The translations under genes were made by a program, and so were the position numbers. DNA of 64,000 bases from Patescibacteria group bacterium. GTDB taxonomy: Bacteria; Patescibacteriota; Gracilibacteria; UBA1369. The number at the start of each line of letters is the position of its first letter. Position 1 is the stretch's first letter. The DNA is taken from positions 62,001 to 126,000 of the forward strand of contig CAUJCM010000001.1 of assembly GCA_963169655.1 (NCBI GenBank), given 5' to 3'. This document shows, one piece after another, positions 1-64,000 of this stretch. The notes under the pieces are model-generated. The model was not told where the DNA came from. It worked only from the letters and a program-made list of their open reading frames with translations, and ran no database searches.

Positions 1-337
1 CTTTATAATTTTTTAATTTTATTGGATATTTTAATATATCCTGATGAATAATTTGGAGGTTTTTGGCATTTTGAAAAGTTTTATTTAAATATGGTATTAA
101 AGTTGAATCTTTTTCAACTGTAATAACTTGTTTTGCTTTTTTAATTAATTCATTAGTTAAAATTCCTAAACCTGGTCCTACTTCAATAATATTATCATTT
201 TGGCTAATCTCTGCTGCACTTACTATCTTATCAATAATTTTAGTATTAAAAAGAAAATTTTGACCTAGGTTTTTTTTTGTATAAAGGTTTTCAGATTTTA
301 ATATATTGAGTAGCTCTTTTTGATTATTGTATAGCAT
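1..337 (-). CDS. rsmA: 16S rRNA (adenine(1518)-N(6)/adenine(1519)-N(6))-dimethyltransferase, 5' part only (cut by window edge)
   Basis: Reverse-strand translation from ATG at 335-337: MLYNNQKELLNILKSENLYTKKNLGQNFLFNTKIIDKIVSAAEISQNDNIIEVGPGLGILTNELIKKAKQVITVEKD...; KsgA motifs LGQNFL and EVGPGLGILT. Not in ORF track. Confidence 0.93.
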   Translation of the reverse strand, partial: MLYNNQKELLNILKSENLYTKKNLGQNFLFNTKIIDKIVSAAEISQNDNIIEVGPGLGILTNELIKKAKQVITVEKDSTLIPYLNKTFQNAKNLQIIHQDILKYPIKLKNYK

Positions 338-615
338 TAGACTTGTATGCTTAATAATTTATGTCTTTGAGTATGTCCAGAAATGATTTGTATTTTTGAG
401 GGAGCTATTTTAAGTGATTTAGCAATAAATTTTATTAATTCCTTATTAGCTTTATTATTTTCAGGGACGGCTGTTAATTTTATTTTTAAATTGAGATGAT
501 CATCTATTAATTCTTCTGAAATCAATTCATTTTTTTTACTATTAGGAATTAAATGTACTTTAAAAGTAATTTGTGAGGAATTAGATTGATTTATTAATGT
601 TCGTAGATGATTCAT
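337..615 (-). CDS. DUF167/YggU family protein
   Basis: 92 aa; ...VHLIPNSKKNE...LKIKLTAVPENNKANKELIKFIAKSLKIAPSKIQIISGHTQRHKLL is typical of DUF167. Confidence 0.85.
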   Translation of the reverse strand: MNHLRTLINQSNSSQITFKVHLIPNSKKNELISEELIDDHLNLKIKLTAVPENNKANKELIKFIAKSLKIAPSKIQIISGHTQRHKLLSIQV

Positions 616-3415
616 TGTAAGCAGTTTGAGGTAAAAATTTAGTGACTTCTAAAATAATTAGAAATAGTATCCCGCCTATTAAAATGGTGATCCAATCTAT
701 TAAATTTAGGCTATTTGTATGAAAATAATTTTGTAATATTGGGACTTCGACTATTGCAATTGATATTACTAAAGATATGATATTTCCCCATAATAATCGC
801 CAATTACTAAAAGGATTTACGGAGAATATTGATTGATTCCTACTTCTTACATCAAAAGAATTGATAATTTGTAAGAAAATTAAAGATATGAAAACTATTG
901 AAAAAGAAGTATTCATAGCGGAATTACTAATATTATTGCCGACAAACCAGCCAAGGTTGACAAGTTTATATAAGTATAAACCTAATGAAATTATTCCTAA
1001 TGACATACCAATAATAATGATACGCATAATAAAAGTTTTAGTAATAATTTTTTCATGTGCAGATCTTGGAGGCTTAAGCATAATGTCTTTTTCTGCTGGT
1101 TCAAATCCAAGAGCTAATGCAGGTAATAAGTCCGTTGCAAAGTTAATTATTAAAATCAATACAGCTGTTAAGGGGGATGGTAATCCTATTAATAAGGCAA
1201 AAAATATAATAGTAACCTCTCCAATATTGGAAGAAAACATATAAAAGATAAATTTCTTTAAATTATCAAAAATGGTTCTACCTTCTTTAATTGCTTCTAC
1301 AATAGTTTGAAAACTTTCATCCATTAAAACTAAGCTTGAGACTTCTTTGGCAATATCTGATCCAGTTTTACCCATAGCTACCCCAATATCAGATTTTTTT
1401 AAGGCAGGGGCATCATTTACTCCATCGCCAGTTACTGCAACTATTTCGCCAAGTTCTTTAAGTAAGGATACGATTTTTAACTTATGTTCTGGTTTAACTC
1501 TGGCAAAAATTAATGTCTTTGTCTTGTCACTTAAAAAATCTTTAATTTGTTGATCAGAACATTCATTTAATTGATCACCGTTAATAATTTCTAGACTATT
1601 ATTTTTAGGTGATAATTCAATTTCCTCTGCAATTGCTTTAGCGGTTAGACCATTATCACCTGTGATGATGATTGTTCTAATCCCTGCGATTTGTGTCAAT
1701 TTTATGGCTTCTTTAACATCTATCCTTGGTGGATCAATAATTCCAACCATTCCAATATATGTAAGTTTTTTTTCTAGGATTTGTGTTTTGTCATTAAATT
1801 GAGTGGAATTAGCAAAATCTTTTATATCATTACTATTTAATTCTCTATAAGCAAAAGCCAAAGTTCTTAGAGCTTTGCTACTTAATTGTTGACTATATTC
1901 GATAGCCTCTTCCTTAACCCCTTTAGTTAAAATATTGACTTTCCCATTGTTTAATCGCTGATCACAAAGTTTGAGTAAAAATTCAGGAGCACCTTTAATA
2001 AATAAAATATATTTTTCTTTTTGTTTATTGAAAAATAATTTAGACATAACTTTTCTGTCAGAATCAAAAGGTAATTCATGAATTTCTTCCCACATATCTT
2101 GAATATTTGATTCAAAATTTTTATCCATTTTTAAAACCATTGTTTTAAGGCTTCCTTCTGTAGGATCTCCTATAACATTATATTGATTATCTTTTTGATT
2201 GAGTGATGAGTTATTACATAAATATGCTGCTAGATTCAAATAATGTAAGCTGTTTTTAGCTCCAGTTGAAAGCTGTGAGGAATGAATATCATTATTAGTA
2301 ATTTGAAAATTTGTTTTTTCTTCAAAGACTTGAATATTTCCATTTGGTTCATAGCCTATGCCATCTAATTTGATATAAGAATCATTAGTAATTAATTGAG
2401 TAACTGTCATTTCATTTTTAGTAAGTGTTCCAGTTTTATCTGTACAAATAACAGTTGTGGCGCCTAGTGTTTCAACTGAAGACAATTGTTTAATGATAGC
2501 GTTTTTCTTGGATAATCTTTGAACTCCTAGTGCCAAGGTAATAGTAATTACTGCTGGTAAACCTTCAGGTACTGCTGCTACAGCAATTGAAGCTGCAAAT
2601 AAAATATTTTCTAAAATTCCTTTTTGATGAATTAAAAGCTCAATAACAAAAATAATTGCAATAATTACTAAGGTTATTTGTGTGATGATAAAACCAAGAT
2701 TATGTATTTCTTTTTCAAGAGGTGTTAAGTCCTTTTTTGTCTTTGTAGTCATTTGGGCTATTTTCCCGAGCTCAGTATTTAGACCTGTTCTGATAACTAA
2801 AGCATGAGCATTACCTCTTGTAACTGTTGTGCCAGCAAAGATAAAATTAGAGATATTAGTGTATGCCCCTTTCTCAAGATAATTGTGAGCAGTTTTGCTT
2901 ACTGGAGTAGATTCGCCATTTAAAATAGCTTCCATTACTTCTAGTTCATTAGATTCAAAAATAATGGCATCTGCAGGAATAGTATCTCCTTCTTCGATTA
3001 AAATAATGTCACTTGGTACAATTTCAGAAGTATCGATAAGGTATTTTTGATGATTTCTGATTACTTTACCTTGTGGAGATACAATTTGTTTGAGTGCTTC
3101 TAAATCTTTTTCTGCTTTATATTTTTGTAAGAAGCTAATAAAAGAATTAAAACTTAATACTGCGAGGATAATAAATGCGTCAATTGAATTTCCTATGAAG
3201 AAAGCCAATATGGATGAAGCTATTAATAAAATAGTCATTGGATCTAGGAGGCTTTTAATGAATTGAGTAATTAAACCTGTTGATTGTTTGAGATCAAGAA
3301 TATTTTTGCCGTATTTTTGAAGTCTAAAATTAACTTCATTATTGTTTAATCCTTGAGGACTTGAATCGAACTCTTCAAAAATATTTTGATATTTATAATT
3401 ATTTGTTTCTGTCAT
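581..3415 (-). CDS. Cation-transporting P-type ATPase (Ca2+-ATPase-like, P2 type)
   Basis: CTDKTGTLTKNEMTVTQ phosphorylation motif, TGDGVNDAPALK hinge, PEGLPAV TM4 motif, 944 aa. Confidence 0.93.
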   Translation of the reverse strand: MTETNNYKYQNIFEEFDSSPQGLNNNEVNFRLQKYGKNILDLKQSTGLITQFIKSLLDPMTILLIASSILAFFIGNSIDAFIILAVLSFNSFISFLQKYKAEKDLEALKQIVSPQGKVIRNHQKYLIDTSEIVPSDIILIEEGDTIPADAIIFESNELEVMEAILNGESTPVSKTAHNYLEKGAYTNISNFIFAGTTVTRGNAHALVIRTGLNTELGKIAQMTTKTKKDLTPLEKEIHNLGFIITQITLVIIAIIFVIELLIHQKGILENILFAASIAVAAVPEGLPAVITITLALGVQRLSKKNAIIKQLSSVETLGATTVICTDKTGTLTKNEMTVTQLITNDSYIKLDGIGYEPNGNIQVFEEKTNFQITNNDIHSSQLSTGAKNSLHYLNLAAYLCNNSSLNQKDNQYNVIGDPTEGSLKTMVLKMDKNFESNIQDMWEEIHELPFDSDRKVMSKLFFNKQKEKYILFIKGAPEFLLKLCDQRLNNGKVNILTKGVKEEAIEYSQQLSSKALRTLAFAYRELNSNDIKDFANSTQFNDKTQILEKKLTYIGMVGIIDPPRIDVKEAIKLTQIAGIRTIIITGDNGLTAKAIAEEIELSPKNNSLEIINGDQLNECSDQQIKDFLSDKTKTLIFARVKPEHKLKIVSLLKELGEIVAVTGDGVNDAPALKKSDIGVAMGKTGSDIAKEVSSLVLMDESFQTIVEAIKEGRTIFDNLKKFIFYMFSSNIGEVTIIFFALLIGLPSPLTAVLILIINFATDLLPALALGFEPAEKDIMLKPPRSAHEKIITKTFIMRIIIIGMSLGIISLGLYLYKLVNLGWFVGNNISNSAMNTSFSIVFISLIFLQIINSFDVRSRNQSIFSVNPFSNWRLLWGNIISLVISIAIVEVPILQNYFHTNSLNLIDWITILIGGILFLIILEVTKFLPQTAYNESSTNINKSI

Positions 3416-3424
3416 TTGATTTTA

Positions 3425-4084
3425 TCAACTTAAATGTTCTTCCCTCCACTGATTAATTTTTTTATGATGCCCACTTAACAATACTTCAGGTACTTCTAGC
3501 CCTTTAAAGCTTTTAGGTTTGGTGTAATGAGGATATTCTTTTTTACCTTTTAATTTTTTAGAAAATGTTTCTTCGATGTGAGAGTTTTGATCTCCCAATA
3601 ATTCTGGGATAAATCTACTTATACAATCAATTAAAACCATAGCAGGTAATTCGCCTCCTGTTAAAACATATTTCCCAATTGAAATTTCTTGATCAATACA
3701 TAAATCAATAATTCTTTGGTCAATCCCTTCATATCTTCCGCATACCAAAATTATTCCTTGATATTTATTGATAATTTTTTTAGAAAAAGTTTGAATTCTA
3801 TTATGTGTTAAAATTTGTCCTTTAGGACTTAAATAAATAACTGGTCCAGGATTTTTCTTTTTGATTGTTTTAATTGCATCATATAAAGGTTGAGGTGTAA
3901 GCACCATACCTGCGCCCCCACCATAAGGAATATCATCCACTTTTTTCCATTTATTTTTAGTATAATCTCTTAAATCGTGAACTTTAATATCAATTAATTT
4001 TTTTTCTAAACCTTTTCGAATCATGCCTTCTTGAAAATATGACTCAAAAATATGAGGAAAAATAGTGATAATATCAAATCGAAT
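3425..4084 (-). CDS. trmD: tRNA (guanine(37)-N(1))-methyltransferase TrmD; ORF track start (4024) is probably internal
   Basis: VCGRYEGIDQRIID, YVLTGGELPAMVLID. Frame upstream of 4024 reads I-R-F-D-I-I-T-I-F-P-H-I-F-E-S-Y-F-Q-E-G before MIRKG, matching the TrmD N-terminus; proposed ATT start at 4082-4084. Confidence 0.85.
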   Translation of the reverse strand: MRFDIITIFPHIFESYFQEGMIRKGLEKKLIDIKVHDLRDYTKNKWKKVDDIPYGGGAGMVLTPQPLYDAIKTIKKKNPGPVIYLSPKGQILTHNRIQTFSKKIINKYQGIILVCGRYEGIDQRIIDLCIDQEISIGKYVLTGGELPAMVLIDCISRFIPELLGDQNSHIEETFSKKLKGKKEYPHYTKPKSFKGLEVPEVLLSGHHKKINQWREEHLS

Positions 4085-4162
4085 TGTTTTATTCTTCTTA
4101 TTAATTATTTCAAAAATTATTGTATATAATTCTTATATCCTAAAAATGGCTTTCTATAAATA

Positions 4163-4193
4163 AAAAAACTCCGCAAATGCTTGCGGAGTTTTT
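4163..4193 (-). terminator. Intrinsic terminator downstream of rpsI (symmetrical, possibly bidirectional)
   Basis: aaaaactccgcaa-atgc-ttgcggagttttt perfect hairpin flanked by A/T runs. Confidence 0.85.
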
Positions 4194-4206
4194 GATATGA
4201 TGTATT

Positions 4207-4647
4207 TTAACGTTTGCTGAATTGTGGTGCTCTTCTTGCTTTTTTAAGTCCAGGTTTCATTCTTTCTTTAACTCTTGAATCTCTTGTTAAGTATCCAGCT
4301 TTTTTAAGAGTGATTCTTAATGCTTCATCATAATTAAGTAAAGCGCGTGAAACTCCATGTCTAATTGCTTCAGCTTGTGCAACTACACCACCTCCACTAA
4401 CTTTTACTGAAATATCAAATTTTTTATTTGTTGCAGTTAATTTTAATGGCGCTTCAATTGTAGCCAAAAGTTTTTTTAATGGGAAATATTTTTTTGCTTC
4501 TTTCTCATTTACAGTGACTTCTCCATTACCATTTTTATATAATCTTACTCTTGCAACTGAAGTTTTTCTTCTTCCAGTTCCATAAAAGTATTCTTGTATG
4601 GCAGATGATTTTTTAACTGATTTTTCGCTTGTTTCTTTTGCAGGCAT
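4207..4647 (-). CDS. rpsI: 30S ribosomal protein S9
   Basis: [16 protein letters not shown] ... [13 protein letters not shown]-terminus. Confidence 0.97.
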
Positions 4648-4667
4648 GTTCTATTGAAATAAAATAA

Positions 4668-5126
4668 TTATAAATTAAAATTTACTGGATTTTGAGCTGA
4701 AAGATTATGTTCTGATCCAGCAAAAACTTTTAAATGTTTTAAGTGAAACTTTTTATGCTTGTTATTAGGTATCATTCCAGCTACAGCGTATTCGATTATT
4801 TTAGTAGCATCTTTCTGTCTTAATTTTTCAGGTGTAATAGTTTTAAGTCCACCTGGAAATCTAGTATGCCAGTTATATTCTTTATCAGTTTCTTTCTTAC
4901 CTGTTAATTTAATTTCTGAAGCATTTATTACAATTACATAATCCCCAGTCATTAAGTGAGGTGAATATGTTGGTTTATGTTTGCCACGAAGTAAGTCTGC
5001 AATTTTATTAGCAACTCTACCTAAAGTTTTTCCTTTTACATCTACAACTAACCATTGTGGTTTAAGTTCAGTGATTTTTGGAGAATATGTTCTAAATGTT
5101 ATTTGCTTTTTTTCTGAAGTTTTCAT
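4668..5126 (-). CDS. rplM: 50S ribosomal protein L13
   Basis: WLVVDVKGKTLGRVANKIADLLRGKHKPTYSPH. Confidence 0.97.
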   Translation of the reverse strand: MKTSEKKQITFRTYSPKITELKPQWLVVDVKGKTLGRVANKIADLLRGKHKPTYSPHLMTGDYVIVINASEIKLTGKKETDKEYNWHTRFPGGLKTITPEKLRQKDATKIIEYAVAGMIPNNKHKKFHLKHLKVFAGSEHNLSAQNPVNFNL

Positions 5127-5145
5127 TATCTTTAAATTATATGTC

Positions 5146-5499
5146 TTATAATAATTCTATTTGTGCTAGTGGTGCATTATCGCCAGCTCTAAATCCAATA
5201 TCTGAAATTCTTGTAAATCCGGTTTGTCTATCTTTATATTTTTTAACTAATTCTTCAAATAAGATTTTTGAACTTAATTCATTTTGAAGTACTTTTTGAG
5301 TTTCACGGATAGCATGAACTTTATCTTTATTCTTTGCAGTATAAATTAACTTTTCTATTACAGGTTGAACAGCTTTAGCTTTTGCTTTAGTAGTTTGTAT
5401 TTTCCCGTGAATAATGATCGATGTAGCTAAGTTCCCAATAAGTAATTTCCTTTGAGCAGTTGGTCTTGCTAGACGATGTTTCTTTACATTGTGTCTCAT
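5146..5499 (-). CDS. rplQ: 50S ribosomal protein L17
   Basis: MRHNVKKHRLARPTAQRKLLIGNLATSII. Confidence 0.97.
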   Translation of the reverse strand: MRHNVKKHRLARPTAQRKLLIGNLATSIIIHGKIQTTKAKAKAVQPVIEKLIYTAKNKDKVHAIRETQKVLQNELSSKILFEELVKKYKDRQTGFTRISDIGFRAGDNAPLAQIELL

Positions 5500-5536
5500 A
5501 GTTTGAGTGTGTTACTGATATTCTTTATTGATCTAA

Positions 5537-6511
5537 TTAATCTTCAGCTAAATTTAAATCTCTAGCTTCAAGTGCTTCCCTTACTTCTGTGAGAGCTTTT
5601 TTACCAAATCCTCTCAAGTTTGTAAGTTTACTTTCTGTACATTTTGATAATTGTTCTATTGATCCTATACCTCCATTAATTAATGCATTTAATGTTCTTG
5701 GAGAGAAACCAAGAATTTCAATTGGGGTATATGCTTCTTGTACTGGTTTATTTTTCTCTTCCATTTCCTGTTTTTGAGAGATTTTTTGGAAATCACTCAT
5801 ATATTCTGATTCAACCATAATATTTTCTTGATTGAATAGACCGAAATATGATTGAAGTAGATTTGAACTAAATTTTAAAGCGTCATCTGGAGAAATAGAT
5901 CCATCAGTTTCAATTTCTAATACAAGTTTATCTAAATTTGTCATTTGTCCAATACGAGTAGCTTCTACATCGTATCTAACTTTTTTAACTGGTGAGAAAA
6001 TTGAATCCATTAAAATTAATTCTGGATCTAAATCATCTCTTTGTTTTACAGAAACTGGAATATATCCAACTCCTTTTTCTACTTTAATCTCCATATTTAA
6101 TTTAGCTCCTTTTTCAAGGGTAGTAATATATTGATCAGGAGTTAAAATTTCAATGTCTGAAGTATGTTTAATGTCTTTAGCGTATATCTCTCCTTCTTTA
6201 TTTGCTGATAAAGTTAAAGTGCTAGGTTCTATACTATCTTTTTTAATTCTAATTAATTTTAAATTTAAAGTGATATCAAGTATACTTTCTTTTACTCCTT
6301 TAATTGTAGAATATTCATGAGTAACACCGTCAATTTTGACGCCTGTTATACAAGCGCCAGGCAGAGAAGAAAGAAGTACTCTTCTAAAAGCATTACCAAT
6401 AGTGATGCCATAACCTTGTGGTAATGGACTTACTGAAAAAATCGAGTGATTATCACTAGTTTTTTCAACTTTAATTTTTGGTATGCCAATTTCTTCTTGA
6501 ATTTGATGCAT
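5537..6511 (-). CDS. rpoA: DNA-directed RNA polymerase subunit alpha
   Basis: PLPQGYGITIGNAFRRVLLSSLPGACITGVKIDGV; C-terminal LTNLRGFGKKALTEVREAL. Confidence 0.97.
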   Translation of the reverse strand: MHQIQEEIGIPKIKVEKTSDNHSIFSVSPLPQGYGITIGNAFRRVLLSSLPGACITGVKIDGVTHEYSTIKGVKESILDITLNLKLIRIKKDSIEPSTLTLSANKEGEIYAKDIKHTSDIEILTPDQYITTLEKGAKLNMEIKVEKGVGYIPVSVKQRDDLDPELILMDSIFSPVKKVRYDVEATRIGQMTNLDKLVLEIETDGSISPDDALKFSSNLLQSYFGLFNQENIMVESEYMSDFQKISQKQEMEEKNKPVQEAYTPIEILGFSPRTLNALINGGIGSIEQLSKCTESKLTNLRGFGKKALTEVREALEARDLNLAED

Positions 6512-6534
6512 TATAAAAATGATAAAAAATTATT

Positions 6535-7155
6535 TTATTTTGAATAGTATTCAACTATTAGACTTGCATTTATTAGACCTTCTAATTCTCCTTTATCAGG
6601 ATTTCTGGAAATTTCACCGCTGAGGTCTTTTAAGTTAACTGCTAACCAATGTGGAGATTTAGTATTTCTTTCAATATTTTGTTTAAAGAGAGGAGAGTCT
6701 TTTCTTTTTTTAATGACACTAAATTTATCACCTACTTTAACTTGAATAGAAGGTATTGTAATAATACTTCCATTAAGTTCTATTAGACCATGATTAACCA
6801 TTTGTCTGGCTTGATATCTTGTTGTAGCAATTCCAGATTTGAAAATTACATTATCAATTCTTAATTCTAATAATGATAAAATTTCATCACCAGTAATACC
6901 TTCTCTTTTTGTAGCTAAATCATAGTATTTTTGCATTTGCTTCTCACTGATGTTAAAAATGGCTTTAGCTTTTTGTTTTTCATTTAATTGTCTAGCATAT
7001 TCAGATTTTTTACCAAAGCTACCTTTAGGCCCATGCATACCTGGTTTATAGGCTTTTTTAATTGTAGGGTGAGTTTGTTTTAAATCATTGTTGCTTGGTA
7101 ACCTAATACCGAAGCGACGAAATAAACGTGATTTTGGTCCTGTATAATTTGCCAT
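6535..7155 (-). CDS. rpsD: 30S ribosomal protein S4
   Basis: MANYTGPKSRLFRRFGI...RIDNVIFKSGIATTRYQARQMVNHGLIELNG. Confidence 0.97.
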   Translation of the reverse strand: MANYTGPKSRLFRRFGIRLPSNNDLKQTHPTIKKAYKPGMHGPKGSFGKKSEYARQLNEKQKAKAIFNISEKQMQKYYDLATKREGITGDEILSLLELRIDNVIFKSGIATTRYQARQMVNHGLIELNGSIITIPSIQVKVGDKFSVIKKRKDSPLFKQNIERNTKSPHWLAVNLKDLSGEISRNPDKGELEGLINASLIVEYYSK

Positions 7156-7198
7156 GATTTTCGGAGTTTTTTAAATTATTAAATAAATTTTATATATA

Positions 7199-7657
7199 TT
7201 ATACGCGTCGTGATTTACGAGCTCTGCATCCATTATGAGGGACAGGAGTTATGTCTTTGATAGATTCAATATCTACCCCATTGCTGTTTAAACCTCTTAC
7301 TGCCTGATCTCTACCAGCTCCAATTCCCTTTACAAAAACATGTAATTTTTCAATACCATGTAATAAAGCTTTATTTATTGCAGCTTCTGCTGAAACTTGT
7401 GCTGCGTAAGGTGTAGCTTTTTTTGCTCCTTTAAATCCATTAGATCCTGCACTGCTCCAAGCTATGATATTTCCATTTAAGTCTGTAATAGTTACAATTG
7501 TATTATTAAAGGAAGATTGAATGTAAGCATTTCCTTCTGTAACAGTTCTTTTAGATTTACTTTTTTTAACTTTTGGTGCTTGTGTTTCCGCACTTTCTTC
7601 AACAGCTTTTGTAGCCGTGTTTTTTGCTTTAATAGTCTTTGTATCAGTTTCTGCCAT
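7199..7657 (-). CDS. rpsK: 30S ribosomal protein S11 with charged N-terminal extension
   Basis: NAYIQSSFNNTIVTITDLNGNIIAWSSAG...PVPHNGCRARKSRRV. Confidence 0.97.
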   Translation of the reverse strand: MAETDTKTIKAKNTATKAVEESAETQAPKVKKSKSKRTVTEGNAYIQSSFNNTIVTITDLNGNIIAWSSAGSNGFKGAKKATPYAAQVSAEAAINKALLHGIEKLHVFVKGIGAGRDQAVRGLNSNGVDIESIKDITPVPHNGCRARKSRRV

Positions 7658-7683
7658 ATGATAAATAAAAAATTATTATTAAA

Positions 7684-8058
7684 TTATTTAGCAGCTATTT
7701 TTTTATTAGCTACTGTTTTTTTCTTACCTTTTCTTGTACGAGAGTTGGTTTTAGTTAATTGGCCGCGAACAGGTAATCCTTTTCTGTGTCTAACTCCTCG
7801 ATAAGTACCAATATCTTGTAAATATTTGATATCTAATTGAATTTTTCTTCTTAAATCTCCTTCAGTAATATGTTCAGCAATAATTGTTCTTAACTTATTA
7901 ACTTGATCTTCAGTTAAATCTTGTACTTTGATATTTTCGTCTATTTTAGCTTTTAATAGGATTTGATGTGCTAATTTTCTTCCTATCCCATAGACTGCTG
8001 TAAGCCCGATAGCAATCCTTTTTTCTTTTGGTAAATTAATTCCTGCAATTCTAGCCAT
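7684..8058 (-). CDS. rpsM: 30S ribosomal protein S13
   Basis: [34 protein letters not shown]...[15 protein letters not shown]. Confidence 0.97.
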
Positions 8059-8092
8059 TGTGATTAATAAATTTTAAAATATAGTATAGTAA

Positions 8093-8206
8093 TTATCCTT
8101 GTCTTTGTTTATGTTTCTTTGTTTCACAAATAACACGGATGACATTTTTACGTTTGATAACTTTACATTTAGAGCAAATTGGTTTTACAGATGATCTTAC
8201 TTTCAT
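8093..8206 (-). CDS. rpmJ: 50S ribosomal protein L36 (missed by ORF track)
   Basis: Reverse translation [37 protein letters not shown] (37 aa), in the canonical position between infA and rpsM. Confidence 0.96.
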
Positions 8207-8252
8207 GACAGTTTATTTATTGATGTGATAGAAAACATTAATTAATAATGTT

Positions 8253-8570
8253 TTAGTTGTTATTTTCTTGTTCTTCTTCTGTTTCTCCCACAGATCCATC
8301 TTTTTCAGATGCCTGTATGGATTCCTGTAATTTATTTTTTACTTCTTTATGCCTGAATGTAATTCTACCTTTAGTTAAATCATAAGGAGTCATCACAACG
8401 GTCACTTTATCTCCAGGTAAGATTCTGATGAAATTAATTCTCATCCTTCCTGATACATGGGCTAATATTTCGTGTCCGGCATAATGTTCTTCAAGTAATT
8501 TTACTTTGAAGGTAGCATTTGGAAATGTTTCAACTACTACGCCTAATGCTTCAATCTCTTCTTTAGCCAT
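8253..8570 (-). CDS. infA: Translation initiation factor IF-1 with ~30-aa acidic C-terminal extension
   Basis: [64 protein letters not shown]. Confidence 0.95.
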
Positions 8571-8674
8571 GTGCTCTTATTGTTTTCTTTAGAAGTAAAA
8601 ATTTGGTTTTTCAACCTAAAAGCGGTGGCATATTACCTGACAGTTTTTTAGATTGCAAGCTAATTTTTCATTTT

Positions 8675-9460
8675 TTATTTTGGTCTTTTTGTAAGGATTT
8701 CTGCTCCGTTACTAGTAATAACAATAGTGTGTTCAACTTGAACTGCTGGTAAATTATCTTTTGTTATGATGGTCCATTTATCTGAGAGGGTTTTAGTTTT
8801 ATTACTTTTTAGTGTGATTATAGGCTCAATAGCAAAAGTCATACCCTCTTTTATTAAAGGGCCTGGTTCTCCATCATAATAATTTAAAATATAAGGATCT
8901 TCATGTAATTGAAGACCAACCCCATGTCCTGATAAGTCTTCTACTATACCATAACCTTCTTTATTAACTACTGACTCAATTGCTTTACTAATTTCTGTAG
9001 TTCTAATCCCTGGTTTTGCAGTTTGTATACCTTTTTCTAATGCTTTATAAGCGGTATTAATTAATTTCTCTAATTTTACATCAATTTTTCCGACACCAAC
9101 TGTAATAGCAGAATCTGTGATAAGCCCTTTGTAATTAACTCCACAATCAACTGTAATTACATCTCCCTCTTTAATAATTTTTTCTTTTTTGGGTATACCA
9201 TGAACTACCTCTTCATTAACTGATATACAGGTAGTAGCTGGAAACCCATGATAACCTTTGAAGACAGTTTCACCTCCTAATTTTAAAATCAAATTTTCTG
9301 CAAATTGATCTATTTCCCAAGTACTTTGTCCAGGTTTAATAAATTGCTCTACCTCATACAATACAAAACCAAGTATTTCTCCTGATTTTTTCATTAACTT
9401 TAATTCGTCTTTGTTTTTGATAGAAATTCGCTGATTGTTTTCAACCCAAAAAGTAGCCAT
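8675..9460 (-). CDS. map: Methionine aminopeptidase type I
   Basis: GYHGFPATTCISVNEEVVHGIP, VDCGVNYKGLITDSAIT, SGHGVGLQLHEDP, FAIEPI. Confidence 0.96.
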   Translation of the reverse strand: MATFWVENNQRISIKNKDELKLMKKSGEILGFVLYEVEQFIKPGQSTWEIDQFAENLILKLGGETVFKGYHGFPATTCISVNEEVVHGIPKKEKIIKEGDVITVDCGVNYKGLITDSAITVGVGKIDVKLEKLINTAYKALEKGIQTAKPGIRTTEISKAIESVVNKEGYGIVEDLSGHGVGLQLHEDPYILNYYDGEPGPLIKEGMTFAIEPIITLKSNKTKTLSDKWTIITKDNLPAVQVEHTIVITSNGAEILTKRPK

Positions 9461-9462
9461 AT

Positions 9463-10020
9463 TTAATTAAGGTATGTAAATATCTTACTTTCAATTTCTT
9501 TTGTGACGTCTTCGATACTTTGATTCCCGTTAATATTGATTACTTTATTTTGAGATTTGTATATTTCTATTATTGGAGCAGTTTCTTTTATAAATATTTT
9601 AATTCGATTTGTGATTATTTCGGGCTTATCATCATTTCTAGACCTTAGTAGTAAACGTTTAATAGTTTCTTCTTCTGGTAATTCAATATTGATGGCAATA
9701 AAATCTCTATTCCACTTTTTGAGTGTTTGGTCAAAGGAAAGATATTGTCCTTCATTTCTGGGGATTCCATCATAAATTATTTTATCTGTTTCAGATGATT
9801 GGGATAAGAATTTATCTAAAAGAGCCATAATAATTTCTTGAGGTACTAATTCTCCATTCTCAATAATATTTTTTACCCTTTTTCCTAAATCTGAATCTTC
9901 TTCTGCTAGCTTTCTACACTGAGCACCTGCTTCAAAAATTTTCATTTTATGGTTAACTGCAAGAATTTTGGCTTGAGTTCCTTTGCCAGATCCTTGTATT
10001 CCAAAAATAATTAAATCCAT
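9463..10020 (-). CDS. adk: Adenylate kinase (short-LID form)
   Basis: GIQGSGKGTQ P-loop, DGIPRN, canonical position between secY and map. Confidence 0.9.
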   Translation of the reverse strand: MDLIIFGIQGSGKGTQAKILAVNHKMKIFEAGAQCRKLAEEDSDLGKRVKNIIENGELVPQEIIMALLDKFLSQSSETDKIIYDGIPRNEGQYLSFDQTLKKWNRDFIAINIELPEEETIKRLLLRSRNDDKPEIITNRIKIFIKETAPIIEIYKSQNKVININGNQSIEDVTKEIESKIFTYLN

Positions 10021-10022
10021 TT

Positions 10023-11321
10023 TTAATATAATTTATTATAGTCATGCATAACTAACTGTGCATTGACTTGACGTACAATATCTAATACGACTCCAACGAT
10101 AATAATTAATCCTGCTCCACTAATAAGATTAGTAACACTGCCAAGAGCTAATGAAGAAGTAACCATTTTAACAAATTCAGGAAAGATAGCGATCATAGCA
10201 ATGAATAAACCTCCCCATAAATTTAATCTGTTGGACACATTTCCAATAAAAGTAACGGTTTGTTTTCCAGGTCTAATTCCGGGTACATAACCTCCTCTTT
10301 TTTGAATATTTTCGGCTACTTGTTCAGGATTGAAAGTGATGCTGACATAAAAATAAGTAAAGGCCATTATTAATAAGAAATACACTATTAAATATAATGG
10401 TGAATTTACTGTAAAATGAGAAGTAAGTGTGCTGGATATTTTTTGAATAGTTTCATTTGTTGAATTTTGCATAAATTGAGCAATAATTCCAGGAAAGCTG
10501 ACTACTGACATTGCAAAGATAATAGGGATCATTCCAGCTTGATTTACTTTAATAGGTAAATTAGATTTTTCTCCACCGCTTTTGATACTTCTCCCAGCAT
10601 ATAAGATTGGTATTCTTCTTTCTCCTTCTGTTATTAAAACAACTATAATAGTTAGACCTAGTGTGATTAATACTTCGATTATTAAAGGTATTAATAATTG
10701 TGAAGATTGTGATGCTAAAGTTAAATTTTGACCTAATGCGGCAGGAATATTAGAAATAATTCCTGCAAAAATAAGTATAGATATTCCATTGCCTATACCA
10801 TTTTCTGTGATTAATTCTCCTAACCACATCATCAAAACTGTACCAGCAGTTACAGTCATCATAATAGGAAGAATTACTGCAGGATTAGTTAGTTCTGGGA
10901 TAATAGGTACGGATGTTTGTGAATTTAATAGTGCGAGCATTCCATAAGATTGAATGAAAGCAATTGGTAGTGATAACCAGCGTGTATACATATTAATTTT
11001 TCTTTGTCCTTGTTCACCTTCTTTAGAAACACTTTCTAAACTAGGTACTACTACAGTTAGTAATTGCATAATGATGGAAGCATTAATATAAGGTGAAAGC
11101 CCCATCAATAAAATTGAGAAATTACTAGCACTTCCACCAGTCAATAAACTAAAAGTTCCTAATAATTGATTACTAGCAAAAATACTTTTAACTATTTCTA
11201 CATTTGCGCCAGGTATAGTAATTTGAGCGAGTAATCTAGCTATTAAAATTATTCCAATTGTATAGATTATTTTCTTCCTGAGATCTTTTGATCTCCAAAT
11301 TTGTTGTAATTGTTTAAACAT
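10023..11321 (-). CDS. secY: Preprotein translocase subunit SecY
   Basis: Multi-TM, LMGLSPYINASIIMQLL, GERRIPILYAGR, IPIIFAMSVVSFPG. Confidence 0.97.
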   Translation of the reverse strand: MFKQLQQIWRSKDLRKKIIYTIGIILIARLLAQITIPGANVEIVKSIFASNQLLGTFSLLTGGSASNFSILLMGLSPYINASIIMQLLTVVVPSLESVSKEGEQGQRKINMYTRWLSLPIAFIQSYGMLALLNSQTSVPIIPELTNPAVILPIMMTVTAGTVLMMWLGELITENGIGNGISILIFAGIISNIPAALGQNLTLASQSSQLLIPLIIEVLITLGLTIIVVLITEGERRIPILYAGRSIKSGGEKSNLPIKVNQAGMIPIIFAMSVVSFPGIIAQFMQNSTNETIQKISSTLTSHFTVNSPLYLIVYFLLIMAFTYFYVSITFNPEQVAENIQKRGGYVPGIRPGKQTVTFIGNVSNRLNLWGGLFIAMIAIFPEFVKMVTSSLALGSVTNLISGAGLIIIVGVVLDIVRQVNAQLVMHDYNKLY

Positions 11322-11329
11322 TTTAATGC

Positions 11330-11818
11330 TTAGTTATTTTCTTCTGTTTTTTGTTTAGATTGAAGTTGATTGTCTAGTTCTGTTAAAGTACTTTTAGATT
11401 TCTCAATTTTTTCTTTTGCAGTTGCAGATACTTTATTAACTGTAATTTTAAGTTTTTTGGTTAATTCTCCAGTTCCAAGAATTTTGACTGGTTGGTTTTC
11501 TTTAGCTATTAAATTTTTAGCTAAAAGTGATTTAGCATTAATCTCTGCTCCTTCTTCAAACTTATTTAGATCTTGAATATTTACTGGTTGATAGACAATG
11601 CGATTAATATTTTTAAAACCTCTAAACTTTGGTTGTTGCATTTGTAGTTTAGTTTGACCGCCTGTAAATCCTGGTTTGATATTTCCACCAGTTCTTGCAG
11701 TCTGCCCACTTCCACCTCGACCTGATTTAGATCCTAAACCTGATCCTTTACCTCTACCAAGTCTTTTTTTTGTCTGAGTAGCTCCTTTATTTCTTTTTAA
11801 ATTTAATAATGCGTCCAT
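11330..11818 (-). CDS. rplO: 50S ribosomal protein L15
   Basis: KKRLGRGKGSGLGSKSGRGGSGQTARTGGNIKPGFTGGQTKLQMQQPKFRGF. Confidence 0.96.
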   Translation of the reverse strand: MDALLNLKRNKGATQTKKRLGRGKGSGLGSKSGRGGSGQTARTGGNIKPGFTGGQTKLQMQQPKFRGFKNINRIVYQPVNIQDLNKFEEGAEINAKSLLAKNLIAKENQPVKILGTGELTKKLKITVNKVSATAKEKIEKSKSTLTELDNQLQSKQKTEENN

Positions 11819-11847
11819 AATTACAAGTTAGTTATTTAACTATTATA

Positions 11848-12504
11848 TTATTTTTCTCCTTCAGTTTTTTTAGATTCTGATTTAGTTTCAGGTTTGAAGT
11901 TGTTATTATTTTTACCTTTACTAAATGGCTTTTTACCTTGTTTATTAAAAGGTTTTTTGTTTGACCTTTTTTGAGTATTTTCTGAGTCTTTTCTAGTAAC
12001 TGCTTGTTCTGCATCAGTATCAGCTCCTTTAACTTTTAACCATGGAATAGTTTTTAGTTTTCTTAATGCTTCTATAGTAGCTTGACTATTACTTAAGCGG
12101 TTTGTAGTTCCTAAACATTTTCCCATGATATTTTTAATTCCAGACAGTTCAATTACTTTACGTACGCTACCACCAACTTTAATACCAGTACCAGGAATTG
12201 CGGGAATTAATAAAATTTTCGCGCTTTTATGTTTAACTTGTACTCTATGAGGAATTGTTTGTCCTGCTAAAGGTACAGTTACTAAACTTTTTTTAGCTTT
12301 AGCTATGGCTTTGGAAATAGCACCTTGTACTTCAGTTGATTTACCGATACCTATTCCAACTTTACCTCTTTTATTTCCAATAGCTACTGTGGCTCTAAAT
12401 CTTAAACGACGCCCTCCTTTAACCACACGAGTAACGCGATCAATTTGAATTACTTCTTCTTCAAATTCTTTGACATCTCTAATTGGAGCTTTTCCTTTTT
12501 TCAT
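11848..12504 (-). CDS. rpsE: 30S ribosomal protein S5 with Lys/Asn-rich C-terminal tail
   Basis: VIQIDRVTRVVKGGRRLRFRATVAIGNKRGKVGIGIGKS. Confidence 0.96.
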   Translation of the reverse strand: MKKGKAPIRDVKEFEEEVIQIDRVTRVVKGGRRLRFRATVAIGNKRGKVGIGIGKSTEVQGAISKAIAKAKKSLVTVPLAGQTIPHRVQVKHKSAKILLIPAIPGTGIKVGGSVRKVIELSGIKNIMGKCLGTTNRLSNSQATIEALRKLKTIPWLKVKGADTDAEQAVTRKDSENTQKRSNKKPFNKQGKKPFSKGKNNNNFKPETKSESKKTEGEK

Positions 12505-12530
12505 TGCTGTTAAATATTAATATTTATATT

Positions 12531-12869
12531 TTAAAATTTTAATCCTCCTTCACGAGCACCTTCAGCCATAGCTTTGATGCGACCGTGATATAAATAGCCA
12601 TTTCTATCAAAAATAACTTCTGATATTTTTAATTCTTTAGCTTTTTTTGCTATTTCTAATCCTACATTTTTAGCTTTTTCTAGTTTACTTCCTTTTTTAG
12701 TTTTCATATCAGAAACACTAGTTAATGTTATTCCTTTAGAATCATCAACTAATTGAATATAGTTACTAGTAAGGCTTTTAAAAACAACTAACCTAGGTTT
12801 ATCAAATTTTAATTTTCCTTTAATTCTTGCTTTCCTTCTATCTTTGCTAATTAATTTTAAATTTTTCAT
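12531..12869 (-). CDS. rplR: 50S ribosomal protein L18
   Basis: KPRLVVFKSLTSNYIQLVDDSKG...VIFDRNGYLYHGRIKAMAEGAREGGLKF. Confidence 0.96.
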   Translation of the reverse strand: MKNLKLISKDRRKARIKGKLKFDKPRLVVFKSLTSNYIQLVDDSKGITLTSVSDMKTKKGSKLEKAKNVGLEIAKKAKELKISEVIFDRNGYLYHGRIKAMAEGAREGGLKF

Positions 12870-12900
12870 ATTGCTTTAATTTAATATCGGTATTAAATGA

Positions 12901-13452
12901 TTATTTATCTTTTCCAGCAGCTTTTCCAGCTTTTTGAGGTACATGCTCTCCAAGATATCGGATTCCTTTTCCTTTATATGGTTCTGGTTTTCTGAAACCT
13001 CTGATTTTAGCAGAAACCTCACCTACTAATTGTTTATCTACTCCTTTTACGATTAATATATTTTTTTTGTCTTTATCAGTTTCAATAGTAATTCCTTGAG
13101 GTGAATTAAATTCAATAGCGTGAGAAAATCCTAAGTTTAAAGTAAGTTTTGACCCAGCAATACTTGCACGATAACCTACTCCTAATATTTCTAATTGTCT
13201 TTCAAACCCTTTAGTAACACCTATAACCATATTATTGAGTAAAGTTCTGGTTAAGCCGTGAAGTGATTTATTTAATTTAAGGTCATTAGGTCTCTCAATG
13301 ATAATAGTGTTGTTTTCAACCTTTACCTTCATATTTGGATGTATTTCTTGAGTTAATTCTCCTTTTGATCCTTTAATAGTTACAATATTTGCATTAATAT
13401 TTATTGTTACTCCTTCAGGGATTTGTATTGGGTTTTTTCCTATTCTTGACAT
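12901..13452 (-). CDS. rplF: 50S ribosomal protein L6
   Basis: MSRIGKNPIQIPEGV...KPEPYKGKGIRYLGEHVPQKAGKAAGK. Confidence 0.97.
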   Translation of the reverse strand: MSRIGKNPIQIPEGVTININANIVTIKGSKGELTQEIHPNMKVKVENNTIIIERPNDLKLNKSLHGLTRTLLNNMVIGVTKGFERQLEILGVGYRASIAGSKLTLNLGFSHAIEFNSPQGITIETDKDKKNILIVKGVDKQLVGEVSAKIRGFRKPEPYKGKGIRYLGEHVPQKAGKAAGKDK

Positions 13453-13479
13453 GATTTTAAATGATTTTGATAATTATAA

Positions 13480-13869
13480 TTAATATACTTCACAAAGTAC
13501 TTCTCCTCCAAGTTTTAATTTCATTGCTTCTTCATTTGTCATTATACCTTTTGAAGTAGATATAATAGACATTCCGAGTCCTCCATTTACTTTTTTTATT
13601 TCTTCAGCTTTTACATAAATTCTTTGACCAGGTTTGCTTACCCTCTTTACTTCTATATCTGAATGAATTGGGTTTAAGATGATTGATATATTTTTATGAC
13701 TTGGTTTTTCTCCATTTACTACCTTAAATGAATCAATAAATTTTTTTTGTAATAAATTAGTTAAAATAGCTTCTTTTACTTTAGAGTGAGGTAATACTAC
13801 TTCATTTTTTCTTGCTCTAGAAGCATTTTTAATTCTTGTTAGTAAGTCTGCTATTGGATCGGTATTCAT
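13480..13869 (-). CDS. rpsH: 30S ribosomal protein S8
   Basis: MNTDPIADLLTRIKNASRA...GLGMSIISTSKGIMTNEEAMKLKLGGEVLCEVY. Confidence 0.97.
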   Translation of the reverse strand: MNTDPIADLLTRIKNASRARKNEVVLPHSKVKEAILTNLLQKKFIDSFKVVNGEKPSHKNISIILNPIHSDIEVKRVSKPGQRIYVKAEEIKKVNGGLGMSIISTSKGIMTNEEAMKLKLGGEVLCEVY

Positions 13870-13913
13870 AAAGTATGTTTAAGTAAGTTGAGTATAAAAA
13901 TAATATAATAAAA

Positions 13914-14138
13914 TTACCAAGATGATTTTCTTACACCTGCAATTTTTCCTTGTCTTGCATTTTCTCTGAAACAAATTCTGCACATTTCAAACTTTCTAAG
14001 ATATCCACCATTTCTTCCACATAATTTACATCTGTTATGAACACGTGTAGGAAATTTAGGTTTTTTATTGTTTCCTAAATCATTAAAATAAGCTGTCTTT
14101 AATTTTTGTGCCTTTACTTTAAGTGCTAATCTTGCCAT
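13914..14138 (-). CDS. rpsN: 30S ribosomal protein S14, zinc-binding type
   Basis: [43 protein letters not shown]. Confidence 0.95.
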
Positions 14139-14161
14139 TTATTTAGATTGTTTAGTAATTA

Positions 14162-14734
14162 TTATTTAGATTTATTAATTTCTTTTTTAGGTTGGAAAGG
14201 AAAACCTAGAGCTTTTAACAATTGATATCCACCTTCATTGTCTTGTGCAGAAGTGACAAAGGTTAATTGTATTCCATGTAATTTGATAATATCGTCTGGA
14301 TTGATTTCAGGGAAAACTGTATGTTCACGAATTGCTAAAGAGTAATTTCCTTGTCCATCAAAACTTCTGTTTGAAATACCACGAAAATCTCTGGTACGAG
14401 GAAGAACGATATTGACTAGTTTAGAGGTGAAATCATACATACTATCTCCTCTTAAAGTAACTGTAATTCCTACTGGTTGTCCTTCTCTAAGTTTAAAATT
14501 AGAAATAGACTTTCTAGATCTGGTTACTATTGGCTTTTGACCAGCTATTAGTTTTATATTTTCTTCAATTTCTGAATAATCTTTTCCGCCAGCTAATAAT
14601 TTTCCAATTCCTACATTGATAACAACCTTTTTTAATTTAGGAACAGCATTAAGATTTTTGATCTTGAGTTCTTTTTGTAATTCAGGTGCAATTTCCTGTT
14701 TAAATCTTTCTTTTAAAGTAAGTGTTTTAGTCAT
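14162..14734 (-). CDS. rplE: 50S ribosomal protein L5
   Basis: KKVVINVGIGKL...GQKPIVTRSRKSISNFKLREGQPVG...DFRGISNRSFDGQGNYSLAIREH. Confidence 0.97.
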   Translation of the reverse strand: MTKTLTLKERFKQEIAPELQKELKIKNLNAVPKLKKVVINVGIGKLLAGGKDYSEIEENIKLIAGQKPIVTRSRKSISNFKLREGQPVGITVTLRGDSMYDFTSKLVNIVLPRTRDFRGISNRSFDGQGNYSLAIREHTVFPEINPDDIIKLHGIQLTFVTSAQDNEGGYQLLKALGFPFQPKKEINKSK

Positions 14735-14768
14735 TGTTATATTTGCTTAATACAAATTTAATTAATTA

Positions 14769-15119
14769 TTATTTACTTTTCTTAGTAGTTTTTGTGTTTG
14801 ATTGAGTTACTCCGTCTAATGATGTTCCAGATTTAACAGAAATTCTTTCTTTTTTACCAGTGCTTAATTTTTGATATCTGATTCTTGTTGGTTTGCCAGA
14901 TTTAGGATCTACTATCATTACGTTTGAAGCAGATAAAGGAGCTTCTACAGTGATTTTTTCCCCAACTCTATCATTTCCTTTTTTGATGTGTTTAACTCTG
15001 AGGTTAATTTTTTCAACAGTAACTTTATTTGTTTTGTGATTAATTCGGATAATTTTGCCAGTTTTACCTTTGTCTTTCCCGGCTATCACCATTATTTGAT
15101 CATTTACTTTGAGTTTCAT
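14769..15119 (-). CDS. rplX: 50S ribosomal protein L24
   Basis: KLKVNDQIMVIAGKDKGKTGKIIRINHKTNKVTVEKINLR. Confidence 0.96.
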   Translation of the reverse strand: MKLKVNDQIMVIAGKDKGKTGKIIRINHKTNKVTVEKINLRVKHIKKGNDRVGEKITVEAPLSASNVMIVDPKSGKPTRIRYQKLSTGKKERISVKSGTSLDGVTQSNTKTTKKSK

Positions 15120-15140
15120 AATAGATTTATAACAATATTA

Positions 15141-15509
15141 TTAAAGTACTTCTGGGGCTAAACTGATAATTTTTTGAAAACCTTTTTCGCGTAATTCTCT
15201 ACCAACAGGTCCAAATACACGAGTACCTTTAGGTTCATTATCTTTATTTATAATAACAATAGCATTTTCATCAAAGCGAATATAGCTTCCATCTGGTCTT
15301 CTTGTTTCTTTTTTTGCTCTGATAACAACACCTTTTTCTACTGAATGAGCTTTAACATTGCCTTTAGTTGCTGCATTTTTAATAGTAACGACTACAATGT
15401 CACCAAGTCCTGCATAGCGTCTGTGATGGCCTCCTTTAACCATGATTACTTGAGCTAATTTTGCTCCAGAGTTATCTGCTACATGTACCATTGATCTTAA
15501 CTGTATCAT
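15141..15509 (-). CDS. rplN: 50S ribosomal protein L14
   Basis: [27 protein letters not shown]...[28 protein letters not shown]. Confidence 0.97.
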
Positions 15510-15539
15510 ATTAGAGAGTTTTTAATGTAATTATATTAA

Positions 15540-15785
15540 TTAATTGTTTTTAACCTGAGATGGTTTATTTACTGTCCATCTTTTTAGCTTACTTAAAGGA
15601 CGAGTTTCATAAATTACAACTTCGTCTCCAATTTTATAAGAATTTTGAGGATCATCTGCATGAAATTTTTTAGAAACGCGATATTTTTTCTTATATTTTG
15701 GATGTACTTTATAAGTGTGAACTTCGACAACTATTGTTTTGTCCATTTTGTCACTAACGACTTGTCCTTTTTTGCTTCGTAACAT
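15540..15785 (-). CDS. rpsQ: 30S ribosomal protein S17
   Basis: [64 protein letters not shown]. Confidence 0.96.
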
Positions 15786-15802
15786 AATATTTTGATTGTG
15801 AA

Positions 15803-16003
15803 TTATTTAATGGATTTACTTAATTCGTTTTTAACAGTTTGTAGCTTAGCAATATATTTGCGTAAAGCTTTTAATTGATGAATTTCTCTAGATTGAGAGC
15901 TTGTTACTTGTAGTTTTAACTTAAGTAAATCTCTTTTACCTTTTTCAATCTCATTATTGATTTGAGAGAAGTCCATTTGTCTAATTTCAGAAATTGTATG
16001 CAT
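15803..16003 (-). CDS. rpmC: 50S ribosomal protein L29
   Basis: 66 aa, position between rplP and rps[33 protein letters not shown]. Confidence 0.94.
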
Positions 16004-16018
16004 TTTAACTTTCTTTAA

Positions 16019-16438
16019 TTAATTTTCATTAATATTAATAAATTTACATTTAACAGGTAATTTTTCTCCTGCTAGACGCATTGCTTCTTTAGCAATTGAA
16101 GTATCTACTCCATCCATTTCAAATAAAACAGTTCCTTTTTTAATAACAGCTACATAATGACTTAATGCTCCTTTTCCAGATCCCATTGGAATTTCTGCTG
16201 CTCTTTGAGTAATAGGTTTATGTGGAAATATTCTAATCCAAATCTTGCCACCACGTTTAATATAACGAGTCATAGCACGACGAGCAGCTTCGATTTGCCT
16301 TGCAGTAATTTCAGCTCCGTCCATAGCTTTAAGTGCATATGTTCCAAAGGCTGGTCTAAAACCTTTTGTTGCAAGACCTTTTTCGCCTCCACGAAGTCTT
16401 TGTTGTTTTCTATATTTAGTCTTTTTTGGTCCAAACAT
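16019..16438 (-). CDS. rplP: 50S ribosomal protein L16
   Basis: [73 protein letters not shown]. Confidence 0.97.
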
Positions 16439-16529
16439 TGTCAGTATTTATTATTTGATTGTTTAACTTATATATTGAGGCCTGGGCAATTTACTATTGA
16501 TTAGTATTTAGGTCAATAAATTTTTAAAA

Positions 16530-17189
16530 TTATTCTTGATTATTTGTATAGTCTCCTTTCTTATTGAAAGAATCTCCTTTATAAATCCATACGGTAACCC
16601 CTATAATTCCATATTCTGTTTTTGCGGATCCTGTTGCATAATCGATATTAGATCTAAAAGTATGTAAAGGGATTTTACCTTGACTGAAAAATTCACTTCT
16701 AGCAATTTCAACTCCATTCAATCTTCCTGATAAAAATATTTTTACACCTTTAGCTCCTGCTTCTAAAGCTCTATCCATTCCCATTTTACTTGCTCTTCTA
16801 TATGAAACTTTTTTTTCTACCTGGGCAACAATACTTTCAGCTAGTAATTTTGCATTTAATGCTGGCTTTTTAATTTCACGGATACTGATTAAAAACTCTT
16901 CATTAAATTCTTTTTTTAATTTATCTCGTAAAATATCTACATTAGAACCTTGCTTACCAATGATAATTCCTGGTTTTGCTGTGTGGATTATAATATTAAC
17001 TGTGTTAGCGCTTCGTTGAATTTCAATTCTGCCAATACCTGCATCTGCTAATTCTTTATTGATAATTTTTTCAATTGATAAATCTTGATGTAAGAATTTA
17101 GCAAACTTTTTCTTTGGTGCAAACCATTTTGAGTCCCAAGTTCTGATGATTCCTATTCTTTGAATGATTGGATTTACTTTTTGTCCCAT
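16530..17189 (-). CDS. rpsC: 30S ribosomal protein S3
   Basis: MGQKVNPIIQRIGIIRTWDSKWFA...KPGIIIGKQGSNVD...IPLHTFRSNIDYATGSAKTEYGIIGVTVWIYKG. Confidence 0.97.
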   Translation of the reverse strand: MGQKVNPIIQRIGIIRTWDSKWFAPKKKFAKFLHQDLSIEKIINKELADAGIGRIEIQRSANTVNIIIHTAKPGIIIGKQGSNVDILRDKLKKEFNEEFLISIREIKKPALNAKLLAESIVAQVEKKVSYRRASKMGMDRALEAGAKGVKIFLSGRLNGVEIARSEFFSQGKIPLHTFRSNIDYATGSAKTEYGIIGVTVWIYKGDSFNKKGDYTNNQE

Positions 17190-17212
17190 GAATATAGGTG
17201 ATTAATTATTAA

Positions 17213-17638
17213 TTATTTTTTAGTTATAACTTTCTTAGTTGTTTTTTTAGTTACAGCTGTAGTTTTTTCTTTTTTAGTTGTTTCTTTTGAAACATTTTTG
17301 GTTGCTTCAACTGTTGTGATGTCTAATAAAACTGTGATATGTGATGTTCTTTTTAAAATAGGATGAACTCTACCTTTAGATACTGATACTCCTCTTTTAA
17401 GAGTAGGTCCTTTATTAATTATAATTTCTTTAACTACTAAAGAAGTCTTATCTTGTTTAAAATTACTTTCTGCATTTGAAACTGCACTATTAAGTAATTT
17501 GTAAAGAATTTTAGCTGCTTTTTTAGGGGTAAATTTGAGGATTTCTAAAGCTTCATTTGCTGATTTCTCTCTTACCATCCCAGCTATTAAATTAGCTTTT
17601 TTAGGAGTTATTCTACTTGTATTTAATTGTGCTTTCAT
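17213..17638 (-). CDS. rplV: 50S ribosomal protein L22 with Lys/Thr-rich tail
   Basis: RITPKKANLIAGMVREKSANEALEILKFTPKKAAKILYKLLNSAVSNAESN. Confidence 0.95.
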   Translation of the reverse strand: MKAQLNTSRITPKKANLIAGMVREKSANEALEILKFTPKKAAKILYKLLNSAVSNAESNFKQDKTSLVVKEIIINKGPTLKRGVSVSKGRVHPILKRTSHITVLLDITTVEATKNVSKETTKKEKTTAVTKKTTKKVITKK

Positions 17639-17670
17639 TGTATCTTTAAAATTTATATACTTTTTAAATC

Positions 17671-17967
17671 TTATTTACTTCCACTACCAGATCCAGTTAC
17701 TGCAGCTAGTTTTCCTCCATGGCCTTTGAATTTGCGAGTTTGTACAAAAGATCCTAGTTTATTTCCTACCATTTCTTCAGTAATATATAAAGGAATATGT
17801 TGTTTTCCATTATGAACTGCTAAGGTATGACCTACAAATTCTGGTGAAACTGTACTTTTTCTAGCCCAAGTTTTAATAACTTTTTTTTGTCCTGAGTTAT
17901 TGAGTGTGACTACTTTTTTTAATAATTTAGGGTCTATATAAGGTCCTTTTTTTGAACTTCTAGCCAT
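17671..17967 (-). CDS. rpsS: 30S ribosomal protein S19
   Basis: [19 protein letters not shown]...[42 protein letters not shown]. Confidence 0.97.
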
Positions 17968-17995
17968 ATTAAGTGAGTTTTAAGATTTTATTAAA

Positions 17996-18844
17996 TTATT
18001 TATTTAGTTTAGAACCGTTACGTCTTGAAACAATAAATTTATTACTATGTTTATTGCGTTTTCGAGTTTTCACTCCAAGAGCGGCTAAGCCCCATGGTGT
18101 TTTAGGGTGGGGAAGTCCGCAAGGTTGATTTCCTTCTCCACCTCCATGTGGATGGTCTACTGGGTTCATAACTTTTCCTCTTACTGAAGGACGTATTCCT
18201 AACCATCTGTTTCTACCAGCTTTTCCAATTTTTACTAAAGTATGATCAATATTACTAACTATTCCGATTGTTGCAAAACAATTTTTATTGATAAGTCTTA
18301 CTTCTCCTGAAGGTAGTTTTACATGTGCTACATCTTTTTCTACTGCAATTAAAGTAGCTTTTGCTCCTGCAGATCGTACTATTTGACCTCCTTTATTTCG
18401 CTCTAATTCTAGATTATAAATATTATATCCGCTTGGGATATGTTTAAGCATTATTCTGTTTCCAATAGTAATTTTTGCTTTGTCTTTAGCAACTATTTCA
18501 TCACCAATTTTAATTCCTTCAGGTGCTAAATGATAACGCTTTTCACCATCAGCATAAACTACTAACATAATTAAAGCAGTTCTATTTGGATCATATTCAA
18601 TACTAGTGACTTTACCTGGGATACCTAATTTATCAGTTCTTTTAAAGTCAACATTTCTTAAAAGTTTTTTATGACCACCTCCTTGATGTCTGATCGTAAT
18701 TTTTCCTTGATTATTGCGACCAGCTTTTTTCTTTTTTCCAACAACTAAACTTTTTTCAGGTTTATTTGTTGTGATAATAGAGTAGTCTAGAACGCTCATC
18801 ATTCTTCTACCTGGAGTTGTGGATTTAAATTTTTTTACTGGCAC
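17996..18844 (-). CDS. rplB: 50S ribosomal protein L2
   Basis: [28 protein letters not shown]...[26 protein letters not shown]. Confidence 0.97.
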
Positions 18845-18874
18845 GGTCTTATGTGTTTAATAATATAAATTAAA

Positions 18875-19276
18875 TTATTTCTTTGTAGTTACTTTTGTCT
18901 TTGCTGTGCTTTTTTTTGAAGTACTGGTTTTAGTAACTTTAGGTTTTGTTGTGCTAACCTTTACTTTAACATCTTTTTTGTCAGCTTTTTCTACTTTTGT
19001 AAAATCGAGTTCAGCTCCTTTATTTAAAGTGATATATGCTTTTGAAAATTCTTTTCTTTTGTTCATAACCCCTTTTCTAATTGCTCTAAATTTATTTGGA
19101 ACTTTTACCATTTTAACGCCTTTCACATCAACACCATAAAGTGATTTGATCGCAATTTTGATGTCAATTTTAGTAGCTTTTGAACTTACCCAAAAAGTGT
19201 AAATATTTTTTTCTTGTAATTGTGCTGATTTTTCAGTTATTACCGGGTTTCTAATTATGTTAGTTATGTTTGTCAT
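18875..19276 (-). CDS. rplW: 50S ribosomal protein L23 with Lys/Thr-rich tail
   Basis: IIRNPVITEKSAQLQEKNIYTFWVSSKATKIDIKIAIKSLYGVDVKGVKMV. Confidence 0.95.
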   Translation of the reverse strand: MTNITNIIRNPVITEKSAQLQEKNIYTFWVSSKATKIDIKIAIKSLYGVDVKGVKMVKVPNKFRAIRKGVMNKRKEFSKAYITLNKGAELDFTKVEKADKKDVKVKVSTTKPKVTKTSTSKKSTAKTKVTTKK

Positions 19277-19284
19277 TCCTTTAA

Positions 19285-19923
19285 TTATTTAGCAGATAAG
19301 AAAATTGTAGGTAATTTGTTGATAGCTTCTTCAAAAAATAAAATAGTATGGTACTTTTGAAGGTCGGCTATATTTAAGTAATTGACTAAAATAGTTTTTA
19401 CTTTAGGGATATTATTTGCTGACTTAACAACTGTTTCACTTTTCTCAGGTAAAACTATGAGCAGATCTTTTTCAACCGGAAGTTTTTTAATCATATCTAC
19501 TATATTTTTAGTCTTAATTTCTTTGCTTTCATATTTATCAAGACCAATAATTTGTTCTTCTCTGAGCTTTTGAGATAGAGCAGAAAATAAAGCAAGCCTT
19601 CTTTGTTTTTTTGGCATATCTTTAGTATAATTTTTTACATTTCTTGGTCCGTGAGATACACCTCCTCCTTTTTGATGAGGATTATTTGTAGCACCTTGTC
19701 TTGCTTGACCAGTTCCTTTTTGTCTAAAAGGTTTCTTTTTTCCACCAACAACTTCTCCTTTGGTTTTAGTGTGGGCTATCATTGAAAGACGTTTGTTAGA
19801 TAGTTGCCTTACTAAAGCTTGATGAACCAAATCTTTATTGAAAGCTACTTCAAATACTTCTGGTAAAGCTTCTATGTCTTTAACTTTACTGCCTTGCTGA
19901 TTGTATATAGTAATCTTAGCCAT
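19285..19923 (-). CDS. rplD: 50S ribosomal protein L4
   Basis: TKGEVVGGKKKPFRQKGTGQARQGATNNPHQKGGGVSHGP. Confidence 0.97.
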   Translation of the reverse strand: MAKITIYNQQGSKVKDIEALPEVFEVAFNKDLVHQALVRQLSNKRLSMIAHTKTKGEVVGGKKKPFRQKGTGQARQGATNNPHQKGGGVSHGPRNVKNYTKDMPKKQRRLALFSALSQKLREEQIIGLDKYESKEIKTKNIVDMIKKLPVEKDLLIVLPEKSETVVKSANNIPKVKTILVNYLNIADLQKYHTILFFEEAINKLPTIFLSAK

Positions 19924-19925
19924 AA

Positions 19926-20510
19926 TTATGATAATTTTTTAATAGTTACATAGGAGTTTATAGCTCCAGGTACTGGTCCTTTAATTCCAATTAAATGTTG
20001 TTCTGGATCAATATAAGCAATTGAACTTCTTAAAGTTTGTTGTTCATTTCCCATATGTCTAGGTAATTTTTTTCCTTTATGAATTTTACCTGGTTTTGCT
20101 CTAGCACCAACAGATCCTGGCTCTCTTTGAAAGTGAGATCCGTGAGATTTTGGTCCACCATGGAATTTCCACATCTTCATTACACCTTGAAAACCTTTAC
20201 CTTTAGTGACTCCAGTAACAGTGATTAAATCACCTTCTGAAAAAATAGAGGATACTTCTAAGGTTTGGCCTTTTGCTAATTGATCTAGATTATCAACTTT
20301 AATTTCTCTTAAATAATAGAATTTTTTAGTCTTTGTAGGTTTTTTTCTATTATCAAATCCGAGGACAATGGCATTATAGCCATCTTTGTCTTCTGTTTTA
20401 AGTTGATTAATTGTATTGGGTGAACATTGTACTATGGTGACTGGAACATAATTTCCATTATCTTTTAGTACTCTTGTCATTCCTAGTTTTTTTCCTAGTA
20501 TTCCTTTCAT
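19926..20510 (-). CDS. rplC: 50S ribosomal protein L3
   Basis: MKGILGKKLGMTRVL...TGVTKGKGFQGVMKMWKFHGGPKSHGSHFQREPGSVGARAKPGKIHKGKKLPRHMG. Confidence 0.97.
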   Translation of the reverse strand: MKGILGKKLGMTRVLKDNGNYVPVTIVQCSPNTINQLKTEDKDGYNAIVLGFDNRKKPTKTKKFYYLREIKVDNLDQLAKGQTLEVSSIFSEGDLITVTGVTKGKGFQGVMKMWKFHGGPKSHGSHFQREPGSVGARAKPGKIHKGKKLPRHMGNEQQTLRSSIAYIDPEQHLIGIKGPVPGAINSYVTIKKLS

Positions 20511-20623
20511 ATTAGTTTAGAGGTTACATATTTATTCGGAATTAAAGTTGAATAAAGATTTGAGTATTGATTTTTTAAACCGCTACTCTAGTAACATATA
20601 ACTAGAATCTGATTTTAAAGTTT

Positions 20624-20956
20624 TTAACTTTCTTTTTGCAGCATTCTAATTTCTATGTCTACTCCAGCTGGTAAGCTCAAATTTGTTAATGAGTCTACTG
20701 TTTTTGGAGTACTTTCAGTTATGTCTATTAATCTTTTATGTGTACGAATTTCGTATTGATCTCTTGAGTTTTTATGAACAAAAGTTGATCTGTTTACTGT
20801 AATTTTTTCAATTTTAGTAGGCAATGGAATAGGTCCTGCTACAATTGCTCCTGTTCTTTCTGCTGTATCTATGATTAATTTAGCCGAATCATCTACAATT
20901 TTATGATCATATGCTTGAATTTTGATTCGAATCTTTTGTTTACCTGATGTTGCCAT
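20624..20956 (-). CDS. rpsJ: 30S ribosomal protein S10
   Basis: [40 protein letters not shown]. Confidence 0.97.
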
Positions 20957-20980
20957 TGCTTACTAAAATTTAATATTTAA

Positions 20981-22165
20981 TTATTTAATAATTTTTGTTA
21001 CTACCCCTGCACCTACTGTTCTTCCACCTTCACGGATAGCAAATCTCAAATTATCGTTGATAGCTACTGGTACTGATAATGTAATTGTCATTTTAATATC
21101 ATCACCTGGCATTACCATTTCTACTCCTGCAGGTAATTCAATTGCACCAGTTACATCAGTAGTTCTAATATAGAATTGAGGTTTATAACCTTTGAAGAAT
21201 GGAGTATGACGACCACCTTCATCTTTTGTTAATACATAAACTTGAGCTTCAAATTGTGTATGTGGAGTGATTGAGCCTGTTTTTGCTAATACCATTCCTC
21301 TTTCAATATCTTCTCTTTCAACACCACGAAGTAATAGACCTACATTATCTCCAGCTTGTCCTTGATCTAATAATTTTTTAAACATTTCGACTCCAGTTAC
21401 TACAGTTTTTCTTGTATCTCTAATCCCAACAATTTCAACTTCTTCATTTACTTTAACAACACCTGTTTCAATTCTTCCTGTAGCTACAGTTCCACGACCT
21501 TTAATTGAGAAGACGTCTTCCACAGCCATCATGAATGGTTTGTCTAATTCACGTACTGGTTCTGGTATGAAGTTATCTAAAGCATCTAATAAATCTTGAA
21601 TAGGTTTAGTTGCTACTGGATCTGTTGGATTTTCAAGAGCTTTAAGAGCTGAACCTCGGATTACTGGAGTATTTGCTCCATCATAACCATATTTTGTTAA
21701 TAAATCACGAACTTCCATTTCAGATAAATCAGCTATTTCTGGATCTGCCATATCCATTTTATTTAAGAATACGACAATATATGGAACATTAACTTGTTTT
21801 GCTAAAAGGATATGTTCACGAGTTTGAGGCATTGGACCATCAGCAGCAGAACATACTAAAATAGCACCATCCATTTGAGCTGCACCAGTAATCATGTTTT
21901 TAACATAATCGGCGTGACCAGGACAATCAACGTGAGCATAATGCCTTTTTTCAGTTTCATATTCCTGATGTGATGTATTAATAGTAATACCACGAGTTCT
22001 TTCTTCTGGAGCATTGTCAATTTCATCATATTTTCTTGCTTTTGCTCTACCTTGTGCAGCACTATAAGTTGTAATTGCAGCTGTTAAAGTAGTTTTACCA
22101 TGGTCTACGTGACCGATTGTACCAACGTTAACGTGTGGTTTATTTCTTTGAAATACTTCACTCAT
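20981..22165 (-). CDS. tuf: Elongation factor Tu
   Basis: [24 protein letters not shown]...[39 protein letters not shown]. Confidence 0.98.
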
Positions 22166-22260
22166 ATATTTAACAAGTTATAAATAATATATTGTCTTCT
22201 TGTGGACAAATGCCACGTGATATTAGCCGAAAAGTTTTATGATTGCAATAGTTTTTTTTA

Positions 22261-24336
22261 TTATGATTTTGCTCTTTCAGCAATGATCTTTTCAGCTACA
22301 TTACCTGGTACTCTTTCATATCTATCAAACTCCATAGCATAGCCAGCTCTACCTTGAGAAAGAGATCTTAAGTCTGTTGCGTAACCAAACATTTCTGCTA
22401 ATGGAACATAAGCTGAAATTACTTTTGCCATACCTCTATTAGAAGTTTCGTAAATTTGACCTCTTCGTGAAGATAAATTTCCCATTACATCTCCAAAATA
22501 TTCATCTGGAGTAGTAACTTCTACTTTCATAATTGGTTCAAGAATAATAGGGTTAGCAGACCTAACGGCTTTTTGGAAGGCTAAAGATCCTGCAATTTTA
22601 AATGATAATTCATTGGAGTCTACATCGTGATATGAACCATCATATAATTCAACTTTAACATCTACTATTGGGAACCCAGCTTGAATACCACGTGTTAATG
22701 CTTCTTGTACTCCTTTATCTACTGCAGGAATAAATTCTCTTGGTATTCTTCCACCAACAACACTATTAATAAATTCATACCCCTTTCCAGGTTCTTGTGG
22801 AGATACATTCATTAAAACGTGTCCATATTGACCGCGTCCACCAGATTGTTTTGCATATTTTTCTTCAGATTTTACTGGGATAGTGATAGTTTCTCTATAA
22901 GCTACTTGAGGTTTACCTATATTTGCTTCTACTTTAAATTCTCTCTTCATTCTTTCAACTAAGATTTCAAGATGTAATTCTCCCATACCTTCAATAAGAG
23001 TTTGGCTTGTTTCTTCGTCTGTTGAAACTCTGAATGTTGGATCTTCTTCAGCCAGTTTATGAAGTGCAAGACCCATTTTTTCTTGGTCTGCTTTAGTTTT
23101 TGGTTCGATTGCAATTTTAATAACTGGTTCTGGGAAATCGATTGATTCAAGTAATATTGGATGTTTTTCGTCAGCTAATGTATGGCCTGTTAATGTATCT
23201 TTTAAACCGACTAATGCTGCTATATCTCCTGCATGTACTTCTTTGATTTCTTCTCTTTGGTTAGCATGCATTTGTAATATTCTACCAATTCTTTCTTTTT
23301 TACCATTATTCATATTGGTGACATAACTACCTGATTGGAGAATGCCAGAATAAACACGGAAGAAAGCTATTTTTCCAACATAAGGATCTGTGGCTATTTT
23401 AAAAACTATAGCAGAAAGTGGCTCTTCATTAATTAATTTTCTTGTTTCTTCTTCTCCTGTATCTGGATTAGTTCCTTTGATAGTTCCTAAATCTTCAGGA
23501 GATGGTAAATAATCTACTACAGCATCAAGAACTAATTGAACACCTTTGTTTGCTAGAGAAGTACCACACATTACTGGGAATATTTGTGTTTTTAATACTG
23601 CTTTTCTTAGGGCTTGTTTTAATTCATCAGTATTTATTGTTTCACCAGCTAAATATTTCTCCATTAAGATATCATCTGTTTCTGCTACTTTTTCAATTAA
23701 AGCATTTTTATATTCAGCAACTTGGCTTTTCATATTTTCTGGAATTGCAATTTCATTAACTTGTTCCCCAAATTTTCCATTAAATTCATAACATTTTTCT
23801 GCAACTAAATCGATGATAGCTCTAAAATCACTTTCTGTTCCAACAGGTAATTGAATAGCAATAGCGTCTTTGGATAGTCTTTCGTTAATAGATTTGATTG
23901 TCATAAAGAAATCGCTACCAATTTTATCCATTTTATTGGCGAAAGCTAGTCTGGGTACTTGATATTTATCTGCTTGTCTCCAAACAGTTTCTGTTTGAGG
24001 TTCAACTCCTTGTGATGAATCAAAAACTACTACACCTCCATCTAAAACTCTCATGGATCTTTCTACTTCAGCAGTAAAATCAACGTGACCTGGTGTATCA
24101 ATCAAATTAAATCTGTGGTCTTTCCATTTACAAGTTGTAGCAGCTGAAGTAATTGTAATACCTCTTTCTCTTTCTTGATCCATCCAATCCATTGTAGCTT
24201 CTCCTTCATGTGTTTCACCTATTTTGTGATTTTTTCCTGTGTAAAATAAAATTCTTTCTGAAGTTGTGGTTTTACCAGCATCAATATGGGCAATAATACC
24301 AAAGTTTCTAAGACGAGCAATATCGGGGTTAGACAT
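22261..24336 (-). CDS. fusA: Elongation factor G
   Basis: [58 protein letters not shown]. Confidence 0.98.
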
Positions 24337-24373
24337 ACTATTTAGTGATTAATTTTAAATAAATTGTGCGGCT

Positions 24374-24401
24374 ATTATAATTTTTCTTTATTTGAAGTCA
24401 A
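24374..24401 (-). promoter_or_regulatory. Sigma70-type promoter for fusA-tuf-S10-spc block
   Basis: Minus strand TTGACT (24401-24396) - 16 bp - TATAAT (24379-24374), about 38 bp upstream of the fusA ATG. Confidence 0.75.
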
Positions 24402-24459
24402 GAAAAGCTGGTGATTTAAGATGCTAGATTTCCTATCTTGGGAGGATTGTTTAGTTTAA

Positions 24460-25359
24460 GTGTTGATTATGCTTTTTGAAATAAAGCCTATTTTATGGTA
24501 TAATTTAAAGATTATTTTATTTCATTTTGTAGTGAAAAAATACCAATTAATTAATATTTTGTTTAAAGGAATTGCTGTAATATTTGTGAATATTTTAATG
24601 ATTTCTGTGGTTTTTGCTCAAATAAGTTCTTCTGCCAATTATAATATGGTAGATTTTTTGAACTCTGAAGCTTCTTTAGATACAACAAGTAATTCTTATC
24701 AATTAAATGATAGTATTGATTATTATGGTGGAGTTAGTTCTGGTAATAATTATGTGGAATGTACAGGTGATTATGCTGTGCTAAGTAATTGTGGGCAAGT
24801 GGTAGATAATAGTGGTGGTGGATCTGGAGGTGGTTCAGGCGGAGGAGGTACTGGAGGAGGGAGTGGTACTATTGATTGTATTTTGACAGATAGTTGTGAT
24901 AAGGAAGAAAAAGAGGAAATTATTCCTGAGGAGGGGCCCGAATTTAAATTACCTGATATTGAAGAACCAAGAGAAAAAATTAAGTCTGAGGTAATTCCAG
25001 AAGTTCATCCTGCACCTATGAAACCAATTTATAAGCCTTTGACACAAGAGTTTGTTATTGAAGATGCCGGTGTGGGGATAATTAAAGAGGCACCAGAGGA
25101 TTTATTTTGTGAAGATTTAGTTTGTGTTGAATATGACAATTTAAAGCCGAGTGCTATGAAATTAGAACTTAATAATGGTGCTTTTTGTAAAATATATCTG
25201 TTTGGAAGCTATCAATTTTTAATTGATTGTAGGAGTCTAGTGTTAATTTTAATTTTGATTGCTTTAAGTGTGTTGGCTTTGAGTGGTATATTTTTTGAAA
25301 AGGAAATTTTTGAACGATCATATTTAACTCAAAAAAATAAAATAAAAAAAGGCTCTTAA
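24460..25359 (+). CDS. Predicted secreted/membrane-anchored protein: N-terminal hydrophobic segment, NY...GG.SS..NY motif, Gly/Ser linker, Cys-containing region, C-terminal TM
   Basis: FVNILMISVVFAQISSSANYN signal-like start, GGGSGGGSGGGGTGGGSG linker, LVLILILIALSVLALSGIFF TM near C-terminus; only + strand gene inside the str/S10 block. Confidence 0.75.
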   Translation: MLIMLFEIKPILWYNLKIILFHFVVKKYQLINILFKGIAVIFVNILMISVVFAQISSSANYNMVDFLNSEASLDTTSNSYQLNDSIDYYGGVSSGNNYVECTGDYAVLSNCGQVVDNSGGGSGGGSGGGGTGGGSGTIDCILTDSCDKEEKEEIIPEEGPEFKLPDIEEPREKIKSEVIPEVHPAPMKPIYKPLTQEFVIEDAGVGIIKEAPEDLFCEDLVCVEYDNLKPSAMKLELNNGAFCKIYLFGSYQFLIDCRSLVLILILIALSVLALSGIFFEKEIFERSYLTQKNKIKKGS

Positions 25360-25377
25360 TTATATAAAAGCCTTTTT
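25346..25377. terminator. Bidirectional intrinsic terminator between the 24460 gene (+) and rpsG (-)
   Basis: aaaaaggct ... agccttttt hairpin with flanking A and T tracts. Confidence 0.8.
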
Positions 25378-25395
25378 CCCTTAAAAATATATTTT

Positions 25396-25851
25396 TTAGT
25401 ATCTTGCGTAATGAGCAAAAGCTTTATTTGCTTGAGCCATTTTATTAACATCATCTCTCTTTTTTATGGCTGCTCCTTCTCCGTTGGAAGCTTGAATTAA
25501 TTCTTCAGCTAATTTTTTTGCCATTGGTGCATTTCTTTTTGAACGGCAAATTCCTAAAATCCATCTTATACTTAAAGTTACTTGTCTTTTAGGTTTAACT
25601 TCCATTGGTATTTGATATACAGCACCACCAATTCTTTTTGCTTTAACTTCTAAAGTTGGCTTAACTGTATCAATAGCTTTTTCAAAAATCTTGATAGGAT
25701 CTTTATGTCCTTTTTGACTAATGAGATCTAGAGCATCTTTAAATATACGTTGAGCAGTGCTTTTTTTGCCTTGCTTCATGATACCGTTTACAAACTTTTC
25801 TTGAAGAGCAGATGAATCTTCTGAAATTATATTTAATCTTTTCTGAGCCAT
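25396..25851 (-). CDS. rpsG: 30S ribosomal protein S7
   Basis: KFVNGIMKQGKKSTAQRIFKDALDLI...VKAKRIGGAVYQIPMEVKPKRQ. Confidence 0.97.
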   Translation of the reverse strand: MAQKRLNIISEDSSALQEKFVNGIMKQGKKSTAQRIFKDALDLISQKGHKDPIKIFEKAIDTVKPTLEVKAKRIGGAVYQIPMEVKPKRQVTLSIRWILGICRSKRNAPMAKKLAEELIQASNGEGAAIKKRDDVNKMAQANKAFAHYARY

Positions 25852-25886
25852 TTTTCAATGAATTATTAAATGAATACTAAAAATTA

Positions 25887-26303
25887 TTATTGTTGTTTTG
25901 GTTTCTTTGTACCATATCGAGATCGACCTTGTCTTCTTTCATTAACACCTTGTGTGTCTAACACGCCTCTAACAATATGATAACGAACACCTGGTAAATC
26001 TTTAACTCTACCTCCTCTAATCATTACTACACTATGTTCTTGTAAATTATGACCTTCTCCAGGAATATATGCATTTACTTCTAAACCATTTGTAAGTCTA
26101 ACTTTAGCAAATTTTCTTAAAGCAGAGTTTGGTTTTTTTGGAGTCATAGTTCCTACTTTAATACAAACACCTCTTCTGAATGGGCTTGGATTATGTACTG
26201 ATCTGTTTTTAATTGTATTCATAGTTGTGAGCAAAGCAGGGGATTTGCTTTTTCTGATTTTTGCTTTTCGTGGCTTACGAATTAATTGATTTATTGTTGG
26301 CAT
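25887..26303 (-). CDS. rpsL: 30S ribosomal protein S12
   Basis: [13 protein letters not shown]...[65 protein letters not shown]. Confidence 0.98.
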
Positions 26304-26384
26304 ATCTGATTATTAATTTTATGACTTATTATAATTTATAGTGGCCACAATTTACACAAGGCAATTGTGGATTGCAAGTTATTT

Positions 26385-29300
26385 TTATATGACAGGGTAG
26401 AATTTCTCTTTTTCTTTAGTTGCTTCTTGAATTTCTTGATTTTGTTCAACTTGAAATTCTGGATGACGTTTTAGGAATGTTTCACCGGCTGGAATTAATT
26501 TACCAATGATAACATTTTCTTTTAGTCCTTCTAAATTATCTACTTTATTTGTTGTAGACGCTTCTACTAAAACTCTGATGGTTTCTTGGAATGAAGCTGC
26601 AGATAACCAGCTGTCTGTATGTAGAGATATTCGAGTGAGTCCTAATAATAGTCTTTCAGCAATAGCGTGTTTCTTATTTTCAGATTCCATTTGTTGATTG
26701 ATATTTTCAAACTCTAGGATATCAATGATTTCACCTGGTAAATAATTTGTATCTCCTGCATCAATAATTCTGACTTTTGATAACATTTGTCTTGCGATGA
26801 TTTCGATATGTTTGTCATTGATAGTTTGACCTTGTGATGCATAAATTCCTTGTACTTCTGATACTAAATATTTTTGAGTTGTATAAATATCTGTGAGTTC
26901 AATCAAATCTCTTAGATTTAAATGTCCAGAAGTTAGGGCTTGTCCTTTATTTATTCTTTCACCACTTTTTACTTTAATAATTTTCCCAAATGGAACTTTG
27001 TATGTAGCAGACAAATTTTCCATACTTTTTATGGTAATGAAATTTGTGCTTACATCAATAATTTTCCCGTTATATTCCGCTTTGATTGAATTTTTACTAG
27101 ATGGTGATTTAGCAATAACTTCTTTTTCTTTTACAATGTCGCCTTTTTTAACGATTGCTTCGAGATCTGAAATTAATTGATATTTCTTTTCAACTGGTTC
27201 TTCTGTGGTGATAGTAATTTCACTTAATTGATCTTTAGTAGTAATTTTGGCAATACCATTTAGATGAGCCATAATGGCCGGTGATTTTGGACTTCTTGCT
27301 TCAAATAATTCTTCAACACGAGTTAAACCTTGAGTGATATCTCCTTCTTCAGAAGCTACACCTCCCATGTGGAAAGTTCTCATAGTTAATTGTGTTCCAG
27401 GTTCACCGATTGACTGTGCTGCAATAATACCTACTGGAGTTCCTGGTACGACTGTTTTATTTGTTCCTAAATCTCTACCATAACATTGAACACAAATTCC
27501 ACCACGTGTTTTACAAGTCATTACTGATCTTACTTGTACTTCTTGAATAGCATTTTTTTCAATTAATTTTAAGATGATTTTATCAATTTCAGTTCCTTTT
27601 GTAGCAAGGACTTCCCCAGTTTTTGGATTAATAATATCTCCAGCTAAAATACGACCATAAATTCTGTTTTCCATTTTTTCTCCAATTCGATCTGATTCAG
27701 CTTGAGTAACTGTGTGGGAATGTGTTGAACCGCAATCTAGCTCTTTAATGATAATATCTTGAACTGAGTCTACTAGACGACGAGTTAAGTGACCTGCTTC
27801 AGCTGTACGAAGAGCGGTATCAGCTTTACCTTTACGTCCTCCATGAGTAGCGATAAAGAATTCAAGAATTGAGAATCCTTCTTTTAAATTAGCTTGAATA
27901 GGCAATTCAATTGTTCGTCCTGATGGGTTACTTACTAGACCTTTCATACCGCATAATTGTGTGACTTGTCCCCAACTTCCACGAGCACCAGAATCAATCA
28001 TATAATAAATATCATTTTCTTGATCAATACTATTAACCATTATCTTAGTAATATCATTTTTTGCTTTTGACCAGGTTTTAATAGTTTGATTGTATCTTTC
28101 GCTTTCAGTAATTAAACCACTTTGATATAAAGTAGATATTCTTTTAATTTGTGATGATGCTTCAGCTATAATTTCATCTTTAGCTTCTGGAACTATCATA
28201 TCTGAAGAAGCAATAGATAAACCAGAGTATGTGGCAAATTCAAAACCAATACGTTTTAAATGATCAACTAAGATTGCAACTTTTTTACCTCCAACGATTT
28301 GGAAGGCGTCATTGAGTAGTGATCCTAGTTGTTTTTTACCAAATGTATGATTGTAGTAAGGCATTTCTTCTGGTAGGAAGCTATTAAAGATTAATCTTCC
28401 TAAAGTAGTCTCTTGAGTTTGTCCTCTGAATCTAGCTGTAATTTTTGCTTGTAGATGTAAATATCCTTCTCTCCAAGCCATAATTGCTTCATTTATATCT
28501 GTATAAATAGTACCTTCTCCTTTTTTACCAGGAGTTTCTTTTGTTAAATAATAACAACCAAGCACCATATCTTGTACTGGAGTTACAATTGGTTCTCCAG
28601 CTGATGGTTTATGAAGATTATTATTTGCAGCTATGAGGTTTTTAGCTTCCTCTTGAGCTGGTTTTGATAATGGTAAATGAACGGCCATTTGATCTCCATC
28701 AAAGTCAGCATTAAACGCTGTACAAACCATTGGATGAATTTGAATAGCTTTACCTTCTACTAATATTGGTTTGAATGCTTGAATACCAAGACGGTGTAAA
28801 GTTGGAGCTCTGTTTAAGAGTACATATCTATTTTGGGTAACTTCATCTAAAATATCCCAAACAATTTTCTCACCAGATTGAATTAATTTTTCAGAACTTT
28901 TGATATTGTGAGTATGTCCATCTCTTATTAATCTTCCAATTACGAATGGCTTGAATAGTTCTAGAGCCATTTGTTTTGGTAATCCACATTGATCTAATTT
29001 TAACCATGGGCCTACTACAATTACTGAACGACCTGAATAATCAACTCTTTTACCAAGTAAGTTTTGACGGAAGCGACCTTGTTTTCCTTTAAGCATATCT
29101 GAGAGTGAACGAAGTTTTCTCTTGTCACCTGAATTGAATACTGTTTTCCCTGCTCTTGCTGAATTATTTAAAAGTGTATCAACAGCTTCTTGAAGCATTC
29201 TTTTTTCATTTCTGGAAATTACTTCTGGAGCGCCGATAGACATTAATCGTTTTAAGCGATTATTTCTGTTGATAACTCTTCTATATAAATCGTTTAAATC

Positions 29301-30341
29301 TGATGCTGCAAATCTACCTCCATCAAGTTGCACCATTGGTCTTAAATCTGGTGGAATTACTGGAAGAACAGTCATTACCATCCATTCAGGTTTGATATTG
29401 GCTTTATGTAAACTTCCTGCAAGTTTTAATCTTTTAATTACTTTCTTTTGTTTTTGGCCTGCTGATTTTATGAGTTCTACTTCTAAATCTTGAATTAATT
29501 TTGCTAAATCAATATTTTGAATAATATTTCTGATTGCTTCAGCACCAATACCAACTTTAAAAATATGACCAAACTTAGTAGATAATTCTCTATATTCTAA
29601 TTCTGAATAAATGGTTGTAATATTAATTTTTTCTAATTGATCTTTAGTTTTCTTGTTTTGACTATCAAGCTCATCTAGTTTTTGAGCATATTCTTTTTCT
29701 AGTTTTTCTATTTCTTTTTTATCTTTTTTAGAATTAGCATCTGCAATTAATTTAGCCGCTTCGTCTTGTAATTTTTTTCTTAATGCTTTGTATTCATTGT
29801 TTAATTGAGTTTTAGCTTCTTCTTTTGCATTCTGATCTACATCTGTGACAATATATGCTGCAAAATATACAACTTGCTCAATAGATTTAATTGGTAAGTC
29901 AAGAAGTAAACCAATTCTTGAAGGAGTTGATCTTAAAAACCAAATATGAGTAACTGGTACGGCTAATTTTATATGCCCCATTCTTGAGCGCCTTACTGAA
30001 GAGTGGGTCACTTCAACTCCACATTTTTCACAAATTATACCTTTATATCTTATTCTTTTATATTTTCCACAATAACATTCCCAGTTTTTTGTAGGACCAA
30101 AAATCTTTTCACAGAATAAACCATCTCTTTCTGGTTTTTGAGTTCTGTAATTTATTGTTTCTGGTTTTTTTACTTCTCCAAATGACCAGCCAAGAACCTC
30201 TTCAGGTGATGCAATGGATATTGATATTTTATCAAAAGCATCATTGTGATTATGCTCTCTATTGTTGTTGTTTTGAGAATTTGTAGAGCGAGATTCTTTA
30301 TGATCTGAATTAGTTTGTGTTAATGTATCATTTTGATTCAT
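26385..30341 (-). CDS. rpoC: DNA-directed RNA polymerase subunit beta'
   Basis: [19 protein letters not shown] active site; [24 protein letters not shown] zinc finger. Confidence 0.98.
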
Positions 30342-30374
30342 GAAATTGTTGTTATATTTTTAAACTAAAGTTTT

Positions 30375-30815
30375 TTAAATTTCTAAATTTGAGTTAATAT
30401 CGATATTGTTAGGAAAGTCGGTAGGTTGTTGTGAGTTTTCATAGGCTTCTTCTGGTAATTCTTCGTTGTTTTGATAAGAAGAATTTTTTTGATTTAATAA
30501 AATTAAATCCTGAATAACTATTTCTGTTTTATATCTTTTACTACCTGAGTCATCTAACCAATTTCTTGTTTTTAAATACCCTTCTATGTAAATTAGTTCA
30601 CCTTTTTTTAATAAATTGCTACATATTTCTGCTAACTTTGCCCATGCTACTAAATCGTGATATTCGGTGAGATTGTGTTTTTGACTATCTTTAGATGTCC
30701 ATTCCCTGTTGGTTGCTATTGAGAAAGTGCATACGGCTTGACCATTTGGTGTTTGCTTTAATTCTGGATCTCTTGTTAAGTTACCGACTAAGATTACCTT
30801 ATTGACACTTCTCAT
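30375..30815 (-). CDS. ssb: Single-stranded DNA-binding protein
   Basis: MRSVNKVILVGNLTRDPELKQTPNGQAVCTFSIATNREW...GELIYIEGYLKTRNW. Confidence 0.95.
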   Translation of the reverse strand: MRSVNKVILVGNLTRDPELKQTPNGQAVCTFSIATNREWTSKDSQKHNLTEYHDLVAWAKLAEICSNLLKKGELIYIEGYLKTRNWLDDSGSKRYKTEIVIQDLILLNQKNSSYQNNEELPEEAYENSQQPTDFPNNIDINSNLEI

Positions 30816-30836
30816 AAGTTTTAATTAAGAATTATT

Positions 30837-33800
30837 TTATTCTTTTTCATCTTCTTCTGGTAAATTTGGTATGTCTAAATCGTCAAAGTCTTCTGGATTT
30901 TCATCAAGTTCTCGTAATTCTTCTTCTGTTGCATCAATGTCTTCAAGATTAATATCTTCTACTTCCATTTGCGCAAAATCTTCAAGATCGTGTAAGTCTC
31001 CTTCTTCCATAACTTCTTCAATTTCCATATCTTCGCTTTCTTGATCGGAAACAATAGAAATACCTGGAGCACTATGTTCAATATCTTCAGTTTCTGTGCC
31101 TTGTACAGCGAGTTTTATTGTAGATTCTGATTCAAGAGCTAGACTTGCTTTAGTTTCCTCATCTAATTCTGGGGCTTCATTTAATTCTGGGTTTACTTCA
31201 TATTCATCTTCATTGACTTCTTCGGAATTTTCAAATTTTACTGACAAACCTAAAGATTGAAGTTCTCTTACTAGAACATTGAATGATTCAGGAGTTTTTG
31301 GTCTTTTAATTGGCTCGTCTTTGACAATTGATTCATAGGCTTTAGCACGGCCATAAATATCATCTGATTTAATTGTTAACATTTCTTGTAAAGTATAGGC
31401 AGCTCCATAAGCTTCTAATGCCCAAACTTCCATTTCACCAAATCTTTGACCTCCATGTTGAGCTTTACCTCCTAGTGGTTGTTGGGTGACTAAAGAGTAA
31501 GGACCAACAGAACGGGCGTGAATTTTATCTTCAACAAGGTGAGATAATTTCATAATGTAAGCAATTCCTACTGTGGTTTCATGATCAAATGGCTCTCCAG
31601 TCATACCATCATATAATTGAGTTTTTCCATCTTTAGGTAATCCTGCTTTTTTAAGCTCTTCAGTAATTTGCTCATTTGTAACTCCACTTAAAGCTGGTGT
31701 TGCAACAGAAATACCTAATTTGCTTGCTGCCCAACCTAGGTGAACTTCTAAAATTTGTCCGATATTCATACGAGAAGATACTCCTAATGGGTTTAGAATG
31801 ATGTCTACTGGAGTTCCATCAGCTAAAAATGGCATATTTTCTTGAGGAACAATGATAGAAATAACACCTTTATTTCCATGTCTTCCAGCAACTTTGTCTC
31901 CAACAGAAATTTTTCTTGTTTGAGCTACATTAACTCTAATTTGTTGATTTACTCCAGTTGGCAATTCATCTCCATTTGCTCTTGTAAATATTTGAACTCC
32001 TACAACTTTTCCTCCTTCACCTCCAGGAAGTCTTAGCGAAGAATCTTTTACATCTCTTGCTTTATCCCCAAAAATTGCTCTAAGTAATCTTTCTTCAGCT
32101 GACAATTCAGTTTCACCTTTTGGAGTAATTTTACCTACTAAAATATCACCTTCGTGAACTGTGGCCCCAATTCTGACAATACCATTTTCATCTAGATCTT
32201 TTAAGCGGTTTTCACCAACATTTGGAATATCTCTAGTAATAACTTCTGGTCCTAATTTTGTATCACGTACATCAATAGTAAATGCTTCAATATGTACTGA
32301 GTCAAAATATCCATCTTTAACAATTCTGTCTGAAATGATTACGGCATCTTCATAGTTGTAACCTCTCCATGCCATATAGGCAACAAGTACATTTCTTCCA
32401 AGCGCTAATTCTCCATTTTCAGTTGCTGGGCCATCTGATAATACATCACCACGGCTAACTCTTTGCCCTTTATTAACTCTAGCTCTGTGGTGAATACAAG
32501 TAGATTGATTTGATCTTGTATAATTTTGGAGAGGATAAATAGATTTCTTACCATTGTCATAAATAACTACAATTTGTTCTGCATCAACATAAGAAACTGT
32601 TCCATTATCTTCTGCTAAATAAATTTGTCCTGAACTTTTAGCTACAATTTCTTCCATACCTGTACCAACGATTGGAGCGTCTGGAGATACTAAAGATACA
32701 GCTTGACGTTGCATGTTTGATCCCATTGAAGCACGAGTATTGTCATCATGTTCAAGGAAGGGGATTAAAGCAGTTGTTTCAGAAATAATTTGTTTTGGAG
32801 AAATATCCATGTGAGTGATATTTTTTGCAGGAACAAGTTCTGGTTCTCCTTTTTGTCTACCGGATACTAAAGAATCAATAATTTGACCTTGGTTATCTAG
32901 ATGTGTATTTGCTTGAGCTATTACTTTATTTTCGTCTTCATCTGCAGCATAATATCTGACTTCATCAGTCATATGTTTGAACACTTTGATTTCTGAATAG
33001 CCTAATTTTTTGATTTTTTCTATTTCTTTGTCACCTAGAATTGTTTCTCTTGGTAAAATGATTTTTTGAGTTTTTGGATCTAAAATATCATTTCTTAATT
33101 TTTTGTCTTTTAATTGTTTAATATCTTTGATGTCTATTGTATCATTCATTGTTCTATATGGTGTTTCGATGAATCCATATTTATTAATACGAGCATAAGT
33201 TGCTAAGTGAACTACTAAACCGATATTTGGACCTTCTGGTGTTGCAATAGGACAAATTCTTCCATAGTGAGATGCATGTACATCACGAACATCATAAGAG
33301 GCTCTTTCTCTTGTTAAACCTCCTGGTCCCATGGCTGATAAACGACGTTTATGTGCAAGTTCAGCTAAAGGATTAGTTTGATCCATGAATTGTGATAATT
33401 GTGAGCTAGCAAAAAATTCTCGAAGAGCAGCAGTAATTGGTCTTGAGTTAATTAATTGAGTTGGAGTCACTGTTTCAAGATCCATAACTGTCATACGATC
33501 TTTAGCAATACGGTCAGTTCTGAGTAAACCAACTCTAAATTTATTTTGTACTAACTCTCCAACAGCACGAATTCTTCTGTTTGATAAATGGTCAATATCA
33601 TCTTCATGTCCAATGCCATTATTTAGCTCTATTAAATGTTTGATTATTAAAATTAAATCATCAACTTGGAAAGTATGATATTCTTTAGTATTTGGAACAT
33701 TGAGATTAAACTTTTTGTTGAGTTTATATCTGGCAACTGGTCCCATATCATATTTTTTATAATCAAAGAACATAGATTGGACTAATGATTTTGCATTTTC

Positions 33801-34778
33801 AGTAGTTGCTAAATCGCCAGGTCGAACTTTTTTGTAAATATTTTGATGTGCTTCATCAACTGTTTTTGCTGGATCTTTTTCAAGTGTATTAAAGATGTAA
33901 TCTTTCTCGGGATTTTGAATTGTGTCTACAAATTGTTCTCTTATTTCTTGGTCAGTAGGAAATCCAAATACTCTTAAGAGTGAAGTAATTGGAATTTTTC
34001 TTTTTCTATCAATTTTTACATTTATAATACCTTTTTTGTCAGTTTCAATCTCTAGCCAAGCCCCTCTTTTTGGTATAATTTTAGCGCTAAATGCGTTAGT
34101 TACACCTGGGGTTTTGGAGAAAAATACACCTGGAGAACGAACAATTTGAGAAACTACTATTCTTTCTATTCCATTAATTATGAAAGTTCCTTTTTGAGTC
34201 ATTAAAGGAATTGATCCAAGAAATACATCTTGTACTTTAATTTCACCAGTTTCTTTATTTACTAATTGTACATGGACTTTTAAAGGTGCTTCATAAGTTA
34301 GATTTTTAACTCTACAAGTTTCAGGATCATATTTTGGTTCTTCAACAGAATGCTCAAGGAATTGTAATTCTAATTTTTTGCCTGAAAAATCAACAATTGG
34401 TGACATCTCATCTAATAGCTCACGTATTCCTTCATCAAGAAACCACCTGTAAGAATCTAGTTGTACCTCTATTAAATTTGGAAGGACAATATCTTTATCA
34501 ATTCTTTCATTGAAATATTTACGATGAGAAGATTCCTTCATTATGATATTCTCTTTAGGGAGAAGTCTGGATATTTCTTCTGATACTGAAAGAGCTTTTT
34601 TAGATTCTTTAGTAGCTGGAATGTTACTTTCTTTTTTAGAAGCTGTTTTAGGCTTGTTAGCAGTTTTTTTATTGTTTGCTGTCTTGGAATTATCTACTTT
34701 TTTCTTTAAGTCTTTTGACTTAGAAGTTGTCTTAGTAGTTTTTTTAACTTTAGCTTTGCTAGAATTTTTTTTAGCCAT
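30837..34778 (-). CDS. rpoB: DNA-directed RNA polymerase subunit beta with basic N-terminal and acidic C-terminal extensions
   Basis: [72 protein letters not shown]. Confidence 0.98.
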
Positions 34779-34936
34779 TTTAAATATGTTATAATGGAGA
34801 TATTGGAATTAATTTGAGCAAAATTTTGCCATCTCCTACAACACAATCGAGTATCTAAATTATTAATAACTAGCTTGATAAAATGAATTATGAGCTAGGT
34901 TTATGATGTTAAATACTATGCTGACAGCTAGTTGCA

Positions 34937-34964
34937 AGTATATTTTGCAATTTTTATATGTCAA
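34937..34964 (-). promoter_or_regulatory. Sigma70-type promoter upstream of rpoB
   Basis: Minus strand TTGACA (34964-34959) - 16 bp - TATACT (34942-34937); implies ~150-nt leader. Confidence 0.7.
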
Positions 34965-35024
34965 AAGCTTTTTGAGGTTTAATAGAATATTCTCTTGACT
35001 AATTAGATTTTATATTATGCAAAA

Positions 35025-36296
35025 TTACTTTGCTAGAAGTTTTATTGGATTTAGTTTAGCTGCTTTCATTGCAGGAATATAAGCAAAAATACATGCTGTT
35101 AAAATTGCATATAAAATTAAAGAAATAATTAATATTGGTGAGTATACAAAAAATGTTTTAGGTTTGCTTAATATATTGCTTAAAAAATTTGATAAGAAAA
35201 TATTTAAAGGAGCAGAAAAAATAATACCTAGAATAATGCCTATTAAACTAGCAATAGAGCCTATTAGACTTGCTTCAAATAAATATAAATTCCCAATTTG
35301 TTGATTAGTCATACCTAAAGTCTTAAGTATGGCTATTTCTCGTCCTTGTTCTGATATTTTATTTAAGAAGGTGGATGAAATTAGTAATCCTGACAAAATC
35401 ATCATTACTAGAAAGAAAAAATTTAAACTTAGGTCTGTGACCTTAAAAATACCTTCTACTGTTTTTAAACTTTGTTCAGCGGTTGTTACCTGAAAGCCCA
35501 GATTTTGAAGTTTTTCTGAAACTATACTCAAATACTCTGGTTTTTTAACATGGACAATAGCATCTAGGTAATTATCTTGTGCTTTATTGAGAAAGTCTTG
35601 GTTAATTTTTTCTATAGTTTTATCTGGTAATGTTAATCCTATTAATTTTACATTTGGAGAAAAACCAAGAATTTTTGCTTTAAGTTTGATTGTGGGCCCC
35701 TCTTGAGTTTCAAAGAATGTAGATTGGTTGAGTAAAATAGTTATTTCTTTTCCTATAAAATTTTCTTTAGTAATTTGTGGGAAATTGTTAGCATTAGCAA
35801 AAGTTAAATTATAGAGGTCTAGAAGTTTAGTAGAAATAACTGCTGGATATGGTTCATTTTGATATTGAGCCCATTCTTCTTGAGAAATTTCTGGTAAATT
35901 TAAGCTTTGATAAGGGGCTCCGTAAAGTAAAGCGTCAGTTTGAAAGATTTGTCCTAGCAAGCTTACTTGTAAAGAGGAAATTCCGTTAATAGAATTAGTT
36001 GGAAGGACTTCTTCAATTTCAGGAATTTGTTTGATTTTTTCTATTAGTTGTGGGGTAAGTTGGGCTTTGGGAATTAAAGTTGCTAATGATAGCTCGAGTT
36101 TATTTCCTAGTGGAGTTACTGTTAATTCTCTTAAAATTTTATCTTGATTACTTTGTTGTAAAAAATAATTTTTTACCCCGAAATTGAGCCCTGATAATAT
36201 TGTCATTAATAAGACGCCAAGACTTAATGCTAAAGTCATTAGCAGAAATTTGCTAGGTTTTGATTTCCAATTGCTAAAAATTAATTTGAAATACAC
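35025..36296 (-). CDS. ABC transporter permease, MacB/FtsX-like
   Basis: GREIAILKTLGMTNQQIGNLYLFEASLIGSIASLIGIILG FtsX domain, periplasmic MacB-PCD-like N-terminal region. Confidence 0.9.
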   Translation of the reverse strand: MYFKLIFSNWKSKPSKFLLMTLALSLGVLLMTILSGLNFGVKNYFLQQSNQDKILRELTVTPLGNKLELSLATLIPKAQLTPQLIEKIKQIPEIEEVLPTNSINGISSLQVSLLGQIFQTDALLYGAPYQSLNLPEISQEEWAQYQNEPYPAVISTKLLDLYNLTFANANNFPQITKENFIGKEITILLNQSTFFETQEGPTIKLKAKILGFSPNVKLIGLTLPDKTIEKINQDFLNKAQDNYLDAIVHVKKPEYLSIVSEKLQNLGFQVTTAEQSLKTVEGIFKVTDLSLNFFFLVMMILSGLLISSTFLNKISEQGREIAILKTLGMTNQQIGNLYLFEASLIGSIASLIGIILGIIFSAPLNIFLSNFLSNILSKPKTFFVYSPILIISLILYAILTACIFAYIPAMKAAKLNPIKLLAK

Positions 36297-36305
36297 TTTT
36301 AAAAG

Positions 36306-36995
36306 TTATGAAGTTTTAGTTATTTTACCTTTTTTTATCTCGATTATTTTATCTGCTTTTTCTGCAATTTTTTTGTCGTGAGTGACGATTATCATTGTTA
36401 GTTGTTGTTCTTTACTCATTTTATATAGTAAGTTGATAATTTGCTGACTGGTAAAGTCGTCGAGATTTCCTGTTGGCTCATCGGCTATTAGAATTTCGGG
36501 GTTAGTAATTAAAGCTCTAGCTATGGCTGCTCTTTGTTTTTGTCCACCAGAAACCTGCTTTGGACGATGATTAAATCTGTCACTAATATTTAATTGATTA
36601 AGTAATTGGTCTATTTTTTGATTTTGTGATGGAGAAATTTTATTTGTCTTTGAATTTATTAATAGAGGAAGTGCAATATTATCTTTGATGGTTAAGTCAT
36701 TTAACAGGTTAAAATCTTGAAAAATAAACCCAATTTTTTCTCCTCGGATATGGGCTAATTCATTTTTTGTAAATTTTTTAACATTGTGCCCCTTATAAAA
36801 TACTTCACCTTTGCTAGCATGGTCCATTAAGCCAATAAGGTGGAGTAAAGTTGATTTTCCTGAACCTGATGGCCCAATAATACTAATAATCTCCCCCTTA
36901 TTAATTTTTAAGTTGATGTTAGAAAGGGCTGGAATAATATCTTTTCCAAGGTGATAGTGTTTGGAAACCTCTGATAATTCAATTAATTCAGTCAT
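36306..36995 (-). CDS. ABC transporter ATP-binding protein (LolD/MacB type)
   Basis: GPSGSGKSTLLHLIGLMD Walker A, VSGGQKQRAAIARAL signature, ILIADEPTGNLD Walker B. Confidence 0.95.
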   Translation of the reverse strand: MTELIELSEVSKHYHLGKDIIPALSNINLKINKGEIISIIGPSGSGKSTLLHLIGLMDHASKGEVFYKGHNVKKFTKNELAHIRGEKIGFIFQDFNLLNDLTIKDNIALPLLINSKTNKISPSQNQKIDQLLNQLNISDRFNHRPKQVSGGQKQRAAIARALITNPEILIADEPTGNLDDFTSQQIINLLYKMSKEQQLTMIIVTHDKKIAEKADKIIEIKKGKITKTS

Positions 36996-37762
36996 TCAGC
37001 ATTTTCAGTAATTGGTTTTACATCAAGAAAATAGGTTGTATAAAATTCTTTGATTTTATTGAGTGTTTTCATTAACTCATCTTCATTTCCAAGATTTAAG
37101 TATTTTGGATTTACTTTAATGGAGATACTTCCTGGAAAGTCTTCTTGTTTTAGTTTTGTGAGAAAGCTTTCGATTGGTAAAATTCCATCCATTGGTAGAC
37201 TATAAGGTTCTCCATTTTTGACATTGCTTAAATGAACATGTACTAAAAATGGTTGTAGAGTTTTGTAGATTCTCATTAAATCTTCTTTTTTTGAAGCTAT
37301 TCTTGTTGTATCTATACAAACATGTTTAAACTTTTTTAAGTCAACTACATTATTCATTGAATGTTCAGGAATAATGCCGAGAAAAGTTTCTGATGGTGCA
37401 TTTTCAAGTGCAATGGAGATATTTTCTTTTTGTCTAATTTTAGGGATTTCATTTTTAAGCCAGCTTGCATATTGAAAATCAAAAATTTTTGGAGGTTGAA
37501 TAACTATGATTTTAGTGTTGATTGTTTTTGCTAACTCAACCGCATTTTGAATTTTTTTAGGAGAACTGGTAATTGGAGTAGAAATGGCTAATACTGGGAT
37601 TTGATATTGGTCAATTAAAGATTTGATATATTCTGCATCTTGAGTGTCAAAAATTTTGGGATCTAAAGTCAAGTCGACTCCATCATAACCTGCGTTTTTA
37701 ATAAATGAAAAAATTCTGTTAAGCCCATAACCTTTAAAACTGTCTGTACAAATTGAAAGCAT
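36992..37762 (-). CDS. Sugar phosphate isomerase/epimerase (xylose isomerase-like TIM barrel)
   Basis: SFIKNAGYDGVDLTLDPKI, ISIALENAPSETFLG, VCIDTTRIASK, VHVHLSNVKNGEPYSLPMDGILPIESFL; ATGA overlap with the ABC gene. Confidence 0.8.
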   Translation of the reverse strand: MLSICTDSFKGYGLNRIFSFIKNAGYDGVDLTLDPKIFDTQDAEYIKSLIDQYQIPVLAISTPITSSPKKIQNAVELAKTINTKIIVIQPPKIFDFQYASWLKNEIPKIRQKENISIALENAPSETFLGIIPEHSMNNVVDLKKFKHVCIDTTRIASKKEDLMRIYKTLQPFLVHVHLSNVKNGEPYSLPMDGILPIESFLTKLKQEDFPGSISIKVNPKYLNLGNEDELMKTLNKIKEFYTTYFLDVKPITENAE

Positions 37763-38127
37763 AATGTGTTTTTATATTTGTATTATAATAATTTTACCAT
37801 AGTTTAAGTTAGAATTGTAATTTTGTCATTAGTTTGTGAGGAGATAAGTGCGGATAGTATGAAAAATTGATTTAAATGTGTTGATTTAAATATTAGAATG
37901 GTAATTGTTTGGGTAGTTTTTGGGATTTTTGTTTTTAATTATTGGGGGTAAGTATTGAGATTGGAAGATGGTGTAGTATGTTGTGGTTTTTTAGTATATT
38001 GAGTGAATTTATCAGGCATTTCTATTAAAAACTATCGGGGATTTTTAAAAAAAGTATAAAAATAAGTAGAAGTGATTTTTATGTTTATTTAATCTTTAGT
38101 TAAATTTTATATGCTACCCTGCCCCTT

Positions 38128-38146
38128 GGGTGGGTGGGGGATAGGG
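38128..38146 (+). other. Canonical G-quadruplex motif
   Basis: GGGTGGGTGGGGGATAGGG in an AT-rich intergenic region. Confidence 0.7.
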
Positions 38147-38209
38147 ATGGAAAAAATTAGAAAATGTTTTATGTAAAAAGCAAGTTACTATAAAACGTGG
38201 ATAAATAAA

Positions 38210-39502
<1,293 letters not shown>

Positions 39503-39536
39503 CTAGTTTATATATTTGTGAAATTTAATACAAATA

Positions 39537-39989
39537 TTATTTTGAATTTTCGAAGTTAGCTAATTTATCGATTCTTCTTTGATGTCTTTCTTCATTTGTA
39601 AATTTGGTATCTATCCAAGTTTTTACAGTTTTTTTAATCTCTTCTTGATCAACAAATCTAGCACCTATTGAAAGTATATTGGCATTATTGTGAAGTTTAG
39701 AAAGTGTGATAATTTCACTATTCCCTCCATAATAAACAACTGCTCTTATTCCCTTAACTTTATTGGCTACAATGGCTTCTCCTTGCCCAGATCCTCCTAA
39801 AATTATTCCAAGATTTTCAGGACTGTTTGCAACTTTTTGAGCTGCAGGGATAATTAAATCTGGGTAATCATCTAATTCTTCATAAGTATATGGTCCTAAA
39901 TCTTCACATTGATAATTTTCTGATTTTAAATATGCAACTAAAATATTTTTTAAATCGAAGCCTGCGTGATCAGATGCTAAATAAATCAT
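39537..39989 (-). CDS. rpiB: Ribose-5-phosphate isomerase B
   Basis: IYLASDHAGFDLKN...DYPDLIIPAAQKV...GIILGGSGQGEAIVANKVKGIRAVVYYG. Confidence 0.95.
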   Translation of the reverse strand: MIYLASDHAGFDLKNILVAYLKSENYQCEDLGPYTYEELDDYPDLIIPAAQKVANSPENLGIILGGSGQGEAIVANKVKGIRAVVYYGGNSEIITLSKLHNNANILSIGARFVDQEEIKKTVKTWIDTKFTNEERHQRRIDKLANFENSK

Positions 39990-40022
39990 ATTTTTATTTT
40001 GATTATTTTGTTCTTCAGTAAG

Positions 40023-41969
40023 TTAAGAGTTTGATTCAGACTCTGGTTTTTCTTCAACTATTTCTCCTTCAGTGACATTACTTTCATCAGTATTTGCTGT
40101 TGTGGTGTTATCACTGGTATTTTGATCTTGTTTAACTCTGATATCATCTGTACTTCCATTTGGATTTTGCTGATACATACTTGCTCCGAGTTTTTGAACT
40201 ACCTCAGATAATTCATTTGATGCTGATTCAATTTCAGATTTAGTTGCAGCAGTGTTTTCAAGAACTTTTTTGAGATTATCAATTTTTTCTTGTACAGGAG
40301 TTTTGATGTCATCTCCAATTTTATCACCTGCTTCTTTTAAAGTTTTTTCTGATTGGAATACTAGGCCCTCTGCATGATTTCTTGCTTCAACTAATTCTTT
40401 CTTTTCTTGATCTTCTTTAGCGTGCATTTCAGCTTCTTTCTTCATCTTTTCAATTTCTTCTTCTGAAATATTTGAAGATCCAGTAATTGTTATATTTTGA
40501 ACTTTATTTGTAGCTTTATCAGTTGCTTTTACATTTAAAATACCATTGGCATCAATATCAAAAGTGACTTCAATTTGAGGAACTCCTCTTGGAGCTGGTG
40601 GAAGTCCATCTAAAACAAATTTCCCTAGGGATTTATTGTCGCTGGCAAAGTTTCTTTCTCCTTGTAATACATGGATTTCTACTGCTGGTTGATTATCTGA
40701 TGCTGTTGAAAATATTTGAGATTTGCTAGTTGGGATTGTAGTATTTCTTTCAATTAATTTAGTGCTAATACCACCCATAGTTTCAATTCCAAGAGATAGG
40801 GGAGTGACATCTAATAAGATTACATTTTTTACATCTCCTTGTAAAACTCCTCCTTGAATTGCAGCTCCAAGTGCAACGACTTCATCTGGATTGACTCCAC
40901 GATGAGGTTCTTTCCCAAAAATAACTTTAACTTTTTCTTGAACAGCTGGTGTTCTGGTAGATCCTCCAACTAAGATTATTTCATCTAAATCTGATGCGTT
41001 GATTTTTGCATCTTCTAAGGCTTTTTTACATGGTTCTGCACATCTATTAATTAAATCTGAAACTAAGTCTTCAAATTTAGCTCTAGTAATTTTCATATTT
41101 AAGTGTTTTGGAACTCCAGAAGAGTCCATACCGATAAATGGTTCATTAATTTCAGCTTCGTGTTGAGAAGATAAGGCACATTTTGCTTTTTCTGATGCTG
41201 ATTTAATTCTTTGTAAAGCGATAGGATCTTTTGATAAATCCATACCAGATTCTTTTTTGAATTCTGCAATTACCCAATCCATAATTTTAGCATCAAAATC
41301 ATCTCCTCCTAAATGAGTATCACCATTTGTAGAAAGTACTTCAAAAACTCCATCACCAAGTTCTAAAATTGAAATATCAAAAGTACCACCTCCTAGGTCA
41401 AAAACAGCAATTTTTTTATTTTCTCCCATTTTATCTAATCCATAAGCAAGTGCTGCAGCAGTTGGCTCATTAATAATTCTTTTTACTTCAAGTCCTGCAA
41501 TTTTTCCTGCATCTTTTGTAGCTTGTCTTTGAGAATCGTTGAAGTAAGCTGGAACTGTAATTACAGCTTCAGTTACCGTTTCTCCTAAATAAGCTTCTGC
41601 ATCCGCTTTTAGTTTTGATAAAATCATGGCTGCAATTTCAGCTGGTTTTCTTTGTTTTCCATCTAAAATAATTTCTACTTCGCCTGCATTACCTTTAACT
41701 GTTTCATAAGATACTAATTTTATTTCATCTTGGACTTCATCAAATTGTCTTCCTATGAATCTTTTTGATGAATAAATAGTATTTGCTGGATTGGTAATAG
41801 ATTGAGCTTTTGCAATTGCTCCAACTAATCTTTCTCCATTTTTAATAGCTACAACAGAAGGAGTAGTTCTGGTTCCTTCAGCATTTGCTATAACTACTGG
41901 ATCCGCACCTTCCATGACTGATACGCATGAATTTGTTGTTCCGAGATCTATGCCTATTATTTTTGCCAT
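40023..41969 (-). CDS. dnaK: Chaperone protein DnaK (Hsp70)
   Basis: [49 protein letters not shown]. Confidence 0.98.
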
Positions 41970-41993
41970 AAATAAATATTGTTTAATAATTAA

Positions 41994-42075
41994 TTTTACT
42001 GTGTCAACTGCAAATAATTTTTCTCGCCGTATTATTCATACTGTCTTATAAAAAAATTTTTATTTCCTTGTAAAA
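41994..42075 (-). repeat. Structured element, copy A (dnaK-proximal) of a tandem pair in the dnaK 5' leader
   Basis: 82 nt bounded by TTTTAC/GTAAAA, ~72% identical over 80 aligned nt to the copy exactly 100 nt away. Confidence 0.8.
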
Positions 42076-42093
42076 ATATTGTTGTAAATTTTA

Positions 42094-42175
42094 TTTTACT
42101 TTGTCGGCTACAATTAATTTTTCTCACCGTACTATTCGTACTGTCTCGAAAAATGAATTTTGCCTCCTCGTAAAA
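42094..42175 (-). repeat. Structured element, copy B (promoter-proximal) of a tandem pair in the dnaK 5' leader
   Basis: 82 nt; + strand AATTaATTTTTC..(GTACtattcGTAC)..GAAAAATgAATT imperfect hairpin nested inside GGC/GCC and TTTTAC/GTAAAA pairings; four compensatory changes relative to copy A. Confidence 0.8.
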
Positions 42176-42260
42176 TAAGAATTTCCATTCAATATTTGGT
42201 TTTTGATTACTTTACCTAATATTTACAAGAAAGAAGTTGACTAATTATATAAGAGCATTT

Positions 42261-42285
42261 TAGCACTCGATATTTTAGAGTGCTA
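42261..42285. promoter_or_regulatory. CIRCE operator (HrcA-binding) upstream of dnaK
   Basis: TAGCACTC-gatatttta-GAGTGCTA, matches TTAGCACTC-N9-GAGTGCTAA except the outermost pair. Confidence 0.95.
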
Positions 42286-42300
42286 GAAATTGATTGTCAA
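42272..42300 (-). promoter_or_regulatory. Sigma70-type promoter of dnaK, overlapped by CIRCE
   Basis: Minus strand TTGACA (42300-42295) - 17 bp - TAAAAT (42277-42272); implies ~295-nt dnaK leader. Confidence 0.85.
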
Positions 42301-42304
42301 GATT

Positions 42305-42877
42305 TTATGAATTTTCTTGTTCTTGATTATTTTCGTTTTTTAGTCCATTTCCAACTGTGACTTGAGATCTTCTGATTACTTTACCATGGAATTTATATCC
42401 TTTTTGTAATTCTTTAATGATTTTGTTTTCATCACCATTTTCAGTCATTAAAGCTTCGTGAATTTGTGGATCAAAATTTTGATCTTGTGTGATAATTTCT
42501 TCTAAACCTTTTTCTATCAAAATATCTTTTAACTGTTTGAGAATTGCAAATACACCGTTAGCCCATTCTTTTGCAATATTGTCTTCAGGAATATGATTCA
42601 AGGCTCTATTGATATTATCAAGTACTGGTAATATATCATTAATTAAATTAGAATTAGCAAAAAGCACGAACTGTCCTTTTTCTTCTTCACTTCTTTTCTT
42701 AAAATTTTGTAAATCTGCTAAAGCTTGTTGGCTGATTTTTGTTAATTCATTGATTTTGCCATTAGCTAGATTGAGTTGATTTTGTAGATCTTCAATAGAT
42801 AAGTTTGAATTATTTTGGATGTCGTCACTAATTACTTGTTCGTTATTTTCTGTTGATTGTTCTTGTTGATTTTGCAT
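42305..42877 (-). CDS. grpE: Nucleotide exchange factor GrpE
   Basis: ADLQNFKKRSEEEKGQF...NDILPVLDNINRAL...LQKGYKFHGKVIRRSQVTVGNG. Confidence 0.95.
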   Translation of the reverse strand: MQNQQEQSTENNEQVISDDIQNNSNLSIEDLQNQLNLANGKINELTKISQQALADLQNFKKRSEEEKGQFVLFANSNLINDILPVLDNINRALNHIPEDNIAKEWANGVFAILKQLKDILIEKGLEEIITQDQNFDPQIHEALMTENGDENKIIKELQKGYKFHGKVIRRSQVTVGNGLKNENNQEQENS

Positions 42878-42886
42878 GAAGTTTGT

Positions 42887-43597
42887 TTAAATTAATGATT
42901 TTATTTGTTCAAGTGCTGCCTTGTTAAAGGCGTAATTTGTTCTCGTTGGAGCTAATAAACCAATGATACTATCATGGTTTTTAAACTTTATTTTAGTAAC
43001 TATTAAAGTACAGCTTTGTATTTCTGGTAAGATATTTTCTTTTCCAATATAAAATTTGATTGATTGGTCAATATCTAGATTTTTCAAAATATTAATAAAT
43101 CTGTTATTTTGTTCAAATACTTCAATTACTTGACTGGCTCTATTAGTATCAGAAATAAATTCTGGTTGCCTAATGATATTGGAAAGTCCTATATAAAATG
43201 TTCGAGAGTTATCGGGTACTGTGGCAAAGCTTGCAACATTTGTAATATGAGCTAATAAAGCAACTAAATCATGTATTTTCTGTTTAATTTGATTAAGTTG
43301 CATTTCTTTTTGAGCAAGTTTAATTGCTTTAATTACTTCTTTTTTACTTGCTTCGTAATTGTCTAATTCTTCCACAAAAAGTCTATATCCGAGATCTGTT
43401 GGTACTCTTCCAGCTGAGGTATGAGGTTGATAAATTAATCCTTCTTTTTCAAGAGAAGCCATATCATTTCTAATAGTTGCAGGACTAACTTGGAATTTGT
43501 AGCTCACTAAAATAGTATTAGAACCAACTGGTTCCGCTGTTTCAACGAAATGCTGAACAATGGCTTTTAATACTTCTAAACGACGATCTATATTCAT
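42887..43597 (-). CDS. hrcA: Heat-inducible transcription repressor HrcA (short form lacking the middle domain)
   Basis: EPVGSNTILVSYKFQVSPATIRNDMASLEKEGLIYQPHTSAGRVPTDLGYRLFV; C-terminal FYIGKEN...GLLAPTRTNY. Confidence 0.95.
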   Translation of the reverse strand: MNIDRRLEVLKAIVQHFVETAEPVGSNTILVSYKFQVSPATIRNDMASLEKEGLIYQPHTSAGRVPTDLGYRLFVEELDNYEASKKEVIKAIKLAQKEMQLNQIKQKIHDLVALLAHITNVASFATVPDNSRTFYIGLSNIIRQPEFISDTNRASQVIEVFEQNNRFINILKNLDIDQSIKFYIGKENILPEIQSCTLIVTKIKFKNHDSIIGLLAPTRTNYAFNKAALEQIKSLI

Positions 43598-43612
43598 GAT
43601 CTTAAATTCAAA

Positions 43613-43639
43613 TTAGCAGTTGATATTATATAGTGCTAA
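43613..43639. promoter_or_regulatory. Degenerate CIRCE upstream of hrcA, overlapping its promoter
   Basis: Minus strand TTAGCACTA-TATAATATC-AACTGCTAA (15/18 arm positions match consensus); promoter TTGCCA(43653-43648)-17-TATAAT(43630-43625). Confidence 0.8.
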
Positions 43640-43667
43640 TTTTTTCTTGGCAAGCCTAGAATGTTTT

Positions 43668-44687
43668 TTAAAATTTAGAAGCAATTAATTCAGCTATTTC
43701 TAGTGTTCTTGTTGAGTATCCCCATTCATTGTCATACCAAGCAAAAACTTTTACTAAATTATTTTGCATAACTAAAGTAGATAATCCATCAACAATAGCT
43801 GATCGCGAATCTTTTTTATAGTCAATGGATACAAGTGGCTCATTAGAAAAGCCTAAAATACCTTGTAATTCTCCTTTTTCTGCTTCTTTTAGCAAATTAT
43901 TAACTTCTTCGACAGAAGTATTTCTTGATGCTAAAAAGGTAAAATCAAGGATGGATACAGCAGATACAGGAACTCGGATGGAATGTCCGTTTAATTTTCC
44001 ATTTAGTCCTGGAATGATTAGACCAATAGCGTTTGCTGCTCCAGTTGTTGTTGGAATTATGGATTGAGCAGCTGCTCTAGCTCTTCTTGGATCTTTATGT
44101 TCAAGATCTTGTAATCTTTGGTCATTAGTATATGAATGAACAGTGGTCATTAACCCGTGTTCAATGCCAATAGATTTGTGTAAAACTTTTACTATTGGAG
44201 CAAGACAATTGGTAGTACAAGAAGCATTTGATACAAGATGATGCTGTTCTGGATTATAATCACTTTCATTGACACCCATTAATATAGTGGCATCCATATT
44301 TTTTCCAAGTGCTGATAATAGGACTTTTTTGGCACCAGCTTGAAGATGTTTACTTGCATTTTCTCTGTCTGTAAAAACTCCTGTACTTTCAATTACAATA
44401 TCGATATTTAGATCTTTCCAAGGTAATTCTGCTGGATCTTTTACTTGTAAATATTGAATTTCTTTACCATTTACTTTGATGACATTGTCATTTGGACATG
44501 ATACATCTGCGTCTAGTGTCCCAAAGTTAGAATCGTATTTTAGTAAGTGAGCTGAGGTTTGGTTATTTCCAAGATTATTTACTGCAACAATATCTAATGG
44601 TTCACCTTTTTCCAGATTAATTCGGAAAATTTGTCTTCCGATTCTTCCAAATCCATTAATAGCGACTTTTGGTTTATTATTTGACAT
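43668..44687 (-). CDS. gap: Glyceraldehyde-3-phosphate dehydrogenase
   Basis: VAINGFGRIGRQIFR, SNASCTTNCLAPIVKVL, WYDNEWGYSTRTLE. Confidence 0.97.
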   Translation of the reverse strand: MSNNKPKVAINGFGRIGRQIFRINLEKGEPLDIVAVNNLGNNQTSAHLLKYDSNFGTLDADVSCPNDNVIKVNGKEIQYLQVKDPAELPWKDLNIDIVIESTGVFTDRENASKHLQAGAKKVLLSALGKNMDATILMGVNESDYNPEQHHLVSNASCTTNCLAPIVKVLHKSIGIEHGLMTTVHSYTNDQRLQDLEHKDPRRARAAAQSIIPTTTGAANAIGLIIPGLNGKLNGHSIRVPVSAVSILDFTFLASRNTSVEEVNNLLKEAEKGELQGILGFSNEPLVSIDYKKDSRSAIVDGLSTLVMQNNLVKVFAWYDNEWGYSTRTLEIAELIASKF

Positions 44688-44913
44688 AGTTTTATATTTA
44701 TTTTTATATAGCTATACTTTATCATAAAATGGCTCCTTATTCAATTGTGGTATTAAATAAAACATTTGAATTTTGCATCAAAAAACTATGCAATAAGAAT
44801 ATAAGGCGACAAGAGTTTTTGTTTTTATCCGATTTTCTTTACTGTTAGCTCAAAGATTAATCTCAAAAGTCTTTTTAGTATAAAAAACTTGTACTATCTT
44901 GTTCAAATTCTTT

Positions 44914-44940
44914 GACAGTTCGCTTTTGTGGCTATAATTT
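44914..44940 (+). promoter_or_regulatory. Candidate sigma70-type promoter for rsmH
   Basis: TTGACA - 15 bp - TATAAT (short spacer). Confidence 0.55.
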
Positions 44941-45008
44941 AAGCATATACACTTCGTTCAAAAAAATTATACATAACCGAATAGAAGTTTTGATCAATAG
45001 CTAAAACT

Positions 45009-45938
45009 ATGCAAGAAAAACAAAAACATATACCAGTTTTACTTGATGAAGTTATAAATTCTTTAAATTTAGCTGATGGTAAAATTTTAGTGGATGGTAC
45101 TTTGGGACTTGGAGGGTATTCCGAAAAAGCTTTAAGTAGTTTTAAAGGTATTAAGATTGTTGCTTTTGATTTAGATCAAGAAAATTTAAATTTGGCTAAG
45201 GAAAGACTTTATAAATATCATCAACAAATTACTTTTATTCATGATAATTTTGCTAATTTAAAAGAAAATTTGGAGGATTTAGGTATTGAGAAGATTGATG
45301 CTTTGATGCTTGATTTAGGTATTGCCTCGACCCAAGTTGATATTGCTGAAAAAGGGTTTTCTTTCAATAAGGAAGGATATTTAGATATGAGATTTGATAA
45401 AAGTCAGCATTTAACAGCAAAAGACATTGTTAATAATTATGACTTAAATGCTCTAGTTAAGATTTTTAGAGAATTTGGTGAGGAAAAATCTGCTTTTAAA
45501 ATTGCTAAGGAAATTGTAAATCGTAGAAAGATACAAAAATTTGAGAATACAAAAGAATTGGCTGAATTGATTGAGAAAGTTAAAGGAGTTAGTAAAGGGA
45601 AAATTCATCCTGCTACGCAAGTTTTTCAAGCCTTGAGAATAGCAGTTAATCAAGAATTGGATAATTTGAAAAAAATATTGGAAGATTCAGTTGATTTTTT
45701 AGGTCCAAAAGCGCGGGTAGCTGTTGTGTCGTATCACTCGCTAGAAGATAAGATTGTCAAAGATTTTTATAGAGAAAACTCTCGTGAATTTGTTAATTTG
45801 CCTAATGAATTAACTACTACTTATTTGATTCCAAAGTTTAGGGTTATCACAAAAAAACCGATTAGTCCTAGCAAAGATGAGGTTAATTTTAACCCAAGAG
45901 CGAGGAGTGCAAAATTAAGGGTGGTAGAAAAAATTTAA
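45009..45938 (+). CDS. rsmH: 16S rRNA (cytosine(1402)-N(4))-methyltransferase RsmH/MraW
   Basis: HIPVLLDEVINSLNL...DGTLGLGGYSEKAL...GFSFNKEGYLDMRFD...ATQVFQALRIAVNQEL. Confidence 0.96.
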   Translation: MQEKQKHIPVLLDEVINSLNLADGKILVDGTLGLGGYSEKALSSFKGIKIVAFDLDQENLNLAKERLYKYHQQITFIHDNFANLKENLEDLGIEKIDALMLDLGIASTQVDIAEKGFSFNKEGYLDMRFDKSQHLTAKDIVNNYDLNALVKIFREFGEEKSAFKIAKEIVNRRKIQKFENTKELAELIEKVKGVSKGKIHPATQVFQALRIAVNQELDNLKKILEDSVDFLGPKARVAVVSYHSLEDKIVKDFYRENSREFVNLPNELTTTYLIPKFRVITKKPISPSKDEVNFNPRARSAKLRVVEKI

Positions 45939-45968
45939 AAAATAAAAGAAAAATAAATTAAAATAAAA

Positions 45969-46370
45969 ATGAGTAAAATTTTAGTAGGTAATAGTCCATA
46001 TAGGACAATGTTTCGACAAGAAAGAATTAATCAGTCACAAAGTAAAGTGAAAGAAGCAGTAATGACTAGAGAAATTGTGAAGATTGAGATCAATTCGTTT
46101 ACTATTATGATTATTTTATTTATTTTAGTATTTGTTTTGGGAGGAATTTATTTGATGAATTTTAATGATAATGAGACTAAAGGGTATATTTTGAAAAGAT
46201 TGGAATTGTCACAACAGGAATTAATAGATCAAAATAATTTAAAAAATATAGCATTGGCTGATGCGAAAGCGATGAATCAGATGATTGAAAGTGGCTCATT
46301 AGATAGAATGAGAAAACCTGGTGAAGTAGAATATATTTTTGGAGATAGTATTTTGGCAAAGGCTAATTAA
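45969..46370 (+). CDS. FtsL-like single-TM coiled-coil protein
   Basis: One TM helix followed by KGYILKRLELSQQELIDQNN...SLDRMRKPGEVEYI; position after rsmH as in dcw clusters. Confidence 0.65.
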   Translation: MSKILVGNSPYRTMFRQERINQSQSKVKEAVMTREIVKIEINSFTIMIILFILVFVLGGIYLMNFNDNETKGYILKRLELSQQELIDQNNLKNIALADAKAMNQMIESGSLDRMRKPGEVEYIFGDSILAKAN

Positions 46371-46491
46371 TTTCTATTTTAAAACTTGAGTTCTTGGCAT
46401 AATTTGTTGCTTGTCGCAATTTAATTTTATTTTATTATGTAGTAATGTTTACTGCGATTTTGAGTTATACATTTATATTTAAATTAAAAGA

Positions 46492-47058
46492 TTGATTAAT
46501 AGTCAGAATAAATCAGATATTGAGGAGCTAGTGATTAGATTTCAGAATGGAGAGAAAGAAGCTTTCAGTGAGATCTATCAATTTTTTGTAGAGAAAGTTT
46601 ATAAATATTTCTTTTTTAAAACAACACAAGAAGAAGCCTTAGATTTGACTGAAACAGTGTTTTTGAAAGTATGGGATAATATTAGAAAATATCAAAAGAA
46701 GAAAGGTGCATCTTTTTCTGCATGGATATTTACTATTGCTAGAAATTTATTGATTGATCATTATCGTAATCACAAAGAATTTACTGAACTGACTAATTTA
46801 GAACCTGATAAAAAACAAGATAATCAGCCAATTTTTAATACTGAAAGGGTTTTGAGTAGAGATTATTTAAAAAAGGCTTTAGGTAAATTAAAAGAGAGTT
46901 ATAGCGAAATTGTTGTTTTGGCATTTTTAAATGATTTAAGCAATGAGGAGATTGCATATTTATTAAATAAAAATGAGGGGACCGTAAGAGTTCTTAAATT
47001 TAGAGCTTTAAAAGAATTAAAAAAAATTCTTTTGGAAATGGGGATTAAGTATGAGTAA
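46492..47058 (+). CDS. RNA polymerase sigma factor, ECF-like (regions 2 and 4); TTG start
   Basis: GASFSAWIFTIARNLLIDHYRNHK (region 2), AFLNDLSNEEIAYLLNKNEGTVRVLKFRALKELKK (region 4 HTH). Confidence 0.92.
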   Translation: MINSQNKSDIEELVIRFQNGEKEAFSEIYQFFVEKVYKYFFFKTTQEEALDLTETVFLKVWDNIRKYQKKKGASFSAWIFTIARNLLIDHYRNHKEFTELTNLEPDKKQDNQPIFNTERVLSRDYLKKALGKLKESYSEIVVLAFLNDLSNEEIAYLLNKNEGTVRVLKFRALKELKKILLEMGIKYE

Positions 47059-47109
47059 CAAAATTAGAATTTTTCCGTTAGTAAAAGTGTAAATCAATAA
47101 AAAATATTA

Positions 47110-49122
47110 ATGTTTGGATGGTTACGAAAAATTAGTAAAGATCGAAGTGGTTTGAATAACCATCAAAATATTATTGATGATTTGAAATTGATTTCTGGAG
47201 AAAAATTTTTGAATGAAGATCAAAAATCTTTTTTGTTTAGTGAGATTAAAGAAACAATTGATTGGCTAGAAAAACCAGAAATTGTGACAATTGGTTTCCA
47301 AGATAATTTATTAAATCAGAAACAGAAGCAGTTGATTTTCCAATCGATTATGGAGAGAATAGATAGTATTGAAAAGCCTTGGTTATGGGCTTTTAGAACC
47401 TGGAAATCAGTTATTGCAAGTATGATGATTGTAATTTTTGTTTTTACAGCTTTGGTGTTAATGCCTTTTAATGTATCAGTAACCAAGGCTAATAAGTGGA
47501 CTTTTTTAGAAGATGTTCAAGGTCAGGTTTTTGTTAATAGAAATGGAAAAACTTTTAGTGTGGATAAAGATTTTGTTTTGCAAGAGGGAGATTTGTTATT
47601 TACTGAAGAAAATAGTTTTGTGATAATTCGATATTTAGATGATTCGGTTACTAGAATGGGAGCAAATACATCTTTAGAAATAAAAAAATTATATATTTAT
47701 CCTGAAGATTCTTCTAAAACAGAGATTTTAATTGATTTATCTTCAGGTCAAATTTGGAATTCAGTTTATAATTTGATAGATAAAGATTCTCGTTTTTCTG
47801 TTGAAACTAAAACAACAGTAGCAAATGTGACAAATAGTGCAGCTTTTACTATGACATTTTCTGATTTAGGTACTGAATTAATGGTTTTTGAGAATGTTGT
47901 AGATATTAGCAGGAAATCTGTTCATATTAGTAGTGTTCAACCGGTAATAGCTGGTTATAAAGCTCAAGTAAATTTTGAACCAATTATGGTTTCTGGGAAT
48001 AATTATGATGTTTTGATTCAAAAAAATGATGAAATTAAAAGTGATTGGGTGACTACTAATTTAGATTTAGATAAAAAACATCAAGATAAATTAAAAAAAG
48101 AGAATTTAGAATTATCTAATACAAAGAAAACTGATGCAATTTTGATTGCTTCAAGTGATAAAGATCAAAAAACATTTAATAAGCCAGAATTAGAAGATGC
48201 TAAACAAAAATTTGTGACTGCACAAAAAAGTTTTATAGAAGCTCAAGATTTATTGAGTAAGTCTAATATGAATAATAATTATCGTTATCAAGCAAATCCT
48301 TTATTGATTCAATATAAAACTGTGATTCGTGAGATTATGCAAGATTATGAAAAGTTGAAGAATGTTGATGCTGAGCAATCTGATCTATTGTTTAATTTAA
48401 TGAAAGAAGAAGTAAACACTTATCGTAAAAATTTAAATATTATTTTGCCAAATGATAAGTTATATCCAGCAAAAGATACTATTAATACTGCGAGTTTATT
48501 ATTGACCAGGTCAACAAAAGAAAAAGAAATAGTATTATTAGATCTCTCAAGAGGAAGATTGTATGAAGTTCAAAAACAAATTGATCAAAATAGTATTAGA
48601 GGTGCAGAATCTTCTTTGAGACTTTATTTAAATACTTTGGACGATTTGTTGAAATTATTAGGTCAGTCACAGGATGTAGATATTCAAGCTGAATTATATC
48701 AATTATTAGAAGATCAAATTAAGCAATTTGCTCAATTGTCTGCGATTGAAAAAGAGCTAATTGATAAAAATTATTTGAAGATGGCATTTGTGGTGAAAGA
48801 AGCTAAGGTAGATAGTGCTAAGAAAATTTATGATATAATTGTTTTGTTTGGAAGTAAAAAAGTACCATTTGAATTAATTTTGGAATTTTATAATGTATTG
48901 GATTTATATTTTGAAAATGGTGATTTTAAAGATTCTACTTTAAAATATTTGGAAGAGATTTTGTCACAATATGATGAATATAAATATTGGAAAATTACTG
49001 AAAGTATTAAAAAAGATGATGATTTAGATTTGATTGGAGATTTAGAAAGTACTGGAGAGGTAGAAATCGTAGTTAATAATGATAAAATAATTTTTTCTAA
49101 ATCAGCTTTGAAGGAAGATTAG
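47110..49122 (+). CDS. FecR-domain transmembrane protein, probable cognate regulator of the ECF sigma factor
   Basis: TM SVIASMMIVIFVFTALVLMPF, FecR-like DVQGQVFVNRNGKTFSV...LQEGDLLFTEENSFVIIRYLDDSVTRMGANTSLEI; long C-terminal coiled-coil-like region. Confidence 0.75.
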   Translation: MFGWLRKISKDRSGLNNHQNIIDDLKLISGEKFLNEDQKSFLFSEIKETIDWLEKPEIVTIGFQDNLLNQKQKQLIFQSIMERIDSIEKPWLWAFRTWKSVIASMMIVIFVFTALVLMPFNVSVTKANKWTFLEDVQGQVFVNRNGKTFSVDKDFVLQEGDLLFTEENSFVIIRYLDDSVTRMGANTSLEIKKLYIYPEDSSKTEILIDLSSGQIWNSVYNLIDKDSRFSVETKTTVANVTNSAAFTMTFSDLGTELMVFENVVDISRKSVHISSVQPVIAGYKAQVNFEPIMVSGNNYDVLIQKNDEIKSDWVTTNLDLDKKHQDKLKKENLELSNTKKTDAILIASSDKDQKTFNKPELEDAKQKFVTAQKSFIEAQDLLSKSNMNNNYRYQANPLLIQYKTVIREIMQDYEKLKNVDAEQSDLLFNLMKEEVNTYRKNLNIILPNDKLYPAKDTINTASLLLTRSTKEKEIVLLDLSRGRLYEVQKQIDQNSIRGAESSLRLYLNTLDDLLKLLGQSQDVDIQAELYQLLEDQIKQFAQLSAIEKELIDKNYLKMAFVVKEAKVDSAKKIYDIIVLFGSKKVPFELILEFYNVLDLYFENGDFKDSTLKYLEEILSQYDEYKYWKITESIKKDDDLDLIGDLESTGEVEIVVNNDKIIFSKSALKED

Positions 49123-49261
49123 ATTTTAAGTTAGGTTTGATTGGATATGGAAAAGCAAGGATAATTCAAAAGGTTATCTTGTCATTGAATAAATGAGAAA
49201 GATATATAGAAAGTGATTATGTATTTTCTTGTAAATGAGTAGAATATATTTTAAATAAATT

Positions 49262-50323
49262 TTACAATACGCTTAATAAAATTCCAAGAATTACTGTAAA
49301 ACCACCTATAATCCAAAAACGCATAACAACAGTAGCTTCATTCCATCCTAGTTTTTCAAAGTGATGATGAAGTGGAGCTATTAAAAATACTTTTTTACCA
49401 TTTCTTAATTTTTTGGAAGTGATTTGAATGATTACAGAAATAGTTTCAATTACAAAAACAAAACCAATAATTGGTAAAATAATTATTGAATCAGTCATCA
49501 TAGCAATTACTCCAAGGGTTGCCCCAAGTGATATTGCACCGGTATCTCCCATATAAAATTTAGCTGGCATAATATTGAACCAGAGGAAACCAATGATCGA
49601 TCCAGCAATAACTGTACAAAAAGCTGATAAAATGAATAAACCTTTAAAATAAGCAATTGCTGCAAATGCAAAAAAGCACATGGTTAAAAGTCCTCCAGCT
49701 AATCCATCCAGTCCATCTGTAATATTTACAGCATTAGCAGTTGCCGTGATGATAAAAATGAAAAGAGGAATATACCAAAAGCCTATACTTAAGTCGCCAA
49801 GTAATGGGATATGAATACTATTATAGCCGAGTTTAAAATAGAACCACAGGCTTCCGAGAGTAGCAAATAATGTGAGTAATAAGAATTTAGGTTTAATATC
49901 AATCCCTTTACTTTTTCCATGTCCTTTTAAATTCATATAATCATCAATTGCTCCGAGTATGGCTGTCACAATTAAGCTGAAAATTGGGAGTAAAGTCTCA
50001 CGACGACTGAATAATGAATGTTCTGTGAAATTTAACCATGAAGAAAGACTTGAAAGTAAAACTATTAATAAAGTAGTTCCCCAAATAATAATGCCTCCCA
50101 TTGTTGGAGTTCCTGCTTTTTTAGAATGTAATTCTTTAAAAATAACAGCTTCTTCTCCTGTTGAAGCTTTGTCTCTTAATTGTTTACCAATTTTATATTT
50201 GTGTAGCACTTTAATTAATTGAGGTGCTAGTAATAAAGAGATTAAAAATGCTAAGATTAATGATCCAAAAATTAAAGTTAAGTATCTAAAATTTTGTGTG
50301 ATAAAAAGTATTTGATTATTCAT
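49262..50323 (-). CDS. mraY: Phospho-N-acetylmuramoyl-pentapeptide-transferase; start moved to MNNQ (ORF track start 50383)
   Basis: KKAGTPTMGGIIIW, NAVNITDGLDGLAGG, YMGDTGAISLG, PLHHHFEKLGW. Confidence 0.95.
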   Translation of the reverse strand: MNNQILFITQNFRYLTLIFGSLILAFLISLLLAPQLIKVLHKYKIGKQLRDKASTGEEAVIFKELHSKKAGTPTMGGIIIWGTTLLIVLLSSLSSWLNFTEHSLFSRRETLLPIFSLIVTAILGAIDDYMNLKGHGKSKGIDIKPKFLLLTLFATLGSLWFYFKLGYNSIHIPLLGDLSIGFWYIPLFIFIITATANAVNITDGLDGLAGGLLTMCFFAFAAIAYFKGLFILSAFCTVIAGSIIGFLWFNIMPAKFYMGDTGAISLGATLGVIAMMTDSIIILPIIGFVFVIETISVIIQITSKKLRNGKKVFLIAPLHHHFEKLGWNEATVVMRFWIIGGFTVILGILLSVL

Positions 50324-50330
50324 ATTTGTT

Positions 50331-51221
50331 TTATTGCCATTGATAATTATCAAAAATCCACTGCGATAAGACTTTGCTTTCATTAAAGCGATTTGGACTA
50401 TTGAGTAAAATATTTACTATTTTATTTCCTGATGGAGATTCTACAATGCTAATGAAACATTGACCAGCTAAATCTGTTGTTCCAGTTTTTAGACCTAAAA
50501 CTTTGAGATAACTGTTTAAAATTCCATTGGTTGTATTATATTTATGTTGGAATTTTCCGTCTATAGATTCTGATATTCCTTCAGTGAGTAAAGCATATTC
50601 TTTAATAATAGGATATTTATATATTTGTCTTACTAATAAGCTCAAATCATAAGCAGTTGTATAGTGTTCATCTTCATCAAAGCCAGTTGAATTAATGTAA
50701 TGAGTGTTAAACATTTCTAATTCTTGTGCTTTTTTATTCATTTTATCAGCAAATTCTTCCATATCTTGACTGTCATAAAAAGCTGCTGCTAAAGCTGCGT
50801 CATTGGCAGACTTAACTATCATACCCTTGATTAATTCTTTTAATAAAATTTTTTCATTAGCTAATAAATTCATTTTTGCTGGTTCGATATCAGTACTTCT
50901 TGGATCTATTGTGACAATATTATTAATTTGATGGTTTTCTAATATGATTAAAATTGTCATTAATTTGGTGAGGCTGGCCATTGGTAGTTTTTCATTTTCA
51001 TTTTGAGCAAATAGAGTTTTCCCAGTAGCTAAATCAAAACTATAAATTGCCTTAGCATCAATGATTGGTCCTTTATTATTAGTAATTTTTTGAGGGTAAG
51101 GAGAAACTTCTTGAATTAAAGGAGGTGTAATTGCAAAATCTGCTAATTTATTTTGAATGTCCTGCCCACTTGGGCTAGTGAGATTGTTTATAGCTATCAG
51201 ACTGAGTAAGGACATTAACAT
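50331..51221 (-). CDS. D-alanyl-D-alanine carboxypeptidase (peptidase S11)
   Basis: SLTKLM (SxxK), KSANDAALA (SxN), LKTGTTDLAG (KTG). Confidence 0.93.
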   Translation of the reverse strand: MLMSLLSLIAINNLTSPSGQDIQNKLADFAITPPLIQEVSPYPQKITNNKGPIIDAKAIYSFDLATGKTLFAQNENEKLPMASLTKLMTILIILENHQINNIVTIDPRSTDIEPAKMNLLANEKILLKELIKGMIVKSANDAALAAAFYDSQDMEEFADKMNKKAQELEMFNTHYINSTGFDEDEHYTTAYDLSLLVRQIYKYPIIKEYALLTEGISESIDGKFQHKYNTTNGILNSYLKVLGLKTGTTDLAGQCFISIVESPSGNKIVNILLNSPNRFNESKVLSQWIFDNYQWQ

Positions 51222-51230
51222 AATTATTTT

Positions 51231-52967
51231 TTAGTTTGAATTTTTTTCGATAGAATCTAAATTTGTATTGGATGTGCTGGTTGAATCATTTATATTGACT
51301 GATTCAGTGGAAGGTTGACTTTGCTTATTATTAATATCAATGTTTTGTTTTGGAATAGAGTTTTCAATATTTGAATCTGAATTGGTTGAAGTTATTGGTT
51401 TCTCATTGCTATTTGATGATAAATCGTCTTTTTGATTTATGTTCTTTTGAGAAGTGTCAGTTTGATTTGAACTGTTTTCTTCTTGAATATTTAAAAGATC
51501 ATTATTATCTGCTGTTCCATCACTGATTGGAGTTAAATATAGTAATTTATCAAATGGATCTGTAGTAGTAATAGTTTTATAGTCTGCACCTAATTCAATG
51601 ACTATTTTTGAATTTTGTCTTTTTTCATTTTCTAAATATTCTACTGGAATACCTTCTTTGATTGGAGCTTTAATTATGTTTTGAATAATAGATATATCAC
51701 TTGGAATATGAGAATTACCTTGCTCATCAATAATTGGATTGTAATATATATTTGTTGTTTCAATATTTCGATTTGTGGCATTGCCATAATATACTACTTC
51801 TAAACATTCTTGACTGAGTCTGTTTAAATAACTGTAAGCTAGTCCAGAAACTTTGGTTCCATTTAATATTTGTATATCACTGAATTGATCTACATTTCCG
51901 TAAAAATACTGGGTGATAAAATTTTGAATATATTTGAAATCATTGCCTGCAGGGAGTAGAACTGCTGCCCCACCAAAATATTCTCTGTTTGGTGTGTAAA
52001 GAAATCCTCCACAGCTAGTAAAGTCATCTGAAAAAACACGAGATTCAATGTTTTTTCTGTCAATATCTTGTGAAATTTTTGCTAATTGAATGATTTCAGT
52101 AATAGAGAGATTTGTCTCAAGACTATCAGCAATAGTATTGTATAAACTTTGAATTTTATTGGAGTCTGTTAAAATATTTAAATCGAGAGCTTTTTCTTTA
52201 ATGGCTGTTAATAATTGTTGTTGTCGATAAGCCCTGTCAAAGTCACTAGTACTATGTCTGCTTCTGGCAAATTTTAAGGCTGTTTCACCGTCGAGGTCTT
52301 GAATACCGGCTTTAAGTGAGAAAGTGGTATATTGAATTGTTTGTCCAAGTGGATATTGTGTATCATAAATTGGTTTTTCAACATCAATGGTAACACCCCC
52401 CAAAGTGTCGATGATTTTTACAAAACCTTGAAAATCAACTTTAACATAATATTGAATTGGCACTCCAACTATCTGACTGATTTCTTTGGTAAAATCTTTC
52501 ATTGCTAAAGAAGAATCTTTTTTATTTTTTTGATAGAAAGTGTCATATAATTTATTAATTCTTTGCCCTCCTAATTCTTTACTATCAATATATAAATCTC
52601 TTGGGATGGAGATCATTTTTACTTTGTTGGTTTTCTCGTTGAGGCTGGCGATAATAATAGTATCAGTTAAATTTCCTCCATCATGATTTTCACCACCAAC
52701 ACCAACTAATAAAAAGTTAGTTTGTTTTTTTGTATCTTGTTGAAGATTAGTTCCAAAAGAAAATATTACAGATTTAAAGTCTAAACTTTTAACAAATTTA
52801 AAAGTGAGAATAAATAAGCAAATAATAATTATTAACCCAATTGGAATAATTGCCCAATTAGGGAAGTTGGAAAGTTGAAAATTTTCAAAATAATTTTGAG
52901 GTATCTTTTGCTCTTTTCTTTCTTTTTCCTGAAAATATTTTCTAATTTTTCTTTTTTTAAAATTCAT
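51231..52967 (-). CDS. LytR-CpsA-Psr (LCP) family protein with LytR_C-like domain
   Basis: TDTIIIASLNEKTNKVKMISIPRDLYID...VDFQGFVKIIDTLGGVTIDVEKPI...DGETALKFARSRHSTSDFDRAYRQQQLL. Confidence 0.95.
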   Translation of the reverse strand: MNFKKRKIRKYFQEKERKEQKIPQNYFENFQLSNFPNWAIIPIGLIIIICLFILTFKFVKSLDFKSVIFSFGTNLQQDTKKQTNFLLVGVGGENHDGGNLTDTIIIASLNEKTNKVKMISIPRDLYIDSKELGGQRINKLYDTFYQKNKKDSSLAMKDFTKEISQIVGVPIQYYVKVDFQGFVKIIDTLGGVTIDVEKPIYDTQYPLGQTIQYTTFSLKAGIQDLDGETALKFARSRHSTSDFDRAYRQQQLLTAIKEKALDLNILTDSNKIQSLYNTIADSLETNLSITEIIQLAKISQDIDRKNIESRVFSDDFTSCGGFLYTPNREYFGGAAVLLPAGNDFKYIQNFITQYFYGNVDQFSDIQILNGTKVSGLAYSYLNRLSQECLEVVYYGNATNRNIETTNIYYNPIIDEQGNSHIPSDISIIQNIIKAPIKEGIPVEYLENEKRQNSKIVIELGADYKTITTTDPFDKLLYLTPISDGTADNNDLLNIQEENSSNQTDTSQKNINQKDDLSSNSNEKPITSTNSDSNIENSIPKQNIDINNKQSQPSTESVNINDSTSTSNTNLDSIEKNSN

Positions 52968-53113
52968 ATTTTGGCTTTGATTTAAATGAAAAATGAGTTT
53001 TGTTTGTATTTTGAAATTATTGTCGCTATTTTAAACAAAAATGTAGTTTGACGCCAGGATATTTTGAATATACTATCCAAAAGCAAAATTGCTTATATCT
53101 TAAATATAAAATT

Positions 53114-54088
53114 ATGGCAAACAAGAAAAAAACTTTATTAGTTTCTGGAATGTTGATGTTAAGTATTGGCTTAACAGCATGTCAAACAGATTCTTCAGAT
53201 TCTATTTTATCACCAAAAAATGAAGAAGCTCCAGAAGTAACTTTACAACATGCAATGGTTAAAATGTCAGACGTTAAATCTTATGGGTTTGATGTAACAA
53301 TGTCTGGAGATTTAAATGGCCCAACTGGAGAAACTCCTGAAAAAGTTGGATTTAATTTTAATTTAAATGGTGGTGTTGATATGGTAAAAGTTGAAGATCC
53401 AAGATTAAATTTGAATATGAAGGGAGCTTTTAATGCTGATAAAGATAAAGCAGATGCTGAATTTCAATTAAGATTCAATAAAGATGCAGTTTATGCTAAC
53501 TTAGTAGCTTTAAATGGTTCAGGTGAAATGGAAATGCCAGAAGAATTTAAAACTATGTTGATTAATAAATGGTGGACTTTACCAATACCTCCTGAATTTT
53601 TAGTAGAATTAAAAAATTCTATGCCAGAAAATAATGAAGAAAATTTAACTCCTGAGCAAAAACAAATTAAAGATTTGGTTGAAAAAACTCAATTTTTTAA
53701 GAATGTAAAAAGAGTTGGAAATGAAAAAGTTGCAGGAGAAGAAAGTGCTCATTTTACAGCAGATTTTGATAAAGAGGCATTTGCTAATTTTGTTGAAGGG
53801 GTTTCTAAAATTCAAGGTGAAGAGTTTACAGATACTGATAGAGAAGATTTAAAAAAAGGTTTAGAATCTATTAATTTCTCTGGTGATTTATTTGTAGGTT
53901 CTAAGAGCGGGTTAATTAATAAAGTGAAAGGAACAATTAATCTTAATGATAAAGAAAAATCAGGTGTTGCGGGTAAAGTTCAATTAGAAGTATCTATTTC
54001 AAATATTAATAAACCAGTTGTTATTGAAGTTCCAGAAAATGCAGAAGAAGTTCCAATGGAAGCTTTAAGTTCATTGTTTTCAATGTAA
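53114..54088 (+). CDS. Lipoprotein (LppX/DUF6612-like); start moved to MANKKK
   Basis: Lipobox MLSIGLTAC; FSGDLFVGSKSGLINKVKGTINL. Confidence 0.75.
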   Translation: MANKKKTLLVSGMLMLSIGLTACQTDSSDSILSPKNEEAPEVTLQHAMVKMSDVKSYGFDVTMSGDLNGPTGETPEKVGFNFNLNGGVDMVKVEDPRLNLNMKGAFNADKDKADAEFQLRFNKDAVYANLVALNGSGEMEMPEEFKTMLINKWWTLPIPPEFLVELKNSMPENNEENLTPEQKQIKDLVEKTQFFKNVKRVGNEKVAGEESAHFTADFDKEAFANFVEGVSKIQGEEFTDTDREDLKKGLESINFSGDLFVGSKSGLINKVKGTINLNDKEKSGVAGKVQLEVSISNINKPVVIEVPENAEEVPMEALSSLFSM

Positions 54089-54107
54089 TATCAAAATTGA
54101 TTTAATT

Positions 54108-54138
54108 AAAAGAGACCTTAAATTTTAAGGTCTCTTTT
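54108..54138 (+). terminator. Intrinsic terminator after lipoprotein gene
   Basis: aaaagagaccttaaa/ttttaaggtctctttttg long perfect hairpin with T tract. Confidence 0.9.
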
Positions 54139-54207
54139 TGTGATTGAGTTTAGAGAGATTTAAAATAATTTAAGTTATAATTTAATTAAAAACTTTATTT
54201 TTAGTTA

Positions 54208-55656
54208 ATGATTAAGACTATCAATAAAGTTTTTTTAATAAATACATTAACACTTTCTTTTTTATTGGGGGTAAGTGTGATGTCTTTTTTTATTTCTTTT
54301 AATTTATTTGTTGTAATTATTCCCTTAGCTTTTGTATTTTGGATTTTTAAATATTTTTCTTTATTTAACAAAAATTTGATTTTGTTAATTTTATTATTTT
54401 TTGTATTTGGTGTGTTCCGTTTATATTTGGATTTTGAAAAATGGGGGACAAATCTAAAGACTTTTAAAAATAGAGAAAATATTATGGCACATTTAGTATC
54501 CTTTCCGGATATTAATTTAGATAAACAAAAGATTTTAATTGAAAGTGATTTTGGTTTTTTAGAACTTAAAAGATCTTCATTAGAAAAATATTTGCCTGGA
54601 GATACAATCTTTTTTACTGCTGATATTCTAAATTTAAATCAAATTGAAATTGAAGAAAGTTTTATTGGTAGATTTTTTTTATTAAAAATCAATTATTTGG
54701 CTCAAAATATAGGTGAGATTAAAGTTGTTAATCAGGGGAAAAAATATTTTTGGTTAGTATTTCTAAGAGGAATTTACCAATTAAGGTTGTATTTTTTAGA
54801 TATTTTGAATCAGAAATTAGGTGAGCCAGCAGCTTCTTTTGTTGCAGGGATATTAATTGGTGAGAGAGGAAGTTTATCGACTGAAATAAATGAAAATTTT
54901 CGTATTACTGGACTTACTCATATTTTGGCGGTTTCTGGATTTAATATTACTATTATTATTAATTTAATTTTATTTATTTTTTTAAGGGCTAGTAAAACTT
55001 GGCGATTTTGGTGGAGTTTTATTTGTATTTTCTTTTTTGTAGTAATTACTGGTGCTAGTGCTAGTGTTTTAAGGGCAGGCGTAATGGGGGTGTTAGCATT
55101 ATTTGTTAAAACGATTGGAAGAAAAATTAAGCCTCTTCAATTAATTTTATTAAGTGTTTTTTTGATTGTAGTTGTTAGTCCAGCTATTTTAAATTTTGAT
55201 ATTTCATTTCAATTATCTGTGGTAGCTACTTTGAGTTTGATTATCTATGGAAATACATTAAATGAGATGCAATTTTTAGGATGGAAACAGTTTATTTGGG
55301 AAAGTGTGAGTGTTACATTGGCTGCTCAAATTTTAACTTTACCTTTAATCTTTTTTTATTTTGGAAGTATTTCTTTGATTTCACCTGTGGCAAATTTGGT
55401 AGTTGGGCCTTTGATTCCATTTTTGATGTTACTAGGTTCAATAATTATCGTACTGTATTTTATATTTCCATTTTTAATTCCGTTATTAGCAGGCATTATT
55501 CAACTTGTTGTTTTAATTTTATTTAAGATAATTGATATATTAGCTCATTTACCTTTTGCCCAAATTGATATAGGGAAAAGTAATATTATTTTAGTAGTTT
55601 TCTATTATTTATTGTTATTTAAATTTTTTGATAAACGAAAACTGGAGCAAAATTAG
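54208..55656 (+). CDS. comEC: ComEC/Rec2 family competence protein
   Basis: AASFVAGILIGERGSLSTEINENFRITGLTHILAVSGFNITIIINLI...LRAGVMGVLAL; multi-TM. Confidence 0.9.
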   Translation: MIKTINKVFLINTLTLSFLLGVSVMSFFISFNLFVVIIPLAFVFWIFKYFSLFNKNLILLILLFFVFGVFRLYLDFEKWGTNLKTFKNRENIMAHLVSFPDINLDKQKILIESDFGFLELKRSSLEKYLPGDTIFFTADILNLNQIEIEESFIGRFFLLKINYLAQNIGEIKVVNQGKKYFWLVFLRGIYQLRLYFLDILNQKLGEPAASFVAGILIGERGSLSTEINENFRITGLTHILAVSGFNITIIINLILFIFLRASKTWRFWWSFICIFFFVVITGASASVLRAGVMGVLALFVKTIGRKIKPLQLILLSVFLIVVVSPAILNFDISFQLSVVATLSLIIYGNTLNEMQFLGWKQFIWESVSVTLAAQILTLPLIFFYFGSISLISPVANLVVGPLIPFLMLLGSIIIVLYFIFPFLIPLLAGIIQLVVLILFKIIDILAHLPFAQIDIGKSNIILVVFYYLLLFKFFDKRKLEQN

Positions 55657-56212
55657 ATTCTTTGTCTCGGTCTTCTGTATGGATTAGTTTCCAGTTGGGA
55701 ATTTGAAAAGCATAAGAATAAATTATTGTACCTTTTTTAATTTTTTTATCGATCATAGGTTGTAATTTTTTTAAGGTATCTGGAAGTAAATAACAAAAAA
55801 TAATATCTGCATTTTTGAGATTATATAAAGCAAAATCCCCATATTTTATATGGGCTTTTGATCTCCAAAATAATTTTCTAATTAAAGCTAGAAGGTAGAC
55901 TAATGGGGATAATTCAATCCCAATTGCTTTTGCTCCATACTTATTTGCTGCAATATAGACAAATCGGCCATCTCCACATCCAATATCATATACAACTTGT
56001 CCTTTTTTGATTTTGGCCATTTTCACTATTTTTTCAGCTCTTTTCATTGGAGTGGGTACAAAAGGTGCTCCTTTCAACATGGCGTAAATTGTGGGGATAG
56101 TGATAGCAATTAATAAAAGAATTGCAAAAATATTATTTAGATTAAGTGCGGAAAAATAAACTAGAGGTAATGCTAATAGGATAGTTACAAGTGATAAAAT
56201 GAGATCTGCCAT
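55619..56212 (-). CDS. Membrane-anchored class I SAM-dependent methyltransferase
   Basis: Two N-terminal TM segments; VVYDIGCGDGRFVYIAANKYGAKAIGIELSP; LKNADIIFCYLLPDTL. Confidence 0.85.
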   Translation of the reverse strand: MADLILSLVTILLALPLVYFSALNLNNIFAILLLIAITIPTIYAMLKGAPFVPTPMKRAEKIVKMAKIKKGQVVYDIGCGDGRFVYIAANKYGAKAIGIELSPLVYLLALIRKLFWRSKAHIKYGDFALYNLKNADIIFCYLLPDTLKKLQPMIDKKIKKGTIIYSYAFQIPNWKLIHTEDRDKESNFAPVFVYQKI

Positions 56213-56742
56213 TAAATTTTATATAAATATATTTTATTTTTTGGGGATTCTGTGGGGATTACTTTGAAAGGTTTTATATCTTTTAATTTGAAAGTATTAG
56301 AAATAAAAATAGTCCCTTTTTTAGATTCTTTTGAAGTTTTTTCCCAAGCAGATTGTAATAATTCTGGTAATAGATAGCAATAAATATAATCTGCATTTTT
56401 TAAATTTGCTTGAAGAAAATTTTGATATTTAATTTGTATTTTTGAATGATGAAAAAATTTTAAAATTAAATAAAATAAATAGGGTAAAATAGTAATTTCG
56501 TATCCTTGTGCGATTAAACCATTTTTTTCGGCTTCAAATAATACTTTTCCGTCGCCGGCACCAAGATCAATAAAATTTTTATTTGGAGTAAATTGATAAT
56601 TTTGGAATAAATTTTTAATTATTTTTTTTGAAGATGGAACATATGGAACTTTTGTTCTTATAAAACTGTAAAAAGAAGTTAGGAGTAAAATATTTACTAT
56701 GACAATAAATATTAAAACTAAAATTTGTAGAAAATTAATCAT
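56212..56742 (-). CDS. Membrane-anchored class I SAM-dependent methyltransferase, paralogue of neighbour
   Basis: N-terminal TM; FIDLGAGDGKVLFEAEKNGLIAQGYEI; LKNADYIYCYLLPELL. Confidence 0.85.
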   Translation of the reverse strand: MINFLQILVLIFIVIVNILLLTSFYSFIRTKVPYVPSSKKIIKNLFQNYQFTPNKNFIDLGAGDGKVLFEAEKNGLIAQGYEITILPYLFYLILKFFHHSKIQIKYQNFLQANLKNADYIYCYLLPELLQSAWEKTSKESKKGTIFISNTFKLKDIKPFKVIPTESPKNKIYLYKI

Positions 56743-58618
56743 GAGAGATTGGTGGTATAATCACTTCTTCAGTTTTTTTAATTTGAAAAAGTGGAGGTTG
56801 TATTTCTTTGTGTTTTCTTTTGTGTTTTTTATTTAATTTGTGAAGAAAATTAGTTTCAGTGAGATTATTTGGTGTATTTTCAGTATTATTTTGAATATTA
56901 AATTGACAAAAAGTAAGACTTCTAATGTCTTGAGTCACAGCATTTAAAATAATATTTTTGATGTTTTCTATGTCTAAATTATTACTGAAATATATCTTTT
57001 TATGAGTATTGGTATTAGTAAATTTTTCTAAAATTTTTTGTATTTCGAGATGAAATTCTGGAGAAATTTCTGACGAAACTTTAAATAAATTTTTAATTTT
57101 AGAGTCGATATTATGAATATTTGCTAATGAATTATTTTCAAAGATTTGTTTAATTAACTCATTAGATATATTTGGGAGCTTTGTTTTTAATGATTCAATT
57201 AATTGATAATTTTCTAGCCCATTGATGGATATTTTATTAAATGCAAGATTTTCAAAAGGTTCAAAAGCTTTAGTTTCATTAAAAATACTTAAAAGTGGTG
57301 AACTTAAATCTATGCTTAGTTTTATACTTGGAGATAAATGATTTTTTATTTGAGTAAAAATTTGATTTATTAATTCAAGATTTTGAAGGCTTTCATAACT
57401 AATTTCTTTTTGGATAATAAAATCTTGCCAGCCAGTGAACTGTATAATGAATTGTTTTTGAAAATTAGGGTAAATTTGAGAATTTTGTTGTGATTTAACC
57501 AAATAATTTTCAATAATTGGTAAGTCTTGTAATAAATTATCAATATTTGTATATGAACTAAAATTTACAATTACTGAAATATCAATTTTATTGTTTTTTT
57601 CTTCTTGTTCCTCCTCATTGTTATTTATAGTTAATCCAAGAGCGGTATTTTCAATAAAAGTTGAAATAATTAAGTCAAAAGTGTTTTTGGCACTTAGTAA
57701 ATTAACTACTTGTTGGTCATAAGGACTGATTAATTCATAGTCTTCTTCTTTAGTTAATGCATCTATAAAATTAGGAGTTAATTCAATATTAAATTGTATA
57801 AATTTATTAAGTGTATTTTTTTGAAAATTTTTAATAAAAATTAAATATTCTAAAATATCTGGATGGTGAATATTGAGTGTGAATGTCTGTAAAGGAGTAA
57901 AAGTGTCACTAATTTGTTGTCTTAAAACTTCAAGTGTTGAGGTGTAAATTTTAATGAATGAAACTGGCCCAGATGAATAACCTTGAGTGGATTTGATTAA
58001 AGACATTTTTGGTCTTAATAATGAGAAATCAACAGTTGTATTAATTAAGTTTTGGAAATTAATGGCAATTTGTTTGAGATGATCAAAAATGTTTGATAAG
58101 TCGTCTTCGAGATAAATATGCATTCCACTGAAGGAATTTTGTTTTTTAAGAATATTTTGATGGGGTAGGAAATTCCCTTGCTCAAGAAGTTGTTGGATAT
58201 TTTTATCATCTTGAGCAAGCTTAGAAAATAGATCAAATTTAGAATTTTGATTATTTGCCAGTGAATAAAATTTAATTAATTTTGTAATTTGAGCTGAATT
58301 AAAAAAGTTAGTATTTTCTAAATTTTTATTGAAAATATTGTCTTTATGATCGCTTAGATAATTAGAAATTTTGATATAATTTTCTTCCTGACAAATATTG
58401 ATTAGTAAATTAATAAATTGATTGATGGTAAAATTTTGTTGGTCATCATTAAGGTTAATTTGGAAAATGTTTAGGTAGGTTTGAGCTTTATTTAAGATTT
58501 TTCGCACATCAAAATTAGATTCATTGCTAATGGATGCAATTTGTTCGAGAGTTTCTTGTAAATCTTCACTTGTGAGTATTATTTTTTGCTGATTTTTATC
58601 AAAAACAGTTATTTCCAT
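56735..58618 (-). CDS. Ribonucleotide reductase-like protein (ATP-cone-like N-terminus plus class II-like RNR fold), catalytic cysteines absent
   Basis: RPKMSLIKSTQGYSSGPVSFIKIYTSTLEVLRQ, HHPDILEYLIFIK, YELISPYDQQVVNLLSAKNTFDLIISTFIENTALGL, ISPEFHLEIQKILEKFTNTNTHKKIYFSNNLDIENIKNIILNAVTQDIRSLTF. ORF track start 58639; MEITVF start at 58618 is more likely. Confidence 0.75.
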   Translation of the reverse strand: MEITVFDKNQQKIILTSEDLQETLEQIASISNESNFDVRKILNKAQTYLNIFQINLNDDQQNFTINQFINLLINICQEENYIKISNYLSDHKDNIFNKNLENTNFFNSAQITKLIKFYSLANNQNSKFDLFSKLAQDDKNIQQLLEQGNFLPHQNILKKQNSFSGMHIYLEDDLSNIFDHLKQIAINFQNLINTTVDFSLLRPKMSLIKSTQGYSSGPVSFIKIYTSTLEVLRQQISDTFTPLQTFTLNIHHPDILEYLIFIKNFQKNTLNKFIQFNIELTPNFIDALTKEEDYELISPYDQQVVNLLSAKNTFDLIISTFIENTALGLTINNNEEEQEEKNNKIDISVIVNFSSYTNIDNLLQDLPIIENYLVKSQQNSQIYPNFQKQFIIQFTGWQDFIIQKEISYESLQNLELINQIFTQIKNHLSPSIKLSIDLSSPLLSIFNETKAFEPFENLAFNKISINGLENYQLIESLKTKLPNISNELIKQIFENNSLANIHNIDSKIKNLFKVSSEISPEFHLEIQKILEKFTNTNTHKKIYFSNNLDIENIKNIILNAVTQDIRSLTFCQFNIQNNTENTPNNLTETNFLHKLNKKHKRKHKEIQPPLFQIKKTEEVIIPPISHD

Positions 58619-58620
58619 AC

Positions 58621-59595
58621 TTAATTTTTTATATTCCAAATATATTTTTTTTCAATTTTACCTTCAAAACCAAATCCAGATGCTTTTCTGTGACCACCTC
58701 CGCCCATAGTTCCCGCTAAATCACTTAAATTATATCCATCTTTTCTTGTTCTGAGTGAGCCTTTGATATGGTTTTCAGAGTCTTGATTAATTAAAACTGC
58801 ATAATTACTATTATCTACCATACTGATATAATCAATAATTCCGCTAATATCTTCTTGATTGGCATTAAATTTTTTAAAATCTTCTTGCCCAACAAAAGCA
58901 ATTGAAGTTTGATCTTTATTAACTGAAATATTTTCAAGAGTTTGTCCCCATAAATGAAATTTTGTGAGATTGAAATTACAGTACATATTTTGATGAACTT
59001 CTTGTATTGAGGCACCTTGTTCTAGAAGGAAACTGGCGATGTTTAAAACTTGAGCATTGATATTAGAGTGCATAAAACTACCTGTATCATAATAAAGTCC
59101 AAATAATAAATTAGTAGCAATGTCTTTAGTTATGTTGAAACCCCAATAGGTGAGTAGCAAAAATAATATTTCTGCTGTAGAAGATAAATAACTATTTACT
59201 AAATTTATAGTACCAAAGTTGTTGTTTGACGCATGGTGATCAATATTAATATATTCACCCTGATAATCTGTGATATTAGTAAAGGCAACTTGACTTAGGC
59301 TTCCACAATCAACACTAATAATTAAATCATATTTATTAATATCTAACTCATTAATATATTGATCTGCTCCTATTAAGCTTTGACAAGTTTTTGGAGGTTG
59401 ATGAACACATATAGAATCTACTTCTTGTCCAAATTGCTTTAGGGCGGATTTAAGTGCTAGATTTGCTCCAATTGTATCTGGATCTGGGTGTCGATGAGAA
59501 ATAATTCCAATTAAATTTGATTTTTTGATAGTAATTAAAGCTTTATCGGCTTCTTTTTTATCAAAATCGAAATTTAATGTATTTAAATCCATCAA
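58621..59595 (-). CDS. DHH family phosphoesterase (NrnA-like nanoRNase/pAp phosphatase)
   Basis: SHRHPDPDTIGANLAL, SVDCGS, NIDHHASN, GTMGGGGHRKASGFGFEG. Confidence 0.93.
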   Translation of the reverse strand: MMDLNTLNFDFDKKEADKALITIKKSNLIGIISHRHPDPDTIGANLALKSALKQFGQEVDSICVHQPPKTCQSLIGADQYINELDINKYDLIISVDCGSLSQVAFTNITDYQGEYINIDHHASNNNFGTINLVNSYLSSTAEILFLLLTYWGFNITKDIATNLLFGLYYDTGSFMHSNINAQVLNIASFLLEQGASIQEVHQNMYCNFNLTKFHLWGQTLENISVNKDQTSIAFVGQEDFKKFNANQEDISGIIDYISMVDNSNYAVLINQDSENHIKGSLRTRKDGYNLSDLAGTMGGGGHRKASGFGFEGKIEKKYIWNIKN

Positions 59596-59598
59596 TTT

Positions 59599-59862
59599 TT
59601 AATCAGGCAAATTATGTATTTTTTCTTCTTGATAATCTTTAGCTAATTCATCAATCGGTGGGAAAAATTGGACTTTTTCATCTGTATAGAGAAAGATTGC
59701 TCTTGTTGGACAAGCTTCAGCAGCTAAAGTTGTATTTGTGTTATCAATACTTGGCCCAACTAAAATTGCAATTCCTTCTTCATCCAATTGAAATACTTCA
59801 CCAGCAACAGCTACACATGCAGCAGCTCCAATACATAAATCTCTGGAAATATTAACTAACAT
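59599..59862 (-). CDS. Ferredoxin (single cluster, three-Cys type)
   Basis: DLCIGAAACVAVAGEVFQLDEEGIAIL...AAEACPTRAIFLY. Confidence 0.88.
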   Translation of the reverse strand: MLVNISRDLCIGAAACVAVAGEVFQLDEEGIAILVGPSIDNTNTTLAAEACPTRAIFLYTDEKVQFFPPIDELAKDYQEEKIHNLPD

Positions 59863-60004
59863 AGAAAAATAATTAATTTTGTGAATCTAAAATAGGCAAT
59901 TTATGTTTGTTTGTAAATAAGAATACCTATTTATAAATTGGCAAATAGATTTAAGGTTATTAAGATATAAACTTAAATAATAAACTGAGTCTTATTATTT
60001 GAAT

Positions 60005-60079
60005 TGGTAGCGATACGGGGAATCGAACCCCGGTTTGAAGGATGAAAACCTTCTGTCCTAACCACTAGACGATATCGCC
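60005..60079 (-). tRNA. tRNA-Glu (anticodon UUC), CCA encoded
   Basis: Cloverleaf GGCGATA TC GTCTAGTGGTTAGGAC AGAAGGTTTTCATCCTTCA AACC GGGGTTCGATTCCCC GTATCGCTACCA; anticodon loop TTTTCAT. Confidence 0.95.
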
Positions 60080-60155
60080 TTATTTCAACTTGAGTGTTAG
60101 CATTATATAAAAAGGCCTTTTGAAGTCAAATTATTTTGTGTTTTTTAAACGATTT

Positions 60156-60491
60156 TTAAAGATTTTCAAGATAAATTAAATGTTCGGGCTTGATCATTTG
60201 TTGAACAATTGAATTTTCTTCAAGATTATGAGTAGATTGAGCTTGGATAATTTTTTGAATTAACTCTCTTCCTTGCTCTACTAATTGGTCTTGTTTAATT
60301 TGCTCATCTTTAATGGAATAGCCTTTTTGATTACTTTGGCTAGAATTTAAAAGATAAACTATGCTAGTTAGAACAATAATTACTAATAAAGTGAATATTA
60401 AAGCAAAGATACTTTTTTTGATTTCAATAGATAAAGGGGTTCTTACTGGTATAATCTTGCCTCTTTTTTTAATATATTCTTCATTAATCAT
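60156..60491 (-). CDS. FtsL-like single-TM protein, probable paralogue of 45969-46370
   Basis: TM IFALIFTLLVIIVLTSIVYLL followed by QKGYSIKDEQIKQDQLVEQGRELIQKIIQAQ...MIKPEHLIYL. Confidence 0.55.
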   Translation of the reverse strand: MINEEYIKKRGKIIPVRTPLSIEIKKSIFALIFTLLVIIVLTSIVYLLNSSQSNQKGYSIKDEQIKQDQLVEQGRELIQKIIQAQSTHNLEENSIVQQMIKPEHLIYLENL

Positions 60492-60500
60492 TGATAATTG

Positions 60501-61676
60501 CTAATTAACAATTTCTACTTCGCTGTGAAAGATACCGGTTGAAAGTGGAGATAATTCAGCAAATGCTGTTTTGCTTAAATCAATTATAGTTCCATTTACA
60601 TATGGTCCTCGATCGTTAATACGTACTTTAACTGATTTACCATTACTTAAATTAGTGACTTTAACTATTGTACCAAATGGTAAGGTTTTGTGAGCAGCAG
60701 TAGGTATTGAAGGATCATAAGCTTCTCCACTAGATGTTTTTCCTCCATCAAATCTACCACCATAATAAGTTGCTCGTCCAAATTCAGAGTTATTTTGTGT
60801 AGCTTTAATTGTTCTGTATATCAACATTGAAAATTCTCCTCTGGTCATTAATTGACCTGGATTGAGGTTTCCTTGTCTATCACTTACAATGAAAGTTTTT
60901 TGATCGGCAATTTTAGCATAATCCCAAAACCAATCTGATGGAGAAATATCATCAAAATTATCTGTATAATCTGTGTCTAAAGAAAGTCCTGCTTGTAATA
61001 AAGTGACTTTTAAGGATTCTACTTTATTAATTGTTTGATCTGGTTTAAAAGTACCGTCTGGGTATCCTTCAATGATATTTTTTTGATAGGCTTTACAAAT
61101 GTATGGGAAATACCACTCATTGATATTTAAATCGGATAATGGACAGTTATTTAAAGTTAAATTCTTATTATTATCGTCTTCTTGGTTTTGATTGTATAGA
61201 GGTTTTTCTGCTGTACTAAGACTTTGATAGGGGATAGCTCCTACTAAAATTTTCATTGCTTCTGCCCTGTTTATTGGTTGATTTGGTTTGAAAGAGCCAT
61301 TTGGATAACCTCCAACTAAACCACGATCTTTTAAATACTTCACACCAACATAATATTCATTACCAACTTTTAAATCAGGAAATAAGTCTTCAAATACTTC
61401 TTGAGAATTATCTCCTTCTGAATTTGTTTCTTGATTTTCGTTTGGAATTACTATTGTAGGTGTGTTGTCATTTTCTTCTGGTTTAGAAGAGTTTTGATTT
61501 TGAAGTATATCTGTTTGAGATTCTTCACTATTTATTCCTTGATTATTTTCTTCTATGGTTAGGATTTCATTGTTGATTGAGTTATTGTTAGTATCTTCTC
61601 CAATAACAGGACTGATTATTGTGAAAGTAAAAACGATAATGAAAGCAAATGAATAGATGAAGTTTTTAGTATTCAT
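60501..61676 (-). CDS. SLH-domain protein with C-terminal RlpA-like double-psi beta-barrel
   Basis: Three SLH-like repeats (GYPNGSFKPNQPINRAEAMKIL, GYPDGTFKPDQTINKVESLKV, DRQGNLNPGQLMTRGEFSMLIYR); GRATYYGGRFDGGKTSSGEAYDPSIPTAAHKTLPFGTIVKVTNLSNGKSVKVRINDRGPYVNGTIIDLSKTAF. Confidence 0.92.
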   Translation of the reverse strand: MNTKNFIYSFAFIIVFTFTIISPVIGEDTNNNSINNEILTIEENNQGINSEESQTDILQNQNSSKPEENDNTPTIVIPNENQETNSEGDNSQEVFEDLFPDLKVGNEYYVGVKYLKDRGLVGGYPNGSFKPNQPINRAEAMKILVGAIPYQSLSTAEKPLYNQNQEDDNNKNLTLNNCPLSDLNINEWYFPYICKAYQKNIIEGYPDGTFKPDQTINKVESLKVTLLQAGLSLDTDYTDNFDDISPSDWFWDYAKIADQKTFIVSDRQGNLNPGQLMTRGEFSMLIYRTIKATQNNSEFGRATYYGGRFDGGKTSSGEAYDPSIPTAAHKTLPFGTIVKVTNLSNGKSVKVRINDRGPYVNGTIIDLSKTAFAELSPLSTGIFHSEVEIVN

Positions 61677-61680
61677 ATTT

Positions 61681-62157
61681 TTAGATATTAACTTCTGGTT
61701 TAATAACGATATGTCTTAATTCCCCTTCACCTTCACTTTCAGTTTTAATATCATTAAATTTTTCTTGAGCTAGATATAGATGTACTAATCTTCTGAAATA
61801 GGGAGTCATAACTGGTAGACTTTGAGGGCTTGACAGTTTCCTTACCATTTCAACTTTTCTTTCAGCTAAATTGATAATGTTTTGTTCTTGCCTTCTTCTG
61901 TAATTTTCAATGTCTAAGCTTATTTCAGGTTTTTCAGTGATATTTTCACGATCTAATTCAGCCCAAAGAATTAGCTTAATGATATGTTGTACAGCATTAA
62001 TATTTTCGCCATGATGTCCAATCATTAAATTTGGATGAGAAGTTTCAATATTAATTTTAAATGAATTGGTTTCTGGTTGCTCTATTCTTATTTTATTGAT
62101 ACTGATCCCCATTTTATTGAGAGTTTGCTCCAGAACTTGATGTATTTTATTTTCCAT
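61681..62157 (-). CDS. khpB: KH-R3H RNA-binding protein KhpB/Jag
   Basis: LMIGHHGENINAVQHIIKLILWAEL (KH), R3H-like MTPYFRRLVHLYLAQ; upstream of yidC. Confidence 0.88.
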   Translation of the reverse strand: MENKIHQVLEQTLNKMGISINKIRIEQPETNSFKINIETSHPNLMIGHHGENINAVQHIIKLILWAELDRENITEKPEISLDIENYRRRQEQNIINLAERKVEMVRKLSSPQSLPVMTPYFRRLVHLYLAQEKFNDIKTESEGEGELRHIVIKPEVNI

Positions 62158-62166
62158 AAGATAAAG

Positions 62167-63513
62167 TTAAGCTTTAATAATTGTTATATTTGAATCGTCA
62201 TTATTTTCTTGATCGCTATTTTCATTGCCTTCAATTGTTTCTTTTTGTTTTTTCCTTTGGTCATTTACTTGCTTGTAATGCTCTTTTTTGGATTTATTTC
62301 TATTCTCATTTAATACTTCAATAGTGATTTCTTCTTTTTGGAAGCTTTTGTTGACAACTAATTGTTGAATTAATCCATAAAGTGTAGAAAAGGTCCAATA
62401 AAGAGCTACTCCAGAAGGTACTGATGCTGTGAAAAAGACCATCATTGCAGGCATCATATAAGTCATTGTTTTATTGGCAATTTCCATTTCAGATGATTTT
62501 TTGTCTGATGTCTTTTTATTTTTATTAAAAGTAATTTTTAATTGAATGTATTGCATAATCCCAACTAAAACTGGAAGAATAAAAATATCTTTTTTAGTTA
62601 AATCAAAAAATCCAATCCAAATATTTTGAGTATTACTTAAATTGAAGTTGGAAAAAAATGAATATAAAAGGTAGTGGCTACTTGAATCCATTCCTGACTG
62701 AATCACATTATATAAACCAATTAGAATTGGAAGTTGTAGTAAAACAGGAAAACAACTACTGAAAGGATTTACTTTGTGTTCTTTGTAAATTGCGAAAGTT
62801 TCTTGAGCTATTTTTTGTTGATCTGTACCATATTTTTCTTTAAGGGCATTAATTTTAGGTTGAACATGTTGTAATTTCTTTTGCGCTTTTAAAACTTTAT
62901 GGTTTGGAATTAGTAAAATTGTTCTTATAAATATTGTAAGGAGAATAATGGCCCAACCTAAATCATTATTCGGCATAATATGCACTAATAATGCTAAAAT
63001 GTTAAAAATAGGTTGATAAATTAATACTGTATAAATCCATTTGAAAAATGACATATTAACTACTTGAAATGGTGGTGTTTCTAGTGGTTCCCCATTAATA
63101 TTTAATTTTAATTTATATGTTCCTAGGTTGCCAAATAATTCATGATTCCACTGTTTAAAACTATAGGCATATTTTTCACTATTTGGAATAATAATGTCTT
63201 GGATATTTTGGCAATCTAAAGCTGTTTGATAGTTTTTATTTTCCCATTTATTGTTAACTAATGTTTCTACTTGAATATCTGGAGATGGACATAAGGATTT
63301 AATAACTATTTCTTCACCAGTGTTATTTTCAATATTAGCTATTACTACATCATTTTGGTTAAATTTTTGTTTATTTAAACTGATTTGAACTCCAGTTTTT
63401 ACAACTTCACCTTTATTGCTAAAAAATTGATTAAAAATAAAATTAACAATTAATAAGATGATGAAAAAGGTAATTATATTGTTTAATATATTTTTGAAAG
63501 GTTTTTTATCCAT
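62167..63513 (-). CDS. yidC: Membrane protein insertase YidC
   Basis: GWAIILLTIFIRTILLIPNHKVLKAQKKLQHVQPKINALKEKYG; FFTASVPSGVALYWTFSTLYGLIQQ. Confidence 0.96.
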   Translation of the reverse strand: MDKKPFKNILNNIITFFIILLIVNFIFNQFFSNKGEVVKTGVQISLNKQKFNQNDVVIANIENNTGEEIVIKSLCPSPDIQVETLVNNKWENKNYQTALDCQNIQDIIIPNSEKYAYSFKQWNHELFGNLGTYKLKLNINGEPLETPPFQVVNMSFFKWIYTVLIYQPIFNILALLVHIMPNNDLGWAIILLTIFIRTILLIPNHKVLKAQKKLQHVQPKINALKEKYGTDQQKIAQETFAIYKEHKVNPFSSCFPVLLQLPILIGLYNVIQSGMDSSSHYLLYSFFSNFNLSNTQNIWIGFFDLTKKDIFILPVLVGIMQYIQLKITFNKNKKTSDKKSSEMEIANKTMTYMMPAMMVFFTASVPSGVALYWTFSTLYGLIQQLVVNKSFQKEEITIEVLNENRNKSKKEHYKQVNDQRKKQKETIEGNENSDQENNDDSNITIIKA

Positions 63514-63516
63514 GTA

Positions 63517-63852
63517 TTATTGTTGATTGGTAATATTTTGTAATACTTCTGTTAATACTTGATTTTGTTTGATTGGTGAAAGTTGGATGAAATGATCTTT
63601 GATAATGATGATAAAGTCTGTTGATATGTTTTTAAAATTACTATTCCTGATTAATTCGTAAAGTCTTCTTCTTAAATAATTACGGTCAACTGCTAAAGGA
63701 TAAACTTTTTTACTGACTACCACACTATATCTGTTTTCTTGGATTTTGTTGAGATGAAATTTAATTGCCAAAGATTCATTATTAAATCTATGACCTTTTT
63801 TAATTAGCCATGCAACTTGGTTGGTAGAAAGTCTTTGTTTTTTATTTAACAT
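63517..63852 (-). CDS. rnpA: Ribonuclease P protein component
   Basis: VSKKVYPLAVDRNYLRRRLYELIR; between yidC and rpmH. Confidence 0.92.
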   Translation of the reverse strand: MLNKKQRLSTNQVAWLIKKGHRFNNESLAIKFHLNKIQENRYSVVVSKKVYPLAVDRNYLRRRLYELIRNSNFKNISTDFIIIIKDHFIQLSPIKQNQVLTEVLQNITNQQ

Positions 63853-63882
63853 TAAAAGACAAAAGGAATGTATTCCGTGATT

Positions 63883-64000
63883 TTACTTTTTATCGCTTAC
63901 AGTTAATTGTTTGCGACCTTTTGCTCTTCTGGCAGATAGTACATCACGACCACCTTTAGTTTTCATTCTGGTAAGGAAACCATGCATCTTTTTATGCTTT
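63883..64000 (-). CDS. rpmH: 50S ribosomal protein L34, 3' part (cut by window edge)
   Basis: Reverse translation [38 protein letters not shown]; not in ORF track. Confidence 0.95.

Follow-up and report, generated by a model that had tools for sequence, protein, structure and literature searches.

The two palindromic copies in the dnaK leader of this Peregrinibacteria genome (Gracilibacteria in GTDB) very probably belong to a non-autonomous IS5-type MITE of ~125-135 bp, which has a structured core and behaves like the RPE of Rickettsia. The element is short (<300 bp), non-coding and repeated, ends in terminal inverted repeats and has both filled and empty sites, as is typical of MITEs. We infer that an IS5-type transposase acting in trans would recognize its ends and move the whole unit, and that insertions would survive at places where one more hairpin is nearly harmless, namely directly beyond stop codons and tRNA ends, in helix 6 of the 16S rRNA, in the P3 loop of RNase P RNA, in 5' leaders, and in protein genes if the reading frame is kept. 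The dnaK leader measures 15-42 nt in relatives without a copy; one or two such insertions between CIRCE and the ATG would have brought it to ~140-320 nt.

The dnaK leader and its copies

The source genome (G000), a 1.016-Mb assembly, was covered by DNA and profile searches. Coordinates in the following list refer to the window, i.e., the whole stretch of 64,000 nt that was analyzed.

40023..41969, minus strand: dnaK (Hsp70), 3' of both element copies (ORF; PF00012, E 1e-256)
41994..42075, minus strand: copy A of the palindromic element, the one nearer to dnaK, with a partly decayed stem (covariance model match 41989-42080, 85.2 bits; nhmmer)
42094..42175, minus strand: copy B of the palindromic element, well folded (covariance model match 42089-42180, 99.4 bits; z -5.8)
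42260..42286, minus strand: CIRCE operator (17/18 match; script and sequence)
42272..42300, minus strand: sigma70-like promoter TTGACA-17-TAAAAT, overlapping CIRCE (sequence)
42305..42877, minus strand: grpE-like ORF upstream of the dnaK leader (named from position and sequence alone)
42887..43597, minus strand: hrcA-like ORF (named from position and sequence alone)

The leader spans window positions 41970-42265 and holds two 82-nt copies in a gap-free register of 100 nt. The exact period without indels had been recognized correctly in the original prediction, but the identity given there (about 58/80) was not reproduced; 64/82 positions are identical. The four double substitutions described between the copies do keep Watson-Crick pairing in copy A and copy B alike, the two wobbles are indeed G-U in the dnaK sense only, and the pair 42026/42044 fits the plus strand, as had been pointed out. 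When folded in the dnaK sense and compared with shuffles, copy B reaches z -5.8, and copy A alone stays near background (z -0.5). The predicted promoter is present at 42300-42272, where it overlaps CIRCE, the HrcA site. With CIRCE at 42260-42286 and the TTGACA box at 42300-42272, a long untranslated dnaK leader of ~290 nt, as had been proposed, appears plausible.

Among the relatives, a dnaK scan identified UBA1369, Bin_155, and SJ404 as the nearest named ones; all named relatives are Peregrinibacteria. The dnaK leaders differ in length. The distance from CIRCE to the ATG is 15-42 nt in L093, L094, and L113, which have no copy, 77 nt in L138, where a recognizable 3' remnant (GCAGCTGACAATATAAAAT) is left, 141 nt in UBA1369 (one copy), and ~290 nt and 324 nt in G000 and G007 (two copies each). 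These lengths bear on the earlier suggestion that the copies are a cis-regulatory RNA of dnaK, namely a heat-shock leader element or RNA thermometer selected in place. This would agree with the sense orientation of the copies 3' of CIRCE in the dnaK leaders of G000 (two), G005 (one), and G007 (two), and with the model strand having more G-U pairs than A-C mismatches (68 vs 38). However, ~100 other copies lie elsewhere, most of them on the strand opposite to the neighboring gene (47 vs 8), and much of the fold of copy A is lost. The conservation expected of an RNA thermometer is not seen in the dnaK leaders of close relatives either: SJ404, whose DnaK segment is 85% identical, retains only a 3' remnant and Bin_155 has no copy, while CIRCE is intact. 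An essential role at dnaK is disfavored because the copy has eroded in a close relative, and the thermometer reading as a whole is improbable. The long leader of dnaK is largely a by-product of insertion of the mobile element, although the copies may have a secondary effect on dnaK.

Copies elsewhere in the genome and in other genomes

Specificity for dnaK is not upheld in G000, since five further copies lie outside the dnaK leader, one of them within 16S rRNA and the others in the spacer of the rRNA operon or following tRNA genes. A covariance model built from six G000 copies recovered seven copies in its own genome at E <= 2e-6, the next match having E 2.4. The 16S copy occupies an extended helix 6 loop (C1:298348-298433; L002:1501-1586) of the sole 16S match in the assembly; G004 and G005 have 16S copies at the same place (L220:407 and L206:2491). 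Another copy separates tRNA-Ala from tRNA-Ile in the rRNA spacer, and others are located just beyond tRNA-Val and tRNA-Ala. In two tRNA-linked copies the core is identical and the arms are almost identical although the tRNAs differ, and the arms therefore travel with the core. Together with the empty sites in congeners and the inverted-repeat ends described below, these copies bear out the other option of the original prediction, a small dispersed palindromic element that landed twice.

Homologs were found in 21 of 59 relatives and in 76 of the 359 genomes of the class; in a sample of the phylum, 35 of 384 genomes gave matches (8 within the class, 27 in other classes). The E-values of these searches come from a quick calibration and are rough, with many matches still below 1e-8, and copy numbers per genome are lower bounds where they reach ~12, so that G235, G299, and G300 contain at least 12 copies each. 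The family, which has no name, thus recurs both in Peregrinibacteria and in other classes belonging to the phylum. No Rfam family matches the element at gathering or relaxed thresholds, in line with the earlier statement that no named family fits; a chance miRNA match (E 2.9) lies elsewhere in the leader. Searches of the open-access literature for a described Peregrinibacteria MITE, and of viral contigs for exact copies, found none.

In a quick tree, the nearest neighbor of 50 out of 113 copies is in the same genome, and some copies cluster by site between genomes (16S of G004 and G005; dnaK of G005 with G000). Copies have thus multiplied within genomes and have also been inherited in place. 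An array of at least four copies with near-identical spacing 3' of the 5S rRNA in G001 (L090:1181-1592) suggests tandem amplification. Another carrier, G179, has a transposase-like frame with nine in-frame TGA codons (G179:C3:738-1241; L319). TGA is read as a residue in some Gracilibacteria, and if this applies to G179, lineages that differ in genetic code may share the element.

Structure and covariation of the core

The 92-nt core is a five-helix hairpin with conserved internal loops that is maintained by compensatory change. In an alignment of 112 distinct copies, standard pairs fill 89% of the paired cells, and both partners have changed in 24 of the 26 pairs. The alignment scores 0.615 for covariation; shuffles give 0.210 +/- 0.007 and slid partners no more than 0.147. 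On all measures, it lies above nearly every shuffle and above every slid control. Because the alignment was fitted to the covariance model, the slid control is the fairer of the two. The covariation seen between the two dnaK copies is therefore strong in a larger alignment as well. One mismatch in the core itself covaries, being A.G in 81 copies and C.A in 24, with few exceptions. Such a mismatch and the conserved internal loops are unpredicted by simple palindromy. On the model strand, G-U pairs outnumber A-C mismatches (68 vs 38, p 0.005, with three pairs excluded by choice and, through an indexing slip, an ambiguous apical pair still counted), a weak hint that this is the folding strand.

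The conservation of the core implies a role of the hairpin itself, which most likely lies in transposition or tolerance and not at dnaK. Conservation across a phylum is not expected of MITE cores, and this element's core may therefore have a function of its own. As a tentative reading, to which we assign clearly less than even probability, the core would be no inert filler but a functional nucleic-acid domain that folds on one strand and serves as a recognition target, either of a conserved protein or of the transposition machinery; it would be under phylum-wide selection, with stems and ends freely replaced.

Ends, target duplications, and the link to IS5

Recent copies end in inverted repeats of the GGAACCTCTGAAAA type. 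The 12 near-identical copies read in G235 have abrupt ends at GGAACCTCT.../...AGAGGTTCC, and most of them carry an extra left piece of 45 nt that begins with the same repeat. Exact 4-bp duplications (TTTG, TTGC, CTTC, TACT, ATAT) flank five of the nine intact sites read in this genome; these fall outside the YTAR rule of IS5. In G043, the terminal repeat is GAATCTCTGAAAA, and TTAA flanks the element at some sites.

A candidate source of the transposase is an intact IS5-family IS in the carrier G290 (L314:1021-2189, 1169 bp), which has GGAAGCTCTGAAAAAC ends and a TTAG duplication and whose transposase contains DDE_Tnp_1 (PF01609, E 3e-29) and DUF772 (PF05598). Related ISs occur in G358 (GGAACCTCTGAAAAAC ends, TTAA duplication) and G260 (GGAACCTCTGAAAAAT ends), both with GGAACCTCTGAAAAA ends. 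The terminal repeat GGAANCTCTGAAAA is common to the element and these ISs of the same class; the TTAG and TTAA duplications are the ISs' own. In contrast to the ISs, the element lacks a transposase, and its core is no internal deletion of an IS, an origin that was rejected because the covariance model has no match in the IS loci. The scan for DDE_Tnp_1 covered 26 carriers; the intact IS is in G290, and the domain was not found in G000, G235, or G299. As homologs of the IS occur in nine of the 359 class genomes and only one of these carries the element, the link to the mobilizing enzyme is drawn from the matching ends and not from co-occurrence.

All copies of a contig share one strand in G000 C1, G007:C44, G005:C6, and G050:C3, which possibly follows the direction of replication. 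A strict replication-strand rule fits G000 C1 and several contigs of family f1 but fails in G235 and G267, where strands are mixed within contigs, and was rejected. The shared strand in genomes of the G000 type, the palindromic sequence, and the proximity to gene ends might also indicate a REP-like element that is moved as single-stranded DNA by a Y1 (RAYT) transposase. However, Y1_Tnp (PF01797) was absent from G000, the one genome searched for it, the mixing of strands in G235 and G267 does not fit, and terminal repeats with 4-bp duplications suit a DDE element. Mobilization by a Y1 enzyme is thus highly improbable, and an IS5-type transposase is the preferred candidate.

Filled and empty sites

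Within genus g37, G043 and G056 have the element between purA and yajQ, and G050 has an empty site there. G050 lacks a piece of ~134 bp in which both arms are included, and no hairpin is present at its empty site. Insertion of cores into pre-existing terminator hairpins is thereby rejected at this locus. Six further loci of the genus, out of eight queried, have empty, filled, or internally deleted copies; the sites that are empty, filled, or reduced to remnants in congeners include purA-yajQ, atpE-atpF, pilB, ndk, and frr-rseP. Congeners thus differ at shared sites by the whole unit, both arms included. In purL of G050, the element is inserted in frame (SQKFKIRDNSSKNDVVQGNKELLHEPYDTVRREGSYEVDEVIRIFKTIDFDFALEIGF), and G056 reads SQRFKINEPFKDIDFDFALEIGF there, without the element. 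At the same place, purL of G043 (L231:1519-3897) instead has another short in-frame insert, which may be a hypervariable linker or what is left of a decayed copy. The RNase P RNAs of G006 and G011 contain the element between CCCTTCTTC and GAAGAAGGG, and their terminal helix GCTCTACGGG/CCCGTAGAGC lies outside it (sequence and Rfam).

Many copies adjoin gene ends. Of 55 copies whose 3' side has a gene boundary no more than 22 nt away, 47 have there the 3' end of an opposite-strand gene (p 8e-8), a count in which RNA neighbors were assigned by hand and copies at orthologous sites are not independent. The hosts include tRNA, 5S, tmRNA, RNR, atpE, frr, and ndk. Such positions and hosts would also be compatible with a selected 3'-end element, whose hairpin stabilizes or terminates transcripts and whose distribution reflects selection instead of insertion bias. 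However, copies are present, absent, or deleted within one genus, those read have no consistent terminator-like T-run, and others are found inside 16S, rnpB, and purL. We consider this explanation unlikely as an account of the element; for the gene-end preference as such, insertion bias and selection both fit and cannot be separated.

Comparison with known elements and implications

As summarized in PMC2229807, the RPE of Rickettsia (Ogata 2000, 2002) are palindromes of 105-146 bp that occur between genes and within tmRNA and RNase P RNA, and that also interrupt protein genes without shifting the frame. The element described here likewise adjoins tmRNA, lies within RNase P RNA, and keeps the reading frame of purL. 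It differs from RPE in its phylum, IS5-family-like ends, 4-bp duplications, and insertion into 16S rRNA, and the comparison concerns behavior alone. MITEs such as ERIC, NEMIS/Correia, and RUP are ~100-200 bp long, have inverted-repeat ends and long hairpins, and are often located near gene ends, and the terminal repeats of RUP match an IS family (PMC2229807; PMC10969869). Unlike these, the present element has an elaborate core that is conserved phylum-wide, with compensatory changes and a covarying A.G/C.A mismatch. Insertions in rRNA genes of CPR bacteria are known (PMC5041132). Like 16S intervening sequences, the copy in G000 forms a hairpin in a 16S stem-loop of the assembly's only rRNA operon; here, the insert stems from a dispersed mobile family.

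Probably, then, the element is an IS5-type, RPE-like mobile palindrome whose structured core is unusually conserved. That it was first met as a covarying pair in the dnaK leader is a caution, as covariation in a leader is no proof of a gene-specific regulator. The element explains insertions in 16S rRNA, which are relevant to primer bias, in RNase P RNA, and in a protein. The behavior of RPE is seen again in a phylum unrelated to that of Rickettsia, and here empty sites can be recognized and a transposase can be proposed. Being a structured mobile repeat that a single covariance model finds, the element makes transposition easy to track in very small genomes that are supposed to be streamlined.

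Follow-up and report, generated by a model that had tools for sequence, protein, structure and literature searches.

A putative class II ribonucleotide reductase pseudoenzyme with a conserved core and C-terminal tail in one family of Peregrinibacteria

The analyzed stretch of DNA (64,000 nucleotides, in the following referred to as the window) is part of a 1.0-Mb genome (G000) and harbors a gene for a homolog of ribonucleotide reductases (RNR), which is designated pseudo-RNR here. The ORF begins with an ATG at position 58618 of the minus strand and comprises 627 codons and a stop codon ending at 56735; as had been stated in the original prediction, the frame is free of internal stops. An in-frame TTG at 58639 represents an alternative start, which would run into the neighboring DHH gene. 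The features of the locus are compiled in Table 1.

Table 1. Genes and sequence features at the pseudo-RNR locus (window coordinates).
Feature	Position	Strand	Basis
Pseudo-RNR CDS, 627 aa	56735..58618	(-)	ORF list; Pfam, NCBIfam, PDB and Foldseek matches
Degenerate ATP-cone-like N-terminus, residues 1-100	58319..58618	(-)	Cone-like secondary structure in model
Conserved core, residues 170-330 (helix A, loop 1, FSxLRP, helix B, HPDILEYL)	57629..58111	(-)	Alignment identity
Former NPCGE site, now INNNEEEQEEKNNK, residues 331-344	57587..57628	(-)	Alignment
Predicted disordered C-terminal tail, residues 573-627	56738..56902	(-)	pLDDT below 50
QPPLF, sliding-clamp-binding-like motif	56786..56800	(-)	QxxL(P)F pattern
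EEVIIPPI, tail motif EE[IV]xxPP[IV]	56747..56770	(-)	Family comparison
DHH/DHHA1 phosphoesterase (NrnA-like), directly upstream of pseudo-RNR	58621..59595	(-)	Pfam
First downstream methyltransferase-like gene, overlaps pseudo-RNR stop	56212..56742	(-)	Weak Pfam matches
Second downstream methyltransferase-like gene	55619..56212	(-)	Pfam CMAS/Methyltransf_31

For comparison, 13 genomes of one Peregrinibacteria family (G000-G012) were examined. The search for orthologs, which the original prediction had suggested, revealed the gene in 12 of them; the remaining genome, G012, is 53% complete. According to ORF maps the DHH/DHHA1 phosphoesterase is encoded directly upstream in all 11 assessable genomes, and the downstream pair of methyltransferase-like genes occurs in the same order in most of the family. 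These shared neighbors indicate one locus, which is most simply explained by vertical inheritance within the family. A small ferredoxin-like protein (59599-59862 in the window) adjoins the DHH gene and is also present in G005 and G007.

Ten of the 12 gene-bearing genomes carry a catalytically dead version. It is full-length in G000, G001 (cut by a contig edge), G003, G005 and G007 and occurs as a mini-form of 183-336 aa in G004, G006, G008, G010 and G011. The motifs ACF and NPCGE are kept by the NrdJ proteins of G002 and G009 (L038:6891-9065 and L039:6652-8826), which are devoid of the C-terminal zinc-ribbon/Cys-pair domain carried by NrdJs elsewhere in the order and, judged by these motifs, look like an intermediate stage. 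A protein of 760-780 aa with only weak TPR-like matches follows the gene in the clade of mini-forms and intact genes (L042:3491-5833, L043:9044-11380, L038:9079-11361, L044:5458-7800); it is possibly cut to 354 aa in G003 and missing from G000, G005 and G007.

The homology to class II RNRs proposed in the original prediction was confirmed by profile and structure comparisons. The window protein matches PF02867 with 86.7 bits (E 1.8e-24, curated Pfam cut-off 23.9) and NCBIfam PRK08665 with an E-value of 4e-41, whereas it misses the equivalog cut-offs of active RNRs by far (PRK08665, 141 bits vs. 961; TIGR02504, 122 vs. 400). The nearest solved relative by sequence is the NrdJ of T. maritima (phmmer search of the PDB, E 5e-20), and the same enzyme was the top Foldseek match (1xje, E 8.6e-25, TM 0.60 over 593 columns) of the AlphaFold model (pTM 0.71). 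Since active homologs had entered the AlphaFold alignment for this model, it supports the RNR fold and is no independent discovery of it. The window protein is thus a class II RNR (NrdJ) homolog by profile and predicted fold. The proposed ATP-cone-like N-terminus was recovered in part: the model displays a cone-like fold, but the Pfam ATP-cone profile did not match the window protein and the KRDG signature is gone. Identity in this region amounts to about 20-27% among the pseudo-forms, and an ATP-cone is still scored in the orthologs of G003 and G008.

The catalytic positions were found to be replaced as originally described. Gly165 within SGMHI is located where NrdJ has the active-site redox Cys (the ‘CF’ position of ACF), and INNNEEEQEE is aligned with NPCGE, so that the thiyl-radical Cys motif is missing. 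The protein contains two cysteines in all, Cys76 and Cys571, neither of them at a catalytic position, and no C-terminal redox Cys pair. The GGG of loop 1 and the loop 2 relay are absent from all pseudo-forms. In RNRs, the loop 1 glycines and loop 2 pass the identity of the effector to the active site, and their loss is expected in proteins with no active site left to signal to. Without the active-site motifs of class II RNRs, the window protein is, by its sequence, a pseudoenzyme.

Conservation of the dead forms is restricted to defined segments. Pairwise identity of the full-length forms is 49-55% at residues 170-330 and 66% at residues 601-627, as against 20-34% elsewhere, while active NrdJs share 55-85% across the whole barrel. 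We take residues 170-330 to be the dimer-interface and specificity-site half of the RNR barrel. This segment is the only part of the barrel kept by the five mini-forms, which consist of the core and tail segments only, except for that of G008 with an intact ATP-cone in addition. The cut sites of the mini-forms match the conserved parts of the full-length forms, which is the strongest clue to function. The AlphaFold model of a mini-form is weak (pLDDT 49.5, pTM 0.43); its Foldseek matches are RNRs. The effector contacts Asp226 and Arg256 of the human and yeast R1 presumably correspond to D172 and R202 of the window protein, and Lys243 presumably to Q189. Equivalents of D172 and R202 are invariant in the family wherever the position is present, and position 189 is always occupied by Q, R or K. 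The window protein combines helix A, FSxLR and helix B with the presumed effector-contact Asp and Arg of a specificity-site module. In dimeric RNRs the specificity site is located in the dimer interface (PMC3267527).

All mini-forms end just short of the NPCGE strand, as would be expected if they were halves of a split active enzyme complemented in trans by a C-terminal half encoded elsewhere. The full-length forms, however, retain the fold of the C-terminal half without its catalytic residues, and no separate C-terminal half was found in the family genomes, where all other PF02867 matches are complete RNRs save for a split at a contig edge in G010. This explanation was rejected for lack of such a half and is given a next to negligible probability.

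The test for purifying selection recommended in the original prediction was feasible for one close pair of mini-forms only, as the full-length forms differ by dN values of 0.49-0.77 with dS mostly saturated. The 212-aa mini-forms of G006 and G011, which belong to the same genus, differ by three nonsynonymous and 33 synonymous changes (omega 0.021; neutrality test, p = 7e-19), and omega of the neighboring genes is 0.015-0.082. The mini-form is therefore shown to be under purifying selection. Complete open frames of 587-627 codons exist in four diverged full-length genomes, with an open frame of 475 codons at a contig edge in the fifth, although about eight stops would be expected to arise in such an A+T-rich gene if 10% of its sites were replaced at random. 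A decaying pseudogene whose frame is not yet broken might account for the loss of all catalytic residues, the stepwise shortening and the identities of merely 26-47% between full-length forms. It is opposed by the omega value of the mini-form pair, by the conserved open frames and by a PP motif of the tail that is invariant in 12 of 12 members. On the first two grounds decay was rejected, and we regard it as highly improbable. An RNR fold was thus found together with orthologs and, in the mini-forms, with constrained rather than relaxed evolution.

In a tree of RpoB and RpoC built with outgroups, the full-length dead forms constitute one clade with 100% support, and a second clade (91%) holds the NPCGE-bearing G002 and G009 among the mini-forms. 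Because genes with NPCGE lie inside the mini-form clade and a regain of catalytic residues is unlikely, there were at least two independent losses of catalysis. The position of G008 allows for two or three, probably three if this genome branches off first within its clade (84%). A single loss was considered, as a tree of the RNR module groups the dead forms, but it was rejected because this tree disagrees with that of RpoB/RpoC and long-branch attraction is suspected; in our judgement the grouping is due to long branches.

A further complete RNR is encoded in all 12 gene-bearing family genomes. The separate intact RNR to be looked for according to the original prediction was found in the window genome: an RTPR-like class II enzyme of 777 aa, in which NPCGE and a Cys pair at the C-terminus are present. 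It is apparently the active RNR of this organism (L045:6012-8342, minus strand; G000:C4, about 156.0-158.3 kb), contains an additional ATP-cone at its N-terminus and a portion of the insertion domain of the monomeric enzymes, and scores just below the TIGR02505 cut-off (311 vs. 340 bits). G001, G005 and G007 possess class Ia NrdAB and class III NrdD, and the other family genomes, including G002 and G009, a class II RNR of about 1210-1246 aa, which in G010 is divided over two contigs. The turnover of long class II, class Ia plus class III and RTPR-like RNRs within one family is quick. The presence of a second RNR in every gene-bearing genome, together with the retention of just the RNR dimer interface as a surface, would fit a protein that directly regulates the active RNR of the same cell or forms heterodimers with it. 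We consider this improbable, since the resident RNR varies and one interface would have to serve distant partners.

Nearly all of 38 genomes from other families of the order contain one RNR gene, and no dead or short form was detected among them. In a search of 90 genomes of the order, short forms were confined to this family; the only exceptions, a few frames of 525-700 aa in other families, are taken to be truncated by contig ends. A viral origin was considered as well and rejected: scans of viral contigs yielded many RNRs, among which a crude motif screen revealed no dead form. Most candidates without an NPCGE match still had CF and the Gly-rich loop. Descent from a viral class I R1 lineage of the betaherpesvirus type does not agree with the best matches, which are class II NrdJs, nor with the conserved chromosomal synteny.

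The second conserved part of the pseudo-forms is the C-terminal tail. Residues 601-627 are their most conserved segment, with 66% identity compared to 38% in active enzymes. A QxxL(P)F motif occurs in the tail of 11 of the 12 family members, with a frequency of 1-7% each in shuffled sequences, the members being related and the trials hence not independent; in G004 no clear QxxLF was found. In the window protein QPPLF lies in the predicted disordered segment, which is the setting looked for in a QxxLF-type clamp-binding peptide. The DnaE proteins of six family species have QSGLF, QTGLF, QTNIF, QVSLF, QSSLF or QESLF, in that part of the protein which in bacterial DnaE harbors the clamp-binding peptide. 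The PP of the second tail motif, EE[IV]xxPP[IV], is invariant in all 12 members. That this motif is common to other proteins of the window genome was ruled out, as its DNA pattern occurs there only once. Several active NrdJs of the order also possess EExxxPP[IV], where it precedes the zinc ribbon, and the tail motif is thus older than the catalytic loss; to our knowledge it has no counterpart.

The strong conservation of the tail in pseudo-forms relative to active enzymes and the loss of the loop 1 glycines and loop 2 in all pseudo-forms would also suit a pure scaffold, in which the module merely dimerizes without nucleotide and function resides wholly in the paired tail motifs. A mere dimerizer, however, has no obvious need for the invariant equivalents of the effector Asp and Arg and for the polar Q/K/R position, and we consider such a scaffold possible but rather unlikely.

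The combination of a dimer/specificity module with a conserved disordered tail favors a putative adaptor or sensor over residual catalysis. Our proposal, to which we attach about even confidence, is a repurposed, non-catalytic dimer and nucleotide-site adaptor that may dock on the sliding clamp. In genomes provided with a second RNR, the NrdJ gene lost catalysis and was nevertheless kept, for what would be a non-catalytic task. The module of helix A, loop 1 and helix B would dimerize, and a nucleotide would probably still influence it, because it has retained Asp172 and Arg202, the presumed effector-contact residues. The tail would dock the adaptor on a partner, for which the QxxLF motif suggests the DNA sliding clamp as a candidate, and this may place the adaptor at the replisome. 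From these features we infer dimerization, the binding of nucleotides, docking on the clamp and whatever effect there may be on replication or on the supply of dNTPs. Against the adaptor it has to be mentioned that triphosphate binding may have vanished with the GGG of loop 1 and loop 2 and that the clamp motif is short. As a tentative extension, which we consider unlikely in its full scope, the pseudo-forms might be replisome-tethered, non-catalytic (d)NTP sensors derived from the specificity-site dimer module, a role which might have pre-existed in the active enzyme by means of its tail and have become the sole function in parallel once a second RNR took over catalysis. The original prediction of a repurposed RNR fold is borne out with respect to fold, pseudoenzyme status, orthologs, selection (in the mini-forms) and the second RNR, whereas for the role as nucleotide sensor, regulator or scaffold we continue to infer. 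The parallel losses, the mini-forms, the second RNR in each gene-bearing genome and the tail go beyond this prediction and are the more striking features.

RNR is an essential and much-studied enzyme, and the repeated loss of its catalysis together with a selected module and tail implies that RNR is able to serve a second, non-enzymatic function. The mini-forms of 183-212 aa represent small natural constructs for direct tests of dNTP binding, dimerization and clamp docking, which bear on the long-standing question of a link between RNR and the replisome. No bacterial counterpart of a dead RNR was described in the limited open-access literature consulted.

Among known systems, NrdJ of the T. 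maritima type (PF02867, TIGR02504) is homologous to the pseudo-RNR along the barrel, as judged from profile and fold, and the pseudo-RNR belongs to the gene lineage of the NPCGE-bearing NrdJs of G002 and G009. It differs from NrdJ in the absence of the thiyl-radical Cys, NPCGE, the redox Cys pair and loops 1 and 2 and in its degenerate ATP-cone; the mini-forms in addition are missing most of the barrel. The NCBIfam entry NF005401 ‘ribonucleotide reductase-like protein’ (PRK06948), a named RNR-like subfamily, also scores on family members, but the mini-form remains far under its cut-off (41 bits vs. 906). Bacterial clamp-binding proteins such as DnaE and Hda use peptides of the types QL[SD]LF and QLxLP[LF], and the tail motifs QPPLF, QLSLF and QxxLPF are similar to the DnaE motif found in the respective genomes. 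The nearest precedent are the inactive R1 proteins of betaherpesviruses (HCMV UL45, MCMV M45), which have lost most catalytic residues, gained roles in protein interaction and likewise represent an RNR turned non-enzymatic (PMC5469499). These are viral class I proteins acting in host signaling, whereas the pseudo-RNR is of class II, chromosomally encoded and reduced in parallel to what is presumably the specificity-site module.
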